Below are positions 1 through 34,502 of a DNA stretch of 34,502 nucleotides, piece after piece (positions within the stretch are counted from its first letter, which is position 1; the number at the start of each line of letters is the position of its first letter). The translations under genes were made by a program, and so were the position numbers. The notes under the pieces were generated by a model. That model saw only the letters and a program-made list of their open reading frames with translations, was not told where the DNA came from and searched no databases. The DNA lies in contig JAUXSE010000066.1 of assembly GCA_030681515.1 (NCBI GenBank), positions 1-34,502 of the forward strand. Reading direction: 5' to 3'. The DNA comes from Geothrix sp. GTDB lineage: Bacteria > Acidobacteriota > Holophagae > Holophagales > Holophagaceae.

Positions 1-131
1 ACGAGCAACCACGCCATTCCTGAAAAGACCGAACCCGAGGAAGGCAAAGATCAGAGGCCGACGAAAATCGAAGCGTAACGCGGCGTTTCAGAACTTGAAC
101 CCCACCAGCCAAACAGTCTTGGACGAAGCGG
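1..131 (-). other. Partial gene cassette at the left edge, no gene seen
   Basis: This is the attI-proximal part of a cassette that begins in the R' box of the attC at 132-255 and runs off the window. No start codon with a ribosome-binding site or credible reading frame is visible on either strand. A short stretch near position 8 resembles bases near 6049 in the cassette next to attI (about 15 of 18 bases), which may be chance. Confidence 0.5.
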
Positions 132-255
132 GCCTAACGAAGGAAGCTAACCGGCCCCGCCTGCACCGAGGCGATGAGCGGAGCCGAAATAGCAAAATGT
201 TGATAGAGAACGAAAGGCAATGCAGGCGGGGTCCGAGTTGAGCGAGAGGTTAGGC
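132..255 (-). repeat. attC site 1 (outermost complete)
   Basis: On the minus strand the R'' box GCCTAAC is at 249-255 and the R' box GTTAGGC at 132-138. They enclose the long imperfect palindrome shared by the array, with arms GCAGGCGGGG and CCCCGCCTGC. The central part is the most diverged of the ten copies. It ends the cassette that carries the reversed gene at 313-804. Confidence 0.9.
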
Positions 256-300
256 AGCAAGTGTATTCAAGATTTCTGTCACTTCTTACGATACAAGGCT

Positions 301-308
301 TAGGAGGA
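301..308 (+). promoter_or_regulatory. Strong ribosome-binding site of the reversed cassette gene
   Basis: TAGGAGGA lies 4 bases before the ATG at 313. It fixes the start, and it is unusual here because the other cassette genes have weak or no visible Shine-Dalgarno sequences. A possible -10 (TACGAT, 287-292) precedes it without a clear -35. Confidence 0.7.
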
Positions 309-312
309 ACGC

Positions 313-804
313 ATGCGTTTGATTAAGAGTCTTATTCTTGCAGGGATTGTTGCCAGTGTCGGGGTAAGTGGAGAAGTTCCGAAGACCCTTCCTGAGGCGT
401 TCTATTCAACTGCGAAGGCAGGGAAGAAAATTGATCTTCTTGTCGTGGACCCAGCTTACGACAAGTCAAAGGGGTTCATATTTGACGGTAAAGTTGATTA
501 CCAGGCCGAACTACGTGATACCGCCATGTCCGAAGCAATTGGTATTGGAGTCAAAGAAATCGCAACGCCAGGGAGCCCGTACACACTCAAGCTGACGCTG
601 GTGAATCTGACCACCGCAACATGGACAGGTTTTTTCAATTTACTTGGCAAGGCTACCGTTGAAGGGAATATTTCGGGTGCTGACGGAAAGATTCTATGTA
701 GCTTCCTCATTAAGGCGAAGGTGCCGTTAAAAGGGATGGCAGGGGTGGATCACCGTGGAACAGCAGATACTGTTGTAACGGCGATTCTCAAAGACCTGAA
801 ATAG
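313..804 (+). CDS. Secreted protein of unknown function, reversed cassette gene
   Basis: This 163-residue protein starts with a signal peptide (charged MRLIK, hydrophobic core to about residue 20) and no lipobox. The mature part alternates polar and hydrophobic residues and contains a glycine-rich segment around residues 105-125, suggesting a beta-rich periplasmic or exported domain. I do not recognise the family; a distant relation to DUF4410-type proteins is possible but not shown. It is the only gene in the array on the plus strand, opposite to its cassette's attC. It cannot therefore be read from the integron promoter and must use its own. A strong ribosome-binding site and a downstream intrinsic terminator make it a self-contained unit. 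The gene is real with good confidence; its function is unknown. Confidence 0.8.
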   Translation: MRLIKSLILAGIVASVGVSGEVPKTLPEAFYSTAKAGKKIDLLVVDPAYDKSKGFIFDGKVDYQAELRDTAMSEAIGIGVKEIATPGSPYTLKLTLVNLTTATWTGFFNLLGKATVEGNISGADGKILCSFLIKAKVPLKGMAGVDHRGTADTVVTAILKDLK

Positions 805-817
805 GCTTTCAGCATCT

Positions 818-855
818 GCAGAAGGGGCCGTCGAAGCGGCCCCTTCTGCGTTTTT
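818..855 (+). terminator. Rho-independent terminator inside a cassette
   Basis: A perfect 13-bp stem (818-830 with 837-849) and a 6-base loop are followed by five T residues at 851-855. It sits 13 bases after the stop codon of the reversed gene and before the neighbouring attC. Confidence 0.88.
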
Positions 856-881
856 GAGTCGAGAGCTATACCGCGGTTGTG

Positions 882-1005
882 GCCTAACGAATGGAGCTAA
901 CCGGCCCCGCCTGCGTCGAGACGCTAAACGAAGCCGAGATAGCGAGAAGTTGAAAGAGAGCGGAAGGCAATGCAGGCGGGGTCCGAGTTGAGCGCAGGGT
1001 TAGGG
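882..1005 (-). repeat. attC site 2
   Basis: R'' CCCTAAC is at 999-1005 and R' GTTAGGC at 882-888 (minus strand). The two boxes do not pair fully with each other, but the R'' box matches the R' box at 1695-1701 at the other end of its cassette. The R'' box supplies the TAA stop of the gene at 1000-1686. Confidence 0.92.
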
Positions 1006-1686
1006 CCATCGGGATGGAATCTCGGTATCGAGCGCGATTGTAAGCTCTGAGCAGATGGAGAGAATTTTTGACCGAGAATTAGAGACCTCGGACTGAACGG
1101 AATTGGCTAAATCTATCATTGCCTTGGTGAGTTCAACCAATTTTGAAGGTATTTGAGCAGATGGAGACCAAGTAAAGCCTAGGTAGCCATTCATGCTGAA
1201 GGCATAGATGCAACCATCGTCACCCATGTGTAAGTCTCCACTTGGCCCATACCGAGTCCGTTGGAGGGTTCGTAGCCAAACAGCGGAAATGGCCGTTGCC
1301 AGTTGTGCATCAACCGGCACTAATTTCGTGGTTGAGGGCGTCGTGGGCCTTTTTATGTGCGCAGATTTAGACCCCGGAGGGAGCGGAGGTAGAGGTGGTG
1401 ACGGCAAAAGGAAATTCTTAGAAGCCTGGTGGTATCTAATTTGAAAACCAGGCTCTCCAATACTCGATGAAGAATTGATAAGGCAAATTGAGTAATCCGG
1501 ATGAAAAGAGGGAGCGGCCATCACCCATAGAAGCACCCGACCTTTCGGCAGCAAAGCCTTGCTAAGTCGGGCGATTCCTCCATGCCCAGGGAAAAAGGGA
1601 GAGGGTTCTAGGTGATTAGGAGCGCCCTGTGAAAAAAGGAAGAACACTGGGGCGATCAAGGCGATGAAACATTTAGCTAATCGCAT
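1000..1686 (-). CDS. Hypothetical secreted cassette protein, 228 aa
   Basis: The protein has an N-terminal signal-like segment (MRLAK followed by a hydrophobic stretch to about residue 20), a proline-rich low-complexity stretch around residues 95-105 and a polar C-terminal half. The start is the ATG at 1686, nine bases from the R' box of the preceding attC, as is usual for cassette genes. The stop codon TAA is provided by the R'' box of attC 2. No family is recognised. The proline-rich linker suggests two segments: a short anchored or processed N-terminal part and a C-terminal domain of about 110 residues. It is a full-length cassette gene in the expected orientation and would be read from the integron promoter if transcription reaches this far. 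Confidence 0.7.
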   Translation of the reverse strand: MRLAKCFIALIAPVFFLFSQGAPNHLEPSPFFPGHGGIARLSKALLPKGRVLLWVMAAPSFHPDYSICLINSSSSIGEPGFQIRYHQASKNFLLPSPPLPPLPPGSKSAHIKRPTTPSTTKLVPVDAQLATAISAVWLRTLQRTRYGPSGDLHMGDDGCIYAFSMNGYLGFTWSPSAQIPSKLVELTKAMIDLANSVQSEVSNSRSKILSICSELTIALDTEIPSRWP

Positions 1687-1694
1687 TGGGATGG

Positions 1695-1818
1695 CCCTAA
1701 CGAATGAAGCTAACCGGCCCCGCCTGCACCGAGGCGCTGAACGAAGCCGAGATAGCGAGAAGCTGAGAGAGAGCGAAAGGCAATGCAGGCGGGGTCCGAG
1801 TTGAGCGGAGGGTTAGGG
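1695..1818 (-). repeat. attC site 3
   Basis: R'' CCCTAAC is at 1812-1818 and R' GTTAGGG at 1695-1701. It supplies the TAA stop of the DUF4440-like gene upstream. Confidence 0.92.
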
Positions 1819-2361
1819 CGCGGACTGTGCTTGCGTGGTTGGAGTGACACCTTCGTTGAATATCGAAAGCGCGATCTTCCATTCGCCATCCTTTTGGCGT
1901 TTGAGAATGCGGACGACCTTCATTGCAGATGATTCGACTTTTCCAGTAACGATGTGCCTAACAGTGCCGTGTATTGTTCCCCACTCTGTAGCTTCATCAC
2001 CGCAGATGGAGAGTGAATCAAAGTCCTCTCGGTAATCAAGAATTTCATAATCTGCCATTTCTGACTGACTCTTGGTGAGATAGATATCGCGCTCAGCACG
2101 AGATTTCAGCGCTGGCCCACCTGGAGGCATAAGCACTGCATTCTCGGTGAAGAGGGAGGCCAGAGTCTTAAAGTCTTTGGCTTTCGCGGCAGCGATATCT
2201 CGATTTCTAAGGCGTTGAATGGCCTGAATCGAATCATCCGAATTATGTTTCTCCGATTGCATGGCCCTGGCCTTTGTCGATGAGTTGCTCTGGCTCTCTG
2301 AGTGCACATAGGAAGAGGAAAATACGGCGGCAAAAAGAAGAACGATAGGTCTAATGTGCAT
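1813..2361 (-). CDS. Secreted DUF4440 / SnoaL-like (NTF2-fold) protein
   Basis: The 182-residue product has a signal peptide (about residues 1-21, ending SYVHS), a short polar linker and then a domain of about 125 residues with the layout of DUF4440/SnoaL-like NTF2-fold proteins. An opening helix carries the family-type pattern of alternating Asp, Ala and Lys, followed by a LASLFTENAVLMPPGGP segment, a middle region with E and D residues, and a closing strand ending in DGEWKIALSIFNEG. Such domains often bind small hydrophobic ligands or act as isomerases or hydrolases; no specific reaction can be assigned. The ATG at 2361 is 27 bases after the preceding attC. The stop TAA lies inside attC 3. 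Confidence 0.78.
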   Translation of the reverse strand: MHIRPIVLLFAAVFSSSYVHSESQSNSSTKARAMQSEKHNSDDSIQAIQRLRNRDIAAAKAKDFKTLASLFTENAVLMPPGGPALKSRAERDIYLTKSQSEMADYEILDYREDFDSLSICGDEATEWGTIHGTVRHIVTGKVESSAMKVVRILKRQKDGEWKIALSIFNEGVTPTTQAQSAP

Positions 2362-2387
2362 TGGTTGGCCTCACTGGGAACATGGAG

Positions 2388-2511
2388 CCCTAACGAATGA
2401 AGCTAACCGGCCCCGCCTGCACCGAGGCGCTGATCGAAGCCGAGGAAGCGAGATGTTGAGAGAGAGCGAAAGGTAATGCAGGCGGGGTCCGAGTTGAGCG
2501 GAGGGTTAGGG
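2388..2511 (-). repeat. attC site 4
   Basis: R'' CCCTAAC is at 2505-2511 and R' GTTAGGG at 2388-2394. It closes the toxin-antitoxin cassette. Confidence 0.92.
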
Positions 2512-2525
2512 CTCACGGGACGACC

Positions 2526-2798
2526 TTAACGCTTTGCCCATTCAAGTAAGGCTAGTTGTGCGGCTTGATTCACGGAAAGACCGGCCATCTGCGCTTTGTA
2601 GGAGAGCGCCTGCCAAATGCTGTCTTGGACCCGAAGTGAGTGGGGGCGAGTGGGCTCAGTGACCACTCCTTTGGCCGGGCGACCAGGCTTGGTAAGGCGA
2701 CCGGTGACCTGGGGCCCGAAATTCTTCTCAGCCCAGGAGGCTTCCTTCTCGATGTTGGCTTCAAGTTCGGCGAGGGTAGGACGCTTGCGAGTTGTCAT
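2526..2798 (-). CDS. BrnA-like antitoxin with ribbon-helix-helix-type C terminus
   Basis: This 90-residue protein follows the BrnT-like gene with a four-base ATGA overlap (2795-2798). It has its own strong Shine-Dalgarno AAGGAG at 2805-2810, six bases from the ATG. The N-terminal half is charged and probably disordered or toxin-binding. The C-terminal segment from about residue 52 (HSLRVQDSIWQALSYKAQMA) reads as a strand followed by helices, as in ribbon-helix-helix DNA-binding antitoxins. In BrnTA systems the antitoxin is the second gene, neutralises the RNase toxin and represses the operon; those roles are inferred from order and fold. Antitoxin identity is likely, the exact family less certain. 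Confidence 0.68.
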   Translation of the reverse strand: MTTRKRPTLAELEANIEKEASWAEKNFGPQVTGRLTKPGRPAKGVVTEPTRPHSLRVQDSIWQALSYKAQMAGLSVNQAAQLALLEWAKR

Positions 2799-3043
2799 GG
2801 CGTTCTCCTTTGACGAGATCGGATTGGAAATGCGGTGATGGGGTAAAACCCATCGTCGGTTTCAGCGAAGATCACACGGATGAGGCGACCAGTGTGGTTA
2901 GTGCCTTCACCGACGAATCTGTATGGAACCTCACTTGGGATAGAAGCCCAGTCTTCAGCGTCAAAGACAGATTCGACATCCTCTGGCTCGAGGCCATGTT
3001 CTCGGATCTTTTCTAAGTTTCGTAGTCCCCAGAGGAGGTGCAT
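2795..3043 (-). CDS. BrnT-like ribonuclease toxin
   Basis: The 82-residue protein resembles BrnT toxins. It has an opening segment in which a Trp is followed by a helix ending KIREHGLEPEDVESVFD, matching the family pattern of 'N...K..HG(I/V)..E.A..VF.D'. A central strand with an arginine (GRLIRVIFAETDDGFYPITA) follows, and the tail is basic. BrnT is an RNase E/RelE-fold toxin that inhibits translation by RNA cleavage. The start ATG at 3043 has GGGGAG five to ten bases upstream. It shares one cassette with the antitoxin gene, the usual way such pairs stabilise cassette arrays. DUF4258-type toxins are the main alternative. Confidence 0.68.
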   Translation of the reverse strand: MHLLWGLRNLEKIREHGLEPEDVESVFDAEDWASIPSEVPYRFVGEGTNHTGRLIRVIFAETDDGFYPITAFPIRSRQRRTP

Positions 3044-3115
3044 TTGAGACTCCCCATAACAAATGTATCACAATTAAATCGACGCGCAAGACCCCGCCTG
3101 AAAGAAACGAGGGAG

Positions 3116-3239
3116 CCCTAACGAATGAAGCTAACCGGCCCCGCCTGCACCGAGGCGCTGAACGAAGCCGAGGAAGCTGAATGAAGAGAAAGAGCGGAAG
3201 GCAATGCAGGCGGGGTCCGAGTTGAGCGGAGGGTTAGGC
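3116..3239 (-). repeat. attC site 5
   Basis: R'' GCCTAAC is at 3233-3239 and R' GTTAGGG at 3116-3122, not self-complementary. R'' matches the R' box at 3754-3760. The variable centre differs from its neighbours (GAAGCTGAATGAAGAG). Confidence 0.92.
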
Positions 3240-3725
3240 CGATGCTGGTTTTCGATGCGCAAAGAACGAGGTGATGCCAGAAGAAATGAGGGTGGTTGGG
3301 ATGAGAAGGAGACAATTTATGGCCACAACTTCAACAATTCTTAGCGAGAAGGTTTTGAATAGAGCAACAAGCGGGTAACTGCCAGTGATGACTTGAAGGC
3401 AATCCTTTCGGAACAACACAATAAAAATCCACAACCCAAGTATGACTGCCCAGATCACTGCGCACAGTATTTGCCAACCTATTGATCGAAGATATCCGAC
3501 TGAAGAGAGGCGGGGACCGAGGAAGAAACCGGCCCAGAGTGCCAGTAGTAAATTCGGAGCCAGGATTAATAGAAGAAATAGAAAATCGAGTGAAGTTCCC
3601 TTTGCAATTGTCATTGATCCAAAGGGCGATAAAACATAAGCGATTGGAACAGCTATTACAATGGCCCAAACGATCAAGAAGGTCTTCACGGCTATGCCTC
3701 TTCCACTTGAGGACTTTGTAGGCAT
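3234..3725 (-). CDS. Four-helix membrane protein of unknown function
   Basis: The 163-residue product has a basic N terminus (MPTKSSSGRG) and four predicted membrane helices at about residues 14-34, 47-69, 86-105 and 132-155, with few charged residues between them. It has no signal peptide or recognisable motif. The ATG at 3725 is 28 bases from the preceding attC and the TAA stop comes from the R'' box of attC 5. Small multi-pass proteins of unknown role are common cassette cargo; no transport or immunity function can be assigned from sequence. Confidence 0.75.
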   Translation of the reverse strand: MPTKSSSGRGIAVKTFLIVWAIVIAVPIAYVLSPFGSMTIAKGTSLDFLFLLLILAPNLLLALWAGFFLGPRLSSVGYLRSIGWQILCAVIWAVILGLWIFIVLFRKDCLQVITGSYPLVALFKTFSLRIVEVVAINCLLLIPTTLISSGITSFFAHRKPASA

Positions 3726-3753
3726 GATCGGGGCCCTTTCGTGAATTCGGGAG

Positions 3754-3877
3754 GCCTAACGAATGAAGCTAACCGGCCCCGCCTGCACCGAGGCGACGAA
3801 CGAAGCCGAGGAAGCGAAACGAAGAGAAAGAGCGGAAGACAGTGCGGGCGGGGTCCGAGTTGAGCGGAGGGTTAGGT
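3754..3877 (-). repeat. attC site 6
   Basis: R'' ACCTAAC is at 3871-3877 and R' GTTAGGC at 3754-3760. One long arm carries a change (GTGCGGGCGGGG instead of ATGCAGGCGGGG), leaving a mismatch in the stem. Confidence 0.92.
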
Positions 3878-4288
3878 GCGGTAACGTTCGATGAAACGGG
3901 GTTCACTTAACCCACTATACGAAATGCCTGTGCAACTTACCTTGAATGTTGCACCAAGATTGAATTGAATTTCAGCCCGTACATTTGAGGATTGGATGTC
4001 GAGGGGGATTTCGAAGACGCCGTTGATGTGCTCATCATTCACCCAAATCGACCCTCTCCAAATATCGAAAGTATCGTCATCGTGTTCAAGCGGAAGATCT
4101 GGGATTTCGGAGGATTGAACCCCGGTGAACACTAATCGCCCGATTTGGCCGCAGCCGGTACCTGGCTCTTGGAATGGGGTTCCTTCGAAGAGGTAGAGAT
4201 AAACGTACGGCAGTTCGACGACAATTTCGTCTCCATGCCTGGAGATGGTCCGAATTTGGGAGTCATGGAATTCGGCGAATGTTTTCAT
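3872..4288 (-). CDS. Hypothetical cytoplasmic cassette protein, 138 aa
   Basis: The protein begins MKTFAEFHDSQIRTI at the ATG at 4288. An in-frame GTG at 4306 would add six residues but lies in the R' box, so I prefer the ATG. No clear Shine-Dalgarno supports either start. The opening 'FHDSQI' followed by acidic and hydrophobic alternation (EIVVELPYVYLYLFEG) resembles small beta-rich proteins often annotated as immunity- or DUF-type. There are no membrane segments. The sequence has several acidic patches (EHDDDTFD) and ends FIERYRT. Its TAA stop is part of attC 6. Function unknown. Confidence 0.7.
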   Translation of the reverse strand: MKTFAEFHDSQIRTISRHGDEIVVELPYVYLYLFEGTPFQEPGTGCGQIGRLVFTGVQSSEIPDLPLEHDDDTFDIWRGSIWVNDEHINGVFEIPLDIQSSNVRAEIQFNLGATFKVSCTGISYSGLSEPRFIERYRT

Positions 4289-4304
4289 CTGGGCGGCCAG
4301 TGGC

Positions 4305-4428
4305 ACCTAACGAAAGTAGCTAACCGGCCGCGCCTGCACCGAGGCGCTGAACGGAGCCGAGGAAGCGGGAAGCTGAGAGAGAACAGAAGGCAATGCAGGC
4401 GGGGTCCGAGTTGAGCGAAGGGTTAGGC
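4305..4428 (-). repeat. attC site 7
   Basis: R'' GCCTAAC is at 4422-4428 and R' GTTAGGT at 4305-4311. It has GGCCGCGCCTGC in one arm where the other copies have GGCCCCGCCTGC, so one base pair of the stem is lost. Confidence 0.92.
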
Positions 4429-4758
4429 GCGATAGAGGCGGGCCAATATGACTTTGTGAAGTTGCGTAACGGTAATTGGAACAATGTTGTCATCGTGAGT
4501 CAAAAAAGGAAGACCCTCTGAGTGAAAGAGCCACTGATCCATTTGAATACCAAACGCATCGTTGATTGTTCCGCCCGGTGGGGCGAATGGGAAAAGATAC
4601 CGATTTTCAATGAAAGACAATAAGGCATCACCATCATCACCAGTGATCCCAAGATCGCGTTCAAGCTGGGAGTCAGATGAAATGCTCTTTCGAAGCGGTA
4701 ATGCAGTGAATTCGCGCAACAGCTCGATAACCTCGTCAATGGTGGGTTTTGGCTGCAT
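4423..4758 (-). CDS. DUF1493-like small acidic protein (acyl-carrier-like fold)
   Basis: This 111-residue protein carries the DUF1493 hallmark at about residues 32-43, a leucine-rich segment running into RDLGITGDDGDALL, preceded by a helix and followed by an aromatic-rich C-terminal half. DUF1493 proteins resemble acyl-carrier folds, but the Ser of a true phosphopantetheine site (DSL) is absent here: the position reads GDDGD. A carrier function therefore cannot be assumed. The start ATG at 4758 is close to the preceding attC, and the TAA stop lies within attC 7. The family is often found in accessory regions; function unknown. Confidence 0.68.
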   Translation of the reverse strand: MQPKPTIDEVIELLREFTALPLRKSISSDSQLERDLGITGDDGDALLSFIENRYLFPFAPPGGTINDAFGIQMDQWLFHSEGLPFLTHDDNIVPITVTQLHKVILARLYRA

Positions 4759-4765
4759 TGGCGGC

Positions 4766-4889
4766 GCCTAACGAAAGAAGCTAACCGGCCCCGCCTGCAC
4801 CGAGGCGCTGAACGGAGTCGAGGTAGCGAGAAGTTGAGAGAGAGCGGAAGGCAATGCAGGCGGGGTCCGAGTTGAGCGGAGGGTTAGGC
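4766..4889 (-). repeat. attC site 8
   Basis: R'' GCCTAAC is at 4883-4889 and R' GTTAGGC at 4766-4772. The stem arms pair fully (GCAGGCGGGG with CCCCGCCTGC). Confidence 0.92.
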
Positions 4890-4892
4890 CGA

Positions 4893-5243
4893 TCACGGTA
4901 TCTCGGTGTACTGATGGGTAGGGTGTGTTGGTGAATAACCGCAGGAAGGACAGGAGGGAGACGCCTCTTGGCGGGCAAGGAGATCTGAATGGCTACCCTT
5001 ATTCATGTAGTACCAGGCATAGCTTTTCTTGCATTCTGGGCAACGGATCGCAGCGGCCCACCATAGCAACCAAAAGATGGCGATGATGAAATAGGTGCCA
5101 GTGGTAATCGCCTCAGGCAATTTAAGGGGGTTACCGGACCAGAGCGAACTGAAGGCGAAGGTAAGTATGATCGCCAGCCATGTGAGAACCACCCATAAAG
5201 AGTACTTCCAGCCTTGGCCTGTTTGATGGGCGAACTCCTTCAT
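4893..5243 (-). CDS. Two-helix membrane protein with C-terminal zinc ribbon
   Basis: The 116-residue product has two membrane helices at about residues 14-34 and 46-66, then a cytoplasmic tail with two CxxC pairs (C68/C71 in CPEC and C98/C101 in CPSC). The CPSCG pattern is typical of a zinc ribbon. The aromatic-rich loop between the pairs contains AWYYMNKG. The ATG at 5243 has TGGAG six to ten bases upstream. Unlike five of its neighbours, the gene ends on its own TGA, a few bases before the R'' box of attC 8. The zinc ribbon could bind protein or nucleic acid at the membrane; function unknown. Confidence 0.75.
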   Translation of the reverse strand: MKEFAHQTGQGWKYSLWVVLTWLAIILTFAFSSLWSGNPLKLPEAITTGTYFIIAIFWLLWWAAAIRCPECKKSYAWYYMNKGSHSDLLARQEASPSCPSCGYSPTHPTHQYTEIP

Positions 5244-5257
5244 GGGTGCTCCAGGAG

Positions 5258-5381
5258 GCCTAACGAAGGAAGCTAACCGGCCCCGCCTGCACCGAGGCGA
5301 CGATCGAAGCCGAGGAAGCGAGATGCTGAGAGAGAGCGGAAGGCAATGCAGGCGGGGTCCGAGTTGAGCGCAGGGTTAGGC
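5258..5381 (-). repeat. attC site 9
   Basis: R'' GCCTAAC is at 5375-5381 and R' GTTAGGC at 5258-5264. It closes a cassette with no convincing gene. Confidence 0.92.
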
Positions 5382-5693
5382 CGAGACAATGGGACATGAG
5401 CTTGAAGCCTATGAATGAGAAGGCAGATCGAAGGTGAAGAAAGGATGGCAGAAGCCGCTGGGCGTGCCCAGGAGACGAAAGGCTAAATGCTGACGACCTG
5501 GCCGCCCCTTTGCTGCTGGGTGGAAGGAACCAATCGGGGCCGGTTAGATGGCCAGGGTACCGAGCCCGTGTACTGTGGCCCGCCAGGGCGACCATGAAGG
5601 CCAACGAGGGAGGACGAAGGCAACGACTATGCTTCGAGGAATGCCCGGATTCGCTGTGCTTGCGCAGCACTGAGAAAGAGCGTTTTCGAGGTG
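5382..5693 (-). other. Cassette body without a convincing gene
   Basis: These 312 bases lie between attC 9 and attC 10. An open frame crosses the whole cassette on the minus strand and another on the plus strand, but both run through the flanking attC sequences, lack a ribosome-binding site and show no protein-like pattern. Either it is a non-coding cassette (regulatory or small RNA) or it holds a very short gene I cannot recognise. Confidence 0.55.
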
Positions 5694-5817
5694 GCCTAAC
5701 GAATGAAGCTAACCGGCCCCGCCTGCGCCGAGGCGCTGAGCGGAGCCGAGATAGCGAGAAGTTGAGAGAGAGCGAAAGGCAATGCAGGCGGGGTCCGAGT
5801 TGAGCGGAGGGTTTGGC
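5694..5817 (-). repeat. attC site 10 (next to attI) with altered R'' box
   Basis: R' GTTAGGC is at 5694-5700, but the R'' box at 5811-5817 reads GCCAAAC instead of GCCTAAC. This is the only copy with such a change. It removes the R''/R' match across its cassette and also the TAA that ends several other cassette frames. Confidence 0.9.
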
Positions 5818-6188
5818 GCGCCACCACGCTGGCACCCATTCGAGCAGGCGAAACGCATGGACATGCCAGAGCGATGGGGATGCCGATTGGATGAGGACGG
5901 GAATTCATACCACCGAGCCCAAAAGGAGAAAACCGAATTGGATTGCACCAAGACCTGAGCAAATGGGGCCGAAAACGTGGGCTAAATCAGGGCGTTGGTA
6001 GGGACGAATGAGATTTCACCCATTATGCCAGGGGAACGGCGTGGCGTTGTGAGAGCGCAATCACGCCATTCAGGAGAAGCCGGAGTTCGCTAGACCCAGG
6101 GCCAAGCGACGGTAGAGGCCAAACAGACGGAGCCACACGGAAATTGAGAAGGAGATCAAAAGGCCAACTGAATGAGAAGCCCGAAAGC
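5818..6188 (-). other. First cassette body next to attI, no convincing gene
   Basis: This would be the most recently inserted cassette. On the minus strand two overlapping open frames run into attC 10 (starts near 5951 and 5962). On the plus strand a 62-codon frame begins at 5813 inside the attC. None has a ribosome-binding site or recognisable protein features. The segment may be non-coding cargo or a decayed gene. Confidence 0.5.
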
Positions 6189-6195
6189 GCCTAAC
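6189..6195 (-). other. attI: attI core recombination site
   Basis: On the minus strand the bases read AATTTAA followed by GTTAGGC, closely resembling the end of attI of class 1 integrons (AACAAA before GTTAGGC). It is the only GTTAGGC on the intI side of the array that is not part of an attC repeat, and it lies 218 bases upstream of the intI start. Crossover is expected between the G and the first T. Further integrase-binding repeats within attI could not be defined. Confidence 0.8.
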
Positions 6196-6207
6196 TTAAA
6201 TTGGACG

Positions 6208-6264
6208 GTGGGGTTGGTGGGGGGGGAGTTCGCCTAGGTCGGGGGCGGGGTGGGCGGTGGGGGG
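6208..6264 (+). other. G-rich tracts with G-quadruplex potential beside attI
   Basis: The plus strand holds runs of 4, 8, 5, 4, 3 and 6 guanines. Bases 6241-6264 fit the canonical four-run pattern (G5, G4, G3, G6 with loops of one to four bases). The tract lies between the attI core and the intI promoter. Confidence 0.6.
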
Positions 6265-6302
6265 TTCGTGGCCGGTGGAATGGGCGGCCTTTGGTTGGGG
6301 GC

Positions 6303-6330
6303 TTGACTGGCGAAAAAAAAACGATAGATT
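6303..6330 (+). promoter_or_regulatory. Probable intI promoter
   Basis: A -35 TTGACT (6303-6308) and a -10 TAGATT (6325-6330) are separated by 16 bases that include nine consecutive adenines (6313-6321). The intI ATG is about 75 bases downstream of the expected start. No LexA-type operator (CTGT-N8-ACAG) is visible, and the leftward cassette promoter could not be identified with confidence. Confidence 0.6.
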
Positions 6331-6412
6331 GAGTCATCTGCCGGGTATTCGAGTCGAGGTGTTGATCCGAGTTTAGCGCGATAGGCGGTCTGTGGCGATG
6401 GGAGCAGAGGCC

Positions 6413-7423
6413 ATGCTTGAAGGGAATGGGCAGACGGGTGGAAGGCGGATGGCGGGGGTGGGGCAGCCCCCGAAGCTGCTGGATCAGTTGCGGGAGAGCC
6501 TGCGGGTCCGGCGCTACAGCCTGCGGACCGAGGATGCCTATGTGGACTGGGCGCGGCGGTTCATCCTCTTCCACGGCAAGCGGCATCCCGGGGAGATGGG
6601 GGCGCCCGAGGTGGAGGCCTTCCTGACCCACCTGGCGGTGGACCGGCACGTGGCGCCGTCCACGCAGAACCAGGCGAAGGCGGCCCTGCTCTTCATGTAC
6701 CGGCACCTGTTGGGAGGGGACCTGCCCTGGCTTGCCGAGGTGGTTCAGGCCAAACGCGCCCCGCGGTTGCCCGTCGTGCTCACGCCGGGGGAGGTGCGCG
6801 TCCTCCTGGATCAGATGGAAGGCGTGATGGCCCTGGTGGCCCGGCTGCTGTACGGAACGGGCATGCGGTTGATGGAGGTGCTGCGGCTGCGGGTGAAGGA
6901 TCTGGAATTCGAGCGCCGGGAGCTGGTGGTCCGCGATGGGAAGGGCGGCAAGGACCGGGTCACCATGCTTCCGGATCGCCTGATCGAGCCCCTGCGGGCC
7001 CATCTGGAGAAGGCGCGGGCCCTCCACGAGCGGGATCTGGCGGAGGGCTTCGGGGAGGTCTTTCTGCCGGATGCGCTGGCGGAGAAGTTCAAGGCGGCGC
7101 CCCGGGCCTGGGGCTGGCAGTGGGTGTTTCCTTCGGGCCTGCGCTCGGTGGATCCGCGCTCGGGCGTCACGCGCCGCCATCACTTGCAGCCGGAGAGCGT
7201 GCAGAAGGCCGTGCGGCTGGCGGCCCGGGCGGGGGAACTGGTCAAGCCTGTCACGCCCCATGTGCTGCGCCACTCGTTCGCGACGCATCTGCTGACGGCG
7301 GGCTACGATATCCGCACCGTGCAGGAGCTGCTGGGCCACAAGGACGTGGCCACCACCATGATCTATACCCACGTGCTGAACCGCGGCGGACGGGGCGTGG
7401 CGAGCCCCCTGGACGGGCTGTGA
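6413..7423 (+). CDS. intI: Integron integrase (tyrosine recombinase)
   Basis: IntI catalyses cassette insertion and excision between attI and attC sites. The 336-residue protein matches the IntI family along its length: an N-terminal SAM-like DNA-binding domain ([20 protein letters not shown]), then a catalytic domain with R152 (GTGMR), K177 (GKGGKDR), H283 and R286 ([12 protein letters not shown]), H309 (LLGHKDV) and nucleophile Y318 (MIYTH). All are offset by six from class 1 IntI numbering. The IntI-specific insertion before the H-x-x-R box is present ([13 protein letters not shown]). I chose the ATG at 6413, preceded by GGAG eight bases upstream. A GTG at 6392 and an ATG at 6449 are alternatives. 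The gene is intact and divergent from the cassettes. Confidence 0.97.
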
Positions 7424-7545
7424 TACCGGTTCGCGTTCAAAAATGAAGGATCCACCACGGAGGCGCGGAGCATGGGCTACGCCGATACACGAGACATACC
7501 GGCATCTCGTGGTGGATCTCTACCTTTGACGGCGGACTGGTATCA
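7421..7545. repeat. Palindromic intergenic element, copy 1 (complete)
   Basis: The 125-base interval is an imperfect inverted repeat with arms of about 40 bases. TGATACCGGT at 7421-7430 pairs with ACTGGTATCA at 7536-7545, and GATCCACCACG near 7449 pairs with CGTGGTGGATC near 7509. The TGA stop codons of the two convergent genes, intI and the M28 peptidase, form its outermost bases. The left arm recurs at 12433-12489. As RNA it would fold into a long hairpin in either direction and could act as a bidirectional terminator. Confidence 0.8.
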
Positions 7546-9165
7546 GCGGGCGGCCTTGAAGGCGGGCCGGGTGGGGGCGTTGGCGATGGCCTGGCCGAGA
7601 TCATAGGTGAACTGGGCCTGCTGCGCCATGCCGCGCAGATCCCAGCCCGGGTCGTACTCGTCGGTGATCTGGTGGTAGCGCTTTCCGAAGGCGGCGCCTC
7701 GGGCCTGCAGGGCGGGGATATCGGTTCCGATGTAGTCGCGGCCGCCGCCCACGGACAGGGCGGGCACGCCGGCCTGCACGAAGCTGTAGTGGTCGGAGCG
7801 GAAGTAGCCGCCGGCGGTATCGGGCCGTTCCGGGGCCACGCGGAGGCCCGAGGCCTTGGCCACGGCGGCGCCCAGTTCGCCCAGGGTGCTGCGGTCGCCG
7901 AAGGGCAGGCCGATGTCGCGGGTGGGGGCCACGAAGTTGAGGCTGTCCAGATTGAGATCCGCCGCGGTCTTGGCCAGGGGCCATAGGGGATCCGCCGCGT
8001 AGGCCCTGGATCCGAGCAGGCCCTGCTCCTCGGCGCAGACGAACAGGAACATCTGGCTGCGCTTCGCGGGGGTGGATAGGGCGGCCTGGGCCATGGCCAG
8101 CAGGGCCGCGCAGCCCGAGGCGTTGTCCACGGCCCCGTTGTAGATGGCGTCCGCGCCTTGGCTCGGGTGCGCGTCTGCGCCGGGGCCGGGATGCGTGTCC
8201 ACGGCGGGCGCGGCGCCCCTGCCCAGGTGATCCCAGTGGGCGGAGTAGATCACGACCTCGTGCTTCAGCGCGGGATCGGTGCCGGGCACGACGCCCGCCA
8301 CGTTGAACTGCTCCACGGTGCGCACGGTGCTGTGGAGGCTGCCCTTCAGGGTGAGATCCAGCGGGACGGGCCGGAAGTCGCGGCGCTGGGCCCGGGCCCG
8401 CAGGGCGTCGAGATCCTGGCCGCCCTGTTTCACCAGGGCGCGGGCCACATCCTCCGTCACCCATCCCTGGAAGGGTGTTTCTTCCGGCCCCTGGGCCAGG
8501 GAGAAGCGCTCGGCGTCCCAGCCGTTGCGCACCACGGGCCAGCCATAGCTGGCGGAGGCCGTGGTGTGGACCAGCAGCACGCCGGCGGCGCCATGCCGAG
8601 CGGCCATTTCGAACTTGGTGGTCCAGCGGCCGTACTGGCTCAGGTTCGCGCCGTCGAAGAGGCCGGGATCCGCGGCCGTGGGCGCGGGCTCGTTCACCAG
8701 CAGGAGCAGGACCTTGCCGCGCATATCCAGGCCCTTGTAGTCGTCCCAACGGTCGCCGGGCGCATCAATGCCGAAGCCCGCGAAGACCACGGGCGCGTCG
8801 AAGGCCTGCTCGGCCCTGGCGATGCCGGATCCATAGACGATCTCGGATCCGAACTTGGGGGTGGCGCAGGCGCCGCCGCCCATGAAGCTGATGGTGCCGC
8901 GGCCCACCAGGGTCTGCAGGCCCAGCAGCGATACCGGCTGGCGGTACGAGCCTGCCTTGGCCGGTGTCAGTCCCAGGGCCTGGAGCTGGGTTTCGAGGTA
9001 GCGCACGGTGAGATCGGCCCCGCGCTGGCCCGTGCCCCGGCCCTCCAGCAGATCGTCCGCCAGGAAGGCCAGGTGGGCGCGGAGGGGCGCTTCCTGGACC
9101 CTCGGTCCCGTCGGGGCCTGGGCCAGAAGGCTGGCGGTGGCCAGGACGCAGAGCAGGACACGCAT
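7543..9165 (-). CDS. Secreted M28-family zinc aminopeptidase with PA domain
   Basis: The 540-residue precursor has a signal peptide (MRVLLCVLATASLLAQA) followed by a segment typical of M28 exopeptidases (HLAFLADDLLEGRGTGQRG). A protease-associated (PA) insert with the pattern RWDDYKGLDMRGKVLLLLVN spans about residues 140-260. The catalytic part carries the co-catalytic zinc set: H310 and D312 in SAHWDH, D347 in AVDNASG, the E379-E380 pair in CAEEQG, an Asp in LNLDS and a His in RSDHYSF. Such enzymes remove N-terminal residues from peptides in the periplasm or outside the cell. The ATG at 9165 has CGGAG six to ten bases upstream. It is convergent with intI and otherwise stands alone. Confidence 0.93.
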   Translation of the reverse strand: MRVLLCVLATASLLAQAPTGPRVQEAPLRAHLAFLADDLLEGRGTGQRGADLTVRYLETQLQALGLTPAKAGSYRQPVSLLGLQTLVGRGTISFMGGGACATPKFGSEIVYGSGIARAEQAFDAPVVFAGFGIDAPGDRWDDYKGLDMRGKVLLLLVNEPAPTAADPGLFDGANLSQYGRWTTKFEMAARHGAAGVLLVHTTASASYGWPVVRNGWDAERFSLAQGPEETPFQGWVTEDVARALVKQGGQDLDALRARAQRRDFRPVPLDLTLKGSLHSTVRTVEQFNVAGVVPGTDPALKHEVVIYSAHWDHLGRGAAPAVDTHPGPGADAHPSQGADAIYNGAVDNASGCAALLAMAQAALSTPAKRSQMFLFVCAEEQGLLGSRAYAADPLWPLAKTAADLNLDSLNFVAPTRDIGLPFGDRSTLGELGAAVAKASGLRVAPERPDTAGGYFRSDHYSFVQAGVPALSVGGGRDYIGTDIPALQARGAAFGKRYHQITDEYDPGWDLRGMAQQAQFTYDLGQAIANAPTRPAFKAAR

Positions 9166-9180
9166 GGGAACTCCGATGGG

Positions 9181-9624
9181 AGTCCTCAGCTTAGCGAGTC
9201 GACCCTCCGCTGGGGGCCCCCGCCTGGGTCGGAATGAAAAAGCAGAACTGCATTTAGCCGGTGATGACAGTGATTACAGTGATGGGGCCGTTTGATACGC
9301 AGCACGGGCTCCACCCTGGGGCACCGTCTCCGAGCCTTTTTTGGGTTCTTCCGGGAATTCCGGGGCCAGAAAAGCGGAACACAGAGGACACAGAGCGCCG
9401 CAGAGGACACAGAGGAAAGCGCTGGTCACGGAAGACACGGAAGAAAACAGGAAGACACGGAAAAGGGATGGGGGTCCGCTCCGAAAGCACGGGCTGGCCC
9501 AATCACCGTAATCGCTGTGCATCACTGGCAAAGGCTTTTTCGGAGAGACACGGAGCGCAGGGGCATGGGGTCTGGATTCTCGGCGGTGCATCAACTGCTG
9601 TGTGCGTCTGGTGCGATGGAACAC
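9181..9624. other. Gene-free region between the M28 peptidase and rsmE
   Basis: About 440 bases contain no convincing gene on either strand; the open frames here are in repeat sequence and lack ribosome-binding sites. Most of it is a repeat element (9261-9525) described separately, followed by a lone copy of the ACACGGAG word near 9548. Confidence 0.7.
9261..9525. repeat. Composite repeat: inverted ends around ACACAGAG/ACACGGAA tandem words
   Basis: The ends, 9261-9289 and 9496-9525, are imperfect inverted repeats of about 29 bases built on GTGATTACAGTGATG and its complement, with a conserved GGGGCC/GGCCC border. Between them, 9377-9470 carries short direct repeats of ACACAGAGGAC and ACACGGAAG type. 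Words of this kind are widespread between genes in several phyla. No transposase is present. Confidence 0.7.
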
Positions 9625-10350
9625 TCAAGGCGCCGGATTGCGCCCCAGCTGGAACTGCACGGCTCCCAGCAGGGCCACGGGGGTGGTGACCGCCCGGAGG
9701 ATGCCGCGGCCCAGGCTCACGGGCTGCCACCCGGCGGCGGCCAGGGCGGCGAATTCTCCGTCGGTGATGCCGCCTTCGGGGCCGCTGGTGAAGGCCAGGG
9801 CTTCGCGGCGGAAGGGGGGGTTGACCGCCCCCGTGGCCAGCTCGTAGGCCACCCATTTCTGGGGGATCTCCCAGGTCAGGAGGGCCGCGAAGGGCATGGG
9901 CGGGCGCAGTGCGGGCCGCTGGCTCCGGTGGCTTTGTTCGCAGGCGGACTGGATGATCCGCGTCCAGCGGTCCAGGCGGGCGGCGGTCTTGGCGGGATCG
10001 AATTCGCTGCGGGCATAGACCACGGGCTGGATGAGCGTGACGCCCAGTTCCACCAGGGGCGGCAGCCATTCGTCGAAGAGGCTGAGCTGGGCGGGCAGCG
10101 GCAGGCAGGCCTGGAGGGCGATGGGGGGTTCGCGGTGCTCGTGCAGGGGCGCCACCAGGCGGGCCAGGGCCCGGCCGCGGTCCAGTTCCGCCAGGTCCGC
10201 CGTCCAGGGCTGGTCGCCCAGCACCACTTCCAGGGCATCGCCGGGTTTCAGGCGCAGGGCCTTGAGGTGCCGGGCGGCCTCGGCATCCAGGGGGACCAGG
10301 GTGTTCTCGGTGGCAGGCACGGGATCCAGGAAAAAGCGGGGGAGGCTCAT
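9625..10350 (-). CDS. rsmE: 16S rRNA (uracil(1498)-N(3))-methyltransferase
   Basis: RsmE transfers a methyl group from S-adenosylmethionine to N3 of U1498 in 16S rRNA. The 241-residue protein has the family layout: an N-terminal PUA-like domain (MSLPRFFLDP, with RHLKALRLKPGDALEV around residues 27-42), then a SPOUT/trefoil-knot methyltransferase domain. The knot contains GPEGGITDGE and ends in SLGRGILRAVTTPVALLGAV, close to the usual 'LG..ILR.ETA' motif, although here the Glu-Thr-Ala reads V-T-T. The length is normal. The ATG at 10350 has no strong Shine-Dalgarno. It is divergent from terC, with about 200 bases between them. Confidence 0.92.
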   Translation of the reverse strand: MSLPRFFLDPVPATENTLVPLDAEAARHLKALRLKPGDALEVVLGDQPWTADLAELDRGRALARLVAPLHEHREPPIALQACLPLPAQLSLFDEWLPPLVELGVTLIQPVVYARSEFDPAKTAARLDRWTRIIQSACEQSHRSQRPALRPPMPFAALLTWEIPQKWVAYELATGAVNPPFRREALAFTSGPEGGITDGEFAALAAAGWQPVSLGRGILRAVTTPVALLGAVQFQLGRNPAP

Positions 10351-10548
10351 GGGGACATGATGCGGGACTCCCGGGGCCCGTCCAAGCCTTCACGGGGGCC
10401 CGGTGATGCGGGCGGCGACCCCCAGGCGCGAGGCCCAGGCCGAGAAGCGCGCCGATCGCCAGCAGAAGCGCATCGGCGAGAGGGCGCACAAGGGGTTGGA
10501 GGGCCGACTCCTGTCGAACCCAGATAAGCTGGAGGTCTTGGAGGTCTC

Positions 10549-11493
10549 TTGGTTGACGCACTGCTGCAGGCCGCGCCCTGGTGGGCCTGGGCTGGATTCC
10601 ACGCCTTCGTGTTCCTGATGTTGGCCCTGGATCTGGGGGTCTTCCACCGGCGCGTGCACGCGCCGACCGTGCGCGAGGCGGGCATCTGGAGCGCCGTGTG
10701 GATCACCCTGGCGCTCATCTTCAACGCCCTCATCTTCCAGGCGGCGGGAACGCAGAAGGGCCTGGAGTGGTTCACGGGCTACGTGCTGGAGAAGTCCCTC
10801 AGCGTGGACAACCTCTTCGTGTTCGTCCTGGTGTTCCAGAGCTTCCAGGTGGATCTGCGGCACCAGCACCGGGTGCTCTTCTGGGGCGTGCTGGGGGCGC
10901 TGGTCATGCGCGCCGCGATGATCCTGGCGGGCACGGCCCTGCTGAACCGCTTTGAATGGATGATGTACGTGTTCGGCGGCTTCCTCGTCTACACGGGCCT
11001 GAAGATGCTGCTGGTGGAGGGCGAGGATACCGATCCCACCCAGAACCCGCTGGTGCGGGCCTTCAAGCGGTTCGTGCCCTACGACGAAACCGGCGGCCAT
11101 GAGCATTTCTGGGTGGTGCGCGAGGGGCGCCGCTTCGCGACGCCCATGCTGCTGGTCCTCATCACCATCGAGGTGACGGACCTGATCTTCGCCGTGGATT
11201 CGGTCCCCGCGGTGCTGGCGGTGAGCCGCGATCCCTTCGTGGTCTACACCTCCAATGTTTTCGCCATCCTGGGCCTGCGGAGCCTCTACTTCCTGCTGGC
11301 CAAGATGATGGACCGCTTCCACCGCCTGAAGACGGGGCTGGCGGTGGTGCTGGCCTTCGTGGGCGTGAAGATGTGCATCGCCCAGTGGTTCCACATCCCC
11401 GTGCAGTACAGCCTGCTGGTCATCGCGGCGGTGCTGGCGGGCAGCGTGATCGCCAGCCTGGCCTGGCCCGCGGAGCAGGACGGGGCCGAGTGA
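10549..11493 (+). CDS. TerC/Alx-family membrane protein
   Basis: The 314-residue protein has seven or eight membrane helices and the two conserved acidic signatures of the TerC/Alx family: EKSLSVDNLFVFVLVF near residue 85 and EVTDLIFAVDSVPAVLAVS near residue 210. Family members export Mn2+ or other metal ions, or partner secreted metalloenzymes. The start is a TTG at 10549, with GGAGGT at both 10531-10536 and 10540-10545; the nearer one is only three bases away, so initiation may be inefficient. I looked for the yybP-ykoY manganese riboswitch that often precedes alx genes and did not see its conserved features. The stop codon overlaps the ribF start by one base. Confidence 0.9.
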   Translation: MVDALLQAAPWWAWAGFHAFVFLMLALDLGVFHRRVHAPTVREAGIWSAVWITLALIFNALIFQAAGTQKGLEWFTGYVLEKSLSVDNLFVFVLVFQSFQVDLRHQHRVLFWGVLGALVMRAAMILAGTALLNRFEWMMYVFGGFLVYTGLKMLLVEGEDTDPTQNPLVRAFKRFVPYDETGGHEHFWVVREGRRFATPMLLVLITIEVTDLIFAVDSVPAVLAVSRDPFVVYTSNVFAILGLRSLYFLLAKMMDRFHRLKTGLAVVLAFVGVKMCIAQWFHIPVQYSLLVIAAVLAGSVIASLAWPAEQDGAE

Positions 11494-12428
11494 TGGAGGT
11501 CTGGCGCCACGAAGTCGAGGCCGCCCCGGCCTCCGGCCCCTTCGTGGTCACCCTCGGCACCTTCGACGGGGTCCACGCGGGCCACCGGGAGCTGCTGCGG
11601 GTGGCGGCGGGACGGGCGAAGGCGCTGGGCCACCTGGCGGCGGTGGCGACCTTCGATCCCCATCCCACGGTGGTGGTCGCGCCCCAGCGCAAACCGAAGC
11701 TGCTCATGACCCTGGAGCAGCGGCTGGCGGCCTTCGAGGCCGAGGGCATGGATCTGGCCTGGGTGATCCCCTTCAGCCGGGCTTTTTCGGAGCTGGAGCC
11801 GGAGGCCTTCCTGGACCGGATGCGGCAGATCCTGGCGCCGGTGGAGCTGCACGTGGGCCGCGCCTTCTGTTTCGGCCGGGATCGGCGGGGCACCGTCCAG
11901 ACCCTGGAGGCCTGGGGCGCCACCCACGGATGCCGGGTGCATACCCTGGCCCTGCTGGCCCCGGACGGGGGCCGGCTTTCCAGCACCCGCATCCGCGAGG
12001 CCCTGGATGCAGGCGATGTGGAGGCCGCGGCGGAGCTGCTGGGCCATCCCTATGCCCTGACCGGCGTGGTGGTGGAGGGGGACCGCCGGGGCCACCACCT
12101 GGGCTTCCCCACGGCGAACCTGGCCTGGGAGCAGGAGCAGCTCCCGGCCTTCGGCGTCTATGTGACGGAGGCGCTCCTGCCCCACCACGGGGGCCCCTAC
12201 CTGGGCCTCACCAATGTGGGGGAGAAGCCCACCTTCGAGGGCCAGCGCCTGACGGTGGAAACCCATCTGCCGGGTTTCGAGGGGGACCTCTACGGGGCCC
12301 GCCTGGATCTGCGCTTCCGGCACCGCCTTCGCGGCGAGGTGAAGTTCGGCTCGGTGGAGGAGCTGAGGGCCCAGATCGCGAAGGACGTGGCCGAGGGCCG
12401 GAGCTGGTGGGAAGGCCGCAGGGCCTGA
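11493..12428 (+). CDS. ribF: Bifunctional riboflavin kinase / FAD synthetase
   Basis: RibF phosphorylates riboflavin to FMN and adenylates FMN to FAD. The 311-residue product has both domains. The N-terminal nucleotidyltransferase has TLGTFDGVHAGHRELL (residues about 20-35), TFDPHPTVVV and the SSTRIREAL motif. The C-terminal flavokinase has GHHLGFPTANL and the strand GVYVTEALL. The start is the ATG at 11493, which overlaps the terC TGA (TGATG); an open frame extends further upstream but only inside terC. Translational coupling with terC is likely. Immediately after the stop begins the second copy of the palindromic element found after intI. Confidence 0.95.
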   Translation: MEVWRHEVEAAPASGPFVVTLGTFDGVHAGHRELLRVAAGRAKALGHLAAVATFDPHPTVVVAPQRKPKLLMTLEQRLAAFEAEGMDLAWVIPFSRAFSELEPEAFLDRMRQILAPVELHVGRAFCFGRDRRGTVQTLEAWGATHGCRVHTLALLAPDGGRLSSTRIREALDAGDVEAAAELLGHPYALTGVVVEGDRRGHHLGFPTANLAWEQEQLPAFGVYVTEALLPHHGGPYLGLTNVGEKPTFEGQRLTVETHLPGFEGDLYGARLDLRFRHRLRGEVKFGSVEELRAQIAKDVAEGRSWWEGRRA

Positions 12429-12432
12429 GGCC

Positions 12433-12513
12433 TGAGACCGGTTCGCGTTCAAAAATGAAGGATCCACCACGGAGCCACGGAGCATGGGCCCACGGGAAGA
12501 AGCGTGGAGGATC
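12433..12513. repeat. Palindromic intergenic element, copy 2 (partly decayed)
   Basis: Bases 12437-12474 match copy 1 without a mismatch over about 38 bases, beginning ACCGGTTCGCGTTCAAAAA, and a shared CGGAGCATGGGC follows. Only a remnant of the right arm is present (CGTGGAGGATC at 12503-12513). As with copy 1, it lies between convergent genes and ends at the stop codon of the right-hand gene. Confidence 0.8.
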
Positions 12514-12712
12514 AGCTGGCCACATCCACCCGCCACCGGGCGAGGGGCCGTTCGGCCAGATCCCAGATATGGACGCCCAGGGGCAGGCGGTTGACGCCGA
12601 GGCGCTGCCGGATCTGGGCCTTGGCCGCATCCAGGCTGTCGGCCTCCACGGGGCCGTATTCCATGAAGTAGCCGCTGAACTTGTAGCCGAAACGGCGAAG
12701 GGGGGTCCGCAT
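12512..12712 (-). CDS. Small conserved-looking protein of unknown function, 66 aa
   Basis: The product starts MRTPLRRFGYKFSGYFMEYG and continues with a helix (SLDAAKAQIRQRLGV) and a strand-rich end (GVHIWDLAERPLARWRVDVAS). I chose the ATG at 12712 because GGAG lies six to nine bases upstream; an ATG at 12736 would add eight residues. There are no membrane segments or metal motifs. The alternation of strand, helix and strand with an acidic turn suggests a compact single domain. It is convergent with ribF and separated from it only by the palindromic repeat. Gene status is likely; function unknown. Confidence 0.65.
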   Translation of the reverse strand: MRTPLRRFGYKFSGYFMEYGPVEADSLDAAKAQIRQRLGVNRLPLGVHIWDLAERPLARWRVDVAS

Positions 12713-12892
12713 GGGGGCTCCGTGTGTCCCGTTCATCCAGTATTCGTCTTTTTTTCGTGCTCGTCAAGTCCTGGAATCAAAAATAGCCGCGAATCCGTGG
12801 ATCCAGATCTCCACAGACCTTTCGGCGGTTCCCTACCACGACCACGGGCACCCCCGCCACGATGGCCCTCATCCCACGCGGTAACCTGGGCC

Positions 12893-13579
12893 ATGCCCAA
12901 CTTCGGCCCCCTGCCCACCTGGTCCTTCGCCCTCGGCGTGACCACCTCGCTCTTTTCGGTGCTCAATCCCATCAGCGCGGCGGCCATCTTTGCCAGCGCC
13001 ACCGTGGGCATGGAGCCCAGGGCCCTGCGGCGGAGCGCCAAGAAGGCGGCCCTGACGGCGGGCGCGGCCATGCTGGCCTTCGCGCTGGTGGGCCAGTTCA
13101 TCTTCAGCTTCTTCGGCTTCACGGCCCTGGCCATGCGCTTCGTGGGGGGCGTGCTGGTGCTCTACCGGGCCATCTCGATGCTCTACGGCGAGGATCCCCG
13201 CGAGCGGAGCACGGATGACGAAAAGGCCGAGGCCAGCCTGAAGCATCCCGAGGATTTCGCCATCATTCCCTTCGGCATCCCGCTGCTGGCCGGGCCCGGC
13301 ACCCTGTCCACGGTGATGGGCATGATCGCGGGCATCACCTGGTGGGAGTACGGCGTGGTGCTGCTGGCGATCCTGGTGAACGTCTGGGTGACCTACCTCT
13401 TCCTGCGCAAGGCCCCGGCGGTGTTCGCCCGCCTCGGCGCCATCGGCTCCAAGGTGGTGAACAAGCTCATGGGCCTCATCCTGGCGGCCGTGGCCATGCA
13501 GTTCCTCATCAACGGCGTGAAGGCGCTGTATATCGAGATGCACCAGGCGCCCCCAGCAGCCGTGATCTTGACAAAATAA
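12893..13579 (+). CDS. MarC-family integral membrane protein
   Basis: The 228-residue protein has six predicted membrane helices and the MarC/UPF0056 pattern: an N-terminal helix ending FSVLNPISAAAIFAS (family 'NP.G..P.F'), a loop with FAIIPFGIPLLAGPGTLST (highly conserved IPLL.GPG) near residues 123-140, and a C-terminal helix GLILAAVAMQFLINGVKA. Despite the name, a role in multidrug resistance is not established, and the substrate is unknown. The ATG at 12893 is the first start that gives the family length. The upstream Shine-Dalgarno is weak, and a much longer frame upstream overlaps ribF and is not coding. The gene stands alone between two minus-strand genes. Confidence 0.92.
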   Translation: MPNFGPLPTWSFALGVTTSLFSVLNPISAAAIFASATVGMEPRALRRSAKKAALTAGAAMLAFALVGQFIFSFFGFTALAMRFVGGVLVLYRAISMLYGEDPRERSTDDEKAEASLKHPEDFAIIPFGIPLLAGPGTLSTVMGMIAGITWWEYGVVLLAILVNVWVTYLFLRKAPAVFARLGAIGSKVVNKLMGLILAAVAMQFLINGVKALYIEMHQAPPAAVILTK

Positions 13580-13626
13580 TTCCCAGAGCTTCAAGGAAAA
13601 GAGGAACACAGATTTGAGCCTTTTCT

Positions 13627-14094
13627 CTACTTCAGGGCGGCCTCGATGGCGGCTTTCAGTTCGGCGCTGTCCGGGGCCACCTTGCTGGGGAAGGCCTGGA
13701 GCACCTGCCCATCCTTGCCGATCAGGTACTTGTGGAAGTTCCAGGCGGGCTCGCCGTGCCTGGCGGTGAGGAACTGGTACAGGGGGGCCTTGGCGGCGCC
13801 CTTCACGTCGAGCTTTTCGAAGAGCGGGAAGGTCACGCCGTAGTTCTTCCGGCAGAAGGTTCCGATCTGGGCCGCGGTGCCGGGCTCCTGGGCGCCGAAC
13901 TGGTTGCTGGGAAAGCCCAGCACCACGAAGCCGCGCTCCTTCTGCTCGGTGTAGAGCTTCTGAAGCCCCGCGTACTGGGGGGTGAAGCCGCATTCGCTGG
14001 CCACATTCACCGCCAGGACGACCTTGCCCTTGTAGGCGGCCAGGGACTGGGGCGTGCCATCCAGGGTATTGAGCGTGATTTCATGCAGGGACAT
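13627..14094 (-). CDS. Glutathione peroxidase family thiol peroxidase (Cys type)
   Basis: The 155-residue enzyme reduces hydroperoxides with a peroxidatic cysteine, C35, in NVASECGFTPQY. The catalytic tetrad is completed by Gln in GFPSNQFGAQEPG, Trp and Asn in PAWNFHKYLI. A second Cys near residue 82 (TFCRKNYGVTFPLF) matches bacterial BtuE-type enzymes, which usually use thioredoxin more than glutathione. No signal peptide is present, so it is cytoplasmic. AAGGAAGG lies six bases before the ATG at 14094. It sits 40 bases downstream of rseP on the same strand and may be the last gene of that operon. Confidence 0.93.
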   Translation of the reverse strand: MSLHEITLNTLDGTPQSLAAYKGKVVLAVNVASECGFTPQYAGLQKLYTEQKERGFVVLGFPSNQFGAQEPGTAAQIGTFCRKNYGVTFPLFEKLDVKGAAKAPLYQFLTARHGEPAWNFHKYLIGKDGQVLQAFPSKVAPDSAELKAAIEAALK

Positions 14095-14134
14095 GGGGAC
14101 CTTCCTTTCGGCGGCAGAAGCAGCCCCGGTGGAT

Positions 14135-15271
14135 CTACTTCTTCAGCTTCATCAGGTCCAGAAAGATCACCAGGGCCATCAGGGAGGCCAGCAGCAGGAA
14201 GCCGCCGGTGAGGATCTTCTCCTTGAGTTCGAGGGTGAGATCCCTGCGGCGCAGCTTTTCAAAAGTGAGCAGGGCCATGTGGCCGCCGTCGAGGGCGGGG
14301 ATGGGCAGGGCGTTGAGCAGGGCCAGCTGCAGGCTGATGGCGCCGCACATGAACAGAAAGACATCCCAGCCGGACTTGGCGGCGCGGCTGCCCTGCTGGA
14401 TGATGCCGATGGGCCCGGCCACTTCGGCGCTCCTGGCCTGGAAGGTGACGAGGCGCTTGAGAAAGCCGAAGACCTGGCCGCTCATGCGCCAGGAGGTGGC
14501 CACGGCGAAGCGCCCGCCCTCCAGGACATCGCCGGGACGGTAGGCGCGGCGCTCCAGGGGCGTGGACAGGGGGGCGGGCATGAAGCCCAGGCGGCCCTTG
14601 CCGTCATCGAGCCGCGGCGTGAGGGGCAGCTCCATGGGCTGGCCTTCGCGGGTGATCCGGAAGGGCAGGGGCTGGCCGGGGCGGGCCTGGATGTAGGCCA
14701 CGGCGGCCTCCCATTCGGAGCCCGGAAAGGCCATGTCCGCGATGCCGCGAAGCTCGTCGCCCACCTTCAGGCCACCCTGTTCGGCGGCGCCGCCCGGGAT
14801 GACCTGGATGACGGTCCAGGATTCCTTCACCTTGGTGACCCGGGCCTGGTCGGCCCCCACCAGGGTGAACAGGATCAGGGTGGTGGCCAGGTTGGCCAGG
14901 ATGCCGCCGCTGTAGAAGAGCATCCGCTTGCCATAGGGCTGCTTGAGGAAGCCGTAGGGATCCTCCGCCCCGGGCTCCTCGGGGTTGAAGCCCGCCAGCT
15001 TCACGTAGCCGCCCAGGGGCAGGGCGGACAGGCGCACATCGGTCTCGCGCCATTTGAAGCCGAGGAGGCGCGGGCCGAAGCCCAGGGAAAAGACCTCCAC
15101 GGGCATCCCCATGTACTTGGCCGCCAGGAAGTGGCCGCCTTCGTGGAGGAAGATCAGGCCACCCAGCATGAGCACGGGGCCCCAGAAACCCACGCCGGGA
15201 AACGTCAGGGCCACGACGGACAGGGTGATGATCGCGAAGGAGAAGGAGAGCGAAAGGCGAAGGCGGTTCAT
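14135..15271 (-). CDS. rseP: RIP metalloprotease, site-2 protease family
   Basis: RseP-type proteases cut membrane-embedded anti-sigma factors and signal peptides. The 378-residue protein has the zinc site LHEGGHFLAAKYMGM in the first membrane segments, a PDZ domain around residues 180-250 (VIPGGAAEQGGLKVGDELRG) and the second metal motif NALPIPALDGGHM near the C terminus, with at least four membrane helices. Only one PDZ domain is clear, whereas E. coli RseP has two. The start at 15271 is fixed by an ATGA overlap with the dxr stop; the open frame extends 12 codons further into dxr. Its place after uppS, cdsA and dxr is the classical order of this operon. Confidence 0.94.
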   Translation of the reverse strand: MNRLRLSLSFSFAIITLSVVALTFPGVGFWGPVLMLGGLIFLHEGGHFLAAKYMGMPVEVFSLGFGPRLLGFKWRETDVRLSALPLGGYVKLAGFNPEEPGAEDPYGFLKQPYGKRMLFYSGGILANLATTLILFTLVGADQARVTKVKESWTVIQVIPGGAAEQGGLKVGDELRGIADMAFPGSEWEAAVAYIQARPGQPLPFRITREGQPMELPLTPRLDDGKGRLGFMPAPLSTPLERRAYRPGDVLEGGRFAVATSWRMSGQVFGFLKRLVTFQARSAEVAGPIGIIQQGSRAAKSGWDVFLFMCGAISLQLALLNALPIPALDGGHMALLTFEKLRRRDLTLELKEKILTGGFLLLASLMALVIFLDLMKLKK

Positions 15272-16440
15272 GGACACCCGAGAGATCGGGTCCGGGCTTG
15301 GACCCATCCTTCAGCATGACGCCTCGCGGCCTGATCCGCATCCAGCACTTGGGCGAGGGACCCCAGCGGCGTGGCGGGGATCCGGGTGAGGGTGTCCCGG
15401 TTGCAGGCCTGGATGTCCCAGAAGCCCAGGCGCCCTTGGAGGAAAGCGGCCACGGCCACCTCGTTGGCGGCATTCAGCAGGGCCGGTGCCGTGCCCCCTT
15501 CCCGGAGGGCTTCGAAGGCCAGCCCCAGGCAGGGGAAGCGGTCCAGATCGGGGGCCTCGAAGGTCCAGGCGCGGGCCTCGTCCCAGGGATAGGGCGCCAC
15601 GGGGCCCGGCTGCTTGTCTGGATGGAGCAGGCAGTACTGGATGGGCAGCTTCATGTCGTTGGCGCAGACCTGCAGCTGGTAGCTGCCGTCGTGGAAGCCC
15701 ACCATGGCGTGGACCTGGCTCTGGGGATGGACGGTGACGGCCACCTGATCGGCGCATAGCCCGAAGAGCACGGACGCCTCGATGACCTCCAGCCCCTTGT
15801 TCATCAGCGTGGCGGAATCAATGGTGATCTTGGGGCCCATCTTCCAGGTGGGATGGTTGAGGGCCTCGGCGATGGTGGCGGCCTGGATGCGGGCCAGGGG
15901 CCAGTCCCGGAAGGGGCCGCCGCTGGCGGTGATGCGGACTTCGCGGATGCTCGCGGGATCGCGGCCATCCAGCAGCTGATGCAGGGCCGCGTGTTCGCTA
16001 TCCACGGGCAGCAGTTCGCCGCCCCCGGCCAGGGCCGCCTCGTGCATCAACGCCCCGCCCACCACGAGGGATTCCTTGTTGGCCACGCAGACCCGCCGGC
16101 CCGCGCGCAGGGCGGCTTCGGTGCTGGCCAGCCCCGCGCTGCCCACGATGGCGGCCACCACCGTATCGGCGTCGGCAAGGAGGGCGCAGGCCAGGAGGCC
16201 TTCCTCGCCCCAGTGCAGTTCGGGATGGTAGGACAGATTCGAGCGCAGCCAGTGGGCGTCCTCCTTCGAGGCCACGGACACGGCGCGGGGCCGGAAGGCT
16301 TCGCACTGGGCCTTCATCAGCTCCCGGTTCCGTCCCGCCGCCAGGGCCACCACCGATAGCCGTTCCGGATGGGCCCGCACCACCTCCAGCGTGGCGGTGC
16401 CGATGGAGCCGGTGGAGCCGAGGAGGGCGAGGTGGCGCAT
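15268..16440 (-). CDS. dxr: 1-deoxy-D-xylulose 5-phosphate reductoisomerase
   Basis: Dxr converts DXP to 2-C-methyl-D-erythritol 4-phosphate, the committed step of the MEP isoprenoid pathway, using NADPH and a divalent metal. The 390-residue protein has the N-terminal nucleotide-binding motif GSTGSIGTATLEVV, ANKESLVVGG, the metal-binding DSEHAALHQLL, the catalytic-loop region HPTWKMGPKITIDSATLMNK and a C-terminal helical domain with LNAANEVAVAAF. The start is the ATG at 16440 (MRHLALLGS); upstream extension enters repeat sequence. Its Shine-Dalgarno, GGAG, lies 11 bases away inside the inverted repeat of the neighbouring GxxExxY unit. Product feeds undecaprenyl phosphate synthesis by UppS, encoded two genes upstream. 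Confidence 0.96.
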   Translation of the reverse strand: MRHLALLGSTGSIGTATLEVVRAHPERLSVVALAAGRNRELMKAQCEAFRPRAVSVASKEDAHWLRSNLSYHPELHWGEEGLLACALLADADTVVAAIVGSAGLASTEAALRAGRRVCVANKESLVVGGALMHEAALAGGGELLPVDSEHAALHQLLDGRDPASIREVRITASGGPFRDWPLARIQAATIAEALNHPTWKMGPKITIDSATLMNKGLEVIEASVLFGLCADQVAVTVHPQSQVHAMVGFHDGSYQLQVCANDMKLPIQYCLLHPDKQPGPVAPYPWDEARAWTFEAPDLDRFPCLGLAFEALREGGTAPALLNAANEVAVAAFLQGRLGFWDIQACNRDTLTRIPATPLGSLAQVLDADQAARRHAEGWVQARTRSLGCP

Positions 16441-16920
16441 TAAAAAAAGATCTCCACGAAGGACACTAAGAGAAGACACCAGGACACGAAGAGCAGGGCT
16501 GAGTTGTCAGTTGACCATCCGGATCCATTCGAGCTTGGGATGGTGGCCGAAGTTCAGCAATACACCCACGGAATGGCCTGTGGCCTTGAGGTAATTCAGG
16601 AGCTGGGCACGGTCGGCATCGCCTATTCCGTCTGAGGCTTTGAGTTCCACCAGAATGGCCCCGAAGGCCACGAAGTCGGCCCGGTACGTCTTCTTCAGGG
16701 GTTCACCTTTGTAATGGATCTGGAGGAGAACCTCTTGCTCAAAAGGGATTCCGGCGCAGGACATTTCCTTGGCAAAAGCCTCGGCGTAGACGGCCTCAAG
16801 GAACCCGGGCCCCAATGCACGGTGGACCTCGATGGCCGCGCCGACGATGGCAAACACCTCGTCCTTGAAACGCAGTTCCTTCGTGTCCATTCGTCTCCTT
16901 CGTGTCCTTCGTGGAGATCA
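16441..16920 (-). mobile_element. Inserted unit: GxxExxY gene between imperfect inverted repeats
   Basis: The 45-base ends are imperfect inverted repeats sharing GATCTCCACGAAGGACAC (16449-16466 on the plus strand, and its complement at 16902-16919), followed by GACACGAAG words. One end begins at the TGA stop of cdsA and the other reaches the dxr start codon, so the unit fills the whole gap in an operon that is otherwise tightly joined. The gene's own start (MDTKE) lies inside the repeat. No transposase is present, so movement would need a helper. Confidence 0.6.
16507..16890 (-). CDS. GxxExxY protein (PD-(D/E)XK nuclease superfamily)
   Basis: The 127-residue protein shows the family name motif as GFLEAVY near residue 30, after IVGAAIEVHRALGP. 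It also has a nuclease-like core: Asp in KTYRADFVAFG and the Glu-Leu-Lys of ILVELKASDG, the D...ExK pattern of PD-(D/E)XK enzymes. A closing segment GVLLNFGHHPKLEWIRMV is typical of the family. The biological role is not established. GGAGACGA precedes the ATG at 16890. It interrupts the uppS-cdsA-dxr-rseP operon and is flanked by inverted repeats that include its start codon, so it is probably an inserted unit. Transcription through it must continue for dxr and rseP to be expressed from the uppS promoter. Confidence 0.88.
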   Translation of the reverse strand: MDTKELRFKDEVFAIVGAAIEVHRALGPGFLEAVYAEAFAKEMSCAGIPFEQEVLLQIHYKGEPLKKTYRADFVAFGAILVELKASDGIGDADRAQLLNYLKATGHSVGVLLNFGHHPKLEWIRMVN

Positions 16921-17804
16921 GTTGAATCCGTGGACGAAATGCACATAGGCATACAGCGCCGGCGCCGCGAACACCAGGCTGTCCACGCGGTCCAGCAGGC
17001 CGCCATGGCCGGGGATGGATACGCCGCCCACGTTGGAATCCTTCACGCCGGCGCTGCGCTTCCAGGTGCTTTCCACCAGGTCGCCCAGCTGGCCGGCCGT
17101 GCCGAGCAGCAGGCCCAGGGCCACCGCGTCCACGGGGGTCCATTCGGGGCAGACCGTGGCCCGCATGAGGAAGGCGCCGATCAGGTTGCCCCCCAGGTTG
17201 CCAAAGGCGCCCTCCCAGCTCTTCTTGGGGCTCACCCTGGGGGCCAGCTTGTGGCGGCCGAAGTAGCTGCCCACGAAGTAGGCGGCGGTGTCGCCGAACC
17301 ACGTGATGATGAAGAGGGCGAGGATCAGGCGGCTGCCGGTCCTGGGCAGGGAGCCCTGCAGCATGAAGAGCTTCATCTGGAAGCCCAGGCCGAAGCCCAG
17401 GTAGAGGACCCCCAGCCAGGTGATGGCCTGGCTGGGCAGGGCCTCCTCCAGCCTGGAATCAAAAAAGAGGGCCCCGAAGTGGATGACCATGGCCCCCGCG
17501 GCGACCACCAGCCAAAGCGGCAGGGGATCCTGCTGGCCGGTGACCAGGAAGAAGTGGGCCAGGAAGCCCCAGGCCACCAGCACCCCGGTGGCCAGCGATG
17601 GGTTGAAGCCCCGGGCCCGGGCGATGAGGGTCATTTCATGCATGCCCATGGCCATGGCCATGGCCATGGCCCCCAGGTAGGCCCAGGGGGCCCAGGGGCG
17701 ATCCCCGAACCACAGGAGGCTGAAGAAGAAGACCCCGAAGACCAGGGCCGTGGTCACGCGCACGGTCATGTTCCGGGTGTCCACCTTGGGTGTGGTCCGT
17801 TCCA

Positions 17805-17805
<1 letters not shown>
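16918..17805 (-). CDS. cdsA: Phosphatidate cytidylyltransferase
   Basis: CdsA makes CDP-diacylglycerol from phosphatidate and CTP at the inner membrane, the entry to phospholipid synthesis. The 295-residue protein has about eight membrane helices and the C-terminal CDS signature at about residues 245-275: STWKRSAGVKDS followed by PGHGGLLDRVDSLVF. The start is the ATG at 17805, overlapping the uppS stop by one base (TGATG). An oddity is a run of alternating Met and Ala near residue 50, encoded by five tandem CCATGG hexamers (17646-17675). The stop TGA is the first element of the flanking repeat of the GxxExxY unit. Confidence 0.95.
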
Positions 17806-18487
<682 letters not shown>

Positions 18488-18491
<4 letters not shown>

Positions 18492-18598
18492 CGCGTGCCC
18501 CACCGCCCGGGGAATCCGGGCCGTTCCGCGTGGGCGGCCTCGCGTAGGCCCGCAGGGCCTACCGAGACGATGATCGCGACATGGGTCGGGATGCTCAT
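18488..18598 (-). CDS. Leader ORF 2 upstream of uppS, 36 aa
   Basis: It is nearly identical to leader ORF 1 (residue 11 is Val for Ile and residue 34 Gly for Ser). Its TGA at 18488-18490 overlaps the genuine uppS ATG at 18489-18491, so ribosomes finishing here could restart on uppS. Confidence 0.4.
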
Positions 18599-18705
18599 CG
18601 CGTGCTCCACCGCCCGGGGAATCCGGGCCGTTCCGCGTGGGCGGCCTCGCGTAGGCCCGCAGGGCCTACCGAGATGATGATCGCGACATGGGTCGGGATG
18701 CTCAT
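18595..18705 (-). CDS. Leader ORF 1 upstream of uppS, 36 aa
   Basis: It starts with the same 10 residues as UppS (MSIPTHVAII), then departs (ISVGPAGLRE) because the duplicated segment joins upstream sequence. Its TGA overlaps the ATG of leader ORF 2 as ATGA. The upstream Shine-Dalgarno is weak. Whether it is translated is unknown; its geometry would allow coupled re-initiation. Confidence 0.4.
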   Translation of the reverse strand: MSIPTHVAIIISVGPAGLREAAHAERPGFPGRWSTR

Positions 18706-18832
18706 GGCGCCAGGAACCCCTGAAGTAGGAAAAAACTCATGCTAGCACGGGGCTTGCCGTTGAGATGGGGGAGGCCCTTAGTCGTCCGGGCCCCGTGTTA
18801 GGCTTGATTCCATCAATTTTCCTGGCGAACCC

Positions 18833-21202
18833 ATGGTTCAGTTCAACACCCGCGCGAACGAGATCCTGCTCAAGCTGGTCTATTACGGGCCGGGCCTGTC
18901 GGGCAAGACGACCAATCTGCAGTCGCTGCACGCCATGTGCTCGGACCAGCAGCGGGGCGAGATGTTTTCCGTCAACACCCAGGAGGACCGGACCCTCTTC
19001 TTCGACCTGCTGCCCATCAACCTGGGCTACATCTACGGGAACGCCATCCACCTGCAGATCTACACCGTGCCGGGCCAGGTGCAGTACGACGCCAGCCGGC
19101 GGGTGGTGCTGGGCGGGGCCGACGGCGTGGTCTTCGTGGCGGATTCCAGCGAAGCCAAGATGCAGGACAATGTGGATTCGCTGTCGAACCTGTACCACAA
19201 CCTCAACGCGAACCGCCTGAACATCAAGCAGATCCCTTTCGTCCTCCAGTACAACAAGCGCGATCTGCCGGACGCCCTGGCCGTGGGCGTCATGAACCGG
19301 CGCCTGAATTTCCGCAGCGTCCCCTTTTTCGAGTCCGTGGCCAACCGCGGCACGGGCGTGCTGGACACCTTCCTGTCCATCACCCGGGAGACCGTCGGCT
19401 ACACCTTCAAGAAGTACCACCTGGACAAGAAGATCAAGGATTTCGACGAGATGCTGAATCTCATCGAATCCAATGTGCGCTCCAGCATGCGGGAGCTGCC
19501 GCCGCCCCAGGAATCGCCGTCGGTGCCCGTCGTGGAAACCACGGTGCTGCGGCATAGCAATGTCAGCGTGGCGGATCTGACCCCCGGCAAGATCGCCGAT
19601 GCCCAGGATCTGCTGGAGGATGCCCTCAAATCCAACATGGAGACCGCCCGTCTCTATTCGGAGCTGAAGCAGGCCAAGGACAACCTGGAGAAGAAGAACG
19701 AGGAACTGAGCCAGCTCTATTCCCAGCTCGACAGGGCCAACCAGGACAACCTGAAGACCCGGAAGTACCTGGAAGGCCTGGTCCAGAACATGGGCGAGGC
19801 GGTGATTTCCTACACGCCCGATGGCAAGATCCTCACCTGGAACAGCGCTGCCGAGCGCATCTTCGGCTACGCGCGGCCCGAGATCGTGGGCCGGAGCATG
19901 GCCCAGCTCACGCCAGACAACCTGCTGGGCGAATTGGATCAGGTGGCGCAGCAGGTCAGCCGCGGCCAGGTGATCCGGGACATGGTCACCACCCGCCTGC
20001 GCAAGGGAGGGATCGCCTTCTCCGCCAGCATCACCTATGCGCCGGTCCGCGGGAGCGACGACCGGGTGCTGGCCTTTTCCGTGCTGATCCGGGATACCTC
20101 GGAGCAGCGGGCCCTGGAGGACCGGCTGGTCCATTCCCAGAAGCACGAGGCGCTGGGCCGCCTGGTGCCCTCGCTGTTCCATGTGGCGGCCAACCGGCTC
20201 ACCCCGGTGCTGCTGGAAGCCCGCCTCATCTCCGAATCGGCCATGGATCCCCACCAGGCCGAACAGGCCTCGCGTCTGGTGAAGGCGGTGGAATCCGTCC
20301 AGAGCCTGCTGCACCCCCTTCAGACCGTCCTCAATCCGCCCCTGCCCTGCCGCTCCCCCGTCCAGCTCAACGAGCTGGTCCAGGAGGCGGCCTCTCTGGT
20401 GGATGCCAAGGCCCAGAGGATGGGCGTGACGGTGGAACTGAATCTGGAACCCACCCTGCCCGAGACCGCGCTCGATTCCGGGCTCATGATCCAGGCCCTC
20501 ACCCATCTGCTGTTGTACGGCCTCCAGTCCATGGCCCTCAGCCCCATGAAGCGGCTTCGGGTGGCGACCCGGGCCTCCGGCGACAGCCTCCAGGTGGTGG
20601 TGCAGGACTCCGGTCCCGCCCTGTCCGAGGGCCAGCGGGTGGATCTGTTCGATCCCGCCGGGGCCTCGACCACGGACGACCTGGGCCTGCCCATCGCCGA
20701 TATCATCGCCCGCCAGCATGGCGGCCGTCTCAGCGTGCGCAGCCAGGAGGGCCTGGGGAACGCCTTCCTGCTGGAGGTTCCCCTCGCGGTCGCGCACGCG
20801 GCGCCGGCCCCACCGGACGTGAAGGGGTTCCGGGTGCTGGTGGTGGATGACGAGGCCTTCCTGCTGGAGTGTCTCGTGGACGCGCTCCGCGCCTGGGGCA
20901 TGGAGGTCGTCGCCTGCACCCGCGGAGAGGAGGCCATCCAGAAGTTGGAAGCCGGAGCTTTCGATGGGATCGTGTCCGATATCCGGATGCCGGGCCTGTC
21001 GGGGATGGATCTGTACGACTGGCTGAAGGCCCAGCGGCCGGGGATGACGCGGCGGATCCTCTACACGACCGGGGATTCCTTCGACGCCAAGACCCGGACC
21101 TTCCTGGAGACGAACCAGGTGCCCTTCCTGGGTAAGCCCTTCGATCTAAGGCAGCTCCGGCAAAGTCTGGAGCGACTGCTAGAGATTCCGAACGAGGCGT
21201 AG
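18833..21202 (+). CDS. MglA-like GTPase fused to PAS, degenerate histidine kinase and receiver domains
   Basis: This 789-residue protein joins modules normally encoded separately. Residues 1-200 are an MglA-family Ras-like GTPase: P-loop GPGLSGKT (19-26), the MglA-type switch TVPGQ (78-82) and NKRD (141-144). A coiled coil (about 255-310) leads to a PAS domain (about 312-425). Next is a histidine-kinase-like segment with H450 in FHVAANRL. The ATP-binding half looks eroded: the N-box Asn is replaced (Y562), the G1 box reads DSGPA instead of DxGxG, and the G2 box is DDLGLP. The C-terminal receiver is intact (D672/D673, D716, T in YTTGD, K768). I infer a GTP-controlled scaffold ending in a phosphorylatable receiver. 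The start ATG has no clear Shine-Dalgarno. Confidence 0.92.
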   Translation: MVQFNTRANEILLKLVYYGPGLSGKTTNLQSLHAMCSDQQRGEMFSVNTQEDRTLFFDLLPINLGYIYGNAIHLQIYTVPGQVQYDASRRVVLGGADGVVFVADSSEAKMQDNVDSLSNLYHNLNANRLNIKQIPFVLQYNKRDLPDALAVGVMNRRLNFRSVPFFESVANRGTGVLDTFLSITRETVGYTFKKYHLDKKIKDFDEMLNLIESNVRSSMRELPPPQESPSVPVVETTVLRHSNVSVADLTPGKIADAQDLLEDALKSNMETARLYSELKQAKDNLEKKNEELSQLYSQLDRANQDNLKTRKYLEGLVQNMGEAVISYTPDGKILTWNSAAERIFGYARPEIVGRSMAQLTPDNLLGELDQVAQQVSRGQVIRDMVTTRLRKGGIAFSASITYAPVRGSDDRVLAFSVLIRDTSEQRALEDRLVHSQKHEALGRLVPSLFHVAANRLTPVLLEARLISESAMDPHQAEQASRLVKAVESVQSLLHPLQTVLNPPLPCRSPVQLNELVQEAASLVDAKAQRMGVTVELNLEPTLPETALDSGLMIQALTHLLLYGLQSMALSPMKRLRVATRASGDSLQVVVQDSGPALSEGQRVDLFDPAGASTTDDLGLPIADIIARQHGGRLSVRSQEGLGNAFLLEVPLAVAHAAPAPPDVKGFRVLVVDDEAFLLECLVDALRAWGMEVVACTRGEEAIQKLEAGAFDGIVSDIRMPGLSGMDLYDWLKAQRPGMTRRILYTTGDSFDAKTRTFLETNQVPFLGKPFDLRQLRQSLERLLEIPNEA

Positions 21203-21259
21203 GTTTGTCCCCTGCGGCATAATGGGGACTTCCACAGCACCCTCACCGAGGAGTCTCCC

Positions 21260-22405
21260 ATGCAGCGAAGCTGGGTCATGGCCATCACCCTGGTCTCGGG
21301 CCTTCTGGCCCAAGCGCCCCCCCCCGAACCGCCGCCCGTCCCCACGCAGGCCCCCGCGCCCGAGCCCAAACCCGCCGAGGTGAAGCCCGAGCCCCCGGCC
21401 GCGCCCCCGGTGGATGAGCCCAAGCCCGCGGAGGTGAAGGCCCCCGCAGCCAAGTCCTTCGACCAGCTCCGGCCCTCCCAGCGCAAGCTGGCCTACACCC
21501 TGCACCGGGCCACCCTTTCGGCCCACGAACTGGGGTACTACCGCAGCCATCCCAGGGCCATCGAGGTGCGGGATGCCCTGGAAACGCTGCTGCAAGCCAA
21601 GGCCGATATCCCCGAGAAGGCCAAGGCCGCCCTTCCCGCCGTGGAGGCCTACCTGACGAAGCTCCGCGCCCAGCACGGGCTCTACGATGTTGACGGGAAG
21701 AAGCTGCTCGTCGAAGGCACCTGGAAGGAGCTGCAGACCGCCGCCCGCGCCGCCGCCAAGGCTGGCTCCAAGGGCCTGGAACCGAGGCTGCAGAAGCTCA
21801 AGGGCCTGCTCTACGATGCCAAGGTGGACGCTGTCGCCCCCAGCTGGGCCGAGCCCGAGGCCGCCACCACCCCGGGGGCGAAAGGCCGGAAGGCCAAGGC
21901 GGTGAAGGGCCCCAAGGCCCCCGAAGGTTTCGCGAATCAGAAGGCCATCACGGCGCTCTGGTTCAAGCGTGCCCAGACCTGGGTGGAGAACACGCCCCAG
22001 GAGATCGAGATCAAGGGCGAGAAGAAGACCCGCCGGATGCCCGATCCCGTGCAGACCAAGGCCCTGAATGATCTGCTCACCTGGCTGGACAAGGATGATC
22101 TGGATCTGCTGCGCGACCCCGGTTTCGGCTGGCTGGACCTGCGCCGCCTCGGATCCTCCCCCTGCATGACGCTGCTTGCCAAGGTCGGTGATATCGCCGC
22201 CTCCAAGGCGCCCGAGGGCGCCGCGGGGGAGCTGGTCCTGCTTCCCACCGTCGAGCCCGTGCTGGGCGAGAGCAAGTTCAGCAAGGGGGATGAAAAGCGC
22301 GCCATCCTCGCCGAGGTGAAGATGAGCCCCGCCCCCGCGACCCTCGCCGGGCAGATGGCGATCTTCGAGAAGCAGGGACGCAGCCGCGAAATCGAGGTCA
22401 AGTAG
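21260..22405 (+). CDS. Secreted Pro-rich protein resembling the N-terminal part of M49 peptidases
   Basis: The 381-residue precursor has a signal peptide (about residues 1-19, ending SGLLAQA), a Pro/Lys/Glu-rich linker to about residue 65, and then a helical domain. The segment FDQLRPSQRKLAYTLHRATL, continuing through AIEVRDALETLL to YLTKLRAQHGLYDVDGKKLL, follows the pattern of the N-terminal lobe of dipeptidyl-peptidase III (M49), where 'L...QK.LAY.L..AAL.G.DI' leads to a 'YL...W...G.HH.Y...K' segment. The catalytic HExxGH motif is absent and the protein ends too early, so peptidase activity is unlikely. This relation is by eye only. GAGGAG lies ahead of the ATG at 21260, and a perfect terminator follows the stop. 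Confidence 0.75.
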   Translation: MQRSWVMAITLVSGLLAQAPPPEPPPVPTQAPAPEPKPAEVKPEPPAAPPVDEPKPAEVKAPAAKSFDQLRPSQRKLAYTLHRATLSAHELGYYRSHPRAIEVRDALETLLQAKADIPEKAKAALPAVEAYLTKLRAQHGLYDVDGKKLLVEGTWKELQTAARAAAKAGSKGLEPRLQKLKGLLYDAKVDAVAPSWAEPEAATTPGAKGRKAKAVKGPKAPEGFANQKAITALWFKRAQTWVENTPQEIEIKGEKKTRRMPDPVQTKALNDLLTWLDKDDLDLLRDPGFGWLDLRRLGSSPCMTLLAKVGDIAASKAPEGAAGELVLLPTVEPVLGESKFSKGDEKRAILAEVKMSPAPATLAGQMAIFEKQGRSREIEVK

Positions 22406-22417
22406 ACCTGCCTGCAC

Positions 22418-22450
22418 AGAAAAACGGGGCGCGACGCGCCCCGTTTTTCT
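22418..22450. terminator. Bidirectional intrinsic terminator
   Basis: A perfect 15-bp inverted repeat (22418-22432 with 22436-22450) has a 3-base loop, a GC-rich core CGGGGCGC and A/T runs on both sides. It serves the convergent genes ending at 22405 and 22449, and the stop codon of the latter overlaps the stem end. Confidence 0.9.
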
Positions 22451-23168
22451 ATTCCTCGCCCTTGCGCTGCCGGCCTTCCGGATCGAACTGGTAGCCCACG
22501 CTGCGGAGGGTGTGGACCCAGCGGGGATGGTGCGGATCGTCCTCCATCACGCGGCGGATGCGGACGATGAAGTTGTCCACGGTGCGGCTGGTGGGGTAGG
22601 CGTCCTCGCCCCAGACCTTGTCCAGGATGTCCGTGCGGCTCACCACCTGGCCGGGCCGCTCCATGAGCAGCTTGAGGATCATGCATTCCTTCACGCCCAG
22701 CTGGAAGGCGCCGCCGGGGCCCTCGCCGCAGAAGTTGTCGAAGTCCACCCAGTGGGGGCCGAAGGCCTGCCGGCTGCTGATCTCCCGGCTCTTGTACCAG
22801 GATTCGCGCCGCAGGATGGCCCGCACCCGCAGCAGCAGCTCGCGCACCTGGAAGGGCTTGCCCAGGTAGTCGTCCGCCCCGGATTCGAAGCCATGGACGC
22901 GGTCATCGCCGGTGTTCTTGGCGGTGAGGAAGAGGATGGGCGTGAAATTCTTGGCCTCGCGCACCTTCTCGCAGATGGTGAAGCCATCCAGGCCCGGCAG
23001 CATCACGTCGAGGATCACCAGGTCGTAGGCCTCCGCCAGGATTTGCTTCAGGGCCTGGTCACCCCGGGGGATCCAGGTGCAGGCGAAGCCCTCCATCTCC
23101 AGGTTGAGCTTGATGCCCTCGGCGAGACTGAGCTCGTCTTCCACCAGCAGGATCTTGGGCTCGGACAT
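22449..23168 (-). CDS. OmpR/PhoB-family response regulator without adjacent kinase
   Basis: The 239-residue regulator has an N-terminal receiver domain with E10/D11, phospho-acceptor D54 in VILDVMLPG, T82 and K104 (GKPF), then a winged-helix DNA-binding domain with the PhoB-type pattern (LGVKECMILKLLMERPGQVV, SRTVDNFIVRIRRV, HTLRSVGYQF). It should bind direct repeats when phosphorylated. No histidine kinase gene lies beside it. The only kinase-like protein nearby (18833-21202) has a degenerate ATP site and its own receiver, so the partner is probably elsewhere. It is divergent from the glycosyltransferase gene, with 53 bases between starts. Confidence 0.94.
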   Translation of the reverse strand: MSEPKILLVEDELSLAEGIKLNLEMEGFACTWIPRGDQALKQILAEAYDLVILDVMLPGLDGFTICEKVREAKNFTPILFLTAKNTGDDRVHGFESGADDYLGKPFQVRELLLRVRAILRRESWYKSREISSRQAFGPHWVDFDNFCGEGPGGAFQLGVKECMILKLLMERPGQVVSRTDILDKVWGEDAYPTSRTVDNFIVRIRRVMEDDPHHPRWVHTLRSVGYQFDPEGRQRKGEE

Positions 23169-23221
23169 GGGAAACTCCAGTGACTTCTGGGATTCTACTA
23201 GAATGGGGCCTCGGAGCGCCC

Positions 23222-24172
23222 ATGGACCCCTACCTGAGCATCGTCATCCCCATCTACAACGAGGAGGAGAACATCCCCGTGCTGTGGGAGCGGCTGTCCG
23301 GGGTGATGGCGGAGCATTTCGCGGACCCGGCGAAGCCCTGGGAGATCGTGTTCACGGATGACGGCAGCCGGGACCGCAGCCTGGCCATGCTCATGGACAT
23401 CGCCCGGGCGGAGCCCCGCGTTAAGGTCGTGGAGTTCAACCGGAACTATGGCCAGCACAGCGCCATTTTCGGGGCCTTCGCCGAAGTGCGGGGCCAGGTG
23501 GTGGTGACCCTGGATGCGGATCTCCAGAATCCCCCGGAGGAGATTCCCAAACTGGTGGCCAAGGTCGAGGAGGGCTACGACGTGGTGGGCGGGTGGCGGC
23601 AGGGCCGGCAGGAGAACGACAGCTTCCTCCGCACCATGCCCAGCAAGATCGTCAACGCCATCACCCGCCGGACCACGGGGGTGAAGCTGCACGACTACGG
23701 CTGCATGTTGCGGGCCTACAGCCGCGACGTGGTGGACGCCATGCTGCTCTGCAAGGAGCGGTCGAGCTTCATCCCGGCCCTGGCCAACAGCTTCGCCAAG
23801 CGCATCACCGAGGTGCCCGTGGCCCACGCGGAGCGGGCCGCCGGGGAAAGCAAGTACGGCCTCTGGAAACTCATCAACCTCCAGTTCGACCTGCTCACCA
23901 GCTTCAGCCTCCTGCCCCTACAGATGCTCAGCGTATTCGGAGTCCTTACGGCGGCCTTCGGCTTTCTGCTGTTCATCGGCTTGGTGGTGTACCGCTTCAT
24001 GCACCCCGAGGGCACGGCCCAGGGCGTGTTCACCCTCTTCGCCATCCTCTTCTTCTTCGTGGGCTGCCAGTTCATCGCCTTCGGCCTGCTGGGCGAGTAC
24101 ATCGGCCGCATCTACCAGGAAGTGCGCGACCGGCCCCGGTACATGGTGAAGAAGGTCCATCAGGCGAAGTAG
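23222..24172 (+). CDS. Glycosyltransferase family 2, ArnC/dolichol-phosphate-sugar synthase type
   Basis: The 316-residue protein has a GT-A catalytic domain with LSIVIPIYNEEENI, the acidic substrate segment VFTDDGSRDRS, the DxD-type VVTLDADLQNPPEEIPKL and a C-terminal pair of membrane helices (about residues 235-258 and 272-295). This layout matches ArnC-like enzymes that transfer a sugar from a nucleotide to undecaprenyl phosphate. The sugar cannot be read from sequence. The start ATG at 23222 has GGAG five bases upstream; an in-frame ATG at 23180 is less likely. A terminator follows. It uses the carrier lipid made by UppS. Confidence 0.9.
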   Translation: MDPYLSIVIPIYNEEENIPVLWERLSGVMAEHFADPAKPWEIVFTDDGSRDRSLAMLMDIARAEPRVKVVEFNRNYGQHSAIFGAFAEVRGQVVVTLDADLQNPPEEIPKLVAKVEEGYDVVGGWRQGRQENDSFLRTMPSKIVNAITRRTTGVKLHDYGCMLRAYSRDVVDAMLLCKERSSFIPALANSFAKRITEVPVAHAERAAGESKYGLWKLINLQFDLLTSFSLLPLQMLSVFGVLTAAFGFLLFIGLVVYRFMHPEGTAQGVFTLFAILFFFVGCQFIAFGLLGEYIGRIYQEVRDRPRYMVKKVHQAK

Positions 24173-24186
24173 GGGTTCCAACTCTG

Positions 24187-24220
24187 CGAAAATCGCGCGC
24201 CCTGGCGCACGATTTTCGTT
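24187..24220. terminator. Intrinsic terminator between convergent genes
   Basis: A 9-bp AT-rich outer stem (CGAAAATCG at 24187-24195, CGATTTTCG at 24210-24218) encloses a GC-rich inner stem (GCGCC/GGCGC). Its right end touches the yacG stop codon. Confidence 0.75.
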
Positions 24221-24422
24221 AGGAAGAAGATTCGATGTCGTCAGTCCAGCCTTCGCCATCCTCTTCCTGGGGTTTCTCGGGGACGCGGTAGCTTTCGCTG
24301 GACCAGGCACCAAGATCCCGGGTCTGGCATCGCTCGGAGCAGAAGGGCTTGAAGGGGTTCCCCGCCCACGAGGTGGGGGTGCGGCAGGTGGGGCAGGGAC
24401 GCAGGATCATGGATGTCAGCAT
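24219..24422 (-). CDS. yacG: DNA gyrase inhibitor YacG-type zinc protein
   Basis: YacG binds the GyrB subunit and blocks gyrase binding to DNA. The 67-residue product has the four-cysteine zinc site RPCPTCRTP ... PFKPFCSERCQ and the conserved DLGAWSSESYRVP that follows. The C-terminal tail is acidic (EEDGEGWTDDIESSS), as in other YacG proteins. Three in-frame starts are possible (GTG 24428, ATG 24422, ATG 24410) and none has a clear ribosome-binding site; I use the middle one. It is divergent from dnaK. Confidence 0.88.
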   Translation of the reverse strand: MLTSMILRPCPTCRTPTSWAGNPFKPFCSERCQTRDLGAWSSESYRVPEKPQEEDGEGWTDDIESSS

Positions 24423-24482
24423 ATCCACAGGGCGGACGACATCAAGTGCGAAGAAAATATGAGTAATAATTAGAAGATTCTA

Positions 24483-24510
24483 TTGACAGGGCTTCCACAC
24501 CCCTTATGCT
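24483..24510 (+). promoter_or_regulatory. dnaK promoter
   Basis: A consensus -35 TTGACA (24483-24488) and a -10 TATGCT (24505-24510) are spaced by 16 bases, with an A/T-rich stretch (24449-24482) resembling an UP element upstream. The bases CCCCTTAT at the -10 side also partly resemble a heat-shock sigma -10 (CCCCAT). A half-site GCTCAAG (24508-24514) matches six of seven bases of one arm of the HspR operator (CTTGAGT-N7-ACTCAAG); the other arm is absent. Confidence 0.65.
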
Positions 24511-24513
24511 CAA

Positions 24514-24548
24514 GAGGTCCAGGGTGGGCGAAGCCCGGCTTGGACCTC
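24514..24548 (+). promoter_or_regulatory. Hairpin in the dnaK 5' UTR
   Basis: GAGGTCCA (24514-24521) pairs with TGGACCTC (24541-24548), and an inner GGGC/GCCC stem closes a GAA loop. The Shine-Dalgarno CGGAGG (24551-24556) starts three bases after the hairpin. It could stabilise the mRNA or influence initiation; no function is shown. Confidence 0.5.
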
Positions 24549-24562
24549 AACGGAGGCACCAC

Positions 24563-26458
<1,896 letters not shown>

Positions 26459-26462
26459 CCTT

Positions 26463-26504
26463 CGCAGAAAAAGGGGGAGCCGCGGGGCTCCCCCTTTTTC
26501 TGCG
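26463..26504. terminator. Terminator after dnaK
   Basis: A perfect 19-bp stem (26463-26481 with 26486-26504) and a 4-base loop, with A5 and T5 runs within the arms around GGGGGAGCC/GGCTCCCCC. It separates dnaK from dnaJ, so dnaJ probably depends on read-through or its own promoter. Confidence 0.9.
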
Positions 26505-26536
26505 CGAATGAAATCTTAGTGCCATACACTAAAGCC

Positions 26537-27598
26537 ATGTCCCACCCCGATTACTACAAGATCCTGGGCCTGCCCAAGACGGCCTCGGGCGAGGAGATCA
26601 AGAAGGCGTACCGCAAGCTGGCGCGGAAGCACCATCCGGATCTGAACCCGGGGGACGCGAAGGCCGAGGCCGAGTTCAAGAAGCTGGCCGAGGCCAACGA
26701 TGTGCTGTCGGATTCTGAAAAGCGGAAGAACTACGATGCCTATGGGGATCCGAATGGTCCTGGCGCCCAGGCCCCGCCAGGCTTCCATCAGGGCGGCGGC
26801 TTCTCCTTCGAAGATGTGTTCGCGGGTTTCGGCGGCCGTCCCCTCCGGCATGGACCCGAGCGCGGCGAGGATCTGGTCCACGCGGTGCGGCTGGGCTTCA
26901 AGGAAGCCTTCGAGGGGAAGCGCTTCAGCCTGCGGGTGAACCGCTCCGAGCCCTGCCTGGCCTGCCGCGGCACCGGGGAGGCCAACCGGAAACCGGAGAT
27001 GTGCCGCACCTGCCAGGGCAAGGGCAAGGTGGGGGGCGGATCGGGTTTCCTTTCCTTCGGCCACGCCTGTCCGGACTGCGGGGGCCGCGGCTCCAAGGCC
27101 CCGGCCTGCCCCGATTGCGGCGGAGCCGGGCGCCACGCGCGGCAGGAGACCGTCACCATCGCCATCCCGGCGGGGGTGGAGGATGGCGCCCGGTTGAGGG
27201 TGGCGGGCAAGGGCGAAGCGGGGCGGCGTGGCGGTGGGCCCGGCGACCTCTTCCTTCAGATCAGCATGGAGCCCGACGCCCGGTTCGAACGCAAGGGACC
27301 GAACCTCTATGTGCGGCTGCCCATCAGTTTTTCCGAGGCGGCCCTGGGGGCCAAGGTGGATGTGCCCACGCCGGACGGCCAGCAGACCATCAAGGTTCCC
27401 CCGGGCACCCAGACCGGCGCCCGTTTGCGGCTCAAGGGACAGGGCATGCCGATCCCGCGAAGCAGCCAGCGCGGGGATCTCATCGCCGAGGTGGCCCTGG
27501 TGACGCCGGTGATCCAGGACGAGCGCAGCAAGGAGCTGCTGAGGGAGCTGGCGGAGATCAATGATGTGGAAGTAAGAAAGCAGCGGAGTGCCACATGA
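26537..27598 (+). CDS. dnaJ: Chaperone DnaJ (Hsp40)
   Basis: DnaJ delivers substrates to DnaK and stimulates its ATPase. The 353-residue protein has an N-terminal J domain ([23 protein letters not shown] motif in KHHPDLNPG), a Gly/Phe-rich linker (residues about 75-100) and a zinc domain with four CxxCxGxG repeats ([32 protein letters not shown]). A C-terminal substrate-binding region includes [10 protein letters not shown] and LRLKGQGMP. The start is the ATG at 26537 (MSHPDYYK). The gene lies 78 bases after dnaK, across a terminator, and its TGA overlaps the hspR ATG (ATGA). Confidence 0.96.
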
Positions 27599-27975
27599 GT
27601 TCCCGGGATCCCAGAATGGGCGCCTACATGATCGGCGTGGTGTCCCTGCGCTACGGCGTGCATCCGCAGACCCTGCGGCTCTATGAGCGCGAAGGCCTGC
27701 TCGCCCCCAGCCGCACCGAAGGCAAGACGCGCCTCTATAGCGACGAGGATCTGGAGCGATTGGAATTCATCCTCAACCTGACGCGGGATCTGGGCGTGAA
27801 TCTGGCCGGGGTGGAAGTGGTGCTCGGACTGCGGGACCGCCTGGGCCGCATGCAGGAGGATCTGGAGCGCCTGGCCCAGGCGCTGGAGGCCGCGGGCCTG
27901 AAAGACGCGCCCCGGCCCGCCTCGGCCACGGGCCTGGTGAAGCTCGCCTCCCACGGGCTCCGGAAGCGTTCGTGA
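27595..27975 (+). CDS. hspR: HspR-like MerR-family heat-shock regulator
   Basis: HspR represses dnaK operons by binding HAIR operators, with DnaK as co-repressor. The 126-residue protein has a MerR helix-turn-helix ([40 protein letters not shown]) and the HspR-typical continuation [21 protein letters not shown], then a coiled-coil dimerisation tail. It lacks the cysteines of metal-sensing MerR proteins. The position directly after dnaJ with an ATGA overlap supports this identity. Only a half-match to a HAIR site is visible before dnaK, so its operator needs confirmation. Confidence 0.88.
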
Positions 27976-27982
27976 CGCGAGG

Positions 27983-28012
27983 TTCCTGGCCGTGCGGATC
28001 GCTTGCTATGCT
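27983..28012 (+). promoter_or_regulatory. Possible promoter before the sigma factor gene
   Basis: A weak -35 TTCCTG (27983-27988) and a -10 TATGCT (28007-28012) are spaced by 18 bases. The -10 hexamer is identical to that of dnaK. The GTG start of the sigma factor follows 22 bases later. Confidence 0.3.
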
Positions 28013-28034
28013 GATGCTTCCCCCTAGGTGATCC

Positions 28035-28901
28035 GTGCCCCTCCGGCATCTCGAAGAGCGTTCGCTCGACAAGTACTTCGATTCGATCCGCCACCTGCCC
28101 CTGCTCACGGCGGAGGAGGAGCGCATCAACGGACGCCTCTGGCAGTACGACCGGAACCCCGAAGGCCTGCGCAAGCTGGTGGAGGGCAATCTGCGCTTCG
28201 TGGTGAAGGAGGCACGCAAGTTCGAGGGCATGGGCCTCGATCTGCTGGATCTCATCAGCGAGGGCAACCTGGGCCTCATCGAGGCCGCCAAGCGCTACGA
28301 TCCCGAGCGCCTGAACAAGTTCCTGACCTACGCCTCGTGGTGGGTGCGGCAGGCGATCTTCCACGCCCTGGCCGAGCACGGGAACAAGATCCGGCTGCCC
28401 CAGAAGGTGGCGGGCCATCTGGTGCAGCTCAATCGCGTGACCCAGAAGCTCAGCCAGGCCCTGGGCCGCCCGCCCATGCTTCAGGAAATCGCCACGGCCA
28501 CGGGCCTGAAGATCGAGGAGGTGGAGCGGCTGCAGGTACTCCAGCAGACGACCTCCACCATCTCCACCGAACAGGGGCTCGGGGATTCCGACCTCACCGT
28601 GGGCGACAGCCTGGAGCAGGAGGTCGAGCCCTCCGCCATGCACACGCTGGACCAGGAGTCCTTCCTGGAGCAGATCCAGGCCAGCCTGGCCTCGCTGAGC
28701 CAGAAGGAGCGCACGATCATTTCGCTGCACTTCGGCATCGGCGGCGAGGATCCCCTGACCCTTGAGCAGATCGGCAAGCGCTTCGATCCGCCCATCTCCC
28801 GCGAGCGCGTGCGCCAGCTGGAGGAACGGGCCTTCTCCCGCATCCGCGAGCGCCGCCGCGAGGTGCTGGGCGGCTTCCTGCGCGGGGGGGACGGGCCATG
28901 A
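28035..28901 (+). CDS. RNA polymerase sigma-70 family factor (group 2-like)
   Basis: The 288-residue sigma factor lacks region 1.1 but has region 1.2 (SLDKYFDSIRHLPLLTAEEE), region 2 (EGNLGLIEAAKRYDPERLNK, then FLTYASWWVRQAIFHAL), region 3 and region 4.2 (LTLEQIGKRFDPPISRERVR, then QLEERAFSRIR). In region 2.4 the usual RQAIxRA reads RQAIFHA, and region 4.2 has a few extra residues before the recognition helix, so promoter preference may differ from the main sigma. The start GTG at 28035 has AGGTG four bases upstream. Coming directly after dnaJ-hspR, a stress role is plausible but inferred. It overlaps the next gene by four bases. Confidence 0.92.
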   Translation: MPLRHLEERSLDKYFDSIRHLPLLTAEEERINGRLWQYDRNPEGLRKLVEGNLRFVVKEARKFEGMGLDLLDLISEGNLGLIEAAKRYDPERLNKFLTYASWWVRQAIFHALAEHGNKIRLPQKVAGHLVQLNRVTQKLSQALGRPPMLQEIATATGLKIEEVERLQVLQQTTSTISTEQGLGDSDLTVGDSLEQEVEPSAMHTLDQESFLEQIQASLASLSQKERTIISLHFGIGGEDPLTLEQIGKRFDPPISRERVRQLEERAFSRIRERRREVLGGFLRGGDGP

Positions 28902-29785
28902 GGGGCCGTCCCGACTGCCCCCGCTGCCAAGGCAAGGGCCTGGTCTTCGATCCGGATCCCCGGAAGCCGGTGCTCGTCTGCGGCTGCACGGCGGACCTGG
29001 CGCCGGATGCGGAAACCCTGGGCCTCCCCTCGCGGTACCGCGAGGCGGACTTCGTCCGCTTCTGGAAATGGTGGAACAACGTGCAGGCCAGCACGGCCCG
29101 CGCCCTGCTCGACCGCGTGGCGGACCTGGAGGATCTGCTGTCCCGCCCGGTGGACGAGGTCGGCGAACTGGAGGGCCGCGAGGATCTCGTGAAGCTGCTC
29201 CAGGCCCTGCGCAAGAAGCCCGAACACGGCATCCGCCCCGCTGGTGCCGAAGGCCTGGCCCAGTGGGCCACGACCGGGAAGCACAAATTCCGTCATGGTT
29301 GGGAGCTGTGGTGGATCCACGGCCCCGCCCAGAGCGGCCGCAGCACCCTCGCCGCGGCGGCCCTGCGGGCCTGGACCGAGCGCGTCGGCCGGGGGGGGAG
29401 CTTCGTATCCGTGCGCACCCTCAGCCAGGCCATCAAGGATGTCTATCACGATGTGCGCAGCTTCCAGAATCAGGCCTTCCAGAGCGTCCGCGACCTCATC
29501 GAGCCGCTCCAGGATGTGCCCCTGCTCGTGCTGGACGACTGGGACCGCATGGATTCCGATATCCGCGTGGCCCAGGCCCTGGCCCAGCTGCTGGATCATC
29601 GCTACAGCGAAGAGTTGCCCACCCTCCTCACCGCGTCCTATCCGCCCGAAGCCATGGACCGCCGCGAGAACCACCCCCTCGTCCGGCTGGAGGACAGCAG
29701 CCTGTTCGAGCGGCTGCGGGGCGCCGAGCGCGTGGAGATGGTGCCCGCCCTCAAGCCCTGGATTGACCGCGTGGAACACGGTTGA
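28898..29785 (+). CDS. DnaC/IstB-like AAA+ ATPase with N-terminal zinc ribbon and altered Walker A
   Basis: The 295-residue protein starts with a zinc-binding head (C7, C10, C28, C30) and continues with a helical region, followed by an AAA+ core. The P-loop at about residues 142-150 reads GPAQSGRST: Arg148 replaces the Lys that contacts ATP phosphates. The Walker B is LLVLDDWD (D213, D214). The C-terminal part has an LFERLRG segment resembling the sensor-2 region of helicase loaders. Zinc ribbon plus AAA+ is typical of primosomal DnaC/DnaI-type helicase loaders; the Lys to Arg change suggests weak or no ATP hydrolysis. It overlaps the sigma gene (ATGA) and is three bases from the exporter. 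Confidence 0.78.
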   Translation: MRGRPDCPRCQGKGLVFDPDPRKPVLVCGCTADLAPDAETLGLPSRYREADFVRFWKWWNNVQASTARALLDRVADLEDLLSRPVDEVGELEGREDLVKLLQALRKKPEHGIRPAGAEGLAQWATTGKHKFRHGWELWWIHGPAQSGRSTLAAAALRAWTERVGRGGSFVSVRTLSQAIKDVYHDVRSFQNQAFQSVRDLIEPLQDVPLLVLDDWDRMDSDIRVAQALAQLLDHRYSEELPTLLTASYPPEAMDRRENHPLVRLEDSSLFERLRGAERVEMVPALKPWIDRVEHG

Positions 29786-29788
29786 TCC

Positions 29789-32338
29789 ATGAAAGCCCTG
29801 CTGCGCGGCCTGCTCCGTCTGCACCTCTCCCGCTCGCGGGGACTGTGGTTCATCATGGCGGGCCTGACCCTCCTCCTGGGCTGGGGCACGCTGCGGGTGG
29901 AGCGCGCCCTGGATCTCATGAGCCTCCTGCCCTCGGAGCATCCGGCGGTGCGGGCCAACCTCGAAGCGGGCGTGGGCCAGCAGGAACTGCTCTGGCTGGT
30001 GGCCGAGGGCGGAGAGGCGGATCTGGAGGCCCGGCGCGCCTGGGCCGAGGGCCTGGTGGACCGCCTGCTCACGGAGGGGAACCTGCCCTTGAACGGGCTG
30101 GCCGCGGAGGGCCGCCTGTCGGATTCCATCCCGGTCCCGGGCCCCGGCGGCGTGAGTCCCTGGCCCGCGCTGCTGGCGGTGGGCGCCATCGCGGAGGGCG
30201 ATGCCGCCGTGAGCCGCCTCACCACGGAAACCCTCTACGCGCTGGCCCCCGCCTGGCTTGGAGACCGCCTCGCCCCATTGAAAGACCCGGCGGAACTTCA
30301 GCGCCGCCTGCAAGCCACAGCCAGGGCCTTGGCCTCGCCCGAGCCCCTGCCCGCGGCCCTGGCCCGGCTCGATCCCCTGGGCCTGCGGGATCTCGCGCCC
30401 CAGAACGGCGAGGGCATGGCCAGGGCCACGGAACTGGGACGGGCCTTCACCCTGCGGATACGAACCGGCTATTTCGAAACCAAGGACGGCCGCTTCGTGA
30501 TGCTGCCCCTGGTGGCGAGCTTCCCGGCCACGGACGCCAAGGCCACCACCCGCGCCATGGTGTGGCTGGGACGGGGGGCCCGCGGACCGCTGCCGGCCTC
30601 CGGGGGCCTGCGGGAGGCCGAGGCCGCGCTGGCTCCCACCGAAGGCCGCGCCTTCGCCATCCAGATCACGGGGGCTCACGCCATCACGGCCTGGGAATCC
30701 CACCGCCTCACCGTGGAAGTGCTGCTGAGCCTCGGCCTCAGCTTCCTCCTCATCGGCCTCGTCTACTGGCTGGGTTTCCGCACCCTGGCAGGCTACGGCT
30801 TCGTCATGGTCCCGCTGCTCATCGGCATGTTCTGGGCCCTGGGACTCACGGGCTGGGTGCTGGGCCGGGTGAACCTCATGGCCGCGGGCTTCGGCGCGGT
30901 GCTGCTGGGCGTGGGCGACGATGTGGGCATCCTGCTCTTCAGCCGGTACCGGGACGAACGCCGCTCGGGCCGGACCAAGGCCCGGGCCCTGCGGGCGGCC
31001 CTGCTGGGCACGGGGCCGGGCGTGGTGGCGGGGGCCCTGGCCACGGCCCTGGCCTTCCTGGCCCTGGCCTTCGCGCCCTTCCCGGGCATGCGCGACCTGG
31101 GCCTCACCACCGGGCTGGGGCTGCTGGCCTGCCTCGTCGCCACCTTCCTGGTGCTGCCGCCGCTCCTGATCGGGCTGGATCGCGGCACGGGCACCTTCGC
31201 GCCGGGGCCGGCCCTTCCCTCTAAGCCCCGGCATCGCTGGGCCCCCTGGGCGGCCCTCGGCCTGCTGCTCCTGGCCCTGGCCGGCGCGCCCCGCACCCGC
31301 TGGGAAGAGGATCTCCGCCGCTTCCGGGCCCAGGGCAACCCTGCGCTGTCCCTGCAGGAGCGCCTGACGCGGAACCTGGGCGCCAGCCTGCAACCCCTGG
31401 CCCTCCAGATCCCGCTGGAGGATCCCGATCGCCTGCCCGCGCGGTGGAACAAGCTGAGTCCCATCCTCCGGGAGGCCGGATTGCCGGTGCCCGACTGGAA
31501 GACCCTCGATCCCGAGCTGCGCCATGTGCTGGGTTCCGAGACCTGGCGCCGGCAGGTGCTGGAAGCCGCGGCCAAGGCGGGCCTGGATCCCGCGGGTCTG
31601 GAGGGCCCCCTCTCGGCCCTGGCCGCCGCCGCGGCGGATCCGGGCCAGCCCGTGCGGGCCCTGCAGGCGCTGCTGCCCCGGGCCACCGAGCCCCAGGAAC
31701 ACCATCCCTGGAACCTGTGGGACGGCTTCCGCCGGGGCCGCCAGCTCCCGCCCCTGGCGCCCACCCTGACGGTGCCCCTCAGACTGGATGAAGCGTCCCT
31801 CGTCCGGCTGACCCCCGTGGTCGAGGCCGCCGGGGGCCGCTTCGTGGGCACCCAGCCCCTCTTCCGCGTGGTGAAGGGCATCGCCAAAGAGGCCGTGCAG
31901 GATGCCGTGCTGCTGGCCCTGGCGGGAATCTTCGCGGTCATCGCCTTCTTCGGGCGCAGCCTGCGCTTCGCCCTCTACGCCCTGGTGCCCCTGCTGGCCA
32001 GCCAGGCGGGCGTCTTCGGGGCCCTGGGCTGGGGCGGAGAACCGCTCACCTTCCTGTCCCTCATGGCCATCCCCATCGCCCTGGGCGTCAGCGTGGATAC
32101 CGCCTTCAACCTGCTGCACCGCGCCCGGGGCGAAGCCGACGCGCCCCAGCGCGTGGCCCGCGTGAACGCCGTATGCGCCGGCACCACCCTCGCCGGGTTC
32201 GGCGGCATGGTCTTCAGCAGCTACCGCGGCCTGCGGGGCCTGGGCCTCGCCTGCCTGGGCGGCGTGGCCCTGGCCCTGGCCCTCACCCAGTGGCTGCTGC
32301 CCGTGCTGCTGGAGAAGTGGCCGCTGGAGAAGAAGTGA
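29789..32338 (+). CDS. RND/MMPL-family exporter (HpnN-like)
   Basis: The 849-residue membrane protein has the two-fold RND layout. One helix near residues 18-36 is followed by a large periplasmic domain, five helices at about 310-460, another helix and second periplasmic domain (about 485-705), and five helices at about 705-845. Sequence in the first helix bundle (LMAAGFGAVLLGVGDDVGILL) and its counterpart in the second (LMAIPIALGVSVDTAFNLLH) carry the acidic residues that take part in proton coupling. HpnN transports hopanoids to the outer membrane; the substrate here is not certain because no hopanoid genes are in view. The ATG lies three bases after the ATPase stop. Confidence 0.85.
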   Translation: MKALLRGLLRLHLSRSRGLWFIMAGLTLLLGWGTLRVERALDLMSLLPSEHPAVRANLEAGVGQQELLWLVAEGGEADLEARRAWAEGLVDRLLTEGNLPLNGLAAEGRLSDSIPVPGPGGVSPWPALLAVGAIAEGDAAVSRLTTETLYALAPAWLGDRLAPLKDPAELQRRLQATARALASPEPLPAALARLDPLGLRDLAPQNGEGMARATELGRAFTLRIRTGYFETKDGRFVMLPLVASFPATDAKATTRAMVWLGRGARGPLPASGGLREAEAALAPTEGRAFAIQITGAHAITAWESHRLTVEVLLSLGLSFLLIGLVYWLGFRTLAGYGFVMVPLLIGMFWALGLTGWVLGRVNLMAAGFGAVLLGVGDDVGILLFSRYRDERRSGRTKARALRAALLGTGPGVVAGALATALAFLALAFAPFPGMRDLGLTTGLGLLACLVATFLVLPPLLIGLDRGTGTFAPGPALPSKPRHRWAPWAALGLLLLALAGAPRTRWEEDLRRFRAQGNPALSLQERLTRNLGASLQPLALQIPLEDPDRLPARWNKLSPILREAGLPVPDWKTLDPELRHVLGSETWRRQVLEAAAKAGLDPAGLEGPLSALAAAAADPGQPVRALQALLPRATEPQEHHPWNLWDGFRRGRQLPPLAPTLTVPLRLDEASLVRLTPVVEAAGGRFVGTQPLFRVVKGIAKEAVQDAVLLALAGIFAVIAFFGRSLRFALYALVPLLASQAGVFGALGWGGEPLTFLSLMAIPIALGVSVDTAFNLLHRARGEADAPQRVARVNAVCAGTTLAGFGGMVFSSYRGLRGLGLACLGGVALALALTQWLLPVLLEKWPLEKK

Positions 32339-33399
32339 ATCCGCTGAATGACCTGCTGCAAACCTCCCTCGCCAAGGGCCCCGTCCCCGCCGCCGAGGTG
32401 ATGGCCCTGGGGCTCTACCACCCGGAGCATGGCTATTACCGTCGGCAGACGGGCCCCTGGGGCTTCGATGGCAAGGACTACTACACGGCGCTGGACCTGG
32501 GGCCCCTGCTGGGGCAGACCATCGCCCTGCGGCTGGAGGCGGCCTGGGAGCGGCTGGATCGGCCCGCGCCGTTCACGGCCCTGGAGCCCGGCGCGGGCCG
32601 CGGCTGGCTGGGCCGCGATGTGCTGAACGCCGTCAGTAGACCTTTTGCAGAAGCGCTCGTCTACATCCACCGCGACGACAACCCCGCCGCCCGCCGCGCA
32701 GCCGAAGAAGCCCTGGCGCCTTTCCTCACGACAAATCGCGCGCGATTTGTCGCCGAGACGGAATCTCTGGCGCCTTTCACCGGCGCGATTTTCAGCAACG
32801 AGCTCTTCGACGCCCTGCCCGCCCAGCCCTGGCGGTGGGAGAGCGAGCGCTGGACGCGCGAGGTGCTGACCGCGAGTGGTCCCGAATGGCAGGCGGCGGA
32901 GCCCGGCGAAGCCGGGGCGTGGTTTGCGGCGCAGACCGACGGTCTGGAGCCCCGGGACGGCAGCATCTGGTGCGAGGCCCTGCCCCGCCTGGTGCATGAA
33001 CTGACGTCACCTCTGGAGGCGGGCCTGTTCCTGGCGGTGGACTACGGCGAATCCGCCGATCGCCTGCTGGCCAAGGGCGCCGACCTGCGCCGCTTCAAGG
33101 CCCACAGCGTGGATGGCAAGTGGCACGAGGATCTGGGCGAGGCCGATCTGACGGCGGACGTGGACTTCACGCGGTTGGCCCACCTGCTCGAAGGGGAGGG
33201 CTTTTCGAACCTAGGCCACGTGGAGCTGAGCAGGTGGATCCGCACGCACGCGCCGCTGGATCAGTGGGGCGCCGAATGGATGAGCCTGCCCGAAGCCGAC
33301 CGCATGCAACGCACCGAGAACCTCCTCCAGCTCACCCTCCCCGGCATGATGGGCAGCCGGTTCCGGGTGCTGGAGGGGTGGAAGGAAAAGATAGATTAA
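32335..33399 (+). CDS. SAM-dependent methyltransferase, MidA/NDUFAF7 family
   Basis: The 354-residue protein belongs to the DUF185/Methyltransf_28 family, whose mitochondrial member methylates an arginine of complex I. Signatures are MALGLYHPEHGYYRR, DYYTALDLGPLLGQ, the SAM-binding LEPGAGRGWLG, SNELFDALP, LAVDYGES and VDFTRLA near the end. The protein substrate in bacteria is unknown. The start GTG at 32335 overlaps the exporter stop (GTGA) and has GGAG five bases upstream; an apparent longer frame begins inside the exporter gene. No signal peptide, so it acts in the cytoplasm. It is the last gene of the series. Confidence 0.9.
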   Translation: MNPLNDLLQTSLAKGPVPAAEVMALGLYHPEHGYYRRQTGPWGFDGKDYYTALDLGPLLGQTIALRLEAAWERLDRPAPFTALEPGAGRGWLGRDVLNAVSRPFAEALVYIHRDDNPAARRAAEEALAPFLTTNRARFVAETESLAPFTGAIFSNELFDALPAQPWRWESERWTREVLTASGPEWQAAEPGEAGAWFAAQTDGLEPRDGSIWCEALPRLVHELTSPLEAGLFLAVDYGESADRLLAKGADLRRFKAHSVDGKWHEDLGEADLTADVDFTRLAHLLEGEGFSNLGHVELSRWIRTHAPLDQWGAEWMSLPEADRMQRTENLLQLTLPGMMGSRFRVLEGWKEKID

Positions 33400-33775
33400 C
33401 CACCGATGAACTCCGATACTGGAATGATGAACACCGAAGGGACTTGGTCGATGCTTCGTCAGGGTCAGCCTTTGGCCAATAGACCCATGCTTGTGCCCGA
33501 CGCATTCAGGCTATCCTCTCGCCACTGCCAGGGGAGCCTTCTCAGGGTGGATCAGAATGGGGCGTTTGAATTCCTTATCCACGGTGGCGCCGGTCACAAG
33601 ACGTATAAGGCATCATCGTGGGCAGGTTCGCCGAGTAGGCATTTCCGGCAAGGCCAGCCCAGTCCAGCCATCCTGACGGGCCGACCGCCTGGGGGACCAC
33701 CAACTTGCTTCAAGTTCTGTTCGGTCCGTCTCCCATCCCTCATCAGCTAACTCAAGACTATTTCCGGAGGCCAAA
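33400..33775. other. Gene-free region before the lipoprotein gene
   Basis: About 375 bases show no convincing gene; the open frames here lack ribosome-binding sites and family features. Near 33400-33450 the words ACCGATGAACTCCGAT and GATGAACACCGAAG resemble degenerate copies of intergenic repeats. GC content falls relative to the upstream operon. Confidence 0.6.
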
Positions 33776-34393
33776 ATGAAATCTCGTTTTCTGGGCCTGC
33801 TAGCAACGGCTGTGCTTTTGGCAAACCTCGCTTGTGGTGGGGGTTCCGGTTCCGCTCCTCCACCGAAAACACCGCCAACGGTCCAGTCCTTCAGCGCCTC
33901 TCCGAACCCTGTCTATCCGGGGGATCTGTTAACGCTCTCCTGGACGGTAACCGGAAACCCAACGGTCTCCATTTCAGGGCTTGGTACGATGCACGGCACA
34001 AGCATCCGTATCTATCCGACCGTTACGACCACATACGAGCTGACTGCCCAGAATACTGACGGCAGCGCTACGGCTCGTGTCACCGTCCAGATGGATCCCC
34101 ATTCCCCGCCCCCGGTCATTTCATCCTTCTCCGCGGCCCTCAGCGCAGGTGGACATGGGTCGACCCAACTCAACGTGTTGCCAGGGGAACCTGTATGGCT
34201 TGCATGGGAGGTTTCGGGTGCAACCCATCTTTCTGTTTCGGGTGTTGGGGCTGTCGATTACACACACTGGGTCCAAGTCAATCCTGCGGCTACAACCACC
34301 TACACGCTCACGGCCACCAATGGCGTCTCGAGCAGCACTGCGTCGGTGACCGTCTTCGTTCCTAAACATAGCGTCTTTAATAATGCCGCATAA
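33776..34393 (+). CDS. Lipoprotein with two Ig-like repeats
   Basis: The 205-residue precursor has a lipoprotein signal with lipobox LANLAC (cleavage before Cys, followed by a Gly/Ser-rich tether). Two tandem beta-sandwich repeats follow, each with the same plan: PTVQSFSASPNPVYPGDLLT ... LSWTVTGNPTVSISGLGTM ... TTTYELTAQN, and PVISSFSA ... WLAWEVSGATHLSVSGVGAV ... TTTYTLTATNG. Such repeats occur in surface or periplasmic adhesive proteins. CGGAGG five bases before the ATG at 33776 supports the start. Codon use is less GC-biased than in the upstream operon, suggesting recent acquisition or a fast-evolving surface protein. No binding partner can be assigned. Confidence 0.85.
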   Translation: MKSRFLGLLATAVLLANLACGGGSGSAPPPKTPPTVQSFSASPNPVYPGDLLTLSWTVTGNPTVSISGLGTMHGTSIRIYPTVTTTYELTAQNTDGSATARVTVQMDPHSPPPVISSFSAALSAGGHGSTQLNVLPGEPVWLAWEVSGATHLSVSGVGAVDYTHWVQVNPAATTTYTLTATNGVSSSTASVTVFVPKHSVFNNAA

Positions 34394-34431
34394 ACAGACT
34401 ACACTCAAGGACAGGATCCGTGGGGGTGGCC

Positions 34432-34502
34432 ATGCGGAAGTTGGAGATCGAGAATCCGGAAGTGATGAGCATCGCGATCCGGCAGGAGATCGAGCGGTCC
34501 GA
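34432..34502 (+). CDS. Start of a gene cut by the window edge, possibly IS630-type transposase
   Basis: The visible 23 codons (MRKLEIENPEVMSIAIRQEI and then ERS) resemble the N terminus of IS630-type transposases, which often begin with a short strand, 'NPE.....I..EI..S', before a helix-turn-helix. The upstream GGGGGTGG could serve as ribosome-binding site. The identification is weak because only the first residues are present. Confidence 0.4.
   Translation, partial: MRKLEIENPEVMSIAIRQEIERS

Follow-up and report, generated by a model that had tools for sequence, protein, structure and literature searches.

Geothrix carries a sedentary chromosomal integron and, in sister genomes, attI-headed arrays without intI that one integrase may serve

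In Geothrix, one integron integrase (IntI) probably acts in trans on several attI-headed cassette arrays, and a mobile attI cassette can probably seed new ones, as judged from sequence comparison. The analysis starts from an intact integron in the window, i.e. the whole stretch of DNA analysed, which is an entire contig of 34,502 bases (G000:C11), and extends to a comparison set of 47 genomes of the genus. The wider model of a distributed integron, with one IntI acting in trans on many attI-headed arrays and a mobile attI cassette seeding arrays at core-like sites, is one that we favour with considerable reserve. Its evidence lies in the sister genomes; the own genome of the window has one attI match in the genome-wide search and one decayed attI remnant (L030). 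New here are the attI-headed arrays and the attI cassette, given that trans action on intI-less arrays has already been proposed in print.

In the proposed mechanism, IntI would cut out cassettes in the form of folded attC bottom strands and insert them at the adjacent attI, the window array growing leftwards from it. The single IntI would be the agent, still acting today in trans, on several intI-less (orphan) arrays that retain an attI and a leader of their own, and cassettes would pass between the intI array and the orphan arrays. The attI itself would be carried by an ORF-less cassette of about 215 bp bounded by IntI cores, which would insert at a core-like chromosomal site, e.g. the stop codon of a TPR gene, and become a new attI from which an array grows. 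If true, platforms would multiply without copying the integrase gene.

The window integron

In the window, attI lies between intI and the first cassette, and intI is divergent from the array. The integrase side comprises:

6392..7423, plus strand: intI, integron integrase, 343 aa; start GTG 6392, alternative starts ATG 6398 and ATG 6413
6303..6330, plus strand: candidate intI promoter TTGACT-16-TAGATT (consensus scan: 1 found versus 0.3 expected)
6188..6264, minus strand: attI, match to attI model R2; core G|TTAGGC, leftward, at about 6191
7543..9165, minus strand: M28-type peptidase gene, chromosomal anchor (ORF, named by reading, without family search)

A first-pass annotation had described an intact IntI with catalytic residues all offset by six from class 1 numbering, in a Holophagae-like host. 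In a profile search the protein scores 458 bits against TIGR02249 (integrase_gron, cut-off 265), it also matches PF00589 and PF13495, and its catalytic residues R159, H290, R293, H316 and Y325 are all in place, which bears out its integrity. The offset of six holds when IntI is counted from ATG 6413, seven codons on, and set against the residue numbers that we take to be those of class 1. The closest relatives of this IntI are from Geothrix/Holophagaceae, in support of the host named earlier, with Geothrix as the presumed genus; in nine same-genus genomes the last 250 residues of IntI are identical to those of a named Geothrix strain. As for the lineage-specific clade anticipated earlier, the IntI tree does place the window IntI in a clade of 30 rows, Acidobacteriota or same-genus only (support 99/96), but the clade leaves out seven other same-genus rows and two further ones from Acidobacteriota, so that additional IntI lines are present in the genus. 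The window attI, one of the 35 rows of model R2, can be aligned with its counterparts at 21 other intI loci of Holophagaceae.

The array itself is built on a 126-nt direct repeat, in ten copies at 131-5818. Ten copies in one orientation, as first described, are confirmed by the alignment; "nearly identical" was slightly strong, since they are 87-95% identical to the reference copy. The attC sites, each matched by attC model R1, and the cassette ORFs are:

5695..5818, minus strand: attC 1 (nearest intI)
5259..5382, minus strand: attC 2
4893..5243, minus strand: cassette ORF, 116 aa, no family
4767..4890, minus strand: attC 3
4423..4758, minus strand: cassette ORF, 111 aa, no family
4306..4429, minus strand: attC 4
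3872..4306, minus strand: cassette ORF, 144 aa, no family
3755..3878, minus strand: attC 5
3234..3725, minus strand: cassette ORF, 163 aa, no family
3117..3240, minus strand: attC 6
2526..3043, minus strand: two-ORF cassette (2795-3043, 2526-2798), tentatively a BrnT/BrnA-like toxin-antitoxin
2389..2512, minus strand: attC 7
1813..2361, minus strand: cassette ORF, 182 aa, DUF4440 (SnoaL-like; PF14534 40.8 bits, cut-off 25.2)
1696..1819, minus strand: attC 8
1000..1686, minus strand: cassette ORF, 228 aa, no family
883..1006, minus strand: attC 9
313..804, plus strand: cassette ORF, 163 aa, opposed to array direction
133..256, minus strand: attC 10 (farthest from intI; array continues into contig end)

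The repeats would have lost their standing as attC had they failed to fold as such. One copy folded on either strand gives z-scores of -3.60 and -3.73, with 1 and 0 of 200 dinucleotide shuffles as good. Across 19 own-genome copies, the two attC helices hold standard pairs in 94.3% of cells, versus 24-49% when the pairing is shifted by 1-3 columns, in a test that favours good pairing by deriving the structure from one of the tested rows. The R''/L''/L'/R' architecture of attC is present in the window, as read from the alignment, the folds and model R1. On the minus strand, the R''-L'' half is the one with the unpaired extra bases; attC therefore reads leftwards, away from intI.

Within the two-ORF cassette, the BrnT_toxin match (E 5.6e-5, 23.8 bits) is below the Pfam cut-off of 34.5; contig C30 carries a cassette body 87% identical to this one. 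None of nine window cassette ORFs matches PADLOC in a search for defence genes, and an Rfam search of the window returned no match.

The first-pass annotation also had the array running past the left edge as a large, superintegron-like platform. It does reach position 1, but as the window is the entire contig, what the array meets there is the contig end. Ten attC are found up to that point, and the own genome (3.2 Mb, called 99.5% complete, in an assembly that may lose repeats) has 20 by covariance model and 22 by sequence. Half of the 20 lie outside the window, mostly as decayed singletons. A large superintegron in this genome was rejected, 20 matches falling short of tens to hundreds per array, for an array that is cut by the contig end and may be longer; sister genomes reach 84 and 93 attC matches. 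The supposed lineage-specific attC family proves common to the genus, with model matches in at least 46 of 47 genomes. No match to the repeat was found in a plasmid collection or a phage collection, and spread by such vehicles was rejected. The M28 gene adjoining intI on this draft contig has a match in 40 of 47 genomes, as would fit a chromosomal location. IntI, attI and the ten attC support the integron proposed at the outset, which is probably a sedentary chromosomal integron of Geothrix.

attI-headed arrays without intI and a mobile attI cassette

Sites resembling attI (model R2) occur at 62 places in 26 of the 47 genomes; 22 adjoin intI by position and 40 do not. We examined 25 non-intI heads (24 of these 40 places and one from a separate search), 19 of which are independent of the rows that built R2. 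Same-strand attC follow 176-2072 bp downstream in 23 heads, the other two being at contig ends, and upstream attC are absent within the fetched stretch in 24, the last having one 5.2 kb away. A search of the 25 head stretches for an IntI-like gene found none, except for a 34%-identical tyrosine recombinase in one. R2 support is weak for eight heads (E above 2e-8, or seen only in the separate search), and among these three have attC more than 1 kb away.

Twelve arrays hold 3-35 attC with no intI in the stretch, which places them among CALINs (at least two attC), and their attC orientation is uniform (195 of 195); some other non-intI heads are followed by a single attC only. Only 4 of 11 orphan arrays show significant attC decay toward their tail; several are cut by the fetched stretch. 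Genomes G008, G015 and G018 have one match each over the TIGR02249 cut-off but 3, 4 and 5 attI matches, respectively. Of the attC mapped there, in fetched stretches only, 44 of 77, 42 of 63 and 57 of 78 lie outside the intI array.

Besides heading arrays, attI is found within an ORF-less cassette of about 215 bp: 11 copies with a resolved left boundary in seven genomes, four behind an attI and seven behind an attC, all ending in the GTTAGG core. An attI-type site thus replaces attC at the cassette end, as in Delta-attI-type cassettes; it is not a truncated attI behind a gene, since the whole conserved attI block is kept and the length leaves no room for a sizeable gene. The part upstream of attI matches the heads of arrays at the TPR locus far above shuffles (G007 117/150, G008 99/144, G018 82/114), in G007 and G008 from the cut TTAGGC/TTAAAC onwards, and matches intI heads at chance level only in the four of four tested. 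A promoter in this cassette was rejected, a scan of one such region giving nothing above shuffles.

Insertion by IntI outside att sites (attG) is known. The orphan arrays might have arisen by ordinary off-target insertion (attC x attG), with an unrelated conserved element, e.g. a promoter, as the attI-like head. Insertion of this kind is mentioned in passages of PMC12901181 and PMC12444791, a TAAAAT-like hexamer is present in the leader, and an excerpt of PMC11014356 reports promoter-bearing cassettes that lack an ORF. The conserved block of the orphan heads, however, ends exactly at the GTTAGG core, with turnover beyond, its order TAGGCGAAC..GTCCAA..GTTAGG is the same as in the intI-side attI, and as a cassette it also closes on that core in every bounded copy. 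We consider an off-target origin very unlikely, and an attI function for the heads remains our reading.

Cassette exchange and the TPR and M28 loci

Of the genomes in which exchange between arrays could be tested, only three, with one IntI each, are near complete (complete or two-contig). Among 429 cassette bodies, the intI array and the orphan arrays share cassettes at 99.5-100% identity, in two pairs in G008 and five in G015, and G015 has one such pair between two orphan arrays. Bodies are identical in nine of 11 pairs checked, and 100% identical cassettes point to recent movement. On the left, 10 of the 11 pairs lose identity within 7-11 nt, at the GTTAGG core; on the right, identity in eight covers the whole of the cassette's own attC and breaks off at the core of that attC.

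Homologous recombination through similar attC repeats could have spread these cassettes without IntI, attC copies being about 90% alike and so able to support crossing over. In one of the 11 pairs the upstream attC is shared over 42 nt, and three pairs lose identity within the cassette's own attC. Crossovers, however, would be expected to end anywhere in attC and not, as observed, so largely at the cores, and the matched cassettes are not collinear between arrays. The probability of this route appears to us very small, and transfer of whole cassettes by IntI would account for the pairs better.

At the TPR locus of three species, attI and leader (139 bp) are 88-93% identical and the adjoining gene 91-93%, with the spacer between them at 58-66%. 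First cassettes are 44-48% identical, versus 44% (maximum 50%) for shuffles, i.e. the head is conserved in sequence while the first cassettes are unrelated. The site is empty in G010, G001 and G005, where sequence from beyond the G008/G018 array tail starts 72-115 bp behind the TPR stop; it reads G|TTAGGC in G010, and G001 and G005 are without the GTT of the core. A full-length homologue of the attI cassette heads the orphan array at this very site, consistent with the direction from cassette to new array head.

Not every orphan head can be taken for a clean cassette insertion: the G018 array at C1:845 kb is in an island beside a tRNA gene, with no clean empty site, and the G015/G019 heads, which are similar to most of the attI cassette, lack a clear core at the left end.

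The M28 peptidase locus carries intI in the window and in G021, a decayed intI fragment in G044 and an attI-headed array without intI in six other sister genomes, a distribution that makes intI loss a fair reading there. Its attI and leader are 83-88% conserved, less than the gene at 94-97%. Outside attI, the similarity of its heads to the attI cassette extends over 61 nt at most and in two of five barely exceeds shuffles. Generalized, this reading would make all orphan arrays complete integrons after intI loss, with attI a remnant and the shared cassettes either predating the loss or captured separately. A short leader motif (GGTCTGCCCATTC type) does resemble DNA inside the intI 5′ end, and intI-less arrays as degraded integrons are a general idea in parts of PMC9024848. 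Against it, the leaders of the TPR heads are similar to the attI cassette rather than to intI platforms, the three fetched TPR-locus stretches yielded no intI, the TPR head is conserved with its cassettes completely turned over, and the 100% identical cassettes imply recent movement in genomes with one intI. Loss as a general explanation is, in our assessment, rather unlikely; we prefer action in trans of a single IntI on arrays that keep, or have gained, an attI.

Comparison with known systems

Integrons are usually described as a single platform: integrase, one attI, one array. As in sedentary chromosomal integrons (Vibrio, Xanthomonas, others), Geothrix has intI, attI, a uniform attC family, mostly unknown cassette genes and one array direction, with IntI in most of the genus occupying a conserved position on the chromosome; unlike them, it has several further attI-headed arrays on the same chromosome. 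Five of six attC arrays in G008 are oriented against the replication fork, whereas those of the V. cholerae type reportedly keep the bottom strand of attC on the template of the leading strand (PMC11023631, in part). Taxon-specific attC families have been modelled before, Acidobacteria among 11 (an excerpt of PMC8352920). The Geothrix family is similarly taxon-specific; Geothrix and Holophaga have 0 occurrences in the available portion of that paper.

Orphan attC arrays without intI resemble CALIN elements, and some sit at places conserved between species, as do some Xanthomonas CALINs, for which trans mobilisation by IntI is stated (sections of PMC12444791); off-target insertion by a distant IntI has been proposed for CALINs (PMC8618304, in part). 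Unlike CALINs, whose definition in the excerpts cited contains no attI, Geothrix orphan arrays are headed by an attI-like site, are as large as the intI array and show recent whole-cassette exchange with it. Outside class 1, attI is called poorly described and is not sought by the standard finder (passages of PMC9024848), which would leave attI-headed arrays classified as degraded CALINs. Should arrays without intI be live, and should attI move as a cassette, many CALINs may in fact function as platforms, cassettes could be stored across a chromosome under a single integrase, and CALIN origin would be directly testable in culturable Geothrix.

The closest parallel to the attI cassette is found in the Delta-attI-type gene cassettes of class 1/2 integrons, which have an attI-type end instead of attC and are moved by IntI (sections of PMC12901181). 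In most of them, 14-18 nt of attI follow a resistance gene; a complete attI1 is described there in one rare example, whose excision was 100%. The Geothrix cassette likewise ends in an attI-type site, but it differs in being a full-length attI with conserved leader and no gene, present in seven genomes and with a homologue that heads orphan arrays.

Integron of the window and lineage of its integrase

The window is the complete contig C11 (34,502 bases) of a Geothrix genome of 3,197,944 bases in 66 contigs, G000 among the 47 genomes of the genus compared here (G000-G046; C denotes a contig, L a fetched DNA stretch). Ten repeat copies at 131-5818 align in a single orientation and are supported as attC sites by their folding, by counts of paired positions and by a covariance model, bearing out the first-pass annotation, which had read ten same-orientation attC beside an IntI; the integrase itself scores 458 bits against an integron subfamily cut-off of 265 bits.

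~6191, minus strand, read leftwards: attI core, then cassettes, each closed by an attC

The attC have the form GCCTAAC..TCAACTCGGA..CCGGTTAGC..GTTAGGC (minus strand, leftwards), intI runs opposite to the cassette array, and this layout of attI, cassettes with attC and divergent intI is canonical. Eight of the nine listed cassettes with an ORF of interest (chosen by eye) are read along the array; that of 313-804 is opposed. The cassette at 2526-3043 is tentatively a BrnT/BrnA-like toxin-antitoxin cassette; a partner 87% identical to it lies in a cluster of two attC on another contig of the same genome (C30:285.5-286.1 kb).

The attC model returned 20 sites in this genome, half of them in the window and the other ten spread over contigs C1, C5, C21, C30, C34, C38 and C60, and a sequence search added two partial copies; several copies outside the window have damaged cores. 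Since the sites are few and several are damaged, this genome does not show the large superintegron-like platform that had been suggested as a possibility, although the contig end cuts the window array. On C21 (89764-89803, L030) the remains of an attI end, with attC behind them, are probably a dying orphan array, i.e., an attC array without intI, away from the intI platform.

Among the best 80 of 233 relatives, the closest IntI are from Geothrix and Holophagaceae (75-87% identity), followed by beta- and gammaproteobacterial ones. A 58-row tree places the window IntI inside a 30-row group of Acidobacteriota or same-genus sequences only (support 99/96). The lineage-specific IntI clade is therefore real, yet it is not the only IntI line of the genus, given that the rows of G012, G017, G021, G029, G036, G038 and the second of G030 group with the Proteobacteria side, as do two other Acidobacteriota rows.

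One common flank is found behind intI at 26 of 35 loci (20 of 29 with six double-entered genomes removed). The window intI is outside this set and adjoins an M28-type peptidase gene; the common flank of its genome lies on C59, where 20 kb of fetched sequence contained no intI, attI or attC. The integrase gene of G003 is seemingly split, its last 22 residues standing at the common intI place and residues 2-329 about 29 kb off (C3:529.2 kb and 557.6-558.5 kb; L302 and L138/L212), which looks like the insertion of an element close to the 3′ end.

attI at the heads of orphan arrays

Matches to the attC model occur in at least 46 of 47 genomes (best 75 candidates per genome scored), with 84 in G008 and 93 in G018 when these were searched singly at E up to 0.1. 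In complete genomes, large attC arrays are found at a distance from intI: G008 has one at 1528-1547 kb and intI at 581 kb; G018 has large arrays at C1:846-861 kb and C1:1577-1596 kb and intI on C2. Read by eye, the heads of these orphan arrays show the TAGGCGAAC..GTCCAATTYAAAGTTAGG site also present beside intI. An attI profile of 35 rows (22 intI-side, 13 others) matched 62 places in 26 of the 47 genomes, by position 22 beside intI and 40 not.

Twenty-five heads were examined, comprising 24 of the 40 non-intI places and one decayed site; 19 are absent from the profile's training rows, and 17 reached E <= 2e-8 in the genome-wide search, the others being weaker. Same-strand attC follow 176-2072 bp behind 23 heads, the other two lying at contig ends, and within the fetched stretches 24 heads have no attC upstream, the remaining one having a single site 5.2 kb off. 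All 195 attC of the 12 orphan arrays listed point away from attI. No intI was found in the 25 head stretches, one of which has a 34%-identical recombinase.

Heads are conserved where cassettes are replaced. Beside a TPR gene (G007, G008, G018), attI plus leader are 88-93% identical, with the leader start placed at a motif common to all three, which favours leader identity; the gene is 91-93% and the spacer from gene to leader 58-66% identical, and first cassettes, at 44-48%, are at shuffle level (mean 44%, maximum 50%). Beside the M28 gene (G001, G010, G046), attI plus leader are 83-88% and the gene 94-97% identical, and first cassettes are unrelated (43%, a single pair compared).

Several other features were observed in these arrays. 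Short attC of about 66 nt (L150, G018:C1:1576662-1576727, and other 65-66-nt matches), which lack the long terminal loop, occur among 124-nt ones, the first lying directly behind an orphan attI. The intI array of L229 (G030:C1:705-719 kb) has many short attC (about 108 nt); five of its cassette bodies, each about 365 bp long, are mutually 79-89% alike, possibly a cassette family multiplied inside one array. One attI-headed array of G018 (L148/L149, C1:844.5-865.3 kb) sits in an island of 20.7 kb that also carries a decayed integrase of phage type and adjoins a probable tRNA-Ser gene (by reading); G008 is without the island. A GGTCTGCCCATTC-like motif recurs in orphan leaders and in the attI cassettes described below (attI leaders L142, L150, L202, L157) and, reverse-complemented, at the intI 5′ end (window 6420-6450); it may be a further binding site for IntI or a regulator.

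A cassette made of attI, and shared cassettes

A cassette 214-215 bp long that contains no sizeable gene starts with TTAGGCCGCCCAACC and ends in a complete attI (..CGTCCAARTCTAG|TTAGG). Eleven bounded copies were found (G001, G003, G007, G009, G010, G018, G046; one is an older variant), four directly behind attI and seven behind attC, and two more run off contig ends; the sequences that follow differ in most cases. The portion of this cassette that precedes attI matches the TPR heads far above shuffles (G007 117/150, G008 99/144, G018 82/114), some other orphan heads partially and M28 heads in short stretches only, and is at chance level in all four intI heads tested.

The TPR gene is matched in 22 of 47 genomes, three of which have the array. 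In G007 and G008 the cassette match starts precisely at TTAGGC/TTAAAC, where the TPR gene has its stop codon. The site is empty in G010, G001 and G005, because sequence found beyond the array tail of G008/G018 begins there 72-115 bp past the stop; the stop reads G|TTAGGC in G010, and G001 and G005 are without the GTT.

Cassettes are also shared between arrays. Comparison of 429 cassette bodies gave 27 pairs within single genomes that reach 75% identity or more across at least 70% of their length; pairs at 99.5-100% link the intI array to orphan arrays twice in G008 and five times in G015, genomes with one IntI each over the cut-off, and two orphan arrays once in G015. Of 11 pairs inspected, nine have identical bodies; leftward identity ends 7-11 nt out, at the preceding attC core, in ten, and rightward identity spans the whole own attC, ending at its core, in eight. 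Partner cassettes stand in different order in the two arrays. Such a cut is what IntI would be expected to make, and crossing over would not. Between species, at least 51 pairs among the matches listed share cassettes up to 100% identical; cassettes 97-100% identical in different Geothrix species (G005/G046, G008/G046/G010, G009/G046 and others) imply exchange between them.

Anatomy, boundaries, conservation and shared cassettes are directly visible. In the mechanism that we propose, the IntI of a single platform would serve all attI and attC sites of the chromosome in trans; an attI cassette would excise and insert as any cassette can, and its insertion at a core-like site outside arrays would create a new attI where cassettes could then accumulate. 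That IntI is the enzyme, that it is active today and that seeding goes from cassette to new head are what we infer from sequence comparison; the reverse, in which a cassette would have arisen by capture of an orphan head, is a possibility. For the M28 locus, surveyed in 30 genomes up to about 1.5 kb behind the gene, an orphan attI left by loss of intI is a fair alternative to seeding.

Elements at the M28 locus in 30 genomes
intI and attI: 1/30 (the window)
attI without intI: 6/30 (G001, G002, G003, G010, G026, G046)
weak attI match and attC: 1/30 (G015)
attC only: 4/30 (G004, G005 (weak), G008, G018)
decayed intI fragment and attC: 1/30 (G044)
no element: 16/30
no sequence there: 1/30 (G025)

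Outside this survey, G021 has an intI at the locus, 73% identical to that of the window.

Replication direction and known integrons

The open-licence literature, with few subscription journals, gave no description of attI-headed CALINs (attC clusters without neighbouring intI) or of an interspecies full-attI cassette, and none of integron and attC in Holophaga; for Geothrix, it yielded only work that appears to concern class 1 integrons in sewage. Mobilisation of CALINs in trans as such is already published (PMC12444791).

In G008, dnaA, dnaN, gyrB and gyrA (named by reading) lie at position 1 and the sign of the GC skew switches within 1.63-1.79 Mb, several samples being near zero. Of its six attC loci, five are oriented against the fork, among them the two large ones; the 3180 kb locus is not. 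For G015, intI and one orphan array have this opposing orientation, one array runs with the fork, and another is too near the terminus to be assigned. Flank GC skew likewise indicates an orientation against the fork at 21 of 25 orphan heads and at all 11 intI heads scored (a twelfth was dropped because its flank was short), orthologous loci not being independent. The arrays tend to oppose the replication fork (five of six attC loci in G008), the reverse of the orientation that PMC11023631 reports for V. cholerae-type chromosomal integrons.
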